From contig NZ_JAIQZE010000007.1 of the NCBI RefSeq assembly GCF_020164595.1, positions 62,001 to 126,000 of the forward strand: a DNA stretch of 64,000 nt. Direction: 5' to 3'. Shown one piece after another: positions 1 through 64,000 of this stretch. This DNA is from Psychroflexus longus (GTDB lineage Bacteria > Bacteroidota > Bacteroidia > Flavobacteriales > Flavobacteriaceae). Position numbers and translations under genes: made by a program. Positions within the stretch are counted from its first letter, which is position 1. The number at the start of each line of letters is the position of its first letter. The notes beneath the pieces are model-generated. The model had not been told where the DNA came from, searched no databases, and saw only the letters and a program-made list of their open reading frames with translations.

Positions 1-842
1 AATCCAATTGGGGCGGAAATTCCAGATTTCCACAATCTAGAATGGGAGTAGAGCAGGTCTTCAGAGACTACTTCTCCAGAGCTAAAGCTTATGGTGAGAA
101 AAAAGCCTCCGGTAAGCCCTATCGCTATGATGATGAAATGGAAACTCTACTGGAAATCATAAATGGAGAACGTTTTATCAGTTGTCATTCTTACGTTCAA
201 AGTGAAATTAATATGCTGATGAAAGTCGCTGAGGAATTTGATTTTACAGTGAATACGTTTACCCACATTTTGGAAGGATACAAAGTGGCCGATATCATGA
301 AAGAACACGGCGCTGGTGGTTCTACCTTTAGCGACTGGTGGGCTTACAAATACGAAGTGAACGATGCTATTCCTTTTAATGCAGCCATCATGCACAATCA
401 GGGCGTAACGGTAGCCATCAACAGTGATGATGGTGAAATGATTCGCCGACTTAATCAGGAAGCGGCCAAAAGCATGAAATATGGTGGAGTTCCTGCAGAA
501 GAGGCCTGGAAATTTGTCACTTTAAACCCTGCGAAATTACTTCATATTGATGATAGAGTGGGGAGTATCAAAGAAGGCAAAGATGCTGATGTCGTCCTTT
601 GGAATGCAGATCCACTTTCGATTTATGCAAAACCTGAAAAAACGATTATTGAAGGTGTGGTGTATTTTGATATCGAAAAAGATTTAGCCATGCGCGAGCA
701 AATTCAGAAGGAAAGACAATTCTTAATCAACAAAATGATGAAAGTCAAAAACAAAGGCTTAAAAACTCAGCCGATTAAGAAAAAAGAGAAAGAATATCTT
801 CACTGTGACAGTTTAGATGATATTAACCATATACACGAATAA
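1..842 (+). CDS. Amidohydrolase family protein, C-terminal part (5' end outside window)
   Basis: This is the end of an imidazolonepropionase-like metal-dependent hydrolase. The frame is open from position 3, and the residues before the first ATG (42) already fit the family, with SRFPQSRMGVEQ running straight through it. The gene therefore begins upstream of the window and the ATG at 42 is internal. Metal-site residues are present in the visible part: a His in FISCHSY, a His in THILEG, and an Asp in INSDDGE. The end has the usual composite-barrel signature (VGSIKEGKDADVVLWNADP). The next gene starts one base after the stop, so the two form an operon of tandem amidohydrolases. The substrate cannot be told from sequence. 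The family call is secure. Confidence 0.88.
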   Translation, partial: SNWGGNSRFPQSRMGVEQVFRDYFSRAKAYGEKKASGKPYRYDDEMETLLEIINGERFISCHSYVQSEINMLMKVAEEFDFTVNTFTHILEGYKVADIMKEHGAGGSTFSDWWAYKYEVNDAIPFNAAIMHNQGVTVAINSDDGEMIRRLNQEAAKSMKYGGVPAEEAWKFVTLNPAKLLHIDDRVGSIKEGKDADVVLWNADPLSIYAKPEKTIIEGVVYFDIEKDLAMREQIQKERQFLINKMMKVKNKGLKTQPIKKKEKEYLHCDSLDDINHIHE

Positions 843-843
843 G

Positions 844-2136
844 ATGAATTACAAACATATATTGACAAGCTGTTTTGTTGCTCTAGCTTTGGTTTTTTCC
901 AGTCAAGCTCAACAAACACCAGCCCCGAAGCAAACTGAAGCTATTTCTATTATAGGCGCAACAGCTCATATTGGAAATACTCAAGTTATCGAAAACTCCG
1001 TTATCGTTTTTGAAAACGGAAAAATCACTTACGTGGGAACAGATAAAACTGAAGCTAAGGGCAAACAAATCAATGCCGACGGCAAGCATGTGTATCCTGG
1101 CTTTATAGCACCTAATGCTACTTTAGGTTTGGTGGAAATCGATGCTGTTGCGGCGACTAATGATGAAGATGAATTGGGTAAGATGCTTCCGCACGTGAGA
1201 AGTCTGATAGCCTATAATGCAGAAAGTAAAGTTGTAGAAAGTATGCGACCAAACGGAGTCTTGATGGGACAAATCACTCCACAGGGTGGTCGTATTTCTG
1301 GAACCTCGTCCGTGGTTCAATTTGATGCCTGGAATTGGGAAGATGCTGTGATCAAAGAAGACGACGCTATCCATATGAATTGGCCAAGAGGTTTCAGCAG
1401 AAGCGGAAACTGGTATGATGCTGATAGAGTTTGGGAAAAGAACAAAGATTACACAAAAGAAATTGATGAAGTCATTGCTTATTTTAATAATGCTAAAGCT
1501 TACGTTCTAGGATCTAAGGATACGGATTTAGAATTTGAAGCTATGGCTGGGTTGTTTGATGGTTCTAAAGCTTTGTTCATTCATGTGGAAGGTGAAAAAG
1601 AAATTAAAGACGTCATCAGTTTTAAAAATAAGATGAATTTGGATCGAGTCACTATTGTTGGTGGCTATCATGCCCATAAAGTAGCTGAAGATCTTGCTGC
1701 AAACTATGTCTCAGTACTCGTGCAGCGTACACATTTGAATCCAAATTTTGAAGATGATGATTACGATTTGCCTTATAAATTGCCGAAATTATTAAGCGAT
1801 GCCGGAGTTTTAGTAGCTCTAGAAGGTAGCGGACGTATGGAACGTATGAATTCCAGAAACTTGCCTTTTTATGCAGGAACTGCTGCAGCCTTTGGAGTTG
1901 ACAAAGAACTAGCCGTGCAGATGATTACATTGAACACCGCTAAAATTCTTGGTATGGATGATCAAATCGGCTCTCTTGAAGTTGGTAAAGACGCTACGCT
2001 TTTTGTAAGTGAAGGCGATGCTTTGGATATGAAAGGAAATATTTTATCGCATGTTTACATTCAGGGAAGGGATGTGAGTTTAGAAACTCATCAAACTGAA
2101 TTGTACAAGAGATATTCTGGGAAGTATAGCGATTAA
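844..2136 (+). CDS. Secreted amidohydrolase-like protein lacking the HxH metal motif
   Basis: A 430-residue amidohydrolase-superfamily protein. The start at 844 (MNYKHILTSCFVALALVFSS) gives a clean signal peptide ending at AQ/AQQ and lies one base after the upstream stop. A start at 817 would add nine residues and run into the preceding gene. The fold signature at the end is normal (ILGMDDQIGSLEVGKDATLF). Where active members read DAHxH after the first strand, this protein reads YPGFIAPNATLGL, so both histidines are gone. Near the end, EGSGRMER stands where the metal-binding Asp segment is expected. It may be a catalytically dead partner of the upstream enzyme, or it may use another site; this is inferred from missing residues only. 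Confidence 0.85.
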   Translation: MNYKHILTSCFVALALVFSSQAQQTPAPKQTEAISIIGATAHIGNTQVIENSVIVFENGKITYVGTDKTEAKGKQINADGKHVYPGFIAPNATLGLVEIDAVAATNDEDELGKMLPHVRSLIAYNAESKVVESMRPNGVLMGQITPQGGRISGTSSVVQFDAWNWEDAVIKEDDAIHMNWPRGFSRSGNWYDADRVWEKNKDYTKEIDEVIAYFNNAKAYVLGSKDTDLEFEAMAGLFDGSKALFIHVEGEKEIKDVISFKNKMNLDRVTIVGGYHAHKVAEDLAANYVSVLVQRTHLNPNFEDDDYDLPYKLPKLLSDAGVLVALEGSGRMERMNSRNLPFYAGTAAAFGVDKELAVQMITLNTAKILGMDDQIGSLEVGKDATLFVSEGDALDMKGNILSHVYIQGRDVSLETHQTELYKRYSGKYSD

Positions 2137-2155
2137 TCTTTTCTCAATTATTAAT

Positions 2156-2188
2156 AAAAAGCTGTCAGTTTCTGGCAGCTTTTTTTTG
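2156..2188 (+). terminator. Rho-independent terminator after amidohydrolase pair
   Basis: The arms AGCTGTCAG and CTGGCAGCT surround a three-base loop and are followed by a run of eight T. It ends the operon about 20 bases after the stop at 2136. Confidence 0.85.
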
Positions 2189-2243
2189 TTGTGTCATACC
2201 GATAATTATTGAAGGAGTAAACCTTTGATTTTCTCGACAGGAA

Positions 2244-2270
2244 AGATTCTTCAGTCGCTGAAATGACTCA
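2244..2270. repeat. Degenerate copy of a dispersed intergenic repeat (AGATTCTTC...AATGAC type)
   Basis: The stretch AGATTCTTCAGTCGCTG followed by AAATGACTC resembles a second, longer example at 5558-5629 (AGATTCTTCC...AGAATGACAG). I recall repeats of this kind scattered between genes in flavobacterial genomes, but that is memory, not a search. The rest of the spacer 2189-2371 shows no gene. Confidence 0.45.
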
Positions 2271-2371
2271 TTTATAATAACAGAGGGGCAACGCTCTGGC
2301 AATTTTCACCTCAATTATTCCAAACGTAGATTTTTCTAGAGTTTAAAAAATCTCCTTCTTACAAAATATAG

Positions 2372-2379
2372 TATTTTCG
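2372..2379 (+). promoter_or_regulatory. Candidate -7 box of recG
   Basis: TATTTTCG matches the Bacteroidota consensus TAnnTTTG in all but one fixed position. It ends five bases before the recG ATG, so the transcript would have almost no leader. I see no convincing TTG at the usual upstream distance. Confidence 0.4.
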
Positions 2380-2384
2380 TTTTT

Positions 2385-4487
2385 ATGAATGCAAAAACTT
2401 TACAAACTCCTATAGAATACCTTAAAGGCGTAGGTCCGGGCCGGGCCGATCTGTTGAAAACCGAGTTAGGTATTCATAGGTTTCAGGATTTGCTGCAGTT
2501 TTTCCCTTTTCGGTATATCGACAAGTCTAGGTTTTATAAAATATCAGAACTCCAAGATTCTTCTGCCGAAGTTCAAATCATCGGTAAAATCACAAATGTC
2601 AGGACGGTTCCTATGAAAAAAGGAAAACGCCTGGTAGCTGAATTTGAAGACGATACTGGGAGTATGGAGTTAGTTTGGTTTCGTGGTCATAAATGGATTC
2701 TCGAAAACCTCAAAACCAACTCTCCATATGTAATATTTGGTAAGTTGAATTACTTTAATGGGAGTTTTTCGATGCCACATCCCGAAATTGAAGAATTGGA
2801 AAAAGCCAAAACCAAAGCCCAAATCAAACTTCAGCCAGTATATCCTTCCACCGAAAAATTGAGCAAACGCGGAATTTCCAATCGGGTGATCAGCACTTTG
2901 ATTTTTGGTCTCTTGGAACAGTTCAAAAACTTTCAGGAAACCTTGCCGAATAATGTAATGTCTGACTTGAAAATGTTGTCCAAAACGGATGCCATGCGAA
3001 ATGTACATTTCCCGCAGTCAGCAGAGCTTTTGGCTAAAGCGCAATTCCGATTGAAATTTGAGGAGTTTTTTTATATTCAATTGCAGTTGTTACGCAAAAA
3101 TGCTGTACATAAAGTAAAAATCAGAGGCTTTACCTTTGAGCAAGTTGGAGACTATTTCAATTCATTTTACAGCAATGTTTTACCCTTCGAATTAACTAAT
3201 GCTCAAAAACGGGTGTTGAAGGAAATCCGCAAAGATTTGGGAAGCAATGCCCAAATGAATCGGTTACTCCAGGGCGATGTAGGTTCCGGAAAAACCATCG
3301 TGGCCCTGATGACCATGCTGATGGCCATAGATAACGGCTTTCAGGCCTGTTTAATGGCACCAACAGAAATTTTGGCAACACAGCATTACGAGGGCATTTC
3401 AGAGCTCTGTGATCCTATTGGTGTAGAAGTTGAATTACTCACTGGCTCAACCAAAAAGAAAGATCGAAAAGTCCTGCACGAGCGACTTCAAAATGGAGAA
3501 TTATATATTTTAATCGGGACACATGCTTTGATCGAAGATACGGTTCAATTTAAAAATCTTGGATTGGCAGTCATAGATGAGCAGCACCGCTTTGGTGTGG
3601 CTCAACGGGCCAAACTCTGGAAGAAGAACTCGCTTCCGCCACATGTGTTAGTAATGACAGCTACACCCATTCCAAGAACTTTGGCGATGAGCCTTTACGG
3701 CGACTTGGATGTGTCGGTAATCGATGAATTACCTCCTGGTCGTAAGGCGATAAAAACTGTACATCGTTATGATAGCAACCGATTGAAAGTCTTTAAATTT
3801 ATTAAGGACGAAGTTGATAAAGGACGGCAGGTGTATATAGTGTATCCGTTGATCGAAGAGTCAGCCAATTTTGATTATAAAGATTTGATGGATGGTTATG
3901 CGAGTATTGAACGTGAATTTCCTAAGCCGAAGTATCAGATTTCTATAGTTCACGGGAAGATGAAACCTGAAGATAAAGCTTACGAAATGGATCGCTTTGT
4001 CCAGGGCAAAACACAAATTATGGTGGCTACGACAGTGATAGAAGTGGGCGTAAATGTGCCTAATGCGAGTTTGATGATTATTGAGAGCGCCGAGCGATTT
4101 GGTTTATCTCAATTGCACCAGTTACGAGGTCGAGTTGGGCGAGGAGCAGAGCAGAGTTATTGCGTATTAATTACGGGCAAGAAGTTAAGTTCCGATGGCA
4201 AAACCCGGATGGAAACCATGACCGCTACTAACGATGGTTTTGAAATTGCAGAGGTGGACTTAAAACTACGTGGTCCCGGTAATCTGATGGGGACTCAGCA
4301 AAGTGGTGTGCTGGATTTAAAAATCGCTGATTTAGTCAAAGACAATCAAATTTTAAAAACTGCTCGTAGTTACGCACATCATGTCATCAATGCGGATCCT
4401 AACTTTCAATTGGAAGAGCACAAAATGATCAACCTGACCTATAGAGAACTTTTCAAGGACAAGACGATTTGGAATTATATAAGTTAG
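2385..4487 (+). CDS. recG: ATP-dependent DNA helicase RecG
   Basis: RecG is a superfamily 2 helicase that reverses stalled replication forks and migrates branched DNA. The 700-residue length is normal. The N-terminal part carries a helix-hairpin-helix-like start (LKGVGPGRADLL) and the OB-fold wedge domain (about 60-150). Motor motifs follow in order: Walker A GDVGSGKT at 297-304, motif II DEQH at 398-401, motif III TATPIPRT, and motif VI QLRGRVGR. The C-terminal TRG region (GPGNLMGTQQSG) is intact. The gene stands alone: a terminator lies upstream at 2156 and a palindromic repeat follows at 4518. No damage is visible. Confidence 0.98.
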   Translation: MNAKTLQTPIEYLKGVGPGRADLLKTELGIHRFQDLLQFFPFRYIDKSRFYKISELQDSSAEVQIIGKITNVRTVPMKKGKRLVAEFEDDTGSMELVWFRGHKWILENLKTNSPYVIFGKLNYFNGSFSMPHPEIEELEKAKTKAQIKLQPVYPSTEKLSKRGISNRVISTLIFGLLEQFKNFQETLPNNVMSDLKMLSKTDAMRNVHFPQSAELLAKAQFRLKFEEFFYIQLQLLRKNAVHKVKIRGFTFEQVGDYFNSFYSNVLPFELTNAQKRVLKEIRKDLGSNAQMNRLLQGDVGSGKTIVALMTMLMAIDNGFQACLMAPTEILATQHYEGISELCDPIGVEVELLTGSTKKKDRKVLHERLQNGELYILIGTHALIEDTVQFKNLGLAVIDEQHRFGVAQRAKLWKKNSLPPHVLVMTATPIPRTLAMSLYGDLDVSVIDELPPGRKAIKTVHRYDSNRLKVFKFIKDEVDKGRQVYIVYPLIEESANFDYKDLMDGYASIEREFPKPKYQISIVHGKMKPEDKAYEMDRFVQGKTQIMVATTVIEVGVNVPNASLMIIESAERFGLSQLHQLRGRVGRGAEQSYCVLITGKKLSSDGKTRMETMTATNDGFEIAEVDLKLRGPGNLMGTQQSGVLDLKIADLVKDNQILKTARSYAHHVINADPNFQLEEHKMINLTYRELFKDKTIWNYIS

Positions 4488-4517
4488 ATTTTTGTTGAAT
4501 AAGAATGTAATTTTAAA

Positions 4518-4555
4518 AGACCTCACAGTCCCGAAAAATCGGGACTGTGAGGTCT
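4518..4555. repeat. Perfect 17-bp inverted repeat (dispersed palindrome) after recG
   Basis: Left arm 4518-4534 and right arm 4539-4555 are exact reverse complements around a four-base AAAA loop; the arm begins AGACCTCACAGTCCCGA. No T-run follows (CTAAACAATT), so it is not a textbook Rho-independent terminator, although it could act as an mRNA 3' end or protect against exonucleases. I recall AGACCTCACAG-type palindromes as recurring intergenic units in flavobacteria; this was not searched. Confidence 0.7.
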
Positions 4556-4798
4556 AAACAATTATTTAATCAACTAAAGATAATATTTAGAGATGTTATT
4601 TTGAGTAAATAGTCACGTTAATCCAGTTGCTTGGTGCTAAAGAGGCTATATTTTGTTTCAAATTGAATCTAAATCTAAGGATATATTTAGTTTGGACTTA
4701 CCTGAATTGTCAACAGTTTAGAATATAGATAATCTTATCTTTATCGAAAGATTTTAGTTATTAAGTTTTGAGTATCAACTTCCAATCATTTTAATTTT
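4556..4798. other. Intergenic spacer with no recognised feature
   Basis: With the palindrome before it, the spacer 4488-4798 is just over 300 bases. Beyond 4555 I see only AT-rich sequence: no open frame, no strong hairpin and no convincing promoter pair for the gene at 4799. Confidence 0.5.
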
Positions 4799-5464
4799 AT
4801 GGAGTTTTTAAAAAAATACCTTAGTTATTTTAAGCGCATTTTATGGATTTGTTTTATCCAATTCTTATTAACATTCTCAATTCAAGCTCAGACTAAGGGC
4901 GTTTTCGAAAAAGAAAAATGGCTGGTAGAAGCACAAACGGGATTGTCCTTTTCATGGGCAGACTTAGCGTTAGCGGATAATTCACTGAGCTTAGAGCAAG
5001 AAGCTACTTTTGAAAATGCGTTTAAAGCTGAACTAAATTTGGGTATAAATTATAGCTTAGCAAAAAACCTTCTGACCGGGTTTAACGCAGGAGTTGGGTA
5101 TTTATCTTACGACACTCAGCAAACTGGTTTAGCGAATACGTTTACTAATTATCAATTTGGCCCTTACTTGAGATATTACATACCACTTAACGGTCTTTTT
5201 GCTTTGTTTGCTCAGTCGGGTGTAGATCAAAATTTCCTTTCGTCCAATCGGTATTCTAACACTTCTTATTTCAACGCTTACCTTGACCTGGGCTTCAGCA
5301 TGAAATTAAAGTCAAAATGGTGGATTTCTTTGCGGTTCACAAATCTGGCTTCTTATTATTCCGATGACTTCAATTTTGAAGATAGGGACGGATTTGGGAT
5401 TAGTAATCCACTGAAAAACTTTATAGATTTTCCCGTGTTTGGAGTGCTATATCAACTGGATTGA
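4799..5464 (+). CDS. Outer membrane beta-barrel protein, unknown function
   Basis: A 221-residue protein with a long N-terminal hydrophobic segment (about 14-30, ILWICFIQFLLTFSIQAQ) that looks like a signal peptide cut after AQA or AQT. The mature part alternates polar and aromatic residues in short amphipathic strands (FGPYLRYYIPL, YLDLGFSMKL, WWISLRFTNL) and ends in a hydrophobic final strand VFGVLYQLD, as in small eight-strand barrels of the OmpW/OmpX size class. I do not recognise a specific family. It stands alone between two long non-coding spacers, so context does not suggest a role. Confidence 0.7.
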   Translation: MEFLKKYLSYFKRILWICFIQFLLTFSIQAQTKGVFEKEKWLVEAQTGLSFSWADLALADNSLSLEQEATFENAFKAELNLGINYSLAKNLLTGFNAGVGYLSYDTQQTGLANTFTNYQFGPYLRYYIPLNGLFALFAQSGVDQNFLSSNRYSNTSYFNAYLDLGFSMKLKSKWWISLRFTNLASYYSDDFNFEDRDGFGISNPLKNFIDFPVFGVLYQLD

Positions 5465-5805
5465 TCTGTAATTCAGGCTTAGAAGCTTTTTTTGCTTCGA
5501 CGAGACTGCCTGTATTGTATTTTGTAGGCTGTGAATCTTTATGCCTTTCAATAGGGTAGATTCTTCCCTCCGCTGCTCTTCATTTAGAATGACAGCGCGA
5601 CATTGTTATTACGACATAAGGAGGAATCTTTTGGTTTATTTTAGAATTTTTGTATTTCGAAAGCAGAGATTCGGCAGTCGTCTATCGACTTCTTTCCGTC
5701 GAAGGATCAGGCAGTCAGGCGGGTTCCTTTGAAAAGGGCAGGATTTTATGCATAGAAACGCATAATTCTGAATTATAAGAGATATTCTAAAAAACACTAG
5801 GATTA
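5465..5805. repeat. Spacer holding a degenerate AGATTCTTC/GAATGACA-type inverted repeat
   Basis: The first part of the 760-base spacer after the barrel gene. The element at 5558-5629 has outer arms AGATTCTTCC (5558) and GGAGGAATCT (5620-5629), nine of ten bases complementary, with AGAATGACAG inside. A related fragment (GAGATTCGGCAGTCG) lies near 5669-5683. The open frame at 5541-5732 runs through these repeats and has no protein-like composition. Confidence 0.5.
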
Positions 5806-5938
5806 CTGTCAGTTCGAGTGTTTTGAGAGTGAAGCATAACGCAACGAATCAAAAAAGTATCGAGAACTATTTTAAGGCTCTCGATACAAACACATTTGAT
5901 TTTTATCAAAAACCAAATGTGTCCACTCGAGCTGACAG
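5806..5938. repeat. Nested inverted-repeat element (CTGTCAGTTCGAGTG...CACTCGAGCTGACAG)
   Basis: The outer arms 5806-5820 and 5924-5938 match in 14 of 15 bases. Inside lie two more hairpins: GTATCGAGAA (5857) with CTCTCGATAC (5878-5887), and ACACATTTG (5890) with CAAATGTGT (to 5922). This looks like a folded, possibly mobile-derived intergenic unit rather than a terminator. The remainder, 5939-6160, shows nothing recognisable. Confidence 0.6.
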
Positions 5939-6166
5939 AAGAGTTTGATAAAAGAGCTACTTAATCGTGAGTATTCTTTTTTGATATCATTCCTATAGAG
6001 AAGCTTAGTTGGATTAAAGTAAAAGCATAAATCAATAATGCCGACTTCAGTGTGTCCTCTTGCCAAACTGAATGTTTAATTAAACGAATAGCCTTAAGAA
6101 ATGTATCTGAAGACATCAAGCCAACCTTAAGAAATTCAACTTAAGAAAACCTGAGTAATTATAGCC

Positions 6167-6196
6167 TTGAGGTTTTAAACCAAAACCGTATTTTTA
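6167..6196 (+). promoter_or_regulatory. Candidate promoter of the CocE-type hydrolase gene
   Basis: TTG at 6167-6169, a 19-base spacer, then TATTTTTA at 6189-6196. This fits the Bacteroidota TTG-N19-TAnnTTTG pattern except for the last base. It would give a leader of roughly 25 bases before the ATG at 6225. Confidence 0.5.
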
Positions 6197-6224
6197 AGTC
6201 ATAAATAAAACTCAAATAAAACCT

Positions 6225-8057
6225 ATGAAACATTTTAAGTTTGGCTTACTCTTATTTTTGCTGTGCGCGGTTTCCAGCGTGATGGCTCAATATGATGTGA
6301 AAGCCAATTACGACAAGCAGGAAGTCAATATCGAAATGCGAGACGGTGTGAAATTACACACCACCATCTACACGCCAAAAGACAAAACCAAGGAGTATCC
6401 TATCTTGATGCAACGCACACCCTATAGCTCCAGACCTTATGGAGAGGATAAATTTAGACGGCAAATTGGTCCTAATAAATTTTTGATGGAGCAGGGTAAT
6501 ATTATCGTCTACCAGGATGTGCGCGGACGCTGGATGAGTGAGGGCACTTACGATAATATGCGCGGCTATATCCCTAAGAAGAAACGTAAACAAACCGATG
6601 AAGCCTCGGATACCTATGACACCATCGACTGGCTCATCAATAATGTAGAGAATAACAATGGAAATGTGGGTACCTGGGGGATTTCTTATCCTGGCCATTA
6701 CGCAGCGATGTCAGTGCTGTCTGACCACCCAGCTTTAAAAGCGGCCTCTCCTCAAGCACCCATCGGTGATTTTTACTTTGATGATTTTCATCACAATGGG
6801 GCTTACTTGTTAAGTTATTGGGTAGCTACAGCGGTGTTTGGTTATGATAAAGAAGGACCTACGACAGAATCTTGGTACCAGATCCCTGATATCGGCACCA
6901 AAGATGCTTATCAGTTCTTTTTAGATATTGGTCCATTAAAAAATCTAGATAAGTATTATGGTGAAGATAATGTCTTCTGGCAACAGCTTAAAGAGCATCC
7001 CGATTATGACAAATTCTGGCAGGAGCGTGGACTTGTTCAGCATATGAAAGATGTTGACCCTGCAGTTTTGACCGTCGGTGGTCTCTTTGATGCAGAAGAC
7101 CTTTACGGTCCGTTTGAAATTTATAAAAGTTTGGAAGAAAATAGCGATAACTTTAATGCTATGGTTTTTGGACCCTGGAGTCACGGGGACTGGGCGAGAT
7201 TGAGAGAACGTCAAGCCGTTGGAAACGTTTATTTTGGTGATAATTTATCCGAAAACTTTCAGGTGAATTACGAAACTAAATTCTTCAACCATTTCTTAAA
7301 AGGAGAAGGTGAGTTTGAGGCCGCTGAAGCGACCGTTTATGATACTGGCGCTATGCAGTGGGATGAATATGAGGTCTGGCCACCAGAAAACGCTACAGCA
7401 ACAGATTTTTTTCTGGGAGATAACCAAAGTTTGAGCATGAAAGCTGATGCTGATTTCGAAAATAAATTCGTCAGTGATATTACCAAGCCTGTTCCATTTA
7501 CAGAAGACATTAAAGTAACTTTCACGCCAAGAAAATTTATGACCGATGACCAGCGTTTTGCGGCCAGACGTCCAGATGTGATGATTTATGAAACCGAGGT
7601 TTTGGAAGAAGACATGAAGTTATCTGGTGAAGTGTTGGCAGACCTGGAAGTCGCAACGACAGGGACAGCAGCCGACTGGATTGTAAAAATCATCGATGTG
7701 TATCCTGCAGATGCTGAAGATTCTGAAGAAATGCAGGACCACTTAAGAATGAGCAATTACCATATGATGGTAAGAAGTGAAGTCTTCAGAGGGCGTTATA
7801 GAGAGAGTTTCTCTGACCCTAAGCCTTTTGTACCCAATCAAAAAACAAGTGTTGAGTTTGCTTTACAGGACATCAACCATACGTTCAAAAAAGGTCACAA
7901 GCTGCAAATACAAGTACAAAGCACCATGTTTCCTTATATCGACAGGAACCCACAAAAGTATGTAGATAATATTTTTGAAGCTACTGAAGAAGATTTTGAA
8001 ACCCATACCCATACCATTTATGGCGATTCTAAAATTGTCCTTCCGGTGGTGAAGTAA
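6225..8057 (+). CDS. CocE/NonD family hydrolase (X-Pro dipeptidyl-peptidase-like), secreted
   Basis: A 610-residue serine hydrolase of the CocE/glutaryl-7-ACA acylase family, which cleaves esters or amides. It has a signal peptide (residues 1-21, ending VMA/QYD). The alpha/beta-hydrolase domain carries the nucleophile in GISYPG (Ser154), the acid in GLFDAEDLYG (Asp289) and the base in WSHGDWAR (His320). A C-terminal jelly-roll domain (about 390-600) contains the family's ADWIVKIIDVYP segment. Family members act on cocaine esters, cephalosporin side chains or X-Pro peptides; the substrate here is unknown. A peptidase role is plausible for a secreted flavobacterial enzyme. It is a single-gene unit with its own promoter and terminator. 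Confidence 0.93.
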   Translation: MKHFKFGLLLFLLCAVSSVMAQYDVKANYDKQEVNIEMRDGVKLHTTIYTPKDKTKEYPILMQRTPYSSRPYGEDKFRRQIGPNKFLMEQGNIIVYQDVRGRWMSEGTYDNMRGYIPKKKRKQTDEASDTYDTIDWLINNVENNNGNVGTWGISYPGHYAAMSVLSDHPALKAASPQAPIGDFYFDDFHHNGAYLLSYWVATAVFGYDKEGPTTESWYQIPDIGTKDAYQFFLDIGPLKNLDKYYGEDNVFWQQLKEHPDYDKFWQERGLVQHMKDVDPAVLTVGGLFDAEDLYGPFEIYKSLEENSDNFNAMVFGPWSHGDWARLRERQAVGNVYFGDNLSENFQVNYETKFFNHFLKGEGEFEAAEATVYDTGAMQWDEYEVWPPENATATDFFLGDNQSLSMKADADFENKFVSDITKPVPFTEDIKVTFTPRKFMTDDQRFAARRPDVMIYETEVLEEDMKLSGEVLADLEVATTGTAADWIVKIIDVYPADAEDSEEMQDHLRMSNYHMMVRSEVFRGRYRESFSDPKPFVPNQKTSVEFALQDINHTFKKGHKLQIQVQSTMFPYIDRNPQKYVDNIFEATEEDFETHTHTIYGDSKIVLPVVK

Positions 8058-8080
8058 GTTCAAGTCACTTTAAACAGAAC

Positions 8081-8109
8081 AACCCTGAGTTTAGACTCGG
8101 GGTTTTTTG
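8081..8109 (+). terminator. Rho-independent terminator after CocE-type hydrolase
   Basis: AACCCTGAGT pairs with ACTCGGGGTT (one G-T mismatch) around a TTAG loop, followed by a T-run. It lies 23 bases after the stop. Confidence 0.8.
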
Positions 8110-8120
8110 GTAATAAGACG

Positions 8121-8241
8121 GTTAGATTCAAGACTATTAGACTCAAGACTGTTTGACTCAAGACTTTTAGAATCAAGACTTTTAGAATCAAGACTTTTAG
8201 AATCAAGACTATTAGACTCACGACTATTTGACTCAATGACT
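8121..8241. repeat. Tandem array of about eight 15-bp units (consensus TTTAGAATCAAGACT)
   Basis: Units begin at 8121, 8136, 8151, 8166, 8181, 8196, 8211 and 8226; three consecutive units (8166-8210) are identical. Variants replace AGAATCAAGACT by AGACTCAAGACT or TGACTCACGACT. Because the period is five codons, one frame reads LDSRL/LESRL repeats; I regard this as non-coding. A second, shorter array lies at 8429-8496. Confidence 0.85.
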
Positions 8242-8248
8242 AAAAAAC

Positions 8249-8319
8249 TTCCCTATCATCCCCTCATTGAGATATTGATGCGAAAGTTCCTCCCTCGAGG
8301 GAGGTAAGGAGGGTGTTCT
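8249..8319. repeat. Intergenic repeat, copy 1, with palindromic core CCTCCCTCGAGGGAGG
   Basis: It contains CCCTATCATCCCCTCATTGAG, a perfect 16-base palindrome at 8289-8304, then TAAGGAGGGTG. Copy 2 lies at 8503-8575 in the same orientation, and a fragment of the CCCCTATCATCCCCTC part lies at 8338-8376. Each full copy directly follows a 15-bp array, so the two together form a composite unit present twice in this spacer. Confidence 0.75.
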
Positions 8320-8337
8320 TAATAAGTAATAAATTAA

Positions 8338-8376
8338 ACACCCCTATCATCCCCTCAAGGAGACAGGAAGGAGGAT
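8338..8376. repeat. Partial copy of the CCCCTATCATCCCCTC repeat
   Basis: ACACCCCTATCATCCCCTCA followed by AGGAGACAGGAAGGAGG shares the first part of the full copies but lacks the palindromic core. Confidence 0.55.
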
Positions 8377-8428
8377 GAATTATAGTCATATTAAGACCTA
8401 AGATTTACAAACTACCGACTACAGGTTC

Positions 8429-8496
8429 AATGATTCCAAGACTACTAGAATCAAGACTCATTGACTATTTGACTCACGACTATTTGACTCATAAAC
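8429..8496. repeat. Second array of the 15-bp tandem repeat, degenerate
   Basis: About four to five units of the same family (ACTAGAATCAAGACT, ATTTGACTCACGACT), with an insertion of CATTGACT. It precedes copy 2 of the palindromic repeat, as the first array precedes copy 1. Confidence 0.7.
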
Positions 8497-8502
8497 TATA
8501 TT

Positions 8503-8575
8503 ACACCCCTGTCATCCCCTTATTGAGATAATGTTTCGAAAGTTCCTCCCTTGAGGGAGGTAAGGAGGGTGTTTT
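8503..8575. repeat. Intergenic repeat, copy 2, with core CCTCCCTTGAGGGAGG
   Basis: It aligns along its length with copy 1 at 8249-8319. The palindromic core at 8545-8560 has one base changed. Ends are ACACCCCTGTCATCCCCT and TAAGGAGGGTG. Confidence 0.7.
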
Positions 8576-8611
8576 TATTTTAGGCTTAGAGCAGGGCAGA
8601 TATTAAAAACT

Positions 8612-8646
8612 AAAAAGCCTCGAGTATATACTCGAGGCTTTTTTGG
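8612..8646. terminator. Bidirectional terminator at the end of the sus operon
   Basis: AAGCCTCGAGTAT and ATACTCGAGGCTT form an uninterrupted palindrome flanked by A-run and T-run on both sides, so it can end transcription in either direction. Its main job is probably to end the leftward sus operon just past the amylase stop at 8665. Confidence 0.85.
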
Positions 8647-8664
8647 TAACTAAAACAAATGAAA

Positions 8665-11454
8665 CTAATGGATAAGTAATTTTTCAGTACTTGATTGTTT
8701 TTTATCAGTATATCTTACAAAATAAAGGCCAGAGTTAAGATTTTCAGAACTGAAGCGGTGATTGGCTTCAAATCCTCCAGTATAGTCTTTCACTAACCTG
8801 CCATTGATATCAAATACCTGAACACGATCTACTTTATTAGAAATAGAGAAGAATTCCTTAGCTGGGTTAGGATATAGGCTGTAATCTAAGCCTGAAACTT
8901 GGTTCGTGCTTAAAGAAGGCTGATTGTCAAAATAGATTTTGAATTCTCCCGGAGCCAAGGTTACGCTCATTGCCGTGTCTGTCACCTCAATTGAGGTTTC
9001 AGTAACCACATCAAACCAGGTACCGGCTTCCTGAAAAAACGGCTGAGTCGTTAGCTCGGTAACTCCAAAGTTTCCAATGATGATAACATACTTAGGCTCA
9101 TCTCCGGAAGCATTGTCGTCTACGAGATAAATTTTCTTTTCAAAGTCGTCGGCGACTTCTAAGGTGTAATTATCAGTCTTGAAAATAGGTTCATTAAGCC
9201 TTAAAGCAATTAATTTTGACCAAAACTCATAGACATCGGTTCTATTATTATCATTTAGATAATCCCAACGGATTGGTTTAGGGCCGGTTCTACAGTCATT
9301 ATCAATGGATCCATCTTCGCAGTAATTGATGCTGAATTCATAGCCCAGTTCACCAAACTGCCAGATCATTTTAGGACCCGGAACGGTGAAGTAAAACGCT
9401 CCAGCCAATTCCAAACGATCGAGTGCTGTTGGCAATTCTGTCACATCATAGGCACCACTACCATTACCAAACTCAAGATTCTTGTACATCAGGCGTTCCT
9501 CGTCGTGACTTTCCATATAACCTACCACAGAAGGTGTAGTCCAACCTCTCGATTGAGCAGCGACTCTATTAAAATTAGAATTATCATAACCCATGGTAGC
9601 CTGGTTGTAATTGAAGTTGACATTTCCCCAGACCAGCATTCCTGACTCATTACTACTTCCTGAGGCTCTGTGGTTGATCAATACGGTTTCTTCAGAGTCT
9701 GGAGCAAAATGCTCTAAAATGACATAAGCCTCTTCATCATAACTTCGGATATCGTCATACATCCTGGTGAGGAGGTCGATTCGGGATTGATCGAAACCTC
9801 CACCGTCTCCAACAGTGTTAGTAAATCCTTTGGTGAAATCGAATCTGTAGCCATCAATTTTATACTCCTCTATCCAAAATTTATTGATTTGATCCATATA
9901 ATCCTGAGTGGCTAAAGATTCATGATTGATATCGTTAAAGAACTGAAAAGCCGTATTTGGATCGTTTTGATTAAAAATAGGGTTGTTGGCAGTGGCTTGA
10001 CCGTTGTAACAGCCTCCACAGTCATTGTACATTCTGTAGTAAGGATGTTGTCCAGTAGCGTGGTTAAAGACGACATCTAAAATTACAGCAATACCGCGTT
10101 GATGACAAGCATCTACAAAGGCTTTAAAGTCATTTGGAGAACCATAATATTTATCTAAAGCCATATGTAGTGCTGGGTTATATCCCCAGCTTAAGTTTCC
10201 ATCAAATTCATTGACCGGCATTAATTCGATCGCATTGATGCCTAAGTCTTCAAGATAATCTAGCCGATCGATGACCGCTTGAAAACTATGAGCCTGATCA
10301 AAATCTCTAATGAGGAGTTCGTAAATCACTAGATCTTCTTGAGCTGGTTTTGTGAAATTATCCACCTGCCAATCGTAATCAGGTTGATTGAGCTTCAACC
10401 AACTAACCAATTCTGTAGTTTGTTCCTGAGGGTAAGCCGGTAGATTGGCAAAGGTCGATTCTTCTATAAATTGGTCATTAAAAGGATCTAAGACCATTTC
10501 AGAATAAGGGTCTGGGATCACTAATTCTGCTTCAACGCTGTATTGATATAAAAAATCATCATTAGGAACGTTAATATTTTCAAGCGTGATCCAATGTTGA
10601 TCGGTGGTATCATCAAAATTGAGTAAGTAAGTGTTATCTATAGTCCAGTCGTTAGTGTTGAAATTACCAATAAGATGAACAAATTCCTTTTCTGGCGCAT
10701 AAATTACCAAGGTGATTTCGTTGGGATTGCTGATGTCATAATTAATTCCATTTTGAGCACCAGCTGGAACAGGGGCTATAGTCACATCTGGAGTTAATAC
10801 CGCATTAAACTGAAATTCGAAAATTTCGCCAGAGTTCGGTTCGGTGGCTGTAAGTTCAAAATTTGAATCTTCAGTAATGGTTAGGTTGTTTGAATAAGAA
10901 GTTATCCCATTCTGTGTGTCTATGATGCTGCCATTTTGAGTTAATACAAAGTTTGCATTTAAACTTGCCGTAGCTTCGACCGACAATTGATCACCTGAAT
11001 TGATTAGAGTGGTCGTTTCGGCTGGACTGTTCAAATTCACCTGAAAACTTCCTACAGGAATACGGTTGTCTTGTGTTTTTTTATCGCCAGTACCATCTTT
11101 AGCCTTAGCCAACATTCCTAATTCAACAATATCGGTTGAATTATATAGCTCGGTAGGAGTGAAGGTAAATGAAAAGGTTCCATCACCATTAGCGGTCATT
11201 TTTTGAGCCTCATTAGAATTGGTCCAATCTCCATTGGTTGGTGAATCGAATTCCTGCCCTGAAGAGTTCTGGTACCAGGCCCAAAAATAAACATCATTCA
11301 CACTCCATAGACTGGTGTCTATACCCGACACCGTAATCGTAATTTCCTCATCTTGATCGAAGGTGGGCGGAGATACTGTAAATACTCCATTTTGCTGTTG
11401 AGCAACTGAAACTATTGACCATAGAATAGCCGCTATGAGTAATAAGTATTTCAT
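8665..11454 (-). CDS. Secreted multidomain alpha-amylase (GH13) with type IX secretion C-terminal domain
   Basis: A 929-residue extracellular starch-degrading enzyme. After a signal peptide (1-18) come two N-terminal beta-sandwich regions (about 20-145 and 145-220). A CBM48/SusE-like carbohydrate-binding module follows at about 230-330 (LIGNFNTNDW). The GH13 barrel carries region I DVVFNH (Asp460), nucleophile Asp539 in GYRFDF, acid/base Glu581 in ILEHF and Asp651 in ESHDEER. The last 75 residues (YPNPAKEFFSIS to KLLIH) are a type A T9SS sorting domain, so the protein should be exported across the outer membrane and attached to the surface or released. It is the fourth gene of the susCDE operon, separated from susE by a hairpin with a T-run that may lower its expression. 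It resembles SusG in role but not in anchoring. Confidence 0.95.
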   Translation of the reverse strand: MKYLLLIAAILWSIVSVAQQQNGVFTVSPPTFDQDEEITITVSGIDTSLWSVNDVYFWAWYQNSSGQEFDSPTNGDWTNSNEAQKMTANGDGTFSFTFTPTELYNSTDIVELGMLAKAKDGTGDKKTQDNRIPVGSFQVNLNSPAETTTLINSGDQLSVEATASLNANFVLTQNGSIIDTQNGITSYSNNLTITEDSNFELTATEPNSGEIFEFQFNAVLTPDVTIAPVPAGAQNGINYDISNPNEITLVIYAPEKEFVHLIGNFNTNDWTIDNTYLLNFDDTTDQHWITLENINVPNDDFLYQYSVEAELVIPDPYSEMVLDPFNDQFIEESTFANLPAYPQEQTTELVSWLKLNQPDYDWQVDNFTKPAQEDLVIYELLIRDFDQAHSFQAVIDRLDYLEDLGINAIELMPVNEFDGNLSWGYNPALHMALDKYYGSPNDFKAFVDACHQRGIAVILDVVFNHATGQHPYYRMYNDCGGCYNGQATANNPIFNQNDPNTAFQFFNDINHESLATQDYMDQINKFWIEEYKIDGYRFDFTKGFTNTVGDGGGFDQSRIDLLTRMYDDIRSYDEEAYVILEHFAPDSEETVLINHRASGSSNESGMLVWGNVNFNYNQATMGYDNSNFNRVAAQSRGWTTPSVVGYMESHDEERLMYKNLEFGNGSGAYDVTELPTALDRLELAGAFYFTVPGPKMIWQFGELGYEFSINYCEDGSIDNDCRTGPKPIRWDYLNDNNRTDVYEFWSKLIALRLNEPIFKTDNYTLEVADDFEKKIYLVDDNASGDEPKYVIIIGNFGVTELTTQPFFQEAGTWFDVVTETSIEVTDTAMSVTLAPGEFKIYFDNQPSLSTNQVSGLDYSLYPNPAKEFFSISNKVDRVQVFDINGRLVKDYTGGFEANHRFSSENLNSGLYFVRYTDKKQSSTEKLLIH

Positions 11455-11473
11455 AGATTTAAGTATTAGATAT

Positions 11474-11505
11474 AAAAAAGGCTATCTGAAGTAGATAGCC
11501 TTTAG
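11474..11505 (-). terminator. Hairpin with T-run between susE and the amylase gene (possible attenuator)
   Basis: Read on the minus strand, AAAGGCTATCTA pairs with AGATAGCCTTT and is followed by TTTTTTATA. It sits in the 62-base gap after the susE stop and 20 bases before the amylase ATG. No other promoter is evident for the amylase, so partial read-through is the simplest reading. Confidence 0.75.
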
Positions 11506-11516
11506 TTTAAATTAAA

Positions 11517-12671
11517 TTATAATATAGGAATTAAGCTGTAGTTACCTGTCAAGTCATTAAACCATACTTCATAGGTTCCCGCTCTTGTTGGTATATTAGC
11601 TCCATTTAAATCGCCAAATCCAGTGAACTCTGTATTAGACCCCCAGTTGGTATCCCAGTTGTCTTCTGCTCTAAATTTCACTTCACCATCAAATAGCTCA
11701 ATCTCAGAAATATACCAGATATGAGGATCAAAAGTAGATTGGGTCATATCGATATCCTGACTCCATCCATCATCATTACCTGTAGTTCCAAAACCAATGA
11801 TACCGACAGAAGCATAAGTAGCTGAACTTGACTCATCAAAAGCGACAAGAGAAGAGGTCTTGTTTTCAGTATCAACTTCTAAAGTATAATAGCCTTCTCC
11901 TTCTGTAATTTGGAAGGTACCAGGATCTCCACCTAAGTCTTCACTGGTTTCAAAACCACCGTCTTGAATACCCCATTGTGGTTGCCATGCACCTCTGTTT
12001 TCAATTAGTTTGAACTCATTGGTATCCCCACCTAAAAATTTACCAGTATAAGAAAATACATTCTCATTTTCAGGATCTCTTACTAAAGGAAAGTTGTTGT
12101 TGTTATTGTTCCAGTCTGCAGCAGTTGCATTTCCAACTAAATATAGATTAGGAAGTACAGGTAGTGGTTCTGGTCCACCTGTAGCTATCAATGTTACTGT
12201 TAATGTGGTAATTTCTGAAATAGTTTCAGGTGAATTATCCGCATTTTCAGTTCCAATTTGTGCTCTAACTCTAAAGAATAAATCACCTGTATCTGGATTA
12301 TCTGTTTCTGGATCGTTATCCAGTCCAGCTGATTCTGCAAGACTTAAAAGTTGACCAACAGAAACTGAAGCTTGTTGATTTGAAGTTTCAACTAAATTTA
12401 CTGGTTCAGTAAATTCAAAATCTGTAGAGCCTTCTAGTTGGTATGTAATTGGTGTAGGTACTCCAAAATCTGGAGCTTCCCATGTGAAACGTTCTGCGTT
12501 ATTGCTCGCAGTCTGAACGCTTAACAGATATTCACTCAAAAACTCGTTGGTAAACGAAATTTGATCTGGAGGTGTTTGCGCTGTAAAGGTGATTTCATCA
12601 TCATCACTACAAGCATTGAATGCGAAAATTGCAAAAAACACCATCGTTAGTTTTAAAATGTTCTTGTTCAT
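11517..12671 (-). CDS. susE: SusE/SusF-type surface starch-binding lipoprotein
   Basis: A 384-residue lipoprotein of the SusE/SusF family, non-catalytic proteins that bind starch at the cell surface beside SusCD. The lipobox FNAC puts the lipid on Cys21. The next residues, SDDDE, are the acidic stretch typical of Bacteroidota lipoproteins flipped to the surface. An N-terminal Ig-like SusE domain (about 30-165) is followed by two tandem starch-binding modules: one at about 170-275 (NLYLVGNATAADWNN, ending YYTLEVDTENK) and one at about 280-384 (IIGFGTTGNDDGWSQDIDM, ending YEVWFNDLTGNYSL). Aromatic residues in AWQPQWG and NWDTNWG are plausible sugar contacts. It lies 17 bases downstream of susD. 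Confidence 0.9.
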   Translation of the reverse strand: MNKNILKLTMVFFAIFAFNACSDDDEITFTAQTPPDQISFTNEFLSEYLLSVQTASNNAERFTWEAPDFGVPTPITYQLEGSTDFEFTEPVNLVETSNQQASVSVGQLLSLAESAGLDNDPETDNPDTGDLFFRVRAQIGTENADNSPETISEITTLTVTLIATGGPEPLPVLPNLYLVGNATAADWNNNNNNFPLVRDPENENVFSYTGKFLGGDTNEFKLIENRGAWQPQWGIQDGGFETSEDLGGDPGTFQITEGEGYYTLEVDTENKTSSLVAFDESSSATYASVGIIGFGTTGNDDGWSQDIDMTQSTFDPHIWYISEIELFDGEVKFRAEDNWDTNWGSNTEFTGFGDLNGANIPTRAGTYEVWFNDLTGNYSLIPIL

Positions 12672-12688
12672 AAGTATAGTATTTAATA

Positions 12689-14281
12689 TTAATAACCTGG
12701 GTTTTGTGTTAAATTTTGATTGGTAGCTAAACTCGCTGCTGGTATTGGATAAATTGCTCTAAAACCGTCTATTGAGGTTCCAGTTTCTGGTCCTCCTTTG
12801 AAGGCCCATATGTATTGGTTTCCTGTGAACAATCCAAAGCGAATTAGGTCTTGTCTTCTGTGATTTTCCCAATATAATTCTCGAGCTCGTTCATCAATTA
12901 TAAAATCTAGAGAAAGTTGTGCAGAATTAATATTTCCAGAATTATCTCCAAAAGCTCTTTCTCTTAGAGCGTTAACGTAGTCTAGAGCTGTTCCTGCATC
13001 TCCACCACCACCTCTTAGGTGAGCTTCTGCGTACATCAAGTAAACATCTGCCAATCTAAACATTGGAAAGTCAGTATCTGTAAACGTTCTGTCTGTACCA
13101 AAGCCTCCTGTAGAAGTTCTGTTAGAATATTTTGTGGTAATAAAACCAGTATTTGGGTCTGCGATTTCAAGTTCGATGGGTCTATCTTCTGAAATGATTA
13201 AATTTCTTGCATCATTTTCAAATAAAGGGTTTAGGGTAAACTTCTGCGCAAATTTCGGCCTTAGCCTAAACAACCCACCAAATCCACCTGGATTAACTCC
13301 AAGGCTTTCTCCATTTTGTTCCTGAGCACCAACCTGACCTTGAATAATAATTGTTGTTCCTCCAAAATTCTGAGTCGTTTGACCATCATTGACAATTGGA
13401 AAAATGATCTCATTTTGAGCACCATTGGTATTGTTGTCTGCCAAGAAATTAAATTGATAATCATTTACCAAACTATAGCCAGCGTTGATGATATCCTCGC
13501 ATTTGTTTAGTGCTTCTGTATATCTAGGAGTTCCAGTATAAACTTCAGAATTCAAATATATTTTTGCTAAAACCATATCTGCAACCCCTTGGTCAATTCT
13601 ACCATAATCCGCAGTGTTTCCGGCAGGAAGGTTTTCTCTGGCTTCTAAAAGCAGACCTTCAACTAAATCAAATAACTCTGTTCTCGAGAGTTCTTCACCT
13701 TGAGTGAAACCGACTTCCATGGTTTCATCGTAATACGGTGCTTTCCCAAATAAATCCATTAAGTGATAATAAGATAAAGCTTTTAAAACTTTAGCTTCAG
13801 CTCTAAATTTTGGAAATTCTCCAGTTGGTATTCCTCTTGCTTGTAGCAATTGGTCTGTAGATTGTCTTAGAAACTCATTTGACAAGGCTACAGAAAACAT
13901 GGCTCTAGAAAAAACACCTCTTAGAAGTACATTTTCTGACGATACAGAATTTCTCTGTACACCTCTGATGCCAGGGTCATTTTCAAAAGTGAAAATAGTT
14001 TCGTCTGTAGACAGGTTTTGCAAATTGAATAACCCCCTCATATATTGACCGGTTCCAGGATCCAATCCAGCGATGTTGGAATCACCAGGTCCGGTGAGTG
14101 AGGTCAAAGAAAGATTGGCGTAAACTCCAGATAAAGCTTGTCGATAAGCTTCTTCAGAAGTGAAAATTTCATCCGCCAAAGTGATATTTGGGTCTCTTAA
14201 CTCCACATCAAGATCAGATTCGCATGATGTAAATATCAATGAACCAATGAATGTGAGTAGTATATAGTGTTTAATTTTCAT
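12689..14281 (-). CDS. susD: SusD/RagB-type starch-binding outer-membrane lipoprotein
   Basis: A 530-residue SusD-family lipoprotein that forms the hinged lid on the SusC barrel and captures glycans. The lipobox FTSC places the lipid on Cys20. The N-terminal region with TPR-like helices is typical (EEAYRQALSGVYANLS; LKALSYYHLMDLFGKAPYYDE), as are the C-terminal SusD helices (RLADVYLMYAEAHLRGG; ARELYWENHRRQDLIRFG) and the ending YPIPAASLATNQNLTQNPGY. Only 11 bases separate it from susC, so the two are co-transcribed. Starch or maltodextrin specificity is inferred from the surrounding amylases, not from this sequence. Confidence 0.95.
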   Translation of the reverse strand: MKIKHYILLTFIGSLIFTSCESDLDVELRDPNITLADEIFTSEEAYRQALSGVYANLSLTSLTGPGDSNIAGLDPGTGQYMRGLFNLQNLSTDETIFTFENDPGIRGVQRNSVSSENVLLRGVFSRAMFSVALSNEFLRQSTDQLLQARGIPTGEFPKFRAEAKVLKALSYYHLMDLFGKAPYYDETMEVGFTQGEELSRTELFDLVEGLLLEARENLPAGNTADYGRIDQGVADMVLAKIYLNSEVYTGTPRYTEALNKCEDIINAGYSLVNDYQFNFLADNNTNGAQNEIIFPIVNDGQTTQNFGGTTIIIQGQVGAQEQNGESLGVNPGGFGGLFRLRPKFAQKFTLNPLFENDARNLIISEDRPIELEIADPNTGFITTKYSNRTSTGGFGTDRTFTDTDFPMFRLADVYLMYAEAHLRGGGGDAGTALDYVNALRERAFGDNSGNINSAQLSLDFIIDERARELYWENHRRQDLIRFGLFTGNQYIWAFKGGPETGTSIDGFRAIYPIPAASLATNQNLTQNPGY

Positions 14282-14292
14282 AGTGTATTGAT

Positions 14293-17205
14293 TTAAAAAT
14301 TGTAGTTAACGCCAAGTAAATAAGTTCTTCCACGTGGATATATTGTGTTATCAATCCCACCAATACCAAGTTCAGGGTCAACACCTGAATAATCAGTAAT
14401 AACAAATGCATTTTGTAATCCCATCCAAAAGCGAAGGCTTGTTGAACTTCTGTCAAAATTTCTTAGGGTATATCCTAATGTAATATTGTCCATTCTTAAG
14501 AATGAAGCGTCTTCGAGATAAAAATCTGATAGAATAACATCGGGAGTTCTAGCAAATCCTGTTTCAAGCACTTGAGTAGGTAAGTTATTTGGCGATACTA
14601 AATCTAAGTTACCAAGTTGGGCTCTGGAGGAGTTCACGTTATTGTAAATTTCATTTCCAAAACTTGCTCTTAAATTGAAATTAAAATCAAAATTTTTGTA
14701 GGTCAAGTTAGACTGAAATCCCATTAATACATCGGCTTGCCCGTTTCCAGAAATGTAACGGTCTTCTTCGTTAACAATTCCATCACCATTTATATCTGCA
14801 TAGGCGCCTTCAATAGGTTGTCCAGCTTGGTCGTAGAGCTGGGCGTAGGTAAAAAATGAATTTGGCCAAGTGCCCTCTCTCAATACCTGAATATTATTAC
14901 CAGTTCCACCGGCAATTCCTCCAGCCAGGATATCTTGACCAAAGGCTAAACGTGTAATTTCACGATCTATAGCTGTCACGTTGTAATTTACATTCCAATT
15001 TAGATCATCCTGTCTGATGACGTTGTAATCTAAATTGACTTCAATACCTTTTGTATCAAATTGACCTATATTTTGGAATCCTTGGTTTGAAAAATTCGCA
15101 CCATCGGCAACAGGAGCAGGGGATAGCAAGTCATCCGCAGTTCTTTGAAACACATCTACAGAACCTGAAAATCTATCGTTAAAAAACGCAAAATCAACTC
15201 CTAAGTTTATTTCAGTCAAAATTTCCCAGCTTATGTTTGGATTGGTGTAAAGAGGCTGGAATGGTGTGATTGGACTTCCAAATCTGTACTGCTGATTAGA
15301 AAGACCAGTTTGATAACGTCTTAAATAATCCGATGTCGATGGAACATCCTGTTGGCCAAGTTTACCCCATCCAGCTCTCAACTTTAAATTACTTATGACA
15401 GAACTGTCTTTTAAGAAATCTTCTTCACTGATTTGCCATGCACCTGAAACGGAAGGGAAATATTCAAATCGATTTTCTGGAGCAAATTTTGAAACTCCAT
15501 CTCTACGAAGAGAACCATTAATAAAATATTTTTCTTTATAATCTAAGTTAACTCTTCCAAAATATCCAATTAAAACGACGTCATCAGCAATTGTTGTCCT
15601 AGCCTCTTGAGCGTTTGGATCTAGTAATTCATTAGTCGTAAATTGTTCGTTTTCAAACTTCTGGTAAGAATAACCTGCAGTAGCTTTTAAACCAAAATCT
15701 CCAAAATTATTTTCGTAAACAAAATACGCATCCGCAGAAGTATTTGTTCTTTTATTGGAATATCTGGACTCATTTCCTATAAATTCACCTTGTTCTGCAT
15801 TTACACCAAGTGCACTTTCTCTGGGTCTAGAAAATGAACCTCCACTTTCCGTTCTGTCATAACCTAAGTTGGTGACTAACCTTAATTCTGGTAAAAAATG
15901 AAACTTATAATCTAAATTTAAGTTTCCGAAGAAACGATCTGCGTTACTTATATTATTGGTTTGTAAAAGTTGAGCGACAGGGTTTCTTGGAACATTGGAA
16001 GCAGCAGAGCCATCATTATCCTGAAATTCAAAAAATCCTCCATAAGGTGATCCAGGACTTCTCACTGGTTGAGTAGGGTCAAAAGCAATAGCATTTCCTT
16101 CTACGCCATCCGCAAAACGGTTATCTTCATTACTGTAATTGGCGTTCAGTCCGATTTTCAAATGATCCTCAAATAATCTAGGGTTTAAGGATAGAGAGGC
16201 AGTAGTTCTATCAAATTTTGATGTTCTTCTTAATCCTTGTTGATCTGATCGGTTAAGCGATAATCTTGCTGGGATTTCTCCAAACAAAGCACCACGAGCA
16301 CTTAAGTTAATGTCAGAAGATTTTGCATTTCTGTAGATCTCATCTTGCCAATTGGTGTTTGCGTTTCCAAGCTCAGCCAAACGATCTGGAAAATTTTCTC
16401 GAACTAAATTTCGAAATTGACCTGCATCTAGAACATCTATAGTATTATCTATAGTTGTTATATTCTGCTGAACATCCAAATTGACGCTTAATTTTCCTCT
16501 TCCTTTTTTGGTATTAATAATGATGACACCATTTGAACCTCGTATACCATAAATTGCAGCGGCTGAAGCATCTTTCAATACAGAAAAGGATTCAATATCG
16601 TTCGGATTAATACTTGATAAAATCGAACGGGTTCCATCTGCTTGATTATTATCTAGAGGAAGACCATCCAGTACTATTAAAGGACTATTATTTGCAAATA
16701 AAGACGATCCACCACGAATACGGATTTCAGATCCAGAACCCGGACCTCCGCCTTTAGTGACAGATAATCCTGGGACTCGTCCCTGGATAAGACTTTCTGA
16801 AGTTACAATATTTCCCTTGTTGAAGTCCTTTTCAGTTACTGATGCCACAGAACCAGAAATGGATTTCACCGTTTGGTCACCGTAACCAACTACCACAACT
16901 TCATTTAAAGACTGAGCATCTTCAACTAAAGAGATGTCGATCGTTGTATTATTACCATCGAAAGTAACTTCCTGTGTTCTATAGCCTACATAGCTAAACG
17001 ACAAAGTCTCACCACTTTCTAAAACGATTGAGTAATTTCCGTCAAAATCGGTTGTTGTTCCTTTTGTAGTATTTTTTACTGCAATGTTTACTCCTGGTAC
17101 TGGCATACCAATATCATCAACTACAGTTCCACTCACAGTGGATTGGGCAAAAATACTTATAGGCAAAAGCATAAGCAACAGACCTAAAAGTTTAATTGTT
17201 CGCAT
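14293..17205 (-). CDS. susC: SusC/RagA-type TonB-dependent outer-membrane transporter
   Basis: A 970-residue TonB-dependent receptor that imports oligosaccharides with SusD. It has a signal peptide (1-20, ISIFAQ), a carboxypeptidase-regulatory-like domain (about 23-100, VSGTVVDDIGMPVPGVNIAV), the SusC TonB-box region VVVVGYG, a plug (about 110-230, SGSEIRIRGGSS and NDIESFSVLKDASAAAIYG) and a 22-strand-type barrel to the end (TYLLGVNYNF). It is the first gene of the leftward operon and divergent from the LacI-type regulator. A shared 21-base element and a candidate promoter lie in its upstream spacer. All expected parts are present. Confidence 0.97.
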   Translation of the reverse strand: MRTIKLLGLLLMLLPISIFAQSTVSGTVVDDIGMPVPGVNIAVKNTTKGTTTDFDGNYSIVLESGETLSFSYVGYRTQEVTFDGNNTTIDISLVEDAQSLNEVVVVGYGDQTVKSISGSVASVTEKDFNKGNIVTSESLIQGRVPGLSVTKGGGPGSGSEIRIRGGSSLFANNSPLIVLDGLPLDNNQADGTRSILSSINPNDIESFSVLKDASAAAIYGIRGSNGVIIINTKKGRGKLSVNLDVQQNITTIDNTIDVLDAGQFRNLVRENFPDRLAELGNANTNWQDEIYRNAKSSDINLSARGALFGEIPARLSLNRSDQQGLRRTSKFDRTTASLSLNPRLFEDHLKIGLNANYSNEDNRFADGVEGNAIAFDPTQPVRSPGSPYGGFFEFQDNDGSAASNVPRNPVAQLLQTNNISNADRFFGNLNLDYKFHFLPELRLVTNLGYDRTESGGSFSRPRESALGVNAEQGEFIGNESRYSNKRTNTSADAYFVYENNFGDFGLKATAGYSYQKFENEQFTTNELLDPNAQEARTTIADDVVLIGYFGRVNLDYKEKYFINGSLRRDGVSKFAPENRFEYFPSVSGAWQISEEDFLKDSSVISNLKLRAGWGKLGQQDVPSTSDYLRRYQTGLSNQQYRFGSPITPFQPLYTNPNISWEILTEINLGVDFAFFNDRFSGSVDVFQRTADDLLSPAPVADGANFSNQGFQNIGQFDTKGIEVNLDYNVIRQDDLNWNVNYNVTAIDREITRLAFGQDILAGGIAGGTGNNIQVLREGTWPNSFFTYAQLYDQAGQPIEGAYADINGDGIVNEEDRYISGNGQADVLMGFQSNLTYKNFDFNFNLRASFGNEIYNNVNSSRAQLGNLDLVSPNNLPTQVLETGFARTPDVILSDFYLEDASFLRMDNITLGYTLRNFDRSSTSLRFWMGLQNAFVITDYSGVDPELGIGGIDNTIYPRGRTYLLGVNYNF

Positions 17206-17230
17206 AAAATCTTGTTTTGTGTTATTAATG

Positions 17231-17251
17231 GGTTATATTTTTACTTCCGAT
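17231..17251. promoter_or_regulatory. Shared cis-element, copy upstream of susC
   Basis: GG(T/C)TATATTTTTACTTCC(G/A)AT occurs here and at 18480-18500 with 19 of 21 bases identical, including 15 in a row (TATATTTTTACTTCC). One copy is in front of each arm of the glucan locus and the LacI-type gene lies between them. The core is not palindromic and lacks the central CG usual for LacI operators, so the binding factor is uncertain. Confidence 0.55.
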
Positions 17252-17253
17252 GT

Positions 17254-17280
17254 TAAATTTATATAAACAAATCTCAACAA
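17254..17280 (-). promoter_or_regulatory. Candidate susC promoter
   Basis: On the minus strand, TTG (17280-17278), 16 bases, then TAAATTTA (17261-17254), one base off TAnnTTTG. The spacer is shorter than usual. The shared element begins three bases downstream, about where transcription would start. AACGTT near 17303 could be a LacI-type half core but is too short to call. Confidence 0.35.
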
Positions 17281-17400
17281 CCTTAAACGATTCGCAGCTA
17301 CAACGTTTTCGTGTTGATAACTTTTTATTTTTATGAATTAAAACAGCTAATTCTATAATTATTGCTTAATTTGAGAGGTAAAATATTTTGGATTAAAATA

Positions 17401-18444
17401 ATGAAACAGAAACCGACACTTAAAGTCATTGCCAAAGAATTAGATGTCTCTGTCTCAACAGTTTCAAAAGCTTTGAGAGATAGTAAAGAAATAGGGGAAG
17501 AGACGAAACAAAAAGTGAAAGCATTTGCAAAACTGTATAACTATAAACCCAATAACATTGCACTCAGCCTTAAGAACAAGAAAACAAAAACGCTTGGGGT
17601 AATCATCCCCGAGATAGTGCATCACTTTTTCACCACCGTCATATCTGGTATAGAACATCATGCGAACGATAAAGGTTATAATGTTATCGTGGGTTTATCC
17701 AACGAATCCTTTAGAAAAGAAGTCATCAACCTTGAAATGCTCGCAAACGGAAGTATAGACGGATTTATAATTTCTGTTGCCAAAGAAACTTTATCTGTGA
17801 AAGATTATCACCACCTGTCAGAAACTATTGATCAGGGTATTCCCATTGTTATGTTTGATAGGGTCATCGATGAGATAGAATGTGATAAGGTAATTGTTGA
17901 TGATGCCAAAACCTCTAAAAAAGCTATTCAGAAATTAATAGATAGTGGCTGTAAACAAATTGGAATCATAAGTACAAAGGATTACGTAAGTGTTGGAAAA
18001 CTGAGAACACAAGGGTACATCAAAGCTCTCAAAACTAATAAGATTGATCTTAATGAAGATTTAATCCTAAAGATTGACGATAAATTTAATTCAGACGATA
18101 ATTTAGAGTTTTTGGAAGAGCAAATCTACTCATACTTTGAAAACAATACTATTGATGGTCTTTTTGCCGTCAATGAGCTTTATGCAATAACAGCGATGAA
18201 GGTTGCTCGTCAAAAAGGATTGAAAATACCCGAAGACCTTCAAATCATAGGATTTACTGATGGGGTTTTATCAAAGCATGCCTTTCCGCCTCTCACTACC
18301 ATAAGTCAACATGGCTTTGAAATGGGAATGGAGTCTGCTAAATTGTTGATAGATAGGTTAGAAAACACAAATGATGAGGAAGAACCTTTCAAAACAACTG
18401 TTGTAAAAACGGATATCATTGAGAGAGAGACTACAAAATTGTAG
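17401..18444 (+). CDS. LacI-family transcriptional regulator of the glucan locus
   Basis: A 347-residue LacI/GalR regulator. The helix-turn-helix occupies residues 5-24 (TLKVIAKELDVSVSTVSKAL), followed by the hinge YKPNNIALSLKNKKT and a periplasmic-binding-protein-like sensor domain from about 60 (LGVIIPEIVHHFFTTVISGIE). The start at 17401 places the helix-turn-helix at the very N-terminus as in the family; an upstream start at 17362 would add 13 atypical residues. It sits between the two divergent arms of the alpha-glucan locus, so maltose or a maltodextrin is a likely ligand and both arms are likely targets. This differs from the SusR-type sensor of Bacteroides thetaiotaomicron. Confidence 0.93.
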   Translation: MKQKPTLKVIAKELDVSVSTVSKALRDSKEIGEETKQKVKAFAKLYNYKPNNIALSLKNKKTKTLGVIIPEIVHHFFTTVISGIEHHANDKGYNVIVGLSNESFRKEVINLEMLANGSIDGFIISVAKETLSVKDYHHLSETIDQGIPIVMFDRVIDEIECDKVIVDDAKTSKKAIQKLIDSGCKQIGIISTKDYVSVGKLRTQGYIKALKTNKIDLNEDLILKIDDKFNSDDNLEFLEEQIYSYFENNTIDGLFAVNELYAITAMKVARQKGLKIPEDLQIIGFTDGVLSKHAFPPLTTISQHGFEMGMESAKLLIDRLENTNDEEEPFKTTVVKTDIIERETTKL

Positions 18445-18468
18445 AACTTAAAAATTTAAATATATTTG
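18440..18468 (+). promoter_or_regulatory. Promoter of the transporter-phosphorylase arm
   Basis: TTG at 18440-18442, an 18-base spacer, then TATATTTG at 18461-18468, an exact TAnnTTTG match. Transcription would begin around 18473-18475, just before the shared element at 18480. The leader would be about 80 bases. Confidence 0.65.
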
Positions 18469-18479
18469 CAAAAATACAA

Positions 18480-18500
18480 GGCTATATTTTTACTTCCAAT
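18480..18500. promoter_or_regulatory. Shared cis-element, copy upstream of the sugar transporter
   Basis: The second copy of the 21-base element at 17231-17251, in the same direction on the plus strand but opposite relative to its downstream gene. Its place just after a strong promoter would suit a repressor site. Separately, TATCGTT (18527) and AACGATA (18548-18554) form an inverted pair overlapping the ATG at 18554. Confidence 0.55.
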
Positions 18501-18553
18501 AGATAGGCTTTGTTACATATAAAGTTTATCGTTTTAATTTTCAATAGAACGAT

Positions 18554-19930
18554 ATGCAAAAAAGAAAATTAGGTATTATAGAAATCTGGAACCTTAGTTT
18601 TGGATTTCTTGGTATCCAAATGGGATTTGCTTTACAAAACGCAAATGCCAGCCGAATTCTGCAAAATTTTGGTGCAGATGTTCACCAACTCTCTTGGTTT
18701 TGGATTATTGCTCCGCTTATGGGGCTTATTGTGCAACCTATTGTAGGTCATTACAGTGACAAAACCTGGACTAAATTGGGACGCCGACGTCCTTATTTTT
18801 TGATAGGTGCTCTTTTAGCTTCAATCGGTTTGATATTAATGCCTCAAGCTGATATTTTTATTGCGTTTTTACCAGCATTGTGGGTAGGAGCAGGAATGTT
18901 GATGATAATGGACGCATCATTCAACATAGCTATGGAGCCTTTCCGAGCTTTGGTTGCAGACAATCTTCCTTCGGAGCAGAGAACCCTTGGGTTCAGTATT
19001 CAAACCGTTATCATAGGAATAGGTGCTGTAATCGGTTCTTTTTTACCTTATATCTTAAGTAACTTTTTTGAAGTCTCCAACAAAGCGCCAGAGGGATCTG
19101 TTCCTGATCATTTGGTATATTCTTTTGTTATAGGCGCTATCATTCTTATAGGGTCGATTTTGGTTACTGTTTTTACGACAGAGGAATATTCTCCAGACGA
19201 AATGAAAGCTATTGAAGCTGCAAAATCGAAGAAAATTGATCAAATCGAAATTGTAGAGAAAGAATCAAAACTGATAGATATATTCTCTGATTTTGCTAAA
19301 ATGCCAGAAACTATGAAACAACTAAGCTGGGTTCAATTTTTTTCATGGTTTGGTTTGTTTGGAATGTGGGTATTCACAACACCAGCAATTGCCCAGCACT
19401 TTTACGATTTACCACCAACAGACTCCAGTAGTATTGCTTATAATGAAGCTGGTGATTGGGTAGGAGTACTATTTGGTATTTACAATTTTGTATCCGTATT
19501 TGTAGCGTTGTCATTGCCGAAAATAGCCAACTACATAGGAAGAAAACGTACACATGCCTTTGCATTAGGGATTGGAGGAGTGAGTTTAGTTTCAGTTTAT
19601 TTTATGCCAAATCAAGATTGGCTTATTGTGTCCATGATAGGCATCGGGGTTGCCTGGGCCAGTATATTGGCCATGCCCTATGCTATTCTAGCAGGAGCTA
19701 TTAATCCAAAAAAAATGGGAGTGTATATGGGAATATTTAACTTCTTTATAGTGATCCCACAAATTATCAATGCATTAATAGGCGGTCCCCTGGTGAAATA
19801 CCTTTACGGAGATCAGGCCATATTTGCTTTGGTCACAGCCGGAGTGAGCTTACTATTGGCTGCAATTTTAGTAGTAAAAGTAAAAGATGAAGATGATAAA
19901 AATTTAGAAAAAAATGAAATCAGAATTTAA
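18554..19930 (+). CDS. Inner-membrane sugar transporter (major facilitator, SLC45/MalT-like)
   Basis: A 458-residue, 12-helix major-facilitator protein, most like the proton-coupled disaccharide carriers of the SLC45/bacterial MalT type. The cytoplasmic loop signature GHYSDKTWTKLGRRRPYF sits between helices 2 and 3, with NIAMEPFRALVADNLP after helix 4 and a central hydrophilic loop at about 215-255. In this position it should bring maltose or short maltodextrins from the periplasm to the cytoplasm, where the phosphorylase two genes on can act. It overlaps pgmB by 17 bases. Substrate is inferred from context. Confidence 0.88.
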   Translation: MQKRKLGIIEIWNLSFGFLGIQMGFALQNANASRILQNFGADVHQLSWFWIIAPLMGLIVQPIVGHYSDKTWTKLGRRRPYFLIGALLASIGLILMPQADIFIAFLPALWVGAGMLMIMDASFNIAMEPFRALVADNLPSEQRTLGFSIQTVIIGIGAVIGSFLPYILSNFFEVSNKAPEGSVPDHLVYSFVIGAIILIGSILVTVFTTEEYSPDEMKAIEAAKSKKIDQIEIVEKESKLIDIFSDFAKMPETMKQLSWVQFFSWFGLFGMWVFTTPAIAQHFYDLPPTDSSSIAYNEAGDWVGVLFGIYNFVSVFVALSLPKIANYIGRKRTHAFALGIGGVSLVSVYFMPNQDWLIVSMIGIGVAWASILAMPYAILAGAINPKKMGVYMGIFNFFIVIPQIINALIGGPLVKYLYGDQAIFALVTAGVSLLLAAILVVKVKDEDDKNLEKNEIRI

Positions 19931-20585
19931 AAAGGCATTCATATTCGATCTCGATGGAGTCATCGTCGATACTGCAAAATATCATTTTTTGGCCTGGAAA
20001 AACCTTGCTGAATCTTTAGATATTTTATTTTCTGAAGAAGAAAACGAACAATTGAAGGGGGTTTCCAGAGTTAAATCACTGGAGAAAATATTAAAATGGG
20101 GAAATAAAACCATTTCAGAAGAAAAGTTCAATAATCTGATGACCAAGAAAAATGAAGAATACTTATCTTATGTAGACGCTATGTCTAAGGAAGATATCTT
20201 GCCTGGAGTTTTGGAAACTCTTAATTATTTGAAAGAAAATGATTATCCCATTGCATTAGGTTCAGCCAGCAAAAACGCAAGACGTATTTTAAATAAAGTT
20301 GAACTCTATTCTTACTTCGAATATATTGTAGATGGCAATGAAGTTTCGAAAGCTAAACCAGATCCTGAAGTTTTTTTGAAAGGATGTGAACTTTTGGCTG
20401 TTGAGCCTCAGCATTCCATTGTTTTTGAAGATTCTCAAGCAGGTATCCAAGCAGCAAATAATGCACATATGACGAGTGTAGGTATTGGGGATGAATCAGT
20501 CCTTAGCGAAGCCGATTTTAACTTTAAAAGTTTTTCAGAAATCAGTGAAGATGTCTTAAAGACGCTTATAAATTTTAAGAAATAA
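19914..20585 (+). CDS. pgmB: Beta-phosphoglucomutase
   Basis: Converts beta-glucose-1-phosphate to glucose-6-phosphate in the cytoplasm. A 223-residue HAD-superfamily protein with catalytic Asp12 and Asp14 in FDLDGVIVDTA, the helical cap with KGVSRVKSLE (substrate contacts), motif II GSASKN, Lys in KAKPDPEVF and the acidic metal motif FEDSQAGIQAA. The start overlaps the transporter gene and the maltose phosphorylase gene starts 13 bases after its stop. That pairing with a GH65 enzyme, which releases the beta anomer, is the reason to call it beta-PGM rather than another HAD phosphatase. Confidence 0.95.
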   Translation: MKSEFKKAFIFDLDGVIVDTAKYHFLAWKNLAESLDILFSEEENEQLKGVSRVKSLEKILKWGNKTISEEKFNNLMTKKNEEYLSYVDAMSKEDILPGVLETLNYLKENDYPIALGSASKNARRILNKVELYSYFEYIVDGNEVSKAKPDPEVFLKGCELLAVEPQHSIVFEDSQAGIQAANNAHMTSVGIGDESVLSEADFNFKSFSEISEDVLKTLINFKK

Positions 20586-20598
20586 AAAAATTACACAA

Positions 20599-25004
<4,406 letters not shown>

Positions 25005-25009
25005 AGGCT

Positions 25010-26899
25010 ATGAAATTTAAATATCAAATTCTTACCTATAAATTAGTGTCTTGTTTTTTTCTTCTGAATTTGTTTTCGGTTGACTTAAATGCGCAAGATA
25101 TTCGTATTGAACCTCCAAATTGGTGGGTCGGTATGCAAATGAATGAAATCCAACTTTTAGTGCATGCTGATGATATTTCAACTTATCAGCCCCAACTAAA
25201 ACATGACGGTGTTGAAATCATAAAAATCCATGAAGCCGACAGTCCAAATTATTTGTTCATAGATTTAAAAATTTCTAAAGTTGCTGAGGCCGGTACTTTC
25301 GAGATTAAATTCAAAAAAAGAGGTGCTAAAAATTTAAGTTTCGACTTCGAATTAAAATCAAGAGAACAATCGGCGGAGGATTTTGTTGGTTTTGACCACA
25401 CAGATGTGGTGTACTTAATTACTCCAGATCGTTTTGCTAATGGTGACACCAATAATGATGTCGTTGAAAACTTAAGAGAAGCGAAAGTAAATCGCAAAAA
25501 CGATTACGCTAGACATGGAGGAGACATCCAGGGCATTACAGATCATTTGGATTACATTTCAGAGATGGGTTTTACCAGTATTTGGTCGAGTCCGTTATTG
25601 ACCAATGACATGAAATCCTCTTCTTATCATGGTTATGCGATGACCGATTTTTACGAAGTTGACCCAAGATTTGGAGATTTAGACTTGTACAAAGAGTTAT
25701 CTGAAAAAGCTTCAGAAAAAGGAGTTGGCTTGATCATGGATATGGTGGCCAACCATTGTGGAAGTGGGCATTGGTGGATGGAAGATTTGCCTTTTGAGGA
25801 TTGGTTGAATTTTCAAGAAGAATACGAATCTGGGAAAGATATTCCGACTTCCAACCATAAGCGTTCTACAAATCAGGATCCTTACGCTTCAGATATAGAT
25901 ACAAAACTGAATAATCAGGGGTGGTTCGTGACGACTATGCCAGACTTGAACCAAAAGAATCCATTTCTAGCGCAATACATTATTCAGAATAGCATTTGGT
26001 GGGTAGAAACTTTGCAATTGCATGGCATTCGTCAGGATACTTATCCTTACCCCGACAAAGATTTTATGTCCGACTGGGCTGGAGCGATTATGAATGAATA
26101 TCCTAATTTCAATATTGTAGGGGAGGAGTGGACTACCGATCAAGTGCTGGTGAGTTACTGGCAAGATGGCGCTCAGAACAAAGATGGTTATGAATCCAAT
26201 TTGAGGTCAGTTATGGATTTTCCCATGCAAATGAAAATTGTTCAGGCTCTTAATGAAGGCAACGAAGGCTGGGGGAATGGTTTGGTGAAAATCTATGAGG
26301 GATTGGCTAATGATTTTAATTATTCAGATCCAAAGGATATTATGATTTTTCCAGATAATCACGATATGGATAGGATTTTCACTCAGCTCAACGAGGATGT
26401 TGTTAAAACAAAAATGGCTCTGGGCTTGATCCTCACTTTGCCAAGAACCCCTCAAATTTACTATGGAACTGAAATCTTGATGGATAATTCAGAGAAGAGA
26501 GGTGATCATGGATTGATCAGAACCGATTTTCCAGGAGGATGGGAAGGTGACGAAGTCAATGCGTTTACTGGAGAAAATTTAGATACTGAGAAAAAAGAAT
26601 TTCAGACGTTTTTGAAAACCTTACTGAATTTCAGAAAAAATTCTGAAGCAATTTTGGAAGGAGAAATGGTTCATTTTGCTCCTTTTGATGGGATTTATCC
26701 AGTCTTCAGAATTCATGAGGATGAAACTGTAGTCGCTTTTCTGAATACTAATGCCGAAGAAAAATTAATAAAAGCTTCAAGGTTTGAAGAATTGAAATTA
26801 TCGACAATCAAATTCAGAAGTGTCTTAGAAAATTCAGAATTCAGTTTTGAAAGCGACATCATAGTACCATCAGGGTTTACAATACTTAGTTCTAAATAA
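25010..26899 (+). CDS. GH13 cyclomaltodextrinase/neopullulanase-type amylase, periplasmic
   Basis: A 629-residue amylase with a signal peptide (about 1-28, ending LNAQ). An N-terminal cyclomaltodextrinase-type domain (30-125, IRIEPPNWWVGMQMNEIQLL) precedes the GH13 barrel. Region I is MDMVANH (Asp244), the nucleophile Asp343 is in GIRQDTYPYP, the acid/base Glu372 is in VGEEW, and Asp452 is in PDNHDMDR. A C-terminal beta-domain follows (about 550-629). This is the SusA-like role: it opens and shortens imported oligosaccharides in the periplasm before the GH97 enzyme and the transporter. It starts five bases after the susB stop. Confidence 0.94.
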   Translation: MKFKYQILTYKLVSCFFLLNLFSVDLNAQDIRIEPPNWWVGMQMNEIQLLVHADDISTYQPQLKHDGVEIIKIHEADSPNYLFIDLKISKVAEAGTFEIKFKKRGAKNLSFDFELKSREQSAEDFVGFDHTDVVYLITPDRFANGDTNNDVVENLREAKVNRKNDYARHGGDIQGITDHLDYISEMGFTSIWSSPLLTNDMKSSSYHGYAMTDFYEVDPRFGDLDLYKELSEKASEKGVGLIMDMVANHCGSGHWWMEDLPFEDWLNFQEEYESGKDIPTSNHKRSTNQDPYASDIDTKLNNQGWFVTTMPDLNQKNPFLAQYIIQNSIWWVETLQLHGIRQDTYPYPDKDFMSDWAGAIMNEYPNFNIVGEEWTTDQVLVSYWQDGAQNKDGYESNLRSVMDFPMQMKIVQALNEGNEGWGNGLVKIYEGLANDFNYSDPKDIMIFPDNHDMDRIFTQLNEDVVKTKMALGLILTLPRTPQIYYGTEILMDNSEKRGDHGLIRTDFPGGWEGDEVNAFTGENLDTEKKEFQTFLKTLLNFRKNSEAILEGEMVHFAPFDGIYPVFRIHEDETVVAFLNTNAEEKLIKASRFEELKLSTIKFRSVLENSEFSFESDIIVPSGFTILSSK

Positions 26900-26977
26900 A
26901 ACTCCCTAACATATCTATAATTTCGATTGTTTTACTATACGGTAAATTCAGAATAAATAGTATTAAAAAATAAGTTT

Positions 26978-28417
26978 ATGAAGCATATTAAAACATTATC
27001 AATCATTTTAGGTCTTATGCTATTTTTGATAGCGTGTCAACAAGAAAGGAAAGACAAAAAAGGTGAAGATCAAAAATCTTTTGAACCGATTTCCAATGAG
27101 ATACTAGAATCTTCAGTAATTTATGAAGCGAATATTCGTCAATATTCACCAGAAGGTACGTTTTCAGGATTTACAAAAGATATTCCTCAATTAAAGGAGT
27201 TAGGCGTGAAGGTTATTTGGTTGATGCCTGTCTATCCTATTTCTATGAAAAATAGAAAAGCCACTCCAGACTTATCGATAGAAGATATAGAAGATGCAGA
27301 AGAAAAGAAAAAATACCTGGGGAGTTATTATGCGATTTCGGATTACACAGCCATTAATCCTGAATTTGGATCTATGAAAGATTTTGAAAATCTAGTGAAA
27401 ACTGCTCACGATAATGACATGTATGTTATTTTGGATTGGGTCGCTAACCATACAGGATGGGATCACAAATGGATTGAAGAGCATCCAGAATACTACCATA
27501 AAAATAAGGATGGTGAAGTTACAGACCCCATCAATCCAGATACTGGTGAATCCTGGGGTTGGACCGATGTTGCTCACCTCAATTACGAGAATGATTCTTT
27601 ATGGAGAGCCATGAAGGATGAAATGGTTTACTGGGTTAAAGAGAAAAATATTGACGGTTTCCGTTGTGATGTAGCTGGAAACGTCACCACAGATTTTTGG
27701 AATTATGTTGTCCCTGAACTGAAAAAAGAAAAGCCAGTTTTTATGTTGGCAGAAAGTGAAGATAAAGATTTGTTTTACGAAGCCTTTGATATGGGTTATA
27801 ACTGGGAAGGTCATCATATTATGAATGAAATTGCTCAAGGCGAAATGACTGTTGAAGACTGGGATAACTATATGATGAAAATTGATACAACTTATCAAAA
27901 AGATGATTATTTGATGAATTTCATCACCAATCATGATGAAAACTCATGGAATGGAACCGTTAAGGAACGAATGGGTGAGGCTTCTGAAGCAATGCTGGCT
28001 TTTACCTACGCTTTACCTGGAATGCCGTTGATCTACAGCGGACAAGAGTACGGTATGGATTACAGGTTGAAGTTTTTCGAAAAAGACTCTATTCCAAAAA
28101 TTAAAGGAAAAATTTGGGATGTACATACAAAATTAGGTGAACTTAAAAATAAACTTAAGCCATTAAATGGTGCCAAAGAGGCCGCTTCGTATCAAAGAAT
28201 TACAACGACTAATGATGTAAATATTATTGCATTTGAAAGGGAGAAAGAAGGTAAAAAGCTAATTTATGTGGCAAATTTCTCTGAAGATCCACAAGAGTTC
28301 AAATTTTCAATTTCTGGTAAATTTCAAGATATGATGACTTCTGATGATATTGAACTAAAAACAAATGAATTTCACAATTTCGAGCCTTGGGAATACAAAA
28401 TTTTGTCTGAAAGGTAA
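26978..28417 (+). CDS. GH13 alpha-amylase lipoprotein
   Basis: A 479-residue GH13 enzyme with a lipobox (FLIAC, lipid on Cys20) followed by QQERKDKK. The catalytic residues are Asp231 (GFRCDVAG), Glu259 (MLAESED) and Asp320 (ITNHDENSW), with region I DWVANH at 153-158. It is compact, with no extra binding modules, as in short flavobacterial and human-type alpha-amylase/glucanohydrolase relatives. The residues after Cys20 are mixed rather than purely acidic, so I cannot say whether it faces the periplasm or the surface. A 78-base gap separates it from the gene before it, which may hold a weak separate promoter. It is the last glucan gene before the glycolysis cluster. Confidence 0.92.
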   Translation: MKHIKTLSIILGLMLFLIACQQERKDKKGEDQKSFEPISNEILESSVIYEANIRQYSPEGTFSGFTKDIPQLKELGVKVIWLMPVYPISMKNRKATPDLSIEDIEDAEEKKKYLGSYYAISDYTAINPEFGSMKDFENLVKTAHDNDMYVILDWVANHTGWDHKWIEEHPEYYHKNKDGEVTDPINPDTGESWGWTDVAHLNYENDSLWRAMKDEMVYWVKEKNIDGFRCDVAGNVTTDFWNYVVPELKKEKPVFMLAESEDKDLFYEAFDMGYNWEGHHIMNEIAQGEMTVEDWDNYMMKIDTTYQKDDYLMNFITNHDENSWNGTVKERMGEASEAMLAFTYALPGMPLIYSGQEYGMDYRLKFFEKDSIPKIKGKIWDVHTKLGELKNKLKPLNGAKEAASYQRITTTNDVNIIAFEREKEGKKLIYVANFSEDPQEFKFSISGKFQDMMTSDDIELKTNEFHNFEPWEYKILSER

Positions 28418-28497
28418 TTTTGTAGAAATTTTATAAATTTTTGATAATGTTTAGGCATCGAAATCGTTTTAGTCAATAAGTTGTTTACAAAGAATCT

Positions 28498-28516
28498 TAT
28501 ATTTAGACTATATTTG
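28498..28516 (+). promoter_or_regulatory. Candidate -7 boxes of pfkA
   Basis: Two overlapping-phase candidates: TATATTTA (28498-28505) and an exact TATATTTG (28509-28516), the latter ending six bases before the ATG at 28523. TTG at 28481 is 14 or 25 bases upstream, neither ideal. The boxes lie inside the frame extension upstream of 28523, supporting the shorter start. Confidence 0.4.
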
Positions 28517-28522
28517 AAATTA

Positions 28523-29506
28523 ATGGAAAAAATAAATAAAATCGCAGTTCTAACCTCTGGAGGAGATTCTCCGGGTATGAATGCTGCTATACGCGCTGTA
28601 GTAAGAAATGCAGCTTACTCTGGTCTCAAATGTGACGGTATTTATAGAGGTTTTCAAGGTCTTATAGAAAATGAATTTATTGAGCTCGGTGCTCGGGATG
28701 TAAAAAATACCATTAATAGAGGTGGGACATTTTTAAAATCCGCTCGCTCAAAAGACTTTATGACTAAGGAAGGCCGTCAAAAAGCTTACAAAAATTTAAA
28801 ATCTCGTAACATTGATGCTTTAGTAGTTATAGGCGGTGATGGAACCTTTACTGGTGCTTCAATATTCAGCAAAGAATATGATATGCCAATTATTGGAATT
28901 CCTGGTACTATCGATAATGATATCAATGGAACTGATTATACAATAGGTTACGATACCGCTCTTAATACGGTTGTGGAAGCAATTGATAAAATAAGAGATA
29001 CTGCGAGTTCTCACGACCGATTATTTTTGGTTGAAGTTATGGGAAGAGATGCTGGAGATATTGCTTTAAATAGTGGTATTGGAGCTGGAGCTGAAGAAAT
29101 ACTTATCCCTGAAGAAAATCTGGGAATTGATAGGCTAATAGAATCTCTTGATAAAAGTAGAAAAACTGGAAAAACTTCTAGTATCGTAGTAGTTTCTGAA
29201 GGCGATCAAATTGGAAAGAATATAGCTGAAGTAGCAGAATCTATAGAATCTAGTCTTTTAGGTTATGAAGTTAAAGTTACAGTATTAGGGCATATTCAAC
29301 GTGGAGGATCTCCAAGCTGTTTTGATAGAGTTTTGGCAAGTCGACTAGGAGTTGGAGCTGTTGATGCGTTGATGGAAGGCAAATCGAACATAATGGTAGG
29401 TATAGAACATAAGAAAATTGTTTACGTACCCTTTGAGACTGCTATAAACATTAAAAAAATATTGGATACTGATCTCTTAAGAGTTGCAGATATCGTGTCC
29501 ACTTAA
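28523..29506 (+). CDS. pfkA: ATP-dependent 6-phosphofructokinase
   Basis: Phosphorylates fructose-6-phosphate to fructose-1,6-bisphosphate. The 327-residue protein has the nucleotide loop GGDSPGMNAAIRAV (11-24), GGDGTFTGA, the catalytic PGTIDNDINGTDYTIGYDTA segment and the MGRDAG substrate motif, all as in bacterial PfkA. The Gly of GGDGT favours ATP over pyrophosphate as donor. I chose 28523 (MEKINKIAVLTSGG) because a start at 28481 would add 14 residues and cover the promoter boxes. Glyceraldehyde-3-phosphate dehydrogenase follows 27 bases later, probably in the same transcript. Confidence 0.97.
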   Translation: MEKINKIAVLTSGGDSPGMNAAIRAVVRNAAYSGLKCDGIYRGFQGLIENEFIELGARDVKNTINRGGTFLKSARSKDFMTKEGRQKAYKNLKSRNIDALVVIGGDGTFTGASIFSKEYDMPIIGIPGTIDNDINGTDYTIGYDTALNTVVEAIDKIRDTASSHDRLFLVEVMGRDAGDIALNSGIGAGAEEILIPEENLGIDRLIESLDKSRKTGKTSSIVVVSEGDQIGKNIAEVAESIESSLLGYEVKVTVLGHIQRGGSPSCFDRVLASRLGVGAVDALMEGKSNIMVGIEHKKIVYVPFETAINIKKILDTDLLRVADIVST

Positions 29507-29521
29507 TTACAAATAAATTAA

Positions 29522-30529
<1,008 letters not shown>

Positions 30530-30543
30530 TTATCAACTTCACT

Positions 30544-30582
30544 AAAAAGCTTATTTCTTAACTGGAAATAAGCTTTTTTTAT
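30544..30582 (+). terminator. Rho-independent terminator after gapA
   Basis: AAAAAGCTTATTTC pairs with GAAATAAGCTTTTT around a seven-base loop, followed by a T-rich tail. It ends the pfkA-gapA transcript, or limits read-through into the kinase-pgi pair that starts 20 bases later. Confidence 0.88.
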
Positions 30583-30602
30583 TTTAACCTAAAATTAATT
30601 TC

Positions 30603-31463
30603 ATGATACTTATAGCAGATGGTGGCTCAACAAAATGTGACTGGATCCTATTAAACGATCAAGGTGAAGTAGAATCCAGGACACGAACCAAAGGTTTGAA
30701 TCCAGCCGTCTTTAAACCAGAAAGTTTAAAAGCTCGTTTAAAGGAAAATGACGAGTTAAAGGAAATGATTCCTAAAGTTTCCAGAGTTGATTTTTATGGC
30801 GCAGGATGTGGAACCCCGACTCCAGTAAAGAATCTTACAGATATTTTGCAAGGCTTTTTTGAGGAAGCAGAAATAAATGTTGATGAAGATATGGTAGCTG
30901 CAGCTTTAGCCGCAACTACAGAACCTGGCATTGTATGTATTTTGGGAACTGGTTCCAATTCCTGTTTTTTTGATGGTAAAAATGTCCACATGGAGATAGA
31001 ATCTCTTGGATATGTCCTCATGGATGAAGCGAGTGGAAATTATTTTGGTAAACGTCTTATTCGTGATTACTACTATAAATTTATGGGAGACCACATGAGT
31101 CGCGAGTTTGAAAAGCGCTATGATCTAGACGCAGATACAATTAAAAAAAACGTTTACAAAGAAGATAATCCAAACACTTATTTAGCTTCTTTTGCTGAAT
31201 TTATTTTCACTTCTGAAGAAAGAAATGGTTATTTCTATAAGTTGATTTACGAAGGAATTGAAAAGTTTATTGAGCGACGTGTGATGTGTTTTAAACAGGC
31301 TCAAGGTGTCCCTATTCATTTTATAGGATCCATAGCTTTCTTTTCTGAAGACATCATTAGAGATGTAGCAAAGCGTTATCACTTAGATATTGGAAATGTG
31401 ATAAGAAGACCTATTGATGGTCTTATAGATCACTATAAAAACAACGTTTTAAAAGTAAAATAA
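30603..31463 (+). CDS. BadF/BadG-family sugar kinase (N-acetylglucosamine kinase-like); candidate glucokinase
   Basis: A 286-residue ASKHA-fold kinase of the BadF/BadG/BcrA/BcrD group. Phosphate-1 loop DGGSTKCDWIL at 6-16, a catalytic-type acidic residue in DFYGAGCG, the phosphate-2 loop GTGSNSCFFDG, and DEASGNYFGKRLI. Members include N-acetylglucosamine kinases. Here it directly abuts pgi with no bases between stop and start, and sits beside pfkA/gapA downstream of a pathway that releases free glucose. A glucokinase function is therefore attractive but is inferred from context only; no other glucokinase is in the window. Confidence 0.82.
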   Translation: MILIADGGSTKCDWILLNDQGEVESRTRTKGLNPAVFKPESLKARLKENDELKEMIPKVSRVDFYGAGCGTPTPVKNLTDILQGFFEEAEINVDEDMVAAALAATTEPGIVCILGTGSNSCFFDGKNVHMEIESLGYVLMDEASGNYFGKRLIRDYYYKFMGDHMSREFEKRYDLDADTIKKNVYKEDNPNTYLASFAEFIFTSEERNGYFYKLIYEGIEKFIERRVMCFKQAQGVPIHFIGSIAFFSEDIIRDVAKRYHLDIGNVIRRPIDGLIDHYKNNVLKVK

Positions 31464-33098
31464 ATGCCTCTACAAACTCAATCTCCAGTACATTATAAAT
31501 CCTGGAAAGAACTTAGTTCACTTTCTGATAAAAAATATGATTTAGGAAAGTTATTCGCGTCAAATTCTAAACGTTTCGATAATTTTTCCATTCATAATGA
31601 GGATTTTCTAGTTGATTTTTCCAAAAACCTAATCGATCAGGATGTTTTCAAGCAATTACTCAATCTTGCTGAAGAAGCTGGTTTAAAAAATGCTATAAAG
31701 GCCTACTTTGAAGGTGATAAAATCAATGAAACCGAAGGTAGAGCAGTACTCCATACCGCTTTGCGGTCTTCCAAAAACAATTCAGCTAAAGTTGATGATA
31801 AAGATGTTTTTGAAGATGTTCAAGCTGTTTTGAATAAAATTAAAACTTTTGCCGATCAAGTTAATTCTGGAAATCGAAGATCATATGCTGGTAAAAAATT
31901 TACAGACGTTGTAAATATTGGTATTGGCGGCTCCGATTTAGGTCCGCAAATGATTGTTGATGCTTTAGCTTATTACCAGAAAGGAATAAAACCACATTTT
32001 ATTTCAAATGTGGATGGAGATCATGTCTTAGAGACTTTAAAAAATCTTAACCCTGAAACCACATTATTTCTCATTGTTTCTAAATCATTTACAACTCAGG
32101 AAACCCTTACAAATGCAAATACCGTAAGAGATTGGTTCTTAGAATCTGCAACTAAAGCTGATGTTAAGCATAACTTCGTTGCTGTTTCTACCAATATTTC
32201 TGCAGTGGAGGATTTCGGTATTGATAAAGACAATATTTTCCCCATGTACGATTGGGTTGGTGGACGTTTCTCTTTGTGGAGTGCCGCTGGACTTTCAATC
32301 GCTGTGAGTGTAGGTTCCAAAAACTTCCAGGATTTACTGGATGGAGCAGAAGAGATGGACATGCATTTTAAAACTTCAGATTTTAAGGAAAACATGCCTG
32401 TTGTCCTGGCTTTACTTGGTATATGGTATAATAACTTTATGAATGCTGAAAGCGAAGCAATTATTCCTTACACGCAATATCTTCAAAAATTGGCGCCTTA
32501 TCTTCAACAAGCCTCCATGGAGAGCAATGGAAAAAGTGTAGATAGAGCAGGAGTGAAGGTGAATTACCAGACGGGAACTATTGTTTGGGGTGAGCCAGGA
32601 ACCAATTCTCAACATGCATTTTTCCAGTTAATCCATCAAGGAACAAAATTAATTCCATCTGATTTTATCGGTTTTAAAAAATCGTTGCACGGTAATTCAA
32701 ACCATCACGATATCTTGATGGCTAATTATTTTGCTCAGACTGAAGCTTTAATGAAGGGTAAATCTCAAGATGAAGTTCATTCGGAACTTAAAAGTCAAGG
32801 CTTAGAGGTTGAAGAAATTCAAAAGTTACTTCCTTTCAAAGTTTTTGAAGGAAATAAACCTACAACTTCAATTTTGATAGATGAACTCACTCCTAAATCC
32901 CTTGGAAAATTAGTAGCCATGTATGAGCATAAAATTTTTGTACAAGGTGTGATCTGGAACATATTCAGTTATGATCAGTGGGGAGTTGAATTAGGAAAAC
33001 AATTAGCTAAAAACACGTTGAAAGATATTCAATCTTCACAAATCAAAAATCCACATGATTCTTCGACGACTGAACTTCTTAACTACTACAAATCTTAA
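31464..33098 (+). CDS. pgi: Glucose-6-phosphate isomerase
   Basis: Interconverts glucose-6-phosphate and fructose-6-phosphate. 544 residues with the two sugar-isomerase halves and both classical signatures: the VGGRFSLWSAAGLS segment and the C-terminal GVELGKQLA. The catalytic base region VWGEPGTNSQHAFFQLIHQG is present. The ATG directly follows the stop of the kinase gene, implying translational coupling. A terminator follows at 33113. Confidence 0.98.
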   Translation: MPLQTQSPVHYKSWKELSSLSDKKYDLGKLFASNSKRFDNFSIHNEDFLVDFSKNLIDQDVFKQLLNLAEEAGLKNAIKAYFEGDKINETEGRAVLHTALRSSKNNSAKVDDKDVFEDVQAVLNKIKTFADQVNSGNRRSYAGKKFTDVVNIGIGGSDLGPQMIVDALAYYQKGIKPHFISNVDGDHVLETLKNLNPETTLFLIVSKSFTTQETLTNANTVRDWFLESATKADVKHNFVAVSTNISAVEDFGIDKDNIFPMYDWVGGRFSLWSAAGLSIAVSVGSKNFQDLLDGAEEMDMHFKTSDFKENMPVVLALLGIWYNNFMNAESEAIIPYTQYLQKLAPYLQQASMESNGKSVDRAGVKVNYQTGTIVWGEPGTNSQHAFFQLIHQGTKLIPSDFIGFKKSLHGNSNHHDILMANYFAQTEALMKGKSQDEVHSELKSQGLEVEEIQKLLPFKVFEGNKPTTSILIDELTPKSLGKLVAMYEHKIFVQGVIWNIFSYDQWGVELGKQLAKNTLKDIQSSQIKNPHDSSTTELLNYYKS

Positions 33099-33112
33099 GA
33101 ACTGAAATTTAT

Positions 33113-33156
33113 AAAAACACAAATTCCGAAATTTACGTTTCGGATTTTGTGTTTTT
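33113..33156 (+). terminator. Rho-independent terminator after pgi
   Basis: AAAAACACAAA-TCCGAAA pairs with TTTCGGA-TTTGTGTTTTT with a small bulge and six-base loop. The symmetric A and T runs could work in both directions. Confidence 0.85.
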
Positions 33157-33194
33157 GGACTATTTTCTATTAAATGATTCAAATACTCTTTCTT

Positions 33195-33228
33195 TTGTAA
33201 CAATTAAAAGTAAAAAAGCATATTTTTA
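33195..33228 (+). promoter_or_regulatory. Candidate comM promoter
   Basis: TTG at 33195-33197, 23 bases, then TATTTTTA at 33221-33228, one base off TAnnTTTG. The long spacer lowers confidence. ATG follows 27 bases on. Confidence 0.35.
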
Positions 33229-33255
33229 GATTAACTAACCGTTAATCAGTTTATT

Positions 33256-34794
33256 ATGCTTGTCAAAGTTTTTGGAAGTTCCGTCTTCGGAGTTGATGCC
33301 GAAATCATTACTGTAGAAATCAACATGGAAAAGGGCATAGGCTATCACCTTGTAGGCTTGCCAGATAATGCCATAAGAGAAAGTAGTTTCAGAATTCAAG
33401 CAGCTTTAAAAAACAATGGATTCAAATTTCCAGGAAAGAAAATCATTGTCAATATGGCTCCTGCAGATATGCGTAAAGAAGGCTCTGCTTATGATTTAAC
33501 TCTGGCACTTGGCATTCTTTCAGCTTCCAATCAAATCAAATCTGATGATATTGATAATTACATCATTATGGGAGAATTATCTCTCGATGGAAGTTTGCAA
33601 CCCATAAGAGGAGCATTACCAATTGCTATTAAAGCCAGACAGGAAGGATTTAGGGGATTTATTCTACCCAAACAAAATGCAAAAGAAGCTGCCATTGTCG
33701 ATAATCTCGACGTTTATGGAGTTGAAAGCATTAGCGAAGTGATCAATTTCTTTGATAAGTGTGAGCCTCTAGAGCCAACTAAAATCAATACAAGAGAAAT
33801 ATTTTATAACAATCTGGCACATCCAGAATTTGATTTTGCAGATGTGAAAGGACAGGAATCTATTAAGCGTTGTATGGAAATTGCTGCTGCTGGTGGACAT
33901 AATATTATCATGGTTGGCCCTCCAGGGTCCGGTAAAACAATGCTTGCTAAGCGATTGCCGAGTATTTTACCCCCAATGAGTTTACATGAAGCTTTGGAAA
34001 CGACTAAAATTCATTCTGTAGTTGGAAGAGTAAAAGAAAATGTTGGTTTGATGGCCGAGCGTCCGTTTAGAAGCCCTCATCATACGATTTCAGATGTTGC
34101 TTTAGTCGGTGGCGGTGCTTATCCCCAGCCGGGTGAGATTTCTTTGGCTCATAATGGTATCCTTTTTTTGGATGAATTGCCAGAGTTTAAACGAACGGTT
34201 CTTGAAGTGATGCGTCAGCCGCTCGAAGATCGTGAAGTAACCATTTCCAGAGCAAAATTTACAGTAACTTATCCATCAAGCTTTATGCTAGTAGCTAGTA
34301 TGAATCCAAGTCCTGGTGGATATTTTAATGATCCAGATGCTCCTGTGACTTCTTCACCAGCTGAGATGCAGCGTTATTTAGGAAAAATCAGCGGACCTTT
34401 ATTGGATAGAATAGACATTCATATTGAAGTGACTCCAGTTCCATTTGATAAGCTTAGCGACGAACGCAAAGGTGAAAGTAGTGTCGAGATAAGAGAACGG
34501 GTCACCAAAGCTAGAGAGTTTCAAACAGAACGATTCAAAGATTTTGAAAATGTGCACTACAATGCTCAAATGAACGTGAAACATATCAAGCAGTTCTGTA
34601 AGCTGGAAGAATCTTCCAAAACTCTATTGAAAACTGCTATGGAGCGGCTTAACTTGTCTGCCAGAGCATATGATCGAATTTTGAAGGTATCCAGAACTAT
34701 CGCCGATCTTGAAGGTTCTACAGAGATTAAAGGCGCTCATATTTCTGAAGCTATACAGTATAGAAGTCTTGACCGTGAGGGTTGGTTGGGTTGA
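33256..34794 (+). CDS. comM: YifB/ComM family Mg-chelatase-like AAA+ ATPase
   Basis: A 512-residue hexameric AAA+ protein related to ComM, which drives branch migration during natural transformation. An N-terminal Lon-protease-like domain (about 20-170, KGIGYHLVGLPDNAI) is followed by the AAA+ module with Walker A GPPGSGKT at 221-228, Walker B ILFLDELPEF, and arginine-finger region RLDRIDIHIEV-like (LLDRIDIH). A C-terminal Mg-chelatase domain ends SEAIQYRSLDREGWLG. Nothing is missing. No other competence genes are nearby, so its role here rests on the family. Confidence 0.95.
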   Translation: MLVKVFGSSVFGVDAEIITVEINMEKGIGYHLVGLPDNAIRESSFRIQAALKNNGFKFPGKKIIVNMAPADMRKEGSAYDLTLALGILSASNQIKSDDIDNYIIMGELSLDGSLQPIRGALPIAIKARQEGFRGFILPKQNAKEAAIVDNLDVYGVESISEVINFFDKCEPLEPTKINTREIFYNNLAHPEFDFADVKGQESIKRCMEIAAAGGHNIIMVGPPGSGKTMLAKRLPSILPPMSLHEALETTKIHSVVGRVKENVGLMAERPFRSPHHTISDVALVGGGAYPQPGEISLAHNGILFLDELPEFKRTVLEVMRQPLEDREVTISRAKFTVTYPSSFMLVASMNPSPGGYFNDPDAPVTSSPAEMQRYLGKISGPLLDRIDIHIEVTPVPFDKLSDERKGESSVEIRERVTKAREFQTERFKDFENVHYNAQMNVKHIKQFCKLEESSKTLLKTAMERLNLSARAYDRILKVSRTIADLEGSTEIKGAHISEAIQYRSLDREGWLG

Positions 34795-34843
34795 TTTTAC
34801 TAAAGATTAAGCTCTTAAAGTTTCAAAAGTAATCATCATTCCA

Positions 34844-34851
34844 TATATTTC
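34844..34851 (+). promoter_or_regulatory. Candidate -7 box of pxpA
   Basis: TATATTTC, one base off TAnnTTTG, ending three bases before the ATG at 34855. As with recG, pfkA and the YkgJ-type gene, the transcript would have almost no leader. Confidence 0.4.
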
Positions 34852-34854
34852 GAT

Positions 34855-35604
34855 ATGAATAAAACTATTGATATAAACTGTGACCTCGGTGAAGGAGGGA
34901 AGTTTGATGCTGATATCATGCCTCTTGTTTCATCATGTAATATTGCGTGTGGTGGTCATTTTGGTGATAAAACTTCAGTAGATAAAGCCGTTAGTTTAGC
35001 TAAAACATATCATGTTAATGTTGGCGCTCATCCCTCATATCCAGATTTTGAAAACTTTGGAAGGAAGTCAATGGATTTATCTCCTGATGAATTAAAAAAT
35101 CATTTGCATCAGCAAATTGATTTAATAGAAGAATCTTGTAAAGATTTCGGAGTGAAGCTTCATCACATCAAACCCCATGGAGCACTTTATAACGATATGC
35201 GTAAAAGTCAAAACATTGCGGATCTAATTTTAAATGTAGTTACAGAAAGAAATTCAGACTTGATTTTATTCACTCCACCTTACATAAAATTCTCATCTAA
35301 AATTCCAGAATGCATTACTTTATGGATGGAAGGATTTGCAGATCGAGCGTATCAAAATGACTTAAGTTTAGTTTCAAGAAAAGAAAATGGAGCAGTCTTA
35401 AACGATCCAGATTTAATTTCTAAACGAGTACTATCGATGATCAATAATCAGGAAGTTTTATCTCTGTCTGGAGAAATAATTAATCATCAATTTGATACCA
35501 TTTGTGTTCATAGTGATACAGCAAATGCTCTAAAAATCCTTGAAATTTTAAGAGCTAATCTCACTCAAAACGGAATCAAAATTGGAGGGAATTATGAATC
35601 GTAA
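34855..35604 (+). CDS. pxpA: 5-oxoprolinase subunit PxpA (LamB/YcsF family)
   Basis: One of three subunits of the ATP-dependent prokaryotic 5-oxoprolinase, which opens pyroglutamate to glutamate and repairs a spontaneous glutamine/glutamate by-product. 249 residues with the YcsF signatures DINCDLGEG at the start, SSCNIACGGHFGD, VGAHPSYPDFENFGR and IKPHGALYND. The gene opens a pxpABC operon: pxpB starts 11 bases before this stop. Confidence 0.96.
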   Translation: MNKTIDINCDLGEGGKFDADIMPLVSSCNIACGGHFGDKTSVDKAVSLAKTYHVNVGAHPSYPDFENFGRKSMDLSPDELKNHLHQQIDLIEESCKDFGVKLHHIKPHGALYNDMRKSQNIADLILNVVTERNSDLILFTPPYIKFSSKIPECITLWMEGFADRAYQNDLSLVSRKENGAVLNDPDLISKRVLSMINNQEVLSLSGEIINHQFDTICVHSDTANALKILEILRANLTQNGIKIGGNYES

Positions 35605-36301
35605 ATTGCGAATTTTTCAAATTAATGAAACATCAATTCTTGTTGAATTTGATGAAGAAATTAATGAAAAGCTTTTAAATTATCTCCTTTATCTTAAAAA
35701 TGAATTACTGTCTGAAAAATATAAATCAATACTTCAGGTTATCAATTCATATAACTCATTGTTAATTATTTACGGTAATACTATAAATAATTTCTATGAG
35801 ACCAAAAGTAAACTTTTAGAGGTAATTTCGGACGCGAACATAGACAATAAATTGGATTCTCCAATTAAGAAAATCCCGGTTTGTTATGACCTTGAGTATG
35901 GTTGGGACTTGGAATTACTATCAGAGGATTTAGGCTTATCGATTGATGAAATTATAAAGAAACATTCTGAAGCTACTTACACAGTTTACTTTATTGGTTT
36001 TCTGCCTGGTTTCCCATATTTGGGAGGTCTGAATTCTTCACTTTTTTACCGAAGAAAATCTCAACCAAGACGACAAATTCCGAGCGGATCTGTTGGAATT
36101 GCAGACAAGCAAACTGGAATATATTCATTAGATTCTCCAGGGGGTTGGCAAATTATCGGTAGAAGTCCAATTCAGTTATTTAATTTAGAAAACTCCAATC
36201 AGTATTGTTATTTACAGGCAGGAGATAAGGTTCAATTTGAGTCTATTTCAAAGGAAGAATTTGAGCATATACAACCTAAATCCAATTATAATACATGGTA
36301 A
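35594..36301 (+). CDS. pxpB: 5-oxoprolinase subunit PxpB (allophanate hydrolase subunit 1-like, KipI family)
   Basis: Second subunit of the 5-oxoprolinase complex. The protein (235 residues from this start) has the KipI/AHS1 signatures VCYDLEYGWDLE, YTVYFIGFLPGFPYLGGL and PRRQIPSGSVGIADKQTGIY with SPGGWQIIGRSP. The ATG at 35594 is chosen because GGAGGG lies at 35584-35589, an unusually good ribosome-binding site for this group; a TTG at 35582 is the alternative. It overlaps pxpA by 11 bases. Confidence 0.95.
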   Translation: MNRKLRIFQINETSILVEFDEEINEKLLNYLLYLKNELLSEKYKSILQVINSYNSLLIIYGNTINNFYETKSKLLEVISDANIDNKLDSPIKKIPVCYDLEYGWDLELLSEDLGLSIDEIIKKHSEATYTVYFIGFLPGFPYLGGLNSSLFYRRKSQPRRQIPSGSVGIADKQTGIYSLDSPGGWQIIGRSPIQLFNLENSNQYCYLQAGDKVQFESISKEEFEHIQPKSNYNTW

Positions 36302-36302
36302 T

Positions 36303-37163
36303 ATGAGTGTAAATGTTAAGCAATCCGGTTTATATGCATCGATTCAAGATAAAGGTCGTGTTGGTGGAATGCCTCAGGGTATTCCCATTTCCGGAGCCAT
36401 GGACCTTAATCTTTATAGATTTGCTAATCATGTTTTGGGTAATGAAAGGAATTCTGCTTGTATAGAGTTTTATCAACAAGGACTGAAGCTGAAATTTGAC
36501 TCACCAACTTTTATTTGTGTAGCTGTAATTGGAGGGAAAATCTTTTTGAATGATGAACAAGTTGAACCCAACTCTATTTTAAAAATTAATAGTGGAGATA
36601 AGATATTGATTAAGCAATTAATTGAGGGAAACTGGGGATATATAGCCATAAAAGATGGTTTTGAGTCAGGTGCTTTTTTGGGTAGTCAAAGTTTTTACAA
36701 GGCATTGACTCAGGATCAACTTAAAAAAAATGATAAAATTATCTATGTTCCTTATGATGGAGAAAGTGGGGTTGATTTTCCACGATTAAATTTGGAGTAT
36801 TATAAAACTTCAGTTTTGGATGTTTTTAGGGGTCCAGAATATCATAAACTCAGTCAAACTCTTAAATATCAATTAAATAACGCCGAATTTTCACTCTCAA
36901 CTTCACGTAACCGGATGGCTTATGAAATCCAAGAACGCCTTGAAAATGAGTTGGAAGAGATCGTAACAGGTCCTGTTTTGCCGGGTACCATACAATATAC
37001 TCCAGAAGGTAAAATGATTGCACTCATGAGAGATGCTCAAGTCACTGGCGGTTATCCTCGTATACTTCAGTTATCAGAAAAAGCCATCAACTTACTTTCA
37101 CAGAAGAGAGCAAAATCAAAATTTAAATTCAACCTTACCGAAATAAATTCAGAAAAGATTTAA
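36303..37163 (+). CDS. pxpC: 5-oxoprolinase subunit PxpC (biotin-dependent carboxyltransferase-like)
   Basis: Third subunit of the 5-oxoprolinase (AHS2/KipA family), 286 residues. Signatures: GLYASIQDKGRVGGMPQGIP, SGAMDLNLYRFAN, DVFRGPEYHKL, and EIVTGPVLPGTIQYTPEGKMIALMRDAQVTGGYPRI near the C-terminus, given here in pieces of the family's usual order. ATG at 36303 follows the pxpB stop by one base; an upstream TTG at 36237 would overlap pxpB by 65 bases and is unlikely. The last 29 bases overlap the end of the opposite-strand aldehyde dehydrogenase gene. Confidence 0.94.
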   Translation: MSVNVKQSGLYASIQDKGRVGGMPQGIPISGAMDLNLYRFANHVLGNERNSACIEFYQQGLKLKFDSPTFICVAVIGGKIFLNDEQVEPNSILKINSGDKILIKQLIEGNWGYIAIKDGFESGAFLGSQSFYKALTQDQLKKNDKIIYVPYDGESGVDFPRLNLEYYKTSVLDVFRGPEYHKLSQTLKYQLNNAEFSLSTSRNRMAYEIQERLENELEEIVTGPVLPGTIQYTPEGKMIALMRDAQVTGGYPRILQLSEKAINLLSQKRAKSKFKFNLTEINSEKI

Positions 37164-38517
37164 AGGAATTTACTCGAGTATATGGAGGATATTTTATCGG
37201 AATATCTAGCCAGGTTTTGCGATTTACTATTGGTTTTTTTCTCGTAAATGTGTCGAAAGATGCTCTGCCATGATAATTTCCGATTCCGCTGGCTCCAACA
37301 CCCCCGAAAGGCAGCTTGTCGTTCACAAAATGCACAATGGTGTCGTTTATCACTCCTCCTCCAAAGTCAAATGTCTCATTTACTTTATTTGTGAAACCTT
37401 TACTTTCGCTAAACACATAAAGAGACAATGGTTTTTCAAAAGATGAAATCATTTCTTCCAATTCATTAAATGAAGAGTAGGAGTAGATAGGTAAAATAGG
37501 GCCGAAGATTTCTTCTTCCATAAGCGGTGATGATAAGTCTGGAGAATCTACCAAAGTTGGCGCAAGAAAATTGGTTTTCGCATCGTACTCACCTCCATAT
37601 ATAATATTTAGATCTTTCAAAAATCCTGTAAGTTTTTCATAATGAGCGTCATGGATCAACCTGGTGTAATCTTCATAAGAACTTTCAGAATAGAATTCCT
37701 TGAGTGTTGAAATAAGCTTTTCCTGAAATTCATCTTTGATTTTTGAATCGATCATTAGATAATCTGGAGCTATGCAGGTCTGGCCAGCGTTCAGAAATTT
37801 ACCCCAACAAATTCTTTTGGCAGCAATATCGATCTTTGCTGTAGAATCAATTATACAAGGATTTTTACCGCCAAGTTCCAGAGTATGTGGTGTCATATGC
37901 TTTGCGATTTGTTCAGAAACAATTCTTCCCACAGGGACACTACCCGTAAAAAATACATAGTCCCATTTTTGTTCCAGTAATATTTTTGCTGTGTCAACAG
38001 CGCCAGTTATAACTTTTGCCTGCTGCTCTTCAAAAACTTCATCAAAGATTTTCTTCAGAATATCTGCTGTGTGAGGTGCGTGTTCAGAAGGTTTCAAAAC
38101 AACTGTATTTCCACAAGCTATGGCTCCAATAGCTGGTGTAATGGCCAGCTGAAAGGGATAATTCCATGGGGCGATGACCAAAACTTTGCCCCAAGGGACA
38201 TAGTGGATTTTATCTGATGAAGGGAAATTGAGCCAGGCAGGTGAAACTGACTTTGGCTTAGACCACTTTTTTAAATTCTTTATGAATAGGTTTAATTCTT
38301 TATAAACTACAAATAACTCGGTTGTTAAAACTTCGAACTCTGGTTTTTGAAAGTCTTGATAAATAGCCTCTATTATATCTTGTTCATGAGTTTTGATATT
38401 AGATTTCAATTTTTTCAATATTGAAATGCGATTATCAACTGAAGTTTTAGATGCAATCCTTAAAAATTGGTCTTGAGATTTAAGTAATTCTATAATATCA
38501 TTTTCCTTAATGTTCAT
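37135..38517 (-). CDS. Aldehyde dehydrogenase family protein (class 3 type)
   Basis: A 460-residue NAD(P)-dependent aldehyde dehydrogenase of the short, class 3/fatty-aldehyde type, which lacks the N-terminal extension of longer members. Catalytic Cys248 lies in NAGQTCIAPDY; the general-base Glu is in TLELGGKNPCI; the nucleotide-loop region FFTGSVPVGRIV and C-terminal PFGGVGASGIGNYHG are present. The C-terminal tail (YPPYTRVNSFKSFLNLF) is typical of this subgroup. The frame to the stop is intact, so the 29-base tail-to-tail overlap with pxpC is real. It is divergent from the outer-membrane protein gene at 38617. Substrate unknown. Confidence 0.93.
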   Translation of the reverse strand: MNIKENDIIELLKSQDQFLRIASKTSVDNRISILKKLKSNIKTHEQDIIEAIYQDFQKPEFEVLTTELFVVYKELNLFIKNLKKWSKPKSVSPAWLNFPSSDKIHYVPWGKVLVIAPWNYPFQLAITPAIGAIACGNTVVLKPSEHAPHTADILKKIFDEVFEEQQAKVITGAVDTAKILLEQKWDYVFFTGSVPVGRIVSEQIAKHMTPHTLELGGKNPCIIDSTAKIDIAAKRICWGKFLNAGQTCIAPDYLMIDSKIKDEFQEKLISTLKEFYSESSYEDYTRLIHDAHYEKLTGFLKDLNIIYGGEYDAKTNFLAPTLVDSPDLSSPLMEEEIFGPILPIYSYSSFNELEEMISSFEKPLSLYVFSESKGFTNKVNETFDFGGGVINDTIVHFVNDKLPFGGVGASGIGNYHGRASFDTFTRKKPIVNRKTWLDIPIKYPPYTRVNSFKSFLNLFR

Positions 38518-38616
38518 GTTTATTAATTTTAAATAGATAATGAAATAAAATTCATTGCTAAACAGTTATTAATGTTATAAAGATACCGTTATTTGTATCG
38601 ACAAATTGTAATTATA

Positions 38617-40377
38617 ATGAATCAAAACTTAAAGTATTTTATTCTTTTTTTGTTTGGTATTTCCATAAGTTTCAATGGTACCGCGCAAAGAGATACGATT
38701 AGCACAGATAAACTGATTATTATTAAACAGTATTCGCCTACAGTTAATGATGCTTTTAAAATTAAACAAAAGCCCAGTGAAAAAGATACGATAAAACAAA
38801 CAAGGAAGCCAGTCTACTATACCTTTATAGATGTTCCTGTTGCTTCAACATTTACTCCAGCAAAAGGCACTGCTTCGGGCGTTAGAATGTCTCCGCCAGA
38901 TAAATTATACGAAAATTATGCAAGATTTGGAGCTGGGAATTTTGGTACCATACTAGCTGATTTCTATAGCAATTTTGACATCAATCGTGATCGCAACCTA
39001 AATGTAGAATTTTCTCATCTATCATCCCAAGGTGGCATTGATGATGTGGTCTTGGAAGACGATTTTTCTAATACCTCATTAGGATTAAAACTCAATTCTA
39101 AAGATCGTTATTTTGATTGGAACACTGGTATTGATTTTAATCACAGAGAAGTAAACTATTATGGTTTAGCGCCTGTGTTTACCAATTTATCAGAAGCGCA
39201 AATCAACGCCATCGATTCAAAACAGACCTATACCAAGTTTGAGGCTTTCGGAGGAATTCGCTTTTATGAAAATATCTTGAAAGAAGCTGAAATCAATGTT
39301 CAAAACTTTTCAGACGATTATAGCAACTCAGAGCAGCTTTTAAGAATTAAGCCATTGATTGAAATACCTCTAAGAACTCAAAAATTATCTATCCAAGGAG
39401 ATTTTAGTTTTTTAAGTGGAGCATTTGAAACCACTACAATACGTCCTTTCGAAAATAATTATCAACAGCTACAGGCAGATATCAATCCATTTGTAGAGTT
39501 GAGTTACGACAATGTGAATGTAAAACTTGGAGCCAAAGCTGTTTTTTTTAATGACTCTGAAGAGAGTTCCAGTGAAGTCTTCTTTTATCCTGATGTAAAA
39601 GTAGAATTCTTATTAAACCAAGAGACTGTAGATGTGAGTCTTGGAGTGAATGGAGGTCTTCAGCAAAACACTTATGAGAACTTTAGCTCATTAAACCCAT
39701 TTGTGTCTCCATTCCTTAATATAGAGCCAAGTGATCAGCAATACAATGCATTTGCAGGTTTTTCTGCAAAACTGCTGGATAATCTATCATTTTCAACTCA
39801 GGCAAACTATTCAAGCACATCCAATCATGCTTTTTTTATATCAAATCCAAGCAATGAGTTTTTATCCAGAAACCCTACTCGAAGAAATTTTGACTATCAG
39901 AATTCTTTCAGTGTAATCTATAATGATATCGATATTTTTTCTCTTTCAGCAGATTTATCGTACAAGATTGATAGTGATTTCACAATAGGATTCAATGGAA
40001 AGTATTCAAATTTTTCAACTGAAGAAGGTCAGGAAGCATGGAACTTACCAGAATTCGAATTGAAATCATACGCTAATTATAACTTTACAAAAAACTGGAA
40101 CTTTTCTGCTTCTTTGTTTTATATAGGAGAAAGAAAAGATTTTGTATCAGATTTTACAACTTTTCCATCTGGTGCTTTAGACATTAATGAATCATTTGTA
40201 AATACTGTCGATGGCTTTATAGATTTAAACGCCTCTGTTGAGTACAAATTCAATAATAGATTATCAGCATTTATAAATGCAAATAATTTATTGAATAACT
40301 CCTACAACCGCTGGCAAAATTTCGAAGTCCAGGGATTTCAAGTTTTAGGAGGTTTGATATATCAATTTGATTGGTAA
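38617..40377 (+). CDS. Large outer-membrane beta-barrel protein, TonB-receptor-like without a plug
   Basis: A 586-residue protein with a signal peptide (1-24, NGTAQ). A short N-terminal segment (DKLIIIKQYSPTVNDAFKIK) is followed by about 450 residues of alternating strands ending in GLIYQFDW, a C-terminal barrel strand with aromatic end. The final part (SVEYKFNNRLSAFINANNLLNNSYNRW) closely resembles the last strands of TonB-dependent receptors, but no plug domain or carboxypeptidase-like domain is visible. It is probably a stand-alone barrel or structural partner. ATG at 38617 is preferred to TTG at 38593 because it begins the signal peptide cleanly. Confidence 0.75.
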   Translation: MNQNLKYFILFLFGISISFNGTAQRDTISTDKLIIIKQYSPTVNDAFKIKQKPSEKDTIKQTRKPVYYTFIDVPVASTFTPAKGTASGVRMSPPDKLYENYARFGAGNFGTILADFYSNFDINRDRNLNVEFSHLSSQGGIDDVVLEDDFSNTSLGLKLNSKDRYFDWNTGIDFNHREVNYYGLAPVFTNLSEAQINAIDSKQTYTKFEAFGGIRFYENILKEAEINVQNFSDDYSNSEQLLRIKPLIEIPLRTQKLSIQGDFSFLSGAFETTTIRPFENNYQQLQADINPFVELSYDNVNVKLGAKAVFFNDSEESSSEVFFYPDVKVEFLLNQETVDVSLGVNGGLQQNTYENFSSLNPFVSPFLNIEPSDQQYNAFAGFSAKLLDNLSFSTQANYSSTSNHAFFISNPSNEFLSRNPTRRNFDYQNSFSVIYNDIDIFSLSADLSYKIDSDFTIGFNGKYSNFSTEEGQEAWNLPEFELKSYANYNFTKNWNFSASLFYIGERKDFVSDFTTFPSGALDINESFVNTVDGFIDLNASVEYKFNNRLSAFINANNLLNNSYNRWQNFEVQGFQVLGGLIYQFDW

Positions 40378-40468
40378 TAAACCCTTAATTTTCTTAACGA
40401 AAAGGAAACATTAGAAAACTTAATTTGAGTAGATTTGCCAAACATGTGATACAAAATACCACCTTTTA

Positions 40469-41599
40469 ATGGCTAATAAATTCAAGCGTTACGACAGGGA
40501 TCGTCCGTACTTAAATTTACTTGATTTTCTTTCAGAAGAAAAGACGTTTTTAATCGTAGTCGTCGTAGGTTTAATTTTGGCCGCGACTGCAACAACCAAT
40601 GCCGATCTAGCTATGTGGATTGGTTTCTTTTTTGCAGCCTATGCCGCAGTTGCAAATGATAGTATACAATCTTTAGGGACTTTTATAGAAAGTAATAAAG
40701 CCAAGAAATGGTGGATCCTTTGGCTTTTTATTGGAGGTATATTTTTATTAACCGTTTCTTGGAGCTTTTTTCATTTTGACGGGGATGTTACTTATCAACG
40801 CCTTACCAATCCCGACGGTTCTACGGATTACCCACATCCAGATAAATTTACATTTTTTCAAGTCATTGCACCTCTCGTTTTGTTAATCTTGACAAGGCTG
40901 AAAATGCCTGTATCTACTACATTTCTTTTATTAAGTGTATTTAGTGCTGATACTTCTGGAATTACTTCAGTTGTTTTAAAAAGCTGGTCAGGTTATTTAC
41001 TTGCTTTTGTAGTTTCCTTTTTAGTTTGGTACTTATCTTATAATACAATAAGAAAGTATTTCAAAAGTAGGAAGCACAGTAATTCCTGGGTAGCGGTTCA
41101 ATGGATAGTCAGTGGCTCGCTATGGGCGACCTGGGTGATGCAGGACGGAGCCAATATTGCTGTTTATTTGCCTAGAGAGCAAACTTTTGGTCAGTTTTCT
41201 ATTTTTGCGCTTACCATCTTTTTTGGTCTTGGACTCTTGTTTTATTTGAGAGGAGACAAGATTCAAGGTGTTGTGAGTGAGAAGACGCGAGTATCCGATA
41301 TTCGTGCAGCAACACTTATAGATTTATCCTACGTGATCTTACTTATCTATAAACTTTTTATCTCTACGGTCCCTATGAGTACCACCTGGGTTTTCCTTGG
41401 CATTATTGGAGGAAGAGAAATCGCTATAAGTATATCCCGTAAGAAAAAAGGAAATAAACATAAGAAGAAGGCAACACGGATGATTGCCAAAGATTTTGGG
41501 TATGCTATGATCGGTCTTTTAGTTTCTATTATTCTTGCCGCAAGTGGAAATTCTGCAATACGAGAAGAAATATATCAATCTATATCAAACATTTTCTAA
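40469..41599 (+). CDS. PiT-like inorganic phosphate permease homologue, divergent
   Basis: A 376-residue integral membrane protein with about ten hydrophobic segments. It shows an internal duplication as in PiT phosphate carriers. In the first half, AAVANDSIQSLGTFIES precedes MPVSTTFLLLSVFS. In the second, MQDGANIAVYLPR precedes VPMSTTWVFLGIIGGREIA. In classical PiT proteins the matching elements are GANDVANA-type and P-S-TH motifs; here the His is replaced by Thr (STT). Transport of phosphate or another anion is plausible but unproven. The stop overlaps the start of the lipoprotein amidohydrolase by one base (TAATG), so the two are co-translated. Confidence 0.7.
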   Translation: MANKFKRYDRDRPYLNLLDFLSEEKTFLIVVVVGLILAATATTNADLAMWIGFFFAAYAAVANDSIQSLGTFIESNKAKKWWILWLFIGGIFLLTVSWSFFHFDGDVTYQRLTNPDGSTDYPHPDKFTFFQVIAPLVLLILTRLKMPVSTTFLLLSVFSADTSGITSVVLKSWSGYLLAFVVSFLVWYLSYNTIRKYFKSRKHSNSWVAVQWIVSGSLWATWVMQDGANIAVYLPREQTFGQFSIFALTIFFGLGLLFYLRGDKIQGVVSEKTRVSDIRAATLIDLSYVILLIYKLFISTVPMSTTWVFLGIIGGREIAISISRKKKGNKHKKKATRMIAKDFGYAMIGLLVSIILAASGNSAIREEIYQSISNIF

Positions 41600-43239
41600 T
41601 GAAATACTCTTTTATTTATCTTATACTATTGGCATTTTTATTTTCTGCGTGTACCAATAAAACCAACGCAGATTTAATTGTTACAAACGCAAAAGTTTAT
41701 ACTGTAGACGATGAATTTTCTGTCGTAGAATCTTTTGTCATTTCTGATGGAAAAATTATTGAAACTGGCGAAAGCTCAAATTTACTTTCTAAATATTCTG
41801 CTGCTGAAATTATTGATGCTGATGGTAAGACCATATTGCCTGGATTGATAGATGCGCATGCACATCTTTACAATTTGGGCTTGAAACTAAGCAGGGTCGA
41901 CCTGGATGGTACAGAAAGCTACGCCGACGTCATTGGAAGGCTTCAGGCATTTCAGCAAAAATATCCTGAGACTAAGTACATAATAGGAAGAGGATGGGAT
42001 CAAAACGATTGGGAGACTAAAGAATTTCCAACTAAAGACACCTTAGATCTATTATTTCCAGATGTTCCAGTAGCACTTACGCGGATAGATGGACATGCTA
42101 TGATTGTAAATCAATCCGCATTAGATATTGCAGGAATAGACGAATCTACTGAAATTTTTGGAGGAGAAATACAAAAGAAAAGCGGAAAGCTTACGGGTAT
42201 TTTAATCGATAATCCAATGGCCAGTGTTAGGGCAACTTTTCCAGAAATTGATAAAAATGCACAAACAAAAGCACTAAAATCTGCAGAAGAAATAGCAATC
42301 TCTTTAGGATTAACAAGCCTCGTAGATGCAGGACTTAACTCTGATGTAATTCACCTTATAGACGAATTACAAAAAAGTGGTGAGCTCAAAATGAGAATTT
42401 ATGCCATGTTAAGTAATAATGAAGAAAATATAGCAGAATTCCTAAAGTCAGGTATTCTAAAAACAGACAGACTGAATGTAAGATCCGTAAAAGTTTATGC
42501 AGATGGAGCTTTAGGATCTAGAGGTGCGGCATTAAAGAAGCCTTATTCAGATTTAGAAAACCATTTTGGAAGTATGATTATAGATCTAGAGGACTTTCAA
42601 GCTCTAGCTGATCGTCTTCATAATACTGAATTCCAAATGAATACTCATGCTATTGGTGATTCTGCAAATTATGTTGTTTTAAAAACTTACGACAAGTTAT
42701 TAAAAGATGATTCAAACAGGCGTTGGAGAGTAGAACATGCCCAAGTTATGGATGATTCTGATTTTAATTATTTCGATGGTGAAAATATAATTCCATCGGT
42801 ACAACCAACACATGCAACAAGTGATATGTATTGGGCAGAGGATAGGCTGGGAGCTGAGAGAGTACAACATGCTTATGCTTATAGAACCTTACTTAAAAAT
42901 GCAGGAGTGGTTGCTCTTGGAACAGATTTTCCTATCGAAAAAGTGAATCCATTTCTAACCTTCTACGCATCTGTTGCCAGGAAAGATCTTGAGAATTACC
43001 CTGAAGGTGGTTTTAATCCTGATGAAAAGTTAACTAGGGAAGAAACCTTGAAAGGAATGACCATCTGGGCGGCTTATTCCAATTTTGAAGAAAATGAAAA
43101 GGGAAGTATAGAAGCTGGAAAATTTGCAGACTTTGTTATTTTGGATCAAGATCCTATGGAAGTTGAGGAGATGAAAATCCCTGAAACTAAAGTTCTATTT
43201 ACATACATTGACGGAGAAAGAGTTTATCAGTCTAATTAA
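41599..43239 (+). CDS. Lipoprotein amidohydrolase (YtcJ/amidohydrolase-3 family)
   Basis: A 546-residue metal-dependent hydrolase with a lipobox (FSAC, lipid on Cys18). Metal ligands are visible: GLIDAHAHLY (HxH), a later His in MNTHAIGD, a His in RVEHAQVMDD, and Asp in LGTDFPIEKVNPF. The N-terminal strands (DLIVTNAKVYTVDDEF) and C-terminal KFADFVILDQDP make the composite barrel. YtcJ-like enzymes hydrolyse amides or related groups; the substrate is unknown. It is translationally coupled to the PiT-like gene, and its last eight bases overlap the end of the opposite-strand methyltransferase gene. Confidence 0.92.
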   Translation: MKYSFIYLILLAFLFSACTNKTNADLIVTNAKVYTVDDEFSVVESFVISDGKIIETGESSNLLSKYSAAEIIDADGKTILPGLIDAHAHLYNLGLKLSRVDLDGTESYADVIGRLQAFQQKYPETKYIIGRGWDQNDWETKEFPTKDTLDLLFPDVPVALTRIDGHAMIVNQSALDIAGIDESTEIFGGEIQKKSGKLTGILIDNPMASVRATFPEIDKNAQTKALKSAEEIAISLGLTSLVDAGLNSDVIHLIDELQKSGELKMRIYAMLSNNEENIAEFLKSGILKTDRLNVRSVKVYADGALGSRGAALKKPYSDLENHFGSMIIDLEDFQALADRLHNTEFQMNTHAIGDSANYVVLKTYDKLLKDDSNRRWRVEHAQVMDDSDFNYFDGENIIPSVQPTHATSDMYWAEDRLGAERVQHAYAYRTLLKNAGVVALGTDFPIEKVNPFLTFYASVARKDLENYPEGGFNPDEKLTREETLKGMTIWAAYSNFEENEKGSIEAGKFADFVILDQDPMEVEEMKIPETKVLFTYIDGERVYQSN

Positions 43240-43939
43240 ATTTTAGCTTTGCTAAAAACCCATAATGCTCATCTTCAAACATGAGTTCACACAAGAAGCC
43301 TCTTTTAGAGGCTTCTTTTTTTAATAGGTCAAAATCTAGATATAACCATTGAAATGCATTTGAAACTGATTTCTTATAGCTGATTTTATAAGTCATTTGA
43401 CCATAATAATCATCTGTTTCATCTAATTCATTTTCATATAAAAATACCAAATCTGAAGAATCGAGTAAAACCTGACCATTTGGATGCATGAGGCATTCTA
43501 ATTTCTCAAAAAAGAAATCCAGATTATCTAAAGTTTGCGCAATACCAATACCATTCATCAATAATAATATAGTATCGAACTTTTCATTTTCTAATTCAAA
43601 AAAATCTAAGCATTTAGCCTCTTTTAATCCTCTCTTGTTGCAAATTTTTATGCTTTTCGGCGAAATATCAATAGGTAGAACTTCAAGTTCTCTTGATTTT
43701 AGCACCAGACTATGACTTCCAGAACAACAGCCTACGTCTAAGATTCTGCCTTTACATAAATCAAGAGCTATTTGCTCCAGTTCTGGCATTTGCTGATAAG
43801 TTCTAAAAAGATATTCAACAGGAATTTCATCATCATAGAAGTCTTCATTATGAACTTTGATAGAAGTTTTATCTTGATGTGTATAAAAGCTTTCTAGAGC
43901 TAGACCGAATATATCTTTGTAGGAAGACTTAGGATTCAA
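43232..43939 (-). CDS. Class I SAM-dependent methyltransferase
   Basis: About 235 residues. Motif I ILDVGCCSGSHSLVL binds S-adenosylmethionine; the second strand acidic region is VLPIDISPKSIKICNKRG and motif IV-like FDTILLLMNGIGIAQ follows. The target molecule is unknown. The frame is open up to 43990, but the only upstream starts are TTG codons. TTG at 43939 (LNPKSSYKDIFGLAL) places the conserved KDIFG near the N-terminus and avoids overlapping the divergent gene at 43963, so I prefer it. The start is uncertain; the family is not. Confidence 0.85.
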   Translation of the reverse strand: MNPKSSYKDIFGLALESFYTHQDKTSIKVHNEDFYDDEIPVEYLFRTYQQMPELEQIALDLCKGRILDVGCCSGSHSLVLKSRELEVLPIDISPKSIKICNKRGLKEAKCLDFFELENEKFDTILLLMNGIGIAQTLDNLDFFFEKLECLMHPNGQVLLDSSDLVFLYENELDETDDYYGQMTYKISYKKSVSNAFQWLYLDFDLLKKEASKRGFLCELMFEDEHYGFLAKLKFN

Positions 43940-43950
43940 ATTGTTGATTT

Positions 43951-43958
43951 TATATTTG
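43951..43958 (+). promoter_or_regulatory. Candidate -7 box of the YkgJ-type gene
   Basis: TATATTTG, an exact TAnnTTTG match, ends four bases before the ATG at 43963. TTG at 43941 is too close to be the -33 element. A leaderless or near-leaderless message is implied. Confidence 0.45.
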
Positions 43959-43962
43959 CAGT

Positions 43963-44460
43963 ATGGAAGAATTTTTAAAAGACTTACCAAATCTTGCCAA
44001 AGATAAACATAAAACGCACAAGGATTTCTTCAAACGATTGAAAAAGCGACCTCCAAAGCACCTGGATCAAACCATGCAGGTATTGCACGATGAAACTTTT
44101 GAAGAAATAGATTGCTTAACCTGTGCCAGTTGCTGTAAAACTACAGGACCCTTGTTTACAAATAAAGATATGGAAAGGATCTCAAAGCATTTTAAGATGA
44201 AACCTTCTGTATTTATTGATACTTATCTTAGAATTGATGAGGACAATGATTACGTGTTACAAAGTGTTCCTTGTCCATTTTTAGGAACAGACAATTATTG
44301 TTCTATCTATAAAGTAAGACCTAAAGCTTGTGCAGAATTTCCACACACTGATCGTAAAAAATTCCAACAGATTTCAAATCTTACTTTAAAGAATGTTGAA
44401 ATTTGTCCTGCTACTTACAAAATCGTAGAAAAAATGATGGAACAGATTAAACTGAAATAA
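43963..44460 (+). CDS. YkgJ family cysteine-cluster protein
   Basis: A 165-residue protein of the YkgJ (UPF0153) family, which carries a conserved cysteine set thought to bind zinc or an iron-sulfur cluster. Visible Cys motifs: CLTCASCCKTTGP (CxxCxxCC) and PCPFLGTDNYCSIYKVRPKAC. There is no signal peptide, so it is cytoplasmic. Function is unknown in the family. It is divergent from the methyltransferase, and its last 14 bases overlap the end of the decarboxylase gene on the other strand. Confidence 0.9.
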   Translation: MEEFLKDLPNLAKDKHKTHKDFFKRLKKRPPKHLDQTMQVLHDETFEEIDCLTCASCCKTTGPLFTNKDMERISKHFKMKPSVFIDTYLRIDEDNDYVLQSVPCPFLGTDNYCSIYKVRPKACAEFPHTDRKKFQQISNLTLKNVEICPATYKIVEKMMEQIKLK

Positions 44461-45826
44461 GTTGAGATTCCTTTTCTTCTACATAAGTTTCAAGGACTTT
44501 GAAAAAGTTCATGATATCGTCTGACTTATTGTTTGAGTTGATGGTGACTAACCTAACAAAAACTTCTCCCTGAAATTCGCCATAACCCACCATAAGTTTG
44601 CCGTCTTCATATAAGGAATTGCATAAATCTTTTGGATCTACATTTTTATAATTGAAGCAGACAGAGATTGAATCTTCATAAGAATAAAGCTTATAATCAG
44701 GGTGATTCTCAACATAATTGCGAGCTGTCTCAGCTAAGCTGAATTGCTGATCTATCATACTTTCAAGGCCTTTTGTTCCTACTGATTTCCACAGAGTCCA
44801 AAACTTCAGTGCATCATTTCTTCTTCCGCACTGTAAAGAAGTTTTTCCCAAGTTATACTCATCATCATCAGTTTGGTATAAGTAATCTGCTTCGCAGGCA
44901 AAACTATGTTTGAGATTATGCTTTTCTTTTGTAATCAAAATTGAACAGCTCAAAGGTACATTCAGCATCTTGTGAGCATTGAAACTGAAAGAATCTGCTT
45001 TTTCAACGCCGTCAACCAGGTGCTTGTAAGTTTCACTAAATATGACAGAACCACAGTAAGCTCCATCTACATGTAACCACAAGTTTTCATAATTTTTGGT
45101 AATGTCATGAATGGCATTGATGTCGTCAAAAGCACCCAATACTGTTGTTCCAGCTGTGGCATTAACAAAGAAGGGTTTAAGGCCATCTTTTATGTCAGAT
45201 TCAATTTGCTTTTGAAGAGCTTCAGGTATCATTTTACCAAACTCGTCAACTTTTACATTTCTTATTTGATTTATACCTATTCCCCCAAACATAGCATTTT
45301 TGGTAATAGAATAATGAGAAGCTGAAGAGGTATAAATTACCATTTTTTCAGAAACCCCCTCAAATTTTATGTCTCTATTATAAGCATCTCTAGCCATTAG
45401 CATAGCCATAAAATTACTCATAGAACCGCCAGGTGGAAATGTACCGTCGGCATTTTTTCCAAAGTTGAGCATCTCACAAACCTTGGAAATTATAACTTTT
45501 TCAATGCCTACTTGTGGTCCACCAACTTTGTAGGTGTACATGCTATTATTTAACATTACAGCAAGTAATTCTCCAAGCGTTCCTTTATTATTTCTTCCGC
45601 CGAAGAGTTGGTTAAAAAATAATTTGGTAGATGTTCTTGGAGTACTTAAAACAACTTCTTCAAGTAATGATTCTAATGTATTTTGATTTATACCCTCAGG
45701 GCTTAGATCAAGATCCAATATATCGAGCAATTTTTCAGCTTTAATTGGTTTTACGACACCATTTTTTTTCTCGTGAGTTAAAAGTTTATCTGAAATTTTC
45801 TGAAATAGTTCAAGGTCTGCTTGCAT
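44447..45826 (-). CDS. PLP-dependent group II decarboxylase, probable cysteine sulfinate decarboxylase
   Basis: A 459-residue pyridoxal-phosphate decarboxylase. The PLP lysine is Lys286 in FNAHKMLN. The stretches FFNQLFGG, PGGSMSNFMAM, ATAGTTVLGAFD, LWLHVDGAYCGS and LQCGRRNDALKFWTLWK follow animal cysteine-sulfinate/glutamate decarboxylases segment by segment as I remember them. The reaction would be cysteine sulfinate to hypotaurine (or aspartate or glutamate to beta-alanine or GABA). The call of cysteine sulfinate rests on the divergent neighbour, a cysteine dioxygenase 71 bases away, which makes that substrate. Aspartate 1-decarboxylation is the main alternative. Confidence 0.85.
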   Translation of the reverse strand: MQADLELFQKISDKLLTHEKKNGVVKPIKAEKLLDILDLDLSPEGINQNTLESLLEEVVLSTPRTSTKLFFNQLFGGRNNKGTLGELLAVMLNNSMYTYKVGGPQVGIEKVIISKVCEMLNFGKNADGTFPPGGSMSNFMAMLMARDAYNRDIKFEGVSEKMVIYTSSASHYSITKNAMFGGIGINQIRNVKVDEFGKMIPEALQKQIESDIKDGLKPFFVNATAGTTVLGAFDDINAIHDITKNYENLWLHVDGAYCGSVIFSETYKHLVDGVEKADSFSFNAHKMLNVPLSCSILITKEKHNLKHSFACEADYLYQTDDDEYNLGKTSLQCGRRNDALKFWTLWKSVGTKGLESMIDQQFSLAETARNYVENHPDYKLYSYEDSISVCFNYKNVDPKDLCNSLYEDGKLMVGYGEFQGEVFVRLVTINSNNKSDDIMNFFKVLETYVEEKESQLISV

Positions 45827-45897
45827 AAGCCTTATTTGAAATTTATATTTACTAATATTCGAATAATACTGTAATTAGATAAAAATAATTAAAAAGC

Positions 45898-46434
45898 ATG
45901 GACTCTTCAGAAAACATAACATCTTTAAAGAAACTTTTAGAAGTTTTGCCACATTGTGAAGGTCAGGATTATTTTGATTTAGCAAAAAATTTATCAATTC
46001 CTGACGAAGAACTTCTTCCTTTCGCTTTTTGGTCTGATCATAATTACACTAGAAATTGTGTGCACAGAACCAATGATTATGAACTTTTACTCTTATGCTG
46101 GGAGGAAGGCCAAGAGACACCTATACATTGCCATAATGGCGAAGAATGTTGGGTTTATCTTGCAAAAGGAAAATTGAGAGAGAAAAGATATGTAGATAAA
46201 GATGGAGGACTTGAGTTGATTGCCGACGTGAAAATGACTCAAGATAGACTATCTTATATGAATGATGATCTTGGTTATCATTCTTTACACAACTTGCATG
46301 ATGGCAGATCAATGAGTTTACACTTGTATGTGGGACCAATCGACGAATGTTCTGTTTATAAAGAAGAAAAGGATAAATTTGTCTTTAAAGAATTAGATTA
46401 CTATTCAGAAAATAAAAAAATACTTTCAAACTAA
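45898..46434 (+). CDS. Cysteine dioxygenase-type cupin
   Basis: A 178-residue thiol dioxygenase that oxidises cysteine to cysteine sulfinate at a non-haem iron. Iron ligands are His77 and His79 (IHCHNGEEC) and His128 (GYHSLHN). Cys84 lies five residues after His79 and Tyr144 is in LHLY, matching the Cys93-Tyr157 pair that cross-links in mammalian enzymes; many bacterial relatives have Gly at the Cys position. NYTRN at about 51-55 carries the arginine that should hold the substrate carboxylate. It is divergent from the putative cysteine sulfinate decarboxylase, with menB 13 bases downstream. Confidence 0.9.
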   Translation: MDSSENITSLKKLLEVLPHCEGQDYFDLAKNLSIPDEELLPFAFWSDHNYTRNCVHRTNDYELLLLCWEEGQETPIHCHNGEECWVYLAKGKLREKRYVDKDGGLELIADVKMTQDRLSYMNDDLGYHSLHNLHDGRSMSLHLYVGPIDECSVYKEEKDKFVFKELDYYSENKKILSN

Positions 46435-46447
46435 ATAAAAACTACAG

Positions 46448-47281
46448 ATGAACTGGAAAACGGTTAAAGAATATACTGATATTACTTATAAGAAAAGCGG
46501 CGGAGTTGCAAGAATAGCTTTCAACAGACCGGAAGTCAGAAATGCATTTCGCCCCAAAACAGTCGGTGAACTTTTTGAAGCATTCCTGGATGCGAGAGAA
46601 GATCCAAACATTGGAGTAGTTTTATTCTCTGGAGAAGGGCCTTCTCCAAAAGATGGTAAATACGCATTTTGCAGTGGTGGAGACCAAAATGCTCGAGGTC
46701 ACCAAGGTTACGTCGATGACGATGGAACTCCAAGACTGAATATTTTGGAAGTACAAAGGCTGATAAGATTTATGCCTAAAGTTGTTATTGCAGTTGTCCC
46801 CGGATGGGCCGTTGGTGGCGGACACTCCTTACATGTGGTGTGCGATCTTACTCTGGCGAGCAAGGAACACGCTATTTTCAAACAAACAGACGCAGATGTA
46901 ACAAGTTTTGACGGTGGTTATGGTTCCGCTTATTTAGCAAAAATGGTAGGTCAGAAAAAGGCTAGAGAGATTTTCTTTTTAGGTAGAAATTATAGCGCAC
47001 AAGAGGCTTTTGATATGGGGATGGTAAATGCAGTAATTCCTCATGACGAATTAGAAGACACTGCTTATGAGTGGGCTCAGGAGATTTTAGAAAAATCACC
47101 AACGTCTATTAAAATGCTAAAGTTTGCTTTCAACGCTACTGATGATGGAATGGTAGGGCAGCAAGTTTTTGCAGGTGAAGCTACTCGATTGGCCTATATG
47201 ACAGACGAAGCAAAAGAAGGAAGAAACGCGTTTCTGGAAAAAAGAAAACCTGACTTCAAAAATATTAAATGGATTTCCTAA
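46448..47281 (+). CDS. menB: 1,4-dihydroxy-2-naphthoyl-CoA synthase
   Basis: A 277-residue crotonase-fold enzyme that closes the naphthoquinone ring in menaquinone biosynthesis. MenB-specific segments: RNAFRPKTVGEL, YAFCSGGDQNARGHQGYVDDDG, VPGWAVGGGHSLHVVCDLT, SFDGGYGSAYLAKMVGQKKA and the C-terminal EGRNAFLEKRKPDFKNI. Length and motifs are normal. It follows the cysteine dioxygenase by 13 bases, which may put it in that transcript, although the pathways are unrelated. No other men genes are in the window. Confidence 0.97.
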   Translation: MNWKTVKEYTDITYKKSGGVARIAFNRPEVRNAFRPKTVGELFEAFLDAREDPNIGVVLFSGEGPSPKDGKYAFCSGGDQNARGHQGYVDDDGTPRLNILEVQRLIRFMPKVVIAVVPGWAVGGGHSLHVVCDLTLASKEHAIFKQTDADVTSFDGGYGSAYLAKMVGQKKAREIFFLGRNYSAQEAFDMGMVNAVIPHDELEDTAYEWAQEILEKSPTSIKMLKFAFNATDDGMVGQQVFAGEATRLAYMTDEAKEGRNAFLEKRKPDFKNIKWIS

Positions 47282-47321
47282 ATTGAATTTTAATCACTGA
47301 TAATCAATAACTCGAAAAACT

Positions 47322-47903
47322 ATGCCAATTCTTACTGAAAAAGAACTTCAAGACATTGTAAATAAAGAAACTGAAGCTAAAGCCAAAATCGAAGAAAAAA
47401 ACTTAGAAATTCGTCAGCTTTATAAAGACAAACAAAACGCAAAATCACAAAGAAAAGGTTTTGTAGCTTCAACGGTAATTTTGAGTATCTTATTTTTAGC
47501 TCTACTTTTTACAGTATTATTTCAGCCAAACCTTTTGGAAATCAATGAAGGAGTAAAAATCTCTGATGATGAAGTGGTAATTAAAAAGTCAGTTTTGAAA
47601 AATTATGAAAATCAAGTTATGGAGTTGGAATCTCAGGATTCTGATTATACTAATCCGTTGGAATTAAAAGAATTTTATGCAGTTCAATTAGGAGCATTTA
47701 AGAAATTCAATACCAAACTTTCTTCAGAAAATTATAGCGTAGTCCATAATGCGAATTTCAAAGACTTTAATCTTTATACCTTAGGAGTATTTGAAACTGA
47801 AGCAGAAGCATTAAAACTGCGAAACGTTATAAAGCAACTCAATTTTAAAGATGCTTTTGTAGGTAAATATAAAGATGGTGAGCGCGTAGAATCCAACTAT
47901 TAA
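47322..47903 (+). CDS. Membrane-anchored SPOR-domain protein
   Basis: A 193-residue protein with a charged, probably coiled-coil N-terminus (5-45, cytoplasmic), one transmembrane helix (about 50-70, FVASTVILSILFLALLFTVLF), a linker, and a C-terminal SPOR-like domain (about 120-190, FYAVQLGAFKKF to FVGKYKDG). SPOR domains bind denuded peptidoglycan at division sites, so a cell-envelope or division role is possible. It is followed after one base by two PH-domain protein genes, probably in one operon. Confidence 0.8.
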   Translation: MPILTEKELQDIVNKETEAKAKIEEKNLEIRQLYKDKQNAKSQRKGFVASTVILSILFLALLFTVLFQPNLLEINEGVKISDDEVVIKKSVLKNYENQVMELESQDSDYTNPLELKEFYAVQLGAFKKFNTKLSSENYSVVHNANFKDFNLYTLGVFETEAEALKLRNVIKQLNFKDAFVGKYKDGERVESNY

Positions 47904-47904
47904 T

Positions 47905-48426
47905 ATGAAATTTGAAAACTTAGAAATATCACTTTCAGATCTTCCAGATTTTAAATCTGTAGATCTTGAGCCTATTCAGCGTCGCTACAAAAAACTCATA
48001 TGGCTCAATGAAGCTTCGATTTTTATCCTTTTGTATACCTTTTCGATTTCTGGGTTCTTTTTTGATAAATTCCCTTCGTGGATTTCGTTCGCAGCTATAG
48101 GTATATTGAGTGTTTTTTTTCTTTTGAGAGCCATAGAAATTGAAAAAGGATTTCCTCTCAAGAAGTTTGGCGTTAGACAGTATGATATGATTTATCAATC
48201 AGGTTTTTTCTATTTTACGGAAACGGTAGTTCCCTATAAAAGGATTCAGCACGTAGAAATAAAACAAGGCCCATTGTCTAGATTATTCTCTTTATACTCA
48301 TTAAGACTTTACACCGCAGGAGCGTCTTCTGGTGATCTTATAATTGATGGCCTTGATAAGTCCACCGCTCAAAAGCTAAAGGCTAAGGTTCTTGATAAAA
48401 CGACAGTGGAGGATGTCACAGATTGA
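47905..48426 (+). CDS. PH domain-containing membrane protein (YdbS-like)
   Basis: A 173-residue protein with two hydrophobic helices (about 33-75) followed by a bacterial pleckstrin-homology (bPH2) domain: YQSGFFYFTETVVPYKRIQHVEIKQGPLSRLF and LRLYTAGASSGDLIIDGL hold the family's signature (VPYKRIQHV). YdbS- and YdbT-type proteins are encoded together in many bacteria; their function is not settled. It overlaps the next gene by 14 bases. Confidence 0.88.
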   Translation: MKFENLEISLSDLPDFKSVDLEPIQRRYKKLIWLNEASIFILLYTFSISGFFFDKFPSWISFAAIGILSVFFLLRAIEIEKGFPLKKFGVRQYDMIYQSGFFYFTETVVPYKRIQHVEIKQGPLSRLFSLYSLRLYTAGASSGDLIIDGLDKSTAQKLKAKVLDKTTVEDVTD

Positions 48427-49951
48427 TTTTTCAATACCCAGGCTGCAATCCTTCAATGGGATTTTTCTTATTTTTTTTACTGATTTAGTTAAACGTGTTC
48501 GACAGAACATTTATCTTATAGCGATTCCATTTTTTAAGAATAATGTTTTTGAAAATTATGGAACTTACATTTACATTGGCCTGGCTGCACTAGTCATTCT
48601 TCAGTTTGTATTTTCATACCTATCGTACAAAAAATTTAAATTTTCTATTCAGGAAGACGCCTTTCATTTGGATAAAGGTGTTATAAAACTGAGCCATATT
48701 GAAATTCCTTTTGAAAGAATTCAAAATATAAATCTTCAGCAAAATATTTTTCAACAAATATTAAATGTAGTTGGTTTTGAAATTGAAACTGCCGGAGAAG
48801 GTCTAGCTGAAATTAATATTAAAGCTCTTGACAAAGATTTTGCCAATGAATTAAAGGCAAAACTTATAGAGGAAAAGCAAAAAATTGCAGCTAATGAGGA
48901 AGCTACAGCCGAAAACGAAGAAGTCTCATCTGCATCTTCAATAAATCAGGATAAACTCGAATTAAAAGAGCAATCGACATTATTTCAATTAGACTTTACT
49001 ACGCTCTTAAAGGTAGGAGTAAGCTCTAACTTGTTTAAAGGAGTTGGTTTGTTGCTAGCTTTCTTTGCCTATCTGTATAATTTTGTGATGGACTTTCTGA
49101 CCAATATTTACGATCTCAATTTAGAGGAAGATTTTAAAAACAGAATTCCTGAAACAATTACTTTCATTACTTTCTTAATATTTGGGATTTTAATCATTGG
49201 ATTCCTGATTACAATTTTTACTACAGTTCTTAAGTATTACAACCTTAAAATCATTAAAAGTCAAAAAAACTTTGAAGTTGAGCATGGTCTTTTAAAAAAA
49301 ATAAATAAGGTCATTAAAAAATCGAAGACTCAGATTTTTGAAATTCGAACAAATCCTTTGAAGAATTTATTTAAAATTAGAAGTGTTCATGTTAGTCAGG
49401 CTGCATCCAATCAGGTGACTGAAAAACAAAAAATTAACCTAGTTGGATTATCCAAAGATAATTTGACGATTCTATTTAAGTCTCTATTTCAACTAGAACT
49501 TTATGAACAAGATTTTCAATTAGCAAAGTCTCAAAATAGACTATTTATTAGGTATTTTTACAAAAACCTGATTGTCATAATTGGATTATCTGCAGTTGCT
49601 TATTTCTTCTATTTCAATTGGGCCAGTGGAATAGCTATGGTTCTAATTTTCGCGACATTATTATGGCTTTCCTATCTAAAGGTCAAGAAAAGCAATATAG
49701 GTTTCAATTCTGAGTTGATTTCAATACGAAAAGGTTCTCTGGACACAAAATTCAAAATTGTTGAAATACATAAACTTCAATCTATAAGATTAAGTAGAAA
49801 TATATTTCAACAAAAAAATGGCCATGCCGACTTAGTACTGGAAACAGCTTCAGGGACAACAACTATAGAATATCTTGAAGTGAATGAGGCAACCAATTTA
49901 CTAAATTACTTGATTTTCAAAGTTGAATCGATTGATAAGGATTGGATTTAA
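48413..49951 (+). CDS. PH domain-containing membrane protein (YdbT-like)
   Basis: A 512-residue protein with three bPH2 domains and paired transmembrane helices between them. The repeated signature is IPFERIQNINLQQNIFQQILNV in the first, TQIFEIRTNPLKNLFKI in the second and VEIHKLQSIRLSRNIFQQKNGH in the third (short pieces of each quoted). ATG at 48413 is preceded directly by GGAGG; TTG at 48392 is an alternative. Partner of the YdbS-like protein by overlap. Envelope location is expected. Confidence 0.88.
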   Translation: MSQIDFSIPRLQSFNGIFLIFFTDLVKRVRQNIYLIAIPFFKNNVFENYGTYIYIGLAALVILQFVFSYLSYKKFKFSIQEDAFHLDKGVIKLSHIEIPFERIQNINLQQNIFQQILNVVGFEIETAGEGLAEINIKALDKDFANELKAKLIEEKQKIAANEEATAENEEVSSASSINQDKLELKEQSTLFQLDFTTLLKVGVSSNLFKGVGLLLAFFAYLYNFVMDFLTNIYDLNLEEDFKNRIPETITFITFLIFGILIIGFLITIFTTVLKYYNLKIIKSQKNFEVEHGLLKKINKVIKKSKTQIFEIRTNPLKNLFKIRSVHVSQAASNQVTEKQKINLVGLSKDNLTILFKSLFQLELYEQDFQLAKSQNRLFIRYFYKNLIVIIGLSAVAYFFYFNWASGIAMVLIFATLLWLSYLKVKKSNIGFNSELISIRKGSLDTKFKIVEIHKLQSIRLSRNIFQQKNGHADLVLETASGTTTIEYLEVNEATNLLNYLIFKVESIDKDWI

Positions 49952-49970
49952 ACTTTAATTGAAGTTAAAA

Positions 49971-50447
49971 TTAATTTAGGAAGGATTCGTTTTCTAAAGC
50001 TAAATAGTGCTCTACTTTATTGTCTTGGTTATGAATTGGAAAGATTTTGATTTCACACATGTATTCACTACCATCTTTTTTATAATTTACCATAGAAGTT
50101 TCGCATATGGCACCTTTCTTTATGTGTGATCTAATAAATTGTAAAGCTTCTTTTGAAGTTTTTTCACCTTGAAGTATTTTGGGGCTTTTATCTTTCATAA
50201 AAGATAAACTGTATCCAGTCATATCTTTAAAACCTTCATTAACCCAAATTATTTTTTGGTTCTTGTCTGTGACAACAATAGCTTTATATTCGTTTTTGAA
50301 TAAAGTTTCTTCAACCTGAAAATCCCAATTGAATTTTGATTGAAATGTATCCAGTTTTTCTACTTCTTGATTTTTCCTTAATTTTTTAATGAGTTTAAAA
50401 AAATATTCGGAATATATATCCCACGATAATAATGGTCCTCTTTTCAT
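49971..50447 (-). CDS. Stand-alone PAS protein, LOV-like without the photoactive cysteine
   Basis: A 158-residue protein with a basic, helical N-terminus (1-45) and one PAS domain (about 50-155). IIWVNEGFKDMTGYS, KILQGEKTS and MVNYKKDGSEYMCEIKIFPI follow the LOV flavin-binding pattern, where photoactive members read NCRFLQG and NYRKDGTPFWN. Here the cysteine position is Pro (KSPKILQG) and the second flavin Asn is Cys, so a LOV photocycle is not expected. No kinase or DNA-binding output is attached. ATG at 50447 is used; TTG at 50453 is possible. Confidence 0.8.
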   Translation of the reverse strand: MKRGPLLSWDIYSEYFFKLIKKLRKNQEVEKLDTFQSKFNWDFQVEETLFKNEYKAIVVTDKNQKIIWVNEGFKDMTGYSLSFMKDKSPKILQGEKTSKEALQFIRSHIKKGAICETSMVNYKKDGSEYMCEIKIFPIHNQDNKVEHYLALENESFLN

Positions 50448-50527
50448 AATCAATCACATATATATTAATCTACAAATTTATCATTATTTAAGACTTACTC
50501 TAGTTTCATAATCGTTATATAAAACAT

Positions 50528-50560
50528 AAAAAACCTTAGCAATTTGAATGGCTAAGGTTC
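50528..50560 (-). terminator. Rho-independent terminator after the 2-oxoacid dehydrogenase gene
   Basis: On the minus strand, AACCTTAGCC pairs with GCTAAGGTT around a ten-base loop, followed by a T-run. It lies about 30 bases after the stop of the E1 gene. Confidence 0.82.
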
Positions 50561-50587
50561 CTCTTCACTATGAATTAACCAAGAATT

Positions 50588-52999
50588 CTACATTAATTCT
50601 GGATAATCTTCAGGTTTGAATTCTCGTAAAATACTATAAACTTTTTCAAAGACATCTTCTGCGGACGGTTTTGAAAAATAATCACCATCAGTACCATAGG
50701 CTGGTCGGTGAGCTTTTGCTGTTAAGGTCTGTGGTTTACTGTCTAGAAATTCGTACCCATTTTGTTCATCCAAGATGTTCTGCAGAATAAACGCTGAAGC
50801 GCCTCCAGGCACATCTTCGTCAACAACAAGTAATCTGTTTGTTTTTTCTAAGCTCTTTACAATATCGTGCTCAATATCAAATGGGAGTAAGGATTGGCAA
50901 TCAATAATTTCTACATCAATTCCTACCTCTTGAAGATCTTTTGCTGCTTGTTCAATAATTCTTAATGTAGAACCGTAGGAAACAATTGTAAGATCTTTAC
51001 CATCTCTGATGGTTTCAACTTTTCCAACTGGTGTCTTGAATTCCCCAAGGTTATTAGGTTTTTTCTCTTTAAGTCTGTAACCATTTAAGCACTCTACAAT
51101 TAATGCAGGCTCGTCGCTATCCAGCATTGTGTTGTAAAACCCAGCGGCTTTGGTCATATTTCTGGGAACCAAAACATTTACACCTCTTATCAAGTTTAAA
51201 ACTCCACCCATTGGTGATCCAGAATGCCATATTCCTTCAAGTCTATGACCACGTGTTCTTACTATCAGCGGTGATTTTTGTTTTCCTTTCGTTCGGTAAG
51301 CAGTTGTAGCCAGATCATCACTCATGATTTGTAAAGCATATAGCAAATAATCTAGATATTGTATCTCAGCAATTGGTCTTAGACCTCTAAGCGACATGCC
51401 AATACCTTGGCCTAGGATTGTAGCTTCACGAATCCCTGTATCGGAAACTCTCAGTTTACCATACTTTTCCTGAAGACCTTCAAGACCTTGATTTACATCT
51501 CCAATTTCTCCGGCGTCTTCACCAAAAATTAAAGTTTCTGGACGAGTTTCAAATATCTTATCAAAATTGTCTCTTAGAATCACTCTGGCATCAACGTCCT
51601 CCGAATCTTCATCGTAGGTTGGATCAACTGCTTTAATATTTGTTGCCCTCCCATCATATTCACTCCATAAATTACTGCTATAATCTGGTTGTGTGCGTTG
51701 ACTAAAATCTTTAATCCATTGAATTAGATTTGATTTAGCATCAGATTGTTCGCCTCTGACATATCGCAAAGCTTTTCTTGCTGTTGCAAGAATTACAGAT
51801 TTAATTGGCTCATCATTTTCTTTTAATTCATTTACTAAGGAAAGAATGAAGTTTTTATTTTCAGAGGATTTTGCTAACTCATTAAGTAACTTAATTACTG
51901 TCTTATTTTCAGTTTTAGCTGTTTTTCCAAAAGCAGTCCAGGCAGCTTTCTTTCCATCTCTAACTTCTTTCTTAATGCTTTTTTCTAACTCACTAAGCTC
52001 TTCATCTGTTGAGAAACCATTAGAGATCATCCAATCTCTCATTTTTTTATTGCAATCATGCTCTTTTTCCCATTGCAATCTATCTTCACTTTTATAACGT
52101 TCATGAGAACCAGAGGTGGAGTGACCTTGTGGCTGAGTAACCTCAACAACATGAATTATCACTGGAATGTGCTTCTCTCTTGCAATTTTTTCAGCTTTCT
52201 CATAAGTCTCAATCAGTGCAGGATAATCCCAGGCTTTTACTACTAAAATTTCATATCCATTGGTATCGTTTTCTTTCTGGAAGCCTTTTAAAACTTCGGA
52301 GATATTTTCTTTGGTAGTTTGATGTCTTGCGTGTACAGAAATTCCGTAATCATCATCCCATACATTGATGACCATTGGGACTTGCATGACACCTGCAGCA
52401 TTAAAAGTTTCCCAGAATAAACCTTCACTTGTACTGGCATTTCCTATGGTGCCCCAAGCAATTTCATTTCCGTTTTTTGAAAACTTTTCAGAATCTATTC
52501 CTTCGACATTTCTATAAATCTTAGAAGCTTGAGCAAGGCCAAGTAAACGAGGCATTTGCCCAGCGGTAGGAGAGATGTCTGCACTGGAATTCTTTTGTTC
52601 GGTCAGGTTTTTCCAACTTCCGTCTTCATTTAAACTATGAGTCATGAAGTGCCCACCCATCTGTCGACCTCCAGACATAGGTTCATCTTCCAGATTTGTG
52701 TTGGCATATAATCCAGCAAAAAATTGTTCGATTGTAAGTTTACCAATAGCCATCATAAAGGTTTGGTCTCTGTAGTAACCAGAACGGAAATCACCGTTTC
52801 TGAATGATTTGGCCCATGCCAATTGAGGCACTTCTTTTCCATCACCAAATATTCCAAATTTTGCTTTTCCCGTTAACACTTCACGTCGTCCAAGCAGACT
52901 ACATTCTCTACTGGTAACAGCTATTTTATAATCTTCAAGAACTTGCTTTTTGAACTCATCAAAAGAAAGGTCTTCTTTTTTTTGAACTTTATCTTGCAT
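50588..52999 (-). CDS. 2-oxoacid dehydrogenase E1, fused alpha and beta subunits
   Basis: A 803-residue thiamine-diphosphate enzyme that decarboxylates a 2-oxoacid (branched-chain or pyruvate type) for the E2/E3 complex. The alpha half (about 1-430) includes YYRDQTFMMAIG, GGRQMGGHF, and a thiamine-binding stretch GNASTSEGLFWETFNAAG with VWDDDYGIS where GDG...NN is usual. The beta half (about 465-803) has FGEDAGEIGDVNQGLEGLQ, EIQYLDYLLYALQ, RTRGHRLEGIWHSG and the C-terminal TVVSYGST-like transketolase domain (DLTIVSYGSTLRIIE). Fusion in one chain is usual in Bacteroidota. Single-gene transcript; E2 and E3 are not in the window. Confidence 0.93.
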   Translation of the reverse strand: MQDKVQKKEDLSFDEFKKQVLEDYKIAVTSRECSLLGRREVLTGKAKFGIFGDGKEVPQLAWAKSFRNGDFRSGYYRDQTFMMAIGKLTIEQFFAGLYANTNLEDEPMSGGRQMGGHFMTHSLNEDGSWKNLTEQKNSSADISPTAGQMPRLLGLAQASKIYRNVEGIDSEKFSKNGNEIAWGTIGNASTSEGLFWETFNAAGVMQVPMVINVWDDDYGISVHARHQTTKENISEVLKGFQKENDTNGYEILVVKAWDYPALIETYEKAEKIAREKHIPVIIHVVEVTQPQGHSTSGSHERYKSEDRLQWEKEHDCNKKMRDWMISNGFSTDEELSELEKSIKKEVRDGKKAAWTAFGKTAKTENKTVIKLLNELAKSSENKNFILSLVNELKENDEPIKSVILATARKALRYVRGEQSDAKSNLIQWIKDFSQRTQPDYSSNLWSEYDGRATNIKAVDPTYDEDSEDVDARVILRDNFDKIFETRPETLIFGEDAGEIGDVNQGLEGLQEKYGKLRVSDTGIREATILGQGIGMSLRGLRPIAEIQYLDYLLYALQIMSDDLATTAYRTKGKQKSPLIVRTRGHRLEGIWHSGSPMGGVLNLIRGVNVLVPRNMTKAAGFYNTMLDSDEPALIVECLNGYRLKEKKPNNLGEFKTPVGKVETIRDGKDLTIVSYGSTLRIIEQAAKDLQEVGIDVEIIDCQSLLPFDIEHDIVKSLEKTNRLLVVDEDVPGGASAFILQNILDEQNGYEFLDSKPQTLTAKAHRPAYGTDGDYFSKPSAEDVFEKVYSILREFKPEDYPELM

Positions 53000-53021
53000 T
53001 ATATCGATTTTAGGACTCTTG

Positions 53022-53029
53022 CGAATATA
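53022..53029 (-). promoter_or_regulatory. Candidate -7 box of the E1 gene
   Basis: On the minus strand TATATTCG, one base off TAnnTTTG, 22 bases before the ATG at 52999. I see no TTG at a suitable distance. The rest of the spacer to 53208 is empty. Confidence 0.3.
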
Positions 53030-53208
53030 CTAAATTCAAACGAGTATTTTGGTTTTAAATTTAACGCCCAATTGCATTTTTCTTAAATAAAAACAAGAAT
53101 TACCTATTTTTATAAATAAATTATCATCAGAACTTATTTTTATTATGAATTTGATAAGTTATAAGAGTGAATACTTGTCAAATTAGTTTTAGTTCTATCA
53201 GTTAAATT

Positions 53209-56200
53209 TTAGCCAATAACTTCAAGCTGACTATACCCCTGAGCATTTCTATCCAAAACAATTTGGGTTTGTATTCTTTCTTTAAGAGTGCTGACATGGC
53301 TAATGATACCAATGATTTTATTACTCTCCGCCTGCAGTCGTTCTAACGTATCTAAGGTGACATCTAAAGTTTCTGGATCCAGGGTTCCAAAACCTTCGTC
53401 GATGAATAAACTATTGATTTCTACATTCCTTGAGGCCAAATCCGACAACCCAAGTGCCAACGCCAAACTCATCAAAAAGGTTTCACCACCAGACAAGGTT
53501 TTTACAGACCTGCGCAAACCTCCCATGTGGTTATCAATGACATAAAGTTGATCCTTGTCTTCACTCGGTAGATAACGATCCAATTCATAACGTTCGTTCA
53601 AATGCTTCAAACGTTTGTTCCCCAAATGAATCAAGCGCTGTAAACTAAGATCCTGAGCAAATTTATTAAACTCAGTTCCCGTTGCATCACCAATGAGTTT
53701 GTTCAAAATCTCCCATTTTTTGTTGGCTTTTAATTCCTCGGAAATTTCTTTTTCAATGGTTTTCAATTCTTCCAATAGTTCCCGATTGTTCTTGAGTTTT
53801 CTCTTAACTTCCTCCAGCTTATGTTTAGTCTCCTGCAAGGCTTCTTTCAACTCTTGTATTGACTTTTCAGCTTCGTGTTTATCAGTAAAAAATTTAAAGT
53901 TTAAATTTTGAATTTGGTTTTTTAAGCCCTTTATCTTTTCCTTCTGAATTTGTACGCGTTCATTTAATTCGTTTAGCTTTTGGCTTAATGCCTGGTAGTC
54001 TGCCGATTTCATTCGGGATGAATTAGCTTCAGCAATACTTGAAAATTCGCTGGCTTTAATCTTTGGATCCAAGTCCGACTGAAGCTTAAGTATCTCATCT
54101 TTAACTCGCTTTGCATTTTCTTTTTCTTTGAGGAGGGATTGGGAAGTGTGTTCAATACCAGATTTCAATTTCACCCAGGAAGATTTTAAGTCAGAAATTA
54201 ATTCTTCCAAATTATCACCGTCATATAGTTCAATCATTTCAGCTTTCAATTGACTTCCCTTTGTTCTTATTTCATCCAATTCCTCTAGAATCGACAATGA
54301 ATTTTCTAAAGCTCGCTCATCAGCTTGTAATTGTTTTAGTTTTTCCAGACTCTCAATCAATTTTTCAACAGAAACTTCAAATTCTTCGAGGGATTTTCCA
54401 TCCAATTCTGAAATGATACCTGCATAATTTTCAGCAAAACCCTTTTTCTTAAGCTCAAGATTATGTTTTGAAGTTTCAAGCTCATTCTCAAAATCTGCAA
54501 TGCGTTTTGATTTAGAGGCTTTTTCAGCTTTTAGTTTTGAAAGCTCATCAGATACAGATTTTATTTGAAGTTTTTGTTCCTTAATCTTTTTATCCAGTTC
54601 AGAATCAATATGAGGCATATGCTCCGAGTAAGGATGTTCCGTGGATCCGCAAACAGGGCAAGGTTCATTTTCTTTCAGTTGCTTTCTTAGCTCATCAACT
54701 TGGAACCTCAGGTTTTGGTTTTCTTTTTTCAATTCCAGATGATTGAGGTCTTTTTCCAGACCTTCGAGAATTGTCTGTTTTGAAGTGATAAGTTCTGGAA
54801 ACTTACTTAGTTCTTCTCTTTCTTTTAGAAAAATAGTTTGTGTTTTTGAAATTTGCTTTTCAAGTTCCTGGATAGATTTCTCATCATATTTTGCCTCCTT
54901 CAGTTGATTTAAGAATTGGTTTTTAGCTTTGAGTGTTTCTTCAAGGGTCTTATCAGCTTCCAGTTTAACAGACAAATTTTTAATACCTTCTTCAGTAGTT
55001 TTGAGCTGAGTTTTCAGGAAATTCTCAAATTCTGAAATTGATTGCTTTTGAAACTTCAGTTCCAAAATTTCCAATTCTTTATTTAAAAATTCCTTTTTGG
55101 AAGCGTAATCATTTCTTTTTAAAATCCTTTCATTATTTAAGGTTTGATAAACTTTTAAAAGACTGTTCAATTTCTTTTCAACTTCAGCATCTTCAACTTT
55201 AGCTTTAAGAAGACTTTCGATCTTGTTTTTTACAGCTTCAATTTCATTATGAATTCGAGACTGATTTTCTTTAAGATCATTTATGGATTCACTAAGAGTT
55301 TCTCTTTTTTCAGCTAAAGCATTATAGTCCTTAAGCTCCTCATCAAAATCCAAGGTCTTCGCGTGCTTGCGGAGTTCTTCAGCATATTTTTTCTGAAAGC
55401 CATCAAATTCACTTTCAAACTTTGAAAGATTTTGACTTTCTTTTATTAATTCCTGATCAAGTTTTTCTTTCGACTTTAGTTTTTCTAAATCCTTTTCCTG
55501 TTGTGTAATCTTTAATTCCTGATGCTTTTCTTCAGATTCTAATTTTTCTTTTTCAAGATTATTGGATTCAAGATCTTCGGTACTTAAAAGCTTCTTTTGA
55601 AGGTCTTCCAAAAGGTTTTTTTGCTTGGAGATCTTTGATTTAAGATGGTTATACTTTTCGAAGACTTTTCTACCAATCTGTCTGTAAATAGACGTATTAG
55701 TTATTTTTTCTAAAAGTTCACTTCTTTCCTTCTCATTAGATTTTAATAAGGTAGCGAATTCACCTTGGGATAACAGAACCGACTTTACAAATTGATCATA
55801 AGACAAGCCTATCAGTCTTTCGATTTCTTCTTGGTTCTCTGTTTTCTTTTCACTGTAGTACTTTTCAGTTTGCGTATCCCAAAGATTCATATCGTGATCT
55901 CTCAGCTTTCCATTTCTATTGGTTGAAATGGACCAGGTAGAGATGAATGTGCCAGAATTGCAAGAGAACTTGACCTTTGCATACGCTTCTTTTTGATGCT
56001 TAGTCAATATACTACCATCTTGTTCTATCTTATTTTTGGTGACGCTGGAAATTCTCGGAGTTCTACCATAAAGTCCAAGGCAAATCGCATCGAGTAAAGT
56101 ACTTTTTCCACTCCCTGTAGGTCCTATGATTGCAAATAACCCACCAGTATTTAAGGGAGTTTCGTCAAAATTGATTTCATGTTCACCTTTTAGTGAATTT

Positions 56201-56232
56201 ATATTTTTAAAATGTAAACTTTCTATTTTCAT
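53209..56232 (-). CDS. sbcC: Exonuclease subunit SbcC (Rad50-like)
   Basis: ATPase subunit of the SbcCD nuclease, which cleaves DNA hairpins and processes double-strand ends. 1007 residues: N-terminal ATPase half with Walker A GPTGSGKST (about 37-45), a long coiled coil (about 180-840, rich in Glu and Lys) broken at the apex by the zinc hook CPVCGSTEHP (Cys525 and Cys528), and the C-terminal half with signature motif LSGGETFLMSLALALG and Walker B SLFIDEGFGTLD. The start overlaps the sbcD stop by four bases. It closes a five-gene leftward operon beginning with aroQ. Confidence 0.97.
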   Translation of the reverse strand: MKIESLHFKNINSLKGEHEINFDETPLNTGGLFAIIGPTGSGKSTLLDAICLGLYGRTPRISSVTKNKIEQDGSILTKHQKEAYAKVKFSCNSGTFISTWSISTNRNGKLRDHDMNLWDTQTEKYYSEKKTENQEEIERLIGLSYDQFVKSVLLSQGEFATLLKSNEKERSELLEKITNTSIYRQIGRKVFEKYNHLKSKISKQKNLLEDLQKKLLSTEDLESNNLEKEKLESEEKHQELKITQQEKDLEKLKSKEKLDQELIKESQNLSKFESEFDGFQKKYAEELRKHAKTLDFDEELKDYNALAEKRETLSESINDLKENQSRIHNEIEAVKNKIESLLKAKVEDAEVEKKLNSLLKVYQTLNNERILKRNDYASKKEFLNKELEILELKFQKQSISEFENFLKTQLKTTEEGIKNLSVKLEADKTLEETLKAKNQFLNQLKEAKYDEKSIQELEKQISKTQTIFLKEREELSKFPELITSKQTILEGLEKDLNHLELKKENQNLRFQVDELRKQLKENEPCPVCGSTEHPYSEHMPHIDSELDKKIKEQKLQIKSVSDELSKLKAEKASKSKRIADFENELETSKHNLELKKKGFAENYAGIISELDGKSLEEFEVSVEKLIESLEKLKQLQADERALENSLSILEELDEIRTKGSQLKAEMIELYDGDNLEELISDLKSSWVKLKSGIEHTSQSLLKEKENAKRVKDEILKLQSDLDPKIKASEFSSIAEANSSRMKSADYQALSQKLNELNERVQIQKEKIKGLKNQIQNLNFKFFTDKHEAEKSIQELKEALQETKHKLEEVKRKLKNNRELLEELKTIEKEISEELKANKKWEILNKLIGDATGTEFNKFAQDLSLQRLIHLGNKRLKHLNERYELDRYLPSEDKDQLYVIDNHMGGLRRSVKTLSGGETFLMSLALALGLSDLASRNVEINSLFIDEGFGTLDPETLDVTLDTLERLQAESNKIIGIISHVSTLKERIQTQIVLDRNAQGYSQLEVIG

Positions 56233-57440
56233 TCTTCGTTGCGATTCAATTCTTCCAAAATCTCTTCAAAGGCAGATATGAGCTCAAGTTTTGTCTGATC
56301 ATTTTCATCCACGCCTTCGAGTTTTTTCAGAAATACTTCTTTGGGTGTAAAATCAGACACTTGACTTTCTGTTGTGGACACTCCTCTTTCAACTTTAGCC
56401 ATGTTTTTAAAGGTGACTTTATGCTTCACAATTTTACAACTTGGCTTCTCAAAATTTTCAATCATTTGCTCTAAATCATAGTTGAGCGTGGCAGAAAATT
56501 CATTTTCCAACATTTCAATTTCTATTAGGGTTTCAAGCTGGGATTTAATTTCTATAGCTTCCAGTTTTTCTTCGATTTCAGCCAAAGTTCCTTTGATTAA
56601 AACCAAATCCCTGAATTTTGGAATAGCAATGCTTTCTGGTTCAAAACTTATTTCGGTATCTATCAGCAACACCCGCTTTTCATTTTTGCGTTCACTAAAG
56701 GAAAGGGGAATAGGAGAACCGCTGTAAAATATTGGGGTTTCGGCCTGTAAGCGCTGGGGTTTATGAATATGTCCCAGCGCAATATAGTCGTAATCGCTTC
56801 CAAAATGAGAAACTTCAAGACTGGCTAAATTACCGATTTGAATATCTCGCTCACTTTCTGAAACGCTTACTCCAGTTGCAAACAAATGGCCCATGCCAAT
56901 TATAGGAACTCCAGGATATTTCACTTTTGCAAGTTTTGATGTTTCCTGAAAATGAAATGAAATACTTTCACGTATCGCCTCTTGTTTATTATCATGACTT
57001 TCAGCATCAAATTGGCGCTGAAGATTTCTACTTCTTAAGTAGGGTATCGCTGCTATAATTATTTCAATATTATTTTCAGAAGAAATCGGAATTAAACAAT
57101 TTTCAAATTCGTCTGGCATTTGCCCAATGACATGAATATCGAGCTGATTTAATATTTCTTTTGGTGCCTCCAGAACACTAGGAGAATCGTGATTTCCACC
57201 AGTAATAATGATCTTAAGATCAAATTTTTTCAATTTGATTAATGTCTTATAGTATTGATTTCGCGATTCACTTGAAGGATTTGAAAAATCAAAAACATCA
57301 CCTGAAATCAGTAAAACATCAACTGGATTTTCATCTAAATACTCACAGAGCCAAATGATAAAAAGATCGAAGTCTTTGGCTAAATCGGTCTTGTGCAGGC
57401 GTTTTCCAATATGCCAATCGGCAGTGTGTAGTATTTTCAT
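56229..57440 (-). CDS. sbcD: Exonuclease subunit SbcD (Mre11-like)
   Basis: Nuclease subunit of SbcCD, 403 residues. Metallophosphoesterase motifs in order: HTADWHIGKRL, LLISGDVFDFSNPSSE, ITGGNHDSPSVLE, and the downstream His in IIGMGHLFATG and DYIALGHIHKPQ. A C-terminal capping domain follows from about 265. The gene sits six bases after the DUF2490 gene's stop and overlaps sbcC by four bases, the usual sbcDC arrangement. Confidence 0.97.
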   Translation of the reverse strand: MKILHTADWHIGKRLHKTDLAKDFDLFIIWLCEYLDENPVDVLLISGDVFDFSNPSSESRNQYYKTLIKLKKFDLKIIITGGNHDSPSVLEAPKEILNQLDIHVIGQMPDEFENCLIPISSENNIEIIIAAIPYLRSRNLQRQFDAESHDNKQEAIRESISFHFQETSKLAKVKYPGVPIIGMGHLFATGVSVSESERDIQIGNLASLEVSHFGSDYDYIALGHIHKPQRLQAETPIFYSGSPIPLSFSERKNEKRVLLIDTEISFEPESIAIPKFRDLVLIKGTLAEIEEKLEAIEIKSQLETLIEIEMLENEFSATLNYDLEQMIENFEKPSCKIVKHKVTFKNMAKVERGVSTTESQVSDFTPKEVFLKKLEGVDENDQTKLELISAFEEILEELNRNEE

Positions 57441-57446
57441 ATAGCA

Positions 57447-58127
57447 CTAAAGAGTTTTGTAATATCCAAATTTAAACCACAGCCGGTGTCTAAATCTGTC
57501 ATCTACCAAATAATCATCTGTTCTGTAGTCAAAACCAACTTCAAGTTTGTTTTTGTCATCAAAATAAAATCCCAAGGCAGCTGTTAATCTATTTTCCAGA
57601 TCATCTTCACTGCTTTGAATCATGTAGATAATTTCGTTGGAGACTGTTAAATAATTTTCACCAGGATCTAAACTTAAACCTTGAAGTGGAATTTGTCCTT
57701 TTATTCTGTATCTAGCTCTAAATAGGAGAGGTGCATCTTGGAAAAAAGTCTCATCGATTCGTATTCTATGACCAATTCTATAAAAGGATTCTCTTTGTAA
57801 AATTGAAATTTGTTGGATAGTTCTGTGAGTGTTTTCCCCTTCTTCAATCCTGTATTGATATCCAAGATCAACTTTTACGAAAGGCGATAAACGCCTTCCA
57901 ATAAAGGTTTGTAAGTCGGTTAAGGTTTGCTCGTACTCAAATTCTTCATTGAGATTGTTGGAGTCGAACAATCCATTTTGAGATTCAATTTTATGGATTA
58001 TAGAATATTTTTCTGAAATCTTGTAGTTCAATGAAGCTTCAGGGAAAAAACCAAAAATGAACCGATCGTTTTGAGCTTTAGATGATAATGACAACAACAA
58101 AAAACCAGCTAAAAAAAAATACTTCAT
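57447..58127 (-). CDS. DUF2490 outer-membrane barrel protein
   Basis: A 226-residue protein with a signal peptide (1-19, LSSKAQ) and a beta-barrel of the DUF2490 family, recognisable by alternating strands such as FVKVDLGYQYRIEEG, RIGHRIRIDETF, LFRARYRIKGQIPL and the end RHRLWFKFGYYKTL. Function unknown. It lies one base after the preceding envelope-protein gene and six bases before sbcD, so it is carried in the aroQ-sbcDC transcript. Confidence 0.88.
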   Translation of the reverse strand: MKYFFLAGFLLLSLSSKAQNDRFIFGFFPEASLNYKISEKYSIIHKIESQNGLFDSNNLNEEFEYEQTLTDLQTFIGRRLSPFVKVDLGYQYRIEEGENTHRTIQQISILQRESFYRIGHRIRIDETFFQDAPLLFRARYRIKGQIPLQGLSLDPGENYLTVSNEIIYMIQSSEDDLENRLTAALGFYFDDKNKLEVGFDYRTDDYLVDDRFRHRLWFKFGYYKTL

Positions 58128-58128
58128 A

Positions 58129-58701
58129 TCAATAATCTAAATTATCTGTAGCTCTTAGATTGACTATTCTTTTTTCAATCAAAACGCCTTCATCATTAAA
58201 CAAAGCTTCCCATAATTCATCTTCAGTTTCTGATTTTCCATAGTATTCAATCTCATAATTTATAGTGATGTTTTCAAATTCATCTTCATCAATAATATCC
58301 TCAAGATCATTTCCATGACCTGTATATTGAATTTGAATTTTTGAAATTGTAAACTTTGTATAATTGGTTTCCAAAAAATTAGTGATGACCTCTCGAACTT
58401 TTGGTGCCAACTCATTTTCATCAATGAGAATTTCAATATTCCTCACATATCCGTCCAGACTAAATTCGACGCTATGTAGGTGTTTATCGTGTTTTAGTTT
58501 AGCTTCAAAGACTTCTTTTTCACCATCGGTTTGGTAATACCATTTCACTTTTCGCTTATTTTCATAAGCATCATTCAACCATTTTTTGGCTTGTTCGTGG
58601 ACTTCACTTTTTTTAACTCGCTTTTCGACTTCATTTTTTTCTTGAGCATAACCGAAAGCCATACCAAATAGAGCAAATAGAGTAATTATAATTCGTGACA
58701 T
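58129..58701 (-). CDS. Secreted protein of unknown function, PepSY-like fold possible
   Basis: A 190-residue protein with a signal peptide (1-19, AFGYAQ) and a highly charged mature part. Two repeats of an alpha-plus-beta pattern can be seen (WYYQTDGEKEVFEAKLKHDKH with HSVEFSLDGYVRNIEI, then TISKIQIQYTGHG with INYEIEYYG), resembling PepSY/BLIP-like periplasmic proteins. No catalytic motif. It starts 12 bases after aroQ and is followed one base later by the DUF2490 gene; the pair may work together in the envelope. Confidence 0.7.
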   Translation of the reverse strand: MSRIIITLFALFGMAFGYAQEKNEVEKRVKKSEVHEQAKKWLNDAYENKRKVKWYYQTDGEKEVFEAKLKHDKHLHSVEFSLDGYVRNIEILIDENELAPKVREVITNFLETNYTKFTISKIQIQYTGHGNDLEDIIDEDEFENITINYEIEYYGKSETEDELWEALFNDEGVLIEKRIVNLRATDNLDY

Positions 58702-58712
58702 TAGTAATGGAT

Positions 58713-59129
58713 TTAATCTAAAAAGCTTCTTATCGCCAATTCATAACTCCTCAAACCAAAACCAATGATAATTCCAAAAGCATTTGGTGAGACGTAAGAA
58801 TGTTTTCTGAAGTCCTCTCTCGCGTGTGTATTGGAAATGTGTACTTCTATCACAGGCGTAGCTATGGCTTTAATGGCATCGCCAATGGCTATTGAAGTAT
58901 GAGTGTAAGCAGCTGCGTTGAGAATTATCCCATCTACATTGTCATCTGCTTCTTGCAATTCTGAAATTAATTCTCCTTCAATATTAGATTGAAAGTAAGA
59001 CAATTCCACATCTTTAAATTGAAACTGAAGTTCAGTGAAATAATCTTTAAAGGTCGACTTACCATAAATCTCGGGTTCTCTTTTTCCCAATATATTTAAA
59101 TTTGGACCATTGATGACATGTATTTTCAT
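58713..59129 (-). CDS. aroQ: Type II 3-dehydroquinate dehydratase
   Basis: Third step of the shikimate pathway. 138 residues with all type II motifs: INGPNLNILGKREPEIYG (catalytic Tyr and Arg region), LNAAAYTHTSIAI, and EVHISNTHAREDFRKHS (catalytic His). The start at 59129 (MKIHVINGP) is correct for the family; a further 15 residues upstream would precede the first strand without reason. It is first in a leftward operon that ends with sbcC. Confidence 0.97.
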   Translation of the reverse strand: MKIHVINGPNLNILGKREPEIYGKSTFKDYFTELQFQFKDVELSYFQSNIEGELISELQEADDNVDGIILNAAAYTHTSIAIGDAIKAIATPVIEVHISNTHAREDFRKHSYVSPNAFGIIIGFGLRSYELAIRSFLD

Positions 59130-59147
59130 AAGGTTTATCTTAGTTAT

Positions 59148-59174
59148 CAAATTTATTAAAATAAATAACGCCAA
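59148..59174 (-). promoter_or_regulatory. Promoter of the aroQ-sbcC operon
   Basis: On the minus strand: TTG (59174-59172), 16 bases, then TAAATTTG (59155-59148), an exact TAnnTTTG match, 18 bases before the ATG at 59129. Confidence 0.55.
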
Positions 59175-59240
59175 AAATTATTATTGATTAGGATTTTTTC
59201 CTTAGTTTCATGGAATTATTCCTACTAAAGCTAAATCACC

Positions 59241-60014
59241 ATGAAATCAGATTTATCATTAGAAATTCAGCGTTTTAAGCAAATTCGAGAAGAAAATAAT
59301 TTCACTCAAACCGAATTTGCTGAAATTTTGAATATCAAAAATTCTACTTCAGATATTGAACGAGGTAAAACTAAACTTTCTGGCCAAGTTGTTATGATGC
59401 TTTTGAAAATTTTTGAAGTCAATCCGCTTTGGCTTTACGGTGAAAGTTTTCAGAAAAAACTAGATGTTCATCATATCAATTCTATGCCAAAAGTAATTTC
59501 AGTAGATGAAAACAATTCAAGAGAAAATATGCTCTTGGTCAATCAAAAAGCAGCTGCAGGCTATCCGCAAAATATCGGAGATGCAGAATGGTACCATCAA
59601 CTCCCTGCGTTTGAAATGCCAATTCCTCAATTCAGAAACGCTTCCTATAGAGGATTTCAGGTCGAAGGCGATAGCATGGAACCCAACTTTCATTCCGAAG
59701 ACTGGGTCCTTGGCAAATCGGTAGAAAGCTTACAACAAGCTGTAAATCATAAAGTTTATGTGTTTGTGCTTCAGGATTCTGTTTTGGTTAAAAAACTGCA
59801 TAAACACCCCAATTCTCATAAAATTTCCTTGATTTCTACCAACTCTTACTATCCTCCTTATGAAGTAGAAGATTCTGAAGTTCAGGAAATCTGGGAAGTA
59901 ACTAGTAAATTGACGTTTTCCATCAATGAAAATTCTGAAAACAGTATGCTCAAAAAATTGGAGCAGTCTATGGAAGAACTTAAAACTCAACTCAATTCAA
60001 TAAAACCAAGCTAA
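59241..60014 (+). CDS. XRE-type repressor with S24 (LexA-like) protease domain
   Basis: A 257-residue regulator with an N-terminal helix-turn-helix (about 13-65, FTQTEFAEILNIKNSTSDIE) and a C-terminal S24 peptidase domain. The catalytic pair is Ser145 in EGDSMEPNFHSEDWV and Lys184 in SVLVKKLHKH. An Ala-Gly bond (KAAAGYPQN) lies ahead of the protease domain where phage repressors and LexA cut themselves. RecA-stimulated self-cleavage and control of a stress response are possible. It is not in a prophage here. The next gene starts directly at its stop. Confidence 0.9.
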   Translation: MKSDLSLEIQRFKQIREENNFTQTEFAEILNIKNSTSDIERGKTKLSGQVVMMLLKIFEVNPLWLYGESFQKKLDVHHINSMPKVISVDENNSRENMLLVNQKAAAGYPQNIGDAEWYHQLPAFEMPIPQFRNASYRGFQVEGDSMEPNFHSEDWVLGKSVESLQQAVNHKVYVFVLQDSVLVKKLHKHPNSHKISLISTNSYYPPYEVEDSEVQEIWEVTSKLTFSINENSENSMLKKLEQSMEELKTQLNSIKPS

Positions 60015-60671
60015 ATGGATTTTGAACGTTTATTCGATTTTCTGGAAACACTTAACGCCAACAATAGCAAAGAGTGGATGGATGAAAACAGAAAAGAGTA
60101 CGAATATGTAAAAGCAGATTATGTAAAATGGCTGGAAGATCTGGATTTAAAATTGTCCAAACTTGATGAGAATTACTATTCATCTACTGGTAAGAAAGCC
60201 ATCAATAGAATTAATAATAATTTGCTATATCATCCTAATAAACCAACTTACAAAGATCATTTTGGAGCAGGTTTGGACAAACGTCCAAAAACGGGTGACT
60301 TCTATATTCATCTTGGAATTGAGGAAATTTTCGTTGCCGGTGGGTTTTACAAACCTAAACCTGAACTACTAAAGAGCATCAGGGAAGCAATTGACTATAA
60401 TGGCGATGATTTTAAAGCAATTGTAAATTCCAAAACTTTTCAAGAGCATTTTGGTGGTTTGATGGAGGATGACGACAAGTTAAAAACATCTCCAAAAGGA
60501 TTTTCGCAAGAGCATAAGCATATCGAGTTTCTCAGACTTAAAAGTTTTGCTGCTATGAAACCTTTTGTTAGGAAGGACGTCCTTTCATCAGATTTTAAAG
60601 ATAAAGTCATTGAGACTTATACAGCTATGCTTCCTTTTAGAAGATACCTCAATAAAGCAGTAACCGTGTAA
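60015..60671 (+). CDS. DUF2461 family protein
   Basis: A 218-residue cytoplasmic protein of the DUF2461/TIGR02453 family. Recognised by the start FERLFDFLETLNANNSKEWM, the ELYHPNKPTYKDHFG-like segment (here LLYHPNKPTYKDHFGAG) and FYIHLGIEEIFVAGGFYKP. Function unknown. Its ATG directly follows the stop of the XRE/S24 gene, so it is translationally coupled to a likely stress regulator. Confidence 0.92.
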   Translation: MDFERLFDFLETLNANNSKEWMDENRKEYEYVKADYVKWLEDLDLKLSKLDENYYSSTGKKAINRINNNLLYHPNKPTYKDHFGAGLDKRPKTGDFYIHLGIEEIFVAGGFYKPKPELLKSIREAIDYNGDDFKAIVNSKTFQEHFGGLMEDDDKLKTSPKGFSQEHKHIEFLRLKSFAAMKPFVRKDVLSSDFKDKVIETYTAMLPFRRYLNKAVTV

Positions 60672-60680
60672 ATTTTATTT

Positions 60681-62183
60681 TTGAAGGCTTTAAATCCTAA
60701 AAATCAATTAATTCTTGCAAGCCTTGTTATTCTTGGATTTATAGGCGTATTATTTTTGATTTTTCCTAAAAATTCTTTTGAGGTCATCAACACAGTTTCA
60801 ACTCGGGTGAGAACCTTTTTCGGGAAATTATACTTGGTTTTAGGCTTGTTTATAGTGGTGTATTTGCTGGTAATAGGATTTTCTCCCTTAGGAAAAATAA
60901 AATTAGGTTCTAGCTCACCAGAATATTCAACTCCGTCCTGGCTAGCCATGATGTATTCTACAGGAATGGGAGCAGGCATCATTTTAAGAGCAGTTCAGGA
61001 ACCTATATTTATGATGAAGCACCCGAATCTGCAAATCTCAAGACCTAGTGAAATTCATGGATTGGAAATGACTTTTTATCATTGGGGTTTTACAGCCTGG
61101 GGGTTTTATGGCCTTTTTGCTTTATTCATTGCGTATTTATTATTTGTCAAGAAAAAAAATATTCAGTTGAGCCAAATTATTCCTAAACTATCCAATTCAT
61201 TTTCAACTAAACTTATAGACTTACTCGTGATTCTTACTACAGTTTTTGGCGTAGTGAGTGCAGTTGCTTTAGGAATTAGACAAGTAGAAGGAGGGATAAA
61301 TTTTATTACAGAGTCTACTCTTGGTGTTTATCTTAGCATCATACTTTGTGTTTTAATCTTTTCATTTGCGATTTTCTCTTCTATAAAAGGTTTAAGCAAC
61401 GGGATCAGGCGTTTATCCAATGTCAACATAATACTTACTTTGTTATTGCTTGCTTATGTGATGTTCAATAGTGACATCAGCTTAATTTTATCAAATCTTT
61501 GGCAGTCTGTTTTAGCCTTGCTTCAGGATTTCATTCCGTTAAGTTTAGCAATTGGTGAGTTCAATTTTAGCGAACAATTTTTATCAGATTGGACCTATTA
61601 TTATTGGGCTTTCTGGTTGGCTTGGGCACCTTTTACAGGAATTTTTATCGCTAGAATTTCCAAAGGGCGCAGTATACGACAACTTATTTTAGGTGTGCTC
61701 ATTGTTCCAAGTTTAGGGTCATTTCTATGGTTTACAAGTTTTGGAACATCTGCTATTGAACTGATAAATGCTGATGTCGTTTCAAGTTTTGCATTTGATA
61801 ATGTCTTCACTTCAACTTTTGTGCTTTTGGAACAATTCCCACTTGGTTTTTATGCGGTTATTTTGGCTATTCTGCTTTTATTAGGATTTTTAATTACTTC
61901 TGCCGATTCGGCTATTTTTGTCCTGGGAATGTTTTCAGACTTAACCAAAATCAATCCTTCTACTTTCCATAAATCGACATGGGGAATTTTACTGTTCCTG
62001 ATCTCTTTGGGATTTTTGATGATAGGAAGGTTTAGTGAGGCTGAAGATGTTTTGGAAGCTGTTCAAAAGCTTCTTATAGTCAGCTCATTGGCTTTAGCTT
62101 TGCTCAGTATAGTTTTCATCATTGGATTTACCTTTGGTCTTAATAGTCACTATAAATCCAAAAAGGATCAAATTCAGATGTAG
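60681..62183 (+). CDS. BCCT-family transporter (betaine/carnitine/choline type), TTG start
   Basis: A 500-residue, 12-helix transporter of the BCCT family, which takes up glycine betaine, choline, carnitine or DMSP, often for osmotic protection. Visible signatures: GMGAGIILRAVQEP, the WGFTAWGFYGLF helix, and the BCCT consensus WAFWLAWAPFTGIFIARISKGRSIR (positions about 300-335). An in-frame stop lies nine bases upstream and no ATG occurs before residue 90, so TTG at 60681 is the most likely start. It lies nine bases after the DUF2461 gene. Substrate not predictable from sequence. Confidence 0.93.
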   Translation: MKALNPKNQLILASLVILGFIGVLFLIFPKNSFEVINTVSTRVRTFFGKLYLVLGLFIVVYLLVIGFSPLGKIKLGSSSPEYSTPSWLAMMYSTGMGAGIILRAVQEPIFMMKHPNLQISRPSEIHGLEMTFYHWGFTAWGFYGLFALFIAYLLFVKKKNIQLSQIIPKLSNSFSTKLIDLLVILTTVFGVVSAVALGIRQVEGGINFITESTLGVYLSIILCVLIFSFAIFSSIKGLSNGIRRLSNVNIILTLLLLAYVMFNSDISLILSNLWQSVLALLQDFIPLSLAIGEFNFSEQFLSDWTYYYWAFWLAWAPFTGIFIARISKGRSIRQLILGVLIVPSLGSFLWFTSFGTSAIELINADVVSSFAFDNVFTSTFVLLEQFPLGFYAVILAILLLLGFLITSADSAIFVLGMFSDLTKINPSTFHKSTWGILLFLISLGFLMIGRFSEAEDVLEAVQKLLIVSSLALALLSIVFIIGFTFGLNSHYKSKKDQIQM

Positions 62184-62230
62184 TTTGTATTTTTATTTAT
62201 GTATTGCTCAACTTTTATTCACAAGAAATC

Positions 62231-62536
62231 ATGAAGAAACAACTTAAGAATATTGTAAAATTTACAGACGATTACACCAATGAAGACCGAATTATCCTTC
62301 GGGATCATTTGGCAATGGAACGAACTAAACTCGCCAATGAACGCACGCTTTTGTCTTATTTACGGTCTTCGCTTTATCTACTTCTCGGTGGAATTGGACT
62401 TGTCGGAATCAGAGAAAAGCTTTTTGAGGACCTAAAAATCGTTGGGTATATAGCAATAGGACTCAGTGTTGTTTTTTTGGTCGTAGGCATTGTTCGCTTT
62501 ATACAACTAAAACGACATTTAAGAAATTTCAAATAA
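62231..62536 (+). CDS. DUF202 family membrane protein
   Basis: A 101-residue protein with the DUF202 signature: LRDHLAMERTKLANERTLLSYLR followed by two transmembrane helices (about 43-60 and 72-92). The function is unknown in the family. ATG at 62231 is chosen over a TTG at 62204. It is convergent with waaA, 10 bases apart. Confidence 0.9.
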   Translation: MKKQLKNIVKFTDDYTNEDRIILRDHLAMERTKLANERTLLSYLRSSLYLLLGGIGLVGIREKLFEDLKIVGYIAIGLSVVFLVVGIVRFIQLKRHLRNFK

Positions 62537-62546
62537 GTTACTTTTT

Positions 62547-63791
62547 TTATTTACTGTCAAAATCAATTGCTGATAAAATTTTCTGAGTAGCTCCAGCTTC
62601 AGAATTCACAAAATGTCCGCAAATCTGTCCGCTTTTTTCTCTAAATGTTTTATCAGAGGTAAGTTTTTCAAATACTGACGCAAATTCATCATCTGAACTA
62701 ACACTAAATAAACCTCCTAGTCGCCTTATCGTTTTCGCTTCAGGGAATTTATCAAAGTTTTTGCCGATGACAATCGGTATACCAAAAGCAGCAGGTTCCA
62801 ATATATTGTGTAATCCGCTCAATCCCATGCCACCTCCTACGTAAGCTAAATCGGCATAACTGTAAATCTTGGTCAATAAACCTATAGTATCGACTATTAA
62901 AACCTGAAACTCTTCTAAGTTTTGATTTTCAATTTCAGAAAAACAGATAACTTTTTTGGTGATACTTTTTTTTAATTTCTGAATTTGAGATGGGTTTATT
63001 TGGTGAGGAGCGATAATCAGTTTTATGTGATTTGGAGCATTGTTTATGGCGTCCAAAGTTATCGATAGATCTTCTGGCCAAGTGCTACCAAATACAATAG
63101 TAAGATCACCTGAAGCTGTAAACTTATCCATAAAGTTAAGCTGATTATCCATTGCCAGCTGAGAAATCACCCTGTCATAACGGGTGTCTCCAGAAATACT
63201 GGCCTGCTCAAAACCATAGTCTTTTAAAAGCCTGAGTGATTCTTCATTTTGAACAAAAAGATGATCAAATTTACTTAAAGCTTTCTTCATAAATTTTCCC
63301 ATTGGTTTAAAATACAGCTGTTGTATCCTGAAGACCCCAGAAACAAGGTAGGATTTAATTTGTTTTTTTTCCAAAACGTCCATCAGATTTGGCCAGACTT
63401 CATACTTAATAAAAAAAGCGATTTCAGGGTTTAGGATAGTTAGAAATTTTTCTGCGTTTTTTTTGGTATCCAGAGGCAGGTAAGTAACAATATCCAATTT
63501 AGAATCTTTCTTCTTAACCTCATATCCCGATGGAGAAAAAAAACTCACCGCAATCTTATGGGAGTTGTATTTTTTCTTCAAAGCATCAATAATGGGTACA
63601 GCCTGCTCATATTCACCAAGAGAAGCGGCGTGAAACCAAATAACTTTATCATTTTCAGATACTTGGGATTTTAATTGAGATTCCCAGTTAATTCTTCCTT
63701 CCGCAAATAATTTCATTTTAGGATTCAAATGTTTCAATACAGGTAAGGAAAACTGAAAACTATGAATGATGAGTTGATATATGGACTTCAA
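62547..63791 (-). CDS. waaA: 3-deoxy-D-manno-octulosonic acid transferase (Kdo transferase)
   Basis: Adds Kdo to lipid A precursor at the inner face of the cytoplasmic membrane. 414 residues: hydrophobic N-terminal anchor, catalytic-base segment AASLGEYEQAVPI, SGDTRYDRV, FGSTWPED, PHQINPSQI, and the nucleotide-sugar site GGGMGLSGLHNILEPAAFGIPIVIG. No ATG precedes it in frame before the stop at about 63846, and the codon at 63791 is TTG, so it uses a TTG start. Divergent from the aminotransferase gene at 63878, which suggests a surface-polysaccharide region to the right. Confidence 0.95.
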   Translation of the reverse strand: MKSIYQLIIHSFQFSLPVLKHLNPKMKLFAEGRINWESQLKSQVSENDKVIWFHAASLGEYEQAVPIIDALKKKYNSHKIAVSFFSPSGYEVKKKDSKLDIVTYLPLDTKKNAEKFLTILNPEIAFFIKYEVWPNLMDVLEKKQIKSYLVSGVFRIQQLYFKPMGKFMKKALSKFDHLFVQNEESLRLLKDYGFEQASISGDTRYDRVISQLAMDNQLNFMDKFTASGDLTIVFGSTWPEDLSITLDAINNAPNHIKLIIAPHQINPSQIQKLKKSITKKVICFSEIENQNLEEFQVLIVDTIGLLTKIYSYADLAYVGGGMGLSGLHNILEPAAFGIPIVIGKNFDKFPEAKTIRRLGGLFSVSSDDEFASVFEKLTSDKTFREKSGQICGHFVNSEAGATQKILSAIDFDSK

Positions 63792-63852
63792 ATTGTATTT
63801 TTTCCAAAAATAAGCTTTTAAAGGAATTGTCTCTTTGAATACTTAATATTCT

Positions 63853-63860
63853 TATTTTTG
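63853..63860 (+). promoter_or_regulatory. Candidate -7 box of the DegT-type gene
   Basis: TATTTTTG, an exact TAnnTTTG match, 17 bases before the ATG at 63878. TTG at 63827 (23-base gap) or 63835 (15-base gap) could be the upstream element. Confidence 0.45.
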
Positions 63861-63877
63861 TGTAAGAAAAAAAGACT

Positions 63878-64000
63878 ATGAAAAAACTACAAATGGTTGA
63901 TCTGAAGGGTCAATATGAAAAAATAAAGGAAGAAGTAGATAAATCTATTATAGATGTTGTTGATTCTACAGCGTATATTAATGGTCCGGCTGTAAAGCAA
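63878..64000 (+). CDS. DegT/DnrJ/EryC1-type sugar aminotransferase, N-terminal 41 residues (runs off window)
   Basis: The first 41 codons read MKKLQMVDLKGQYEKIKEEV...STAYINGPAVKQ. The start MVDLKxQY and the YINGPxV segment are typical of PLP-dependent sugar aminotransferases such as WbpE and PglE that make amino sugars for lipopolysaccharide or glycans. The rest is beyond position 64000. The adjoining waaA gene agrees with an envelope-polysaccharide setting. Confidence 0.85.
   Translation, partial: MKKLQMVDLKGQYEKIKEEVDKSIIDVVDSTAYINGPAVKQ

Follow-up and report, generated by a model that had tools for sequence, protein, structure and literature searches.

Hypotaurine, the precursor of taurine, is made from cysteine in animals by two enzymes, cysteine dioxygenase (CDO) and cysteine sulfinate decarboxylase (CSAD). 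Agnello et al., writing in ACS Chem Biol in 2013, reportedly described a CSAD motif in Synechococcus sp. PCC 7335 and operons with CDO, mentioned marine bacteria, and identified three positions that are said to decide between cysteine sulfinate and glutamate. Passages of published papers report a bacterial taurine pathway and an expressed CSAD of this cyanobacterium, together with the decisive role of three positions in selectivity (PMC8153620), name marine flavobacteria among the organisms with the cysteine route (PMC12585060, a 2025 paper) and call bacterial taurine synthesis sporadic (PMC10356861). Taurine synthesis by bacterial CDO and CSAD is thus already known and, since these passages put bacterial cysteine-to-taurine synthesis in print with marine flavobacteria included, the gene pair described here is a well-supported new example and not a new system. 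It comes from Psychroflexus, a salt-loving marine bacterium in which both enzymes of the animal cysteine-to-hypotaurine route are encoded side by side. Our literature search found no paper on a CDO/decarboxylase pair in Psychroflexus, nor did it meet the symporter link (the symporter was not queried by name) or the PanD-less sister family discussed below.

In the window (the whole stretch of 64,000 nucleotides that was analysed) the two genes lie head to head with a gap of 71 bases, exactly as the original prediction had them (Table 1), and both Pfam families were confirmed: the decarboxylase matches Pyridoxal_deC (PF00282) with 273.6 bits against a cut-off of 27, and the CDO matches CDO_I (PF05995) with 73.6 bits against a cut-off of 23. 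The segment between the divergent genes presumably holds the promoters of both. Among the matches listed, which may omit the genome itself, the nearest named record is that of P. lacisalsi, whose decarboxylase is 96 % identical. We put at about 0.82 the probability that the products of these genes catalyse the first two steps in the oxidation of cysteine sulfur, with hypotaurine, or taurine, as the likely end product. The CDO would oxidize cysteine with O2 to cysteine sulfinate, from which the decarboxylase would remove CO2 to leave hypotaurine; the latter enzyme may perhaps also convert cysteate directly to taurine by loss of CO2. Hypotaurine might then be oxidized to taurine by some other enzyme or non-enzymatically, and the end product would be retained as solute or antioxidant, or else exported.

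Table 1. Coordinates of the features discussed; numbers without a locus label are positions in the window, and codon positions were counted from the decarboxylase start codon at 45826 and verified on the sequence
Feature	Location	Strand	Basis or context
Group II PLP decarboxylase of 459 aa, probably a cysteine sulfinate decarboxylase (CSAD type)	44447..45826	-	Pfam, motif, PDB matches
F-x19-S-x-Y coding stretch (F75 45602-45604, S95 45542-45544, Y97 45536-45538)	45536..45604	-	
Shared upstream region between the divergent genes, 71 bases	45827..45897	.	ORF coordinates
Cysteine dioxygenase (CDO), 178 aa	45898..46434	+	Pfam, rat CDO alignment
menB (1,4-dihydroxy-2-naphthoyl-CoA synthase)	46448..47281	+	
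BCCT family transporter	60681..62183		PF02028, 386 bits; beside DUF2461 and S24-peptidase/HTH genes
PutP-like SSS symporter, examples	L065:7510-9039, L068:10820-12364, L073:10756-12267		
Family f11 loci	L016, L018, L020-L029, L031, L032, L178-L206		

The identity of the CDO and its active-site residues can be read directly from the alignment with the rat enzyme. The predicted iron ligands His77, His79 and His128 fall on rat His86, His88 and His140, a likeness to animal CDO that extends to R52, C84 and Y144 (rat R60, C93 and Y157), and C151 corresponds to rat C164. The residue columns, including the three histidines, R52 and Y144, are invariant across 12 paired CDOs. Mammalian CDO scores about 67 bits against the window protein and the CDO of 3eqe/4qm8, which we take to be that of Bacillus, 36 bits. 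Gln-type relatives of CDO oxidize 3-mercaptopropionate instead, and the window CDO is predicted to oxidize cysteine to cysteine sulfinate. We note that this protein is bacterial and yet has, as judged from the alignment, the cysteine of the eukaryotic Cys-Tyr crosslink (C84, with Y144). Cys93 is described in passages of a review (PMC4019311) as prototypical of eukaryotic CDOs, with many bacterial CDOs lacking it.

The 246 genomes of the same order contain 35 PF05995 matches, of which 13 are CDOs paired with the decarboxylase, a further 13 were aligned, and nine (L056-L059 and five without a locus) were left out of the alignment. The equivalent of Cys93 is present in all 13 paired CDOs and in none of the 13 other aligned rows, 10 of which are also missing the first histidine, the second or both. 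These 10, from other Flavobacteriales (L045, L047-L052 and L060-L062), are CDO_I-family cupins without one or both of the first two iron-binding histidines and apparently form a separate group.

The second gene encodes a group II PLP decarboxylase, as seen from the PF00282 match and the catalytic lysine, K286, which had been predicted and lies within NAHKML; the LQCGRRNDALKFW stretch is also there. At what we take to be the three selectivity positions of Agnello et al. the protein has F75, S95 and Y97 (F-x19-S-M-Y, hereafter F-S-Y) and matches human CSAD (F/S/Y) at all three, whereas the same columns read Y/S/Y in GADL1 and S/N/F in GAD1. According to a passage of PMC7367687, Phe (CSAD) versus Tyr (GADL1) at the first of these positions, X1, separates both enzymes. 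Among solved structures, the best sequence matches are CSAD from human and mouse and GADL1 from mouse, at about 274 bits each, with lower scores for GAD1 (247 bits) and GAD2 (241 bits). The earlier view that places the protein nearer to animal CSAD than to GAD is borne out by PDB score, but GADL1 (6enz, 273.7 bits) is level with CSAD and the bacterial clade does not fall inside CSAD in the tree. In this quick tree, in which long branches meet and only three animal sequences are present, the bacterial decarboxylases form a clade outside animal CSAD, GADL1 and GAD1; this sets them apart from the animal pathway, which otherwise uses the same two enzyme families, and transfer of CSAD from an animal is unsupported. 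The bacterial system differs further from the animal one in that its genes are adjacent. The CSAD of Synechococcus sp. PCC 7335 is alike, by its description, in being a bacterial PLP decarboxylase that acts as a CSAD, although it belongs to a different phylum.

Models of other group II activities all score the window protein far below their cut-offs: glutamate decarboxylase (TIGR01788) with 23.6 bits against 380.4, the PLP-dependent aspartate 1-decarboxylase PanP (TIGR03799) with 131.8 against 606.1, and L-2,4-diaminobutyrate decarboxylase (NF052646) with 187.9 against 900. PanP, like the window protein, is a group II PLP decarboxylase. The first predicted structure (11 rows) has a mean pLDDT of 72.7 and the second (55 rows) one of 84.2; because the motif stretches 65-77 and 94-101 of the latter lie below 50, the active-site assignment is drawn from the sequence alignment. 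In fold comparisons GAD65, GADL1, GAD67 and CSAD are tied at Z-scores of 41.2-42.5 and a diaminobutyrate decarboxylase domain follows at 41.1, which does not discriminate among them; GADL1 is as near as CSAD in fold as well as in score and is distinguished by its Tyr at X1 where the window protein has Phe. Human CSAD itself is slow on aspartate and glutamate, in a passage of PMC8153620, and the substrate therefore cannot be fixed from sequence; the window protein is a probable CSAD. The same genome carries, on contig C6 (L002), one more PLP decarboxylase of group II, only distantly related (26 % identity), and its nearest model is that of diaminobutyrate decarboxylase, with a score far under the cut-off.

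Counted at 48 % identity or more, the decarboxylase is found in 50 of the 246 order genomes, and PF05995 matches in 27, over the cut-off in 25. A CDO with the full set of three His, Arg and Cys residues occurs in 13 genomes and adjoins the decarboxylase in every one of them, eight pairs being divergent and five co-directional with CDO first. Outside a small-genome family (f11, below), the decarboxylase is without CDO in three of 16 genomes (G163, G183 and G095), the first of which is a single-contig, 99 %-complete genome with F-S-Y. A second set, of named loci, comprised the best 80 of 488 relatives, picked by the patterns FFNQLFGG and NNSMYTYK, which favour F-S-Y. In this set of the best 80 of 488, CDO adjoins the decarboxylase at 51 loci, each with a CDO containing H-x-H-x4-C (L124 has a second match without it), and the other 29 genomes either have a CDO over the cut-off elsewhere (eight) or none (21, including one genome whose match stays under the cut-off). 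In 375 genomes drawn from across the phylum, we found the decarboxylase at an E-value of 1e-60 or better in eight, seven of them of the window's own family, and PF05995 matches in eight, of which five are pair genomes. The distant phylum member G371 has a decarboxylase with 38 % identity and F-S-Y; CDO is absent from the 4.3 kb examined and PF05995 matches are absent from its genome.

The 13 of 13 order genomes and 51 of the best 80 of 488 named loci make the pair more than the unique chance adjacency that had been raised as a possible objection. They also bear on the idea that CDO feeds cysteate or sulfinate into the synthesis of sulfonolipids (capnine), with the decarboxylase as a side branch. 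Sulfonolipids do occur in Bacteroidota, but we regard this as highly improbable since the recurrent neighbour of CDO is a decarboxylase that would drain the precursor. Production of hypotaurine remains the best reading because the decarboxylase has CSAD-type residues, the CDO site is of the animal type, the two genes are recurrently adjacent in both arrangements and, as described below, PanD is encoded elsewhere in the genome. These features are seen in the sequence; the substrate, product, role and expression of the pair are inferred.

Motif and CDO were compared over 124 distinct labelled rows, which include the named set chosen by patterns favouring F-S-Y. Rows with F-S-Y have CDO adjacent in 63 cases, elsewhere in eight and none over the cut-off in 20; L093, scored as 'elsewhere', comes from a genome in which a different contig has CDO and a decarboxylase side by side, L139, scored as having none, has one sub-cut-off match in its genome, and the motif of L121 is F-S-Y when aligned. 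All 71 CDO-bearing rows are F-S-Y, and CDO is absent from all 33 rows with another motif (F-S-A 22, Y-S-A 4, Y-S-Y 4, W-S-A 1, W-S-Y 1 and F-S-S 1). The 20 F-S-Y rows without CDO indicate that F-S-Y does not require CDO. A thinned tree of 105 labelled rows requires no fewer than 14 gains or losses of CDO but two or three changes of F-S-Y, and an independent-pairs test of motif against CDO on this tree was not significant, with too few changes. The association between motif and CDO in these alignments is thus suggestive but not proof.

A contrast is provided by family f11, in which 34 genomes of 1.1-2.0 Mb carry relatives at 48-57 % identity. For 29 of these 34 the motif was determined; its third position is Ala in 27, Ser in one and Tyr in one. 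PF05995 and PanD matches are both absent from all 34 genomes; PanC is present in 32, and the CSAD-like decarboxylase is the sole PF00282 gene over the cut-off in all 34 (in G239 as two pieces). The simplest inference from these gene contents is that the f11 decarboxylase makes beta-alanine from aspartate, and it is likely to be a non-orthologous replacement of PanD, whose role these relatives of the window protein may fill. We give an even chance to the broader proposal that the Flavobacteriales decarboxylase has split at one selectivity position, such that forms with F-S-Y, accompanied by a eukaryote-type CDO with the crosslink Cys and often by a sodium symporter, would lead to hypotaurine, while in the small-genome, PanD-less family, mostly with Ala for Tyr, the enzyme would be an aspartate 1-decarboxylase feeding coenzyme A synthesis.

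Family f11 raises the question of whether the window decarboxylase too is mainly an aspartate 1-decarboxylase that produces beta-alanine, like GADL1, insect ADC and PanP, with CDO serving an independent cysteine catabolism. Members of the family are probably capable of this, given the gene content of f11; the F-S-Y rows without CDO point the same way, and GADL1, close in sequence, acts on both aspartate and CSA (in a passage of PMC7367687). However, the genome of the window bacterium differs from those of f11 in encoding PanD elsewhere (169.9 bits), so that its beta-alanine is independent of the window decarboxylase, which is unlikely to be the cell's source of this compound. Moreover, X1 is Phe and X3 is Tyr in every CDO-bearing row whereas the PanD-less family mostly lacks the Tyr, the PanP score is far below that model's cut-off, and the recurrent linkage to CDO would be left unexplained. 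We consider this alternative to be unlikely, and favour decarboxylation of cysteine sulfinate to hypotaurine.

Some of the pairs have a transporter beside them. A PutP-like SSS symporter adjoins the pair in 10 of the 13 order genomes and, among the best 80 of 488 relatives, lies beside 23 of the 51 CDO-linked named loci and none of the 29 without a local CDO; at L163 and L170 it adjoins CDO though the decarboxylase is elsewhere. Three of these symporters were tested and scored under the PutP cut-off and over that of the SSS superfamily, and the solved structures closest to them in sequence belong to sodium symporters of glucose, choline and other substrates. Such linkage, including that to CDO without the decarboxylase, would fit a role of the pair in disposing of excess cysteine, the hypotaurine being excreted, perhaps via the symporter, and not kept. 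This is compatible with the main chemistry, but we hold it to be rather unlikely since SSS symporters normally import, and the loci of Psychroflexus, among them that of the window, have none. The BCCT transporter that the original prediction brought in with a proposed osmolyte role is real and lies in the window, but it is about 14.2 kb from CDO and nothing was found that links it to the pair; we therefore do not regard it as part of the system.

The fate of the hypotaurine predicted for this pair was sought in the 13 genomes that have the pair and in three that lack CDO, 16 in all. Xsc is over the cut-off in none of the 16, with sub-cut-off matches in 14 (the best with 308.5 bits against 676.4), although there was no positive among the 14 control genomes either; TauD matches are likewise absent from all 16, the E. 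coli control being positive. With no Xsc over the cut-off and no TauD in these genomes, an end product fits better than a nutrient, and use of taurine as a nutrient is set aside. FMO-like matches occur in seven of the 16 and exceed the cut-off of the family in five, and two are in the window's own genome. They are partial, mostly covering positions 54-215 of 532 and at longest 4-331 (in G206), which is a further departure from the animal pathway, and in our judgement they are not hypotaurine oxidases that would supply the last step. The hypotaurine part of the proposed hypotaurine/taurine route is thus supported and, because these matches are partial, better so than taurine; the osmolyte role is unsupported.

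If the reading is correct, synthesis of hypotaurine or taurine would recur in marine and saline Flavobacteriales, beyond animals, algae and one cyanobacterium, and this would bear on the source of dissolved taurine in the sea. The decarboxylase family would also offer a natural test of one active-site residue separating cysteine sulfinate from aspartate decarboxylation. We note finally that menB begins 13 bases past the CDO stop codon on the same strand; this neighbour is absent from the available stretches of the other pair genomes except G039, where it is likewise found beside CDO, and in the window menB and CDO are perhaps co-transcribed.
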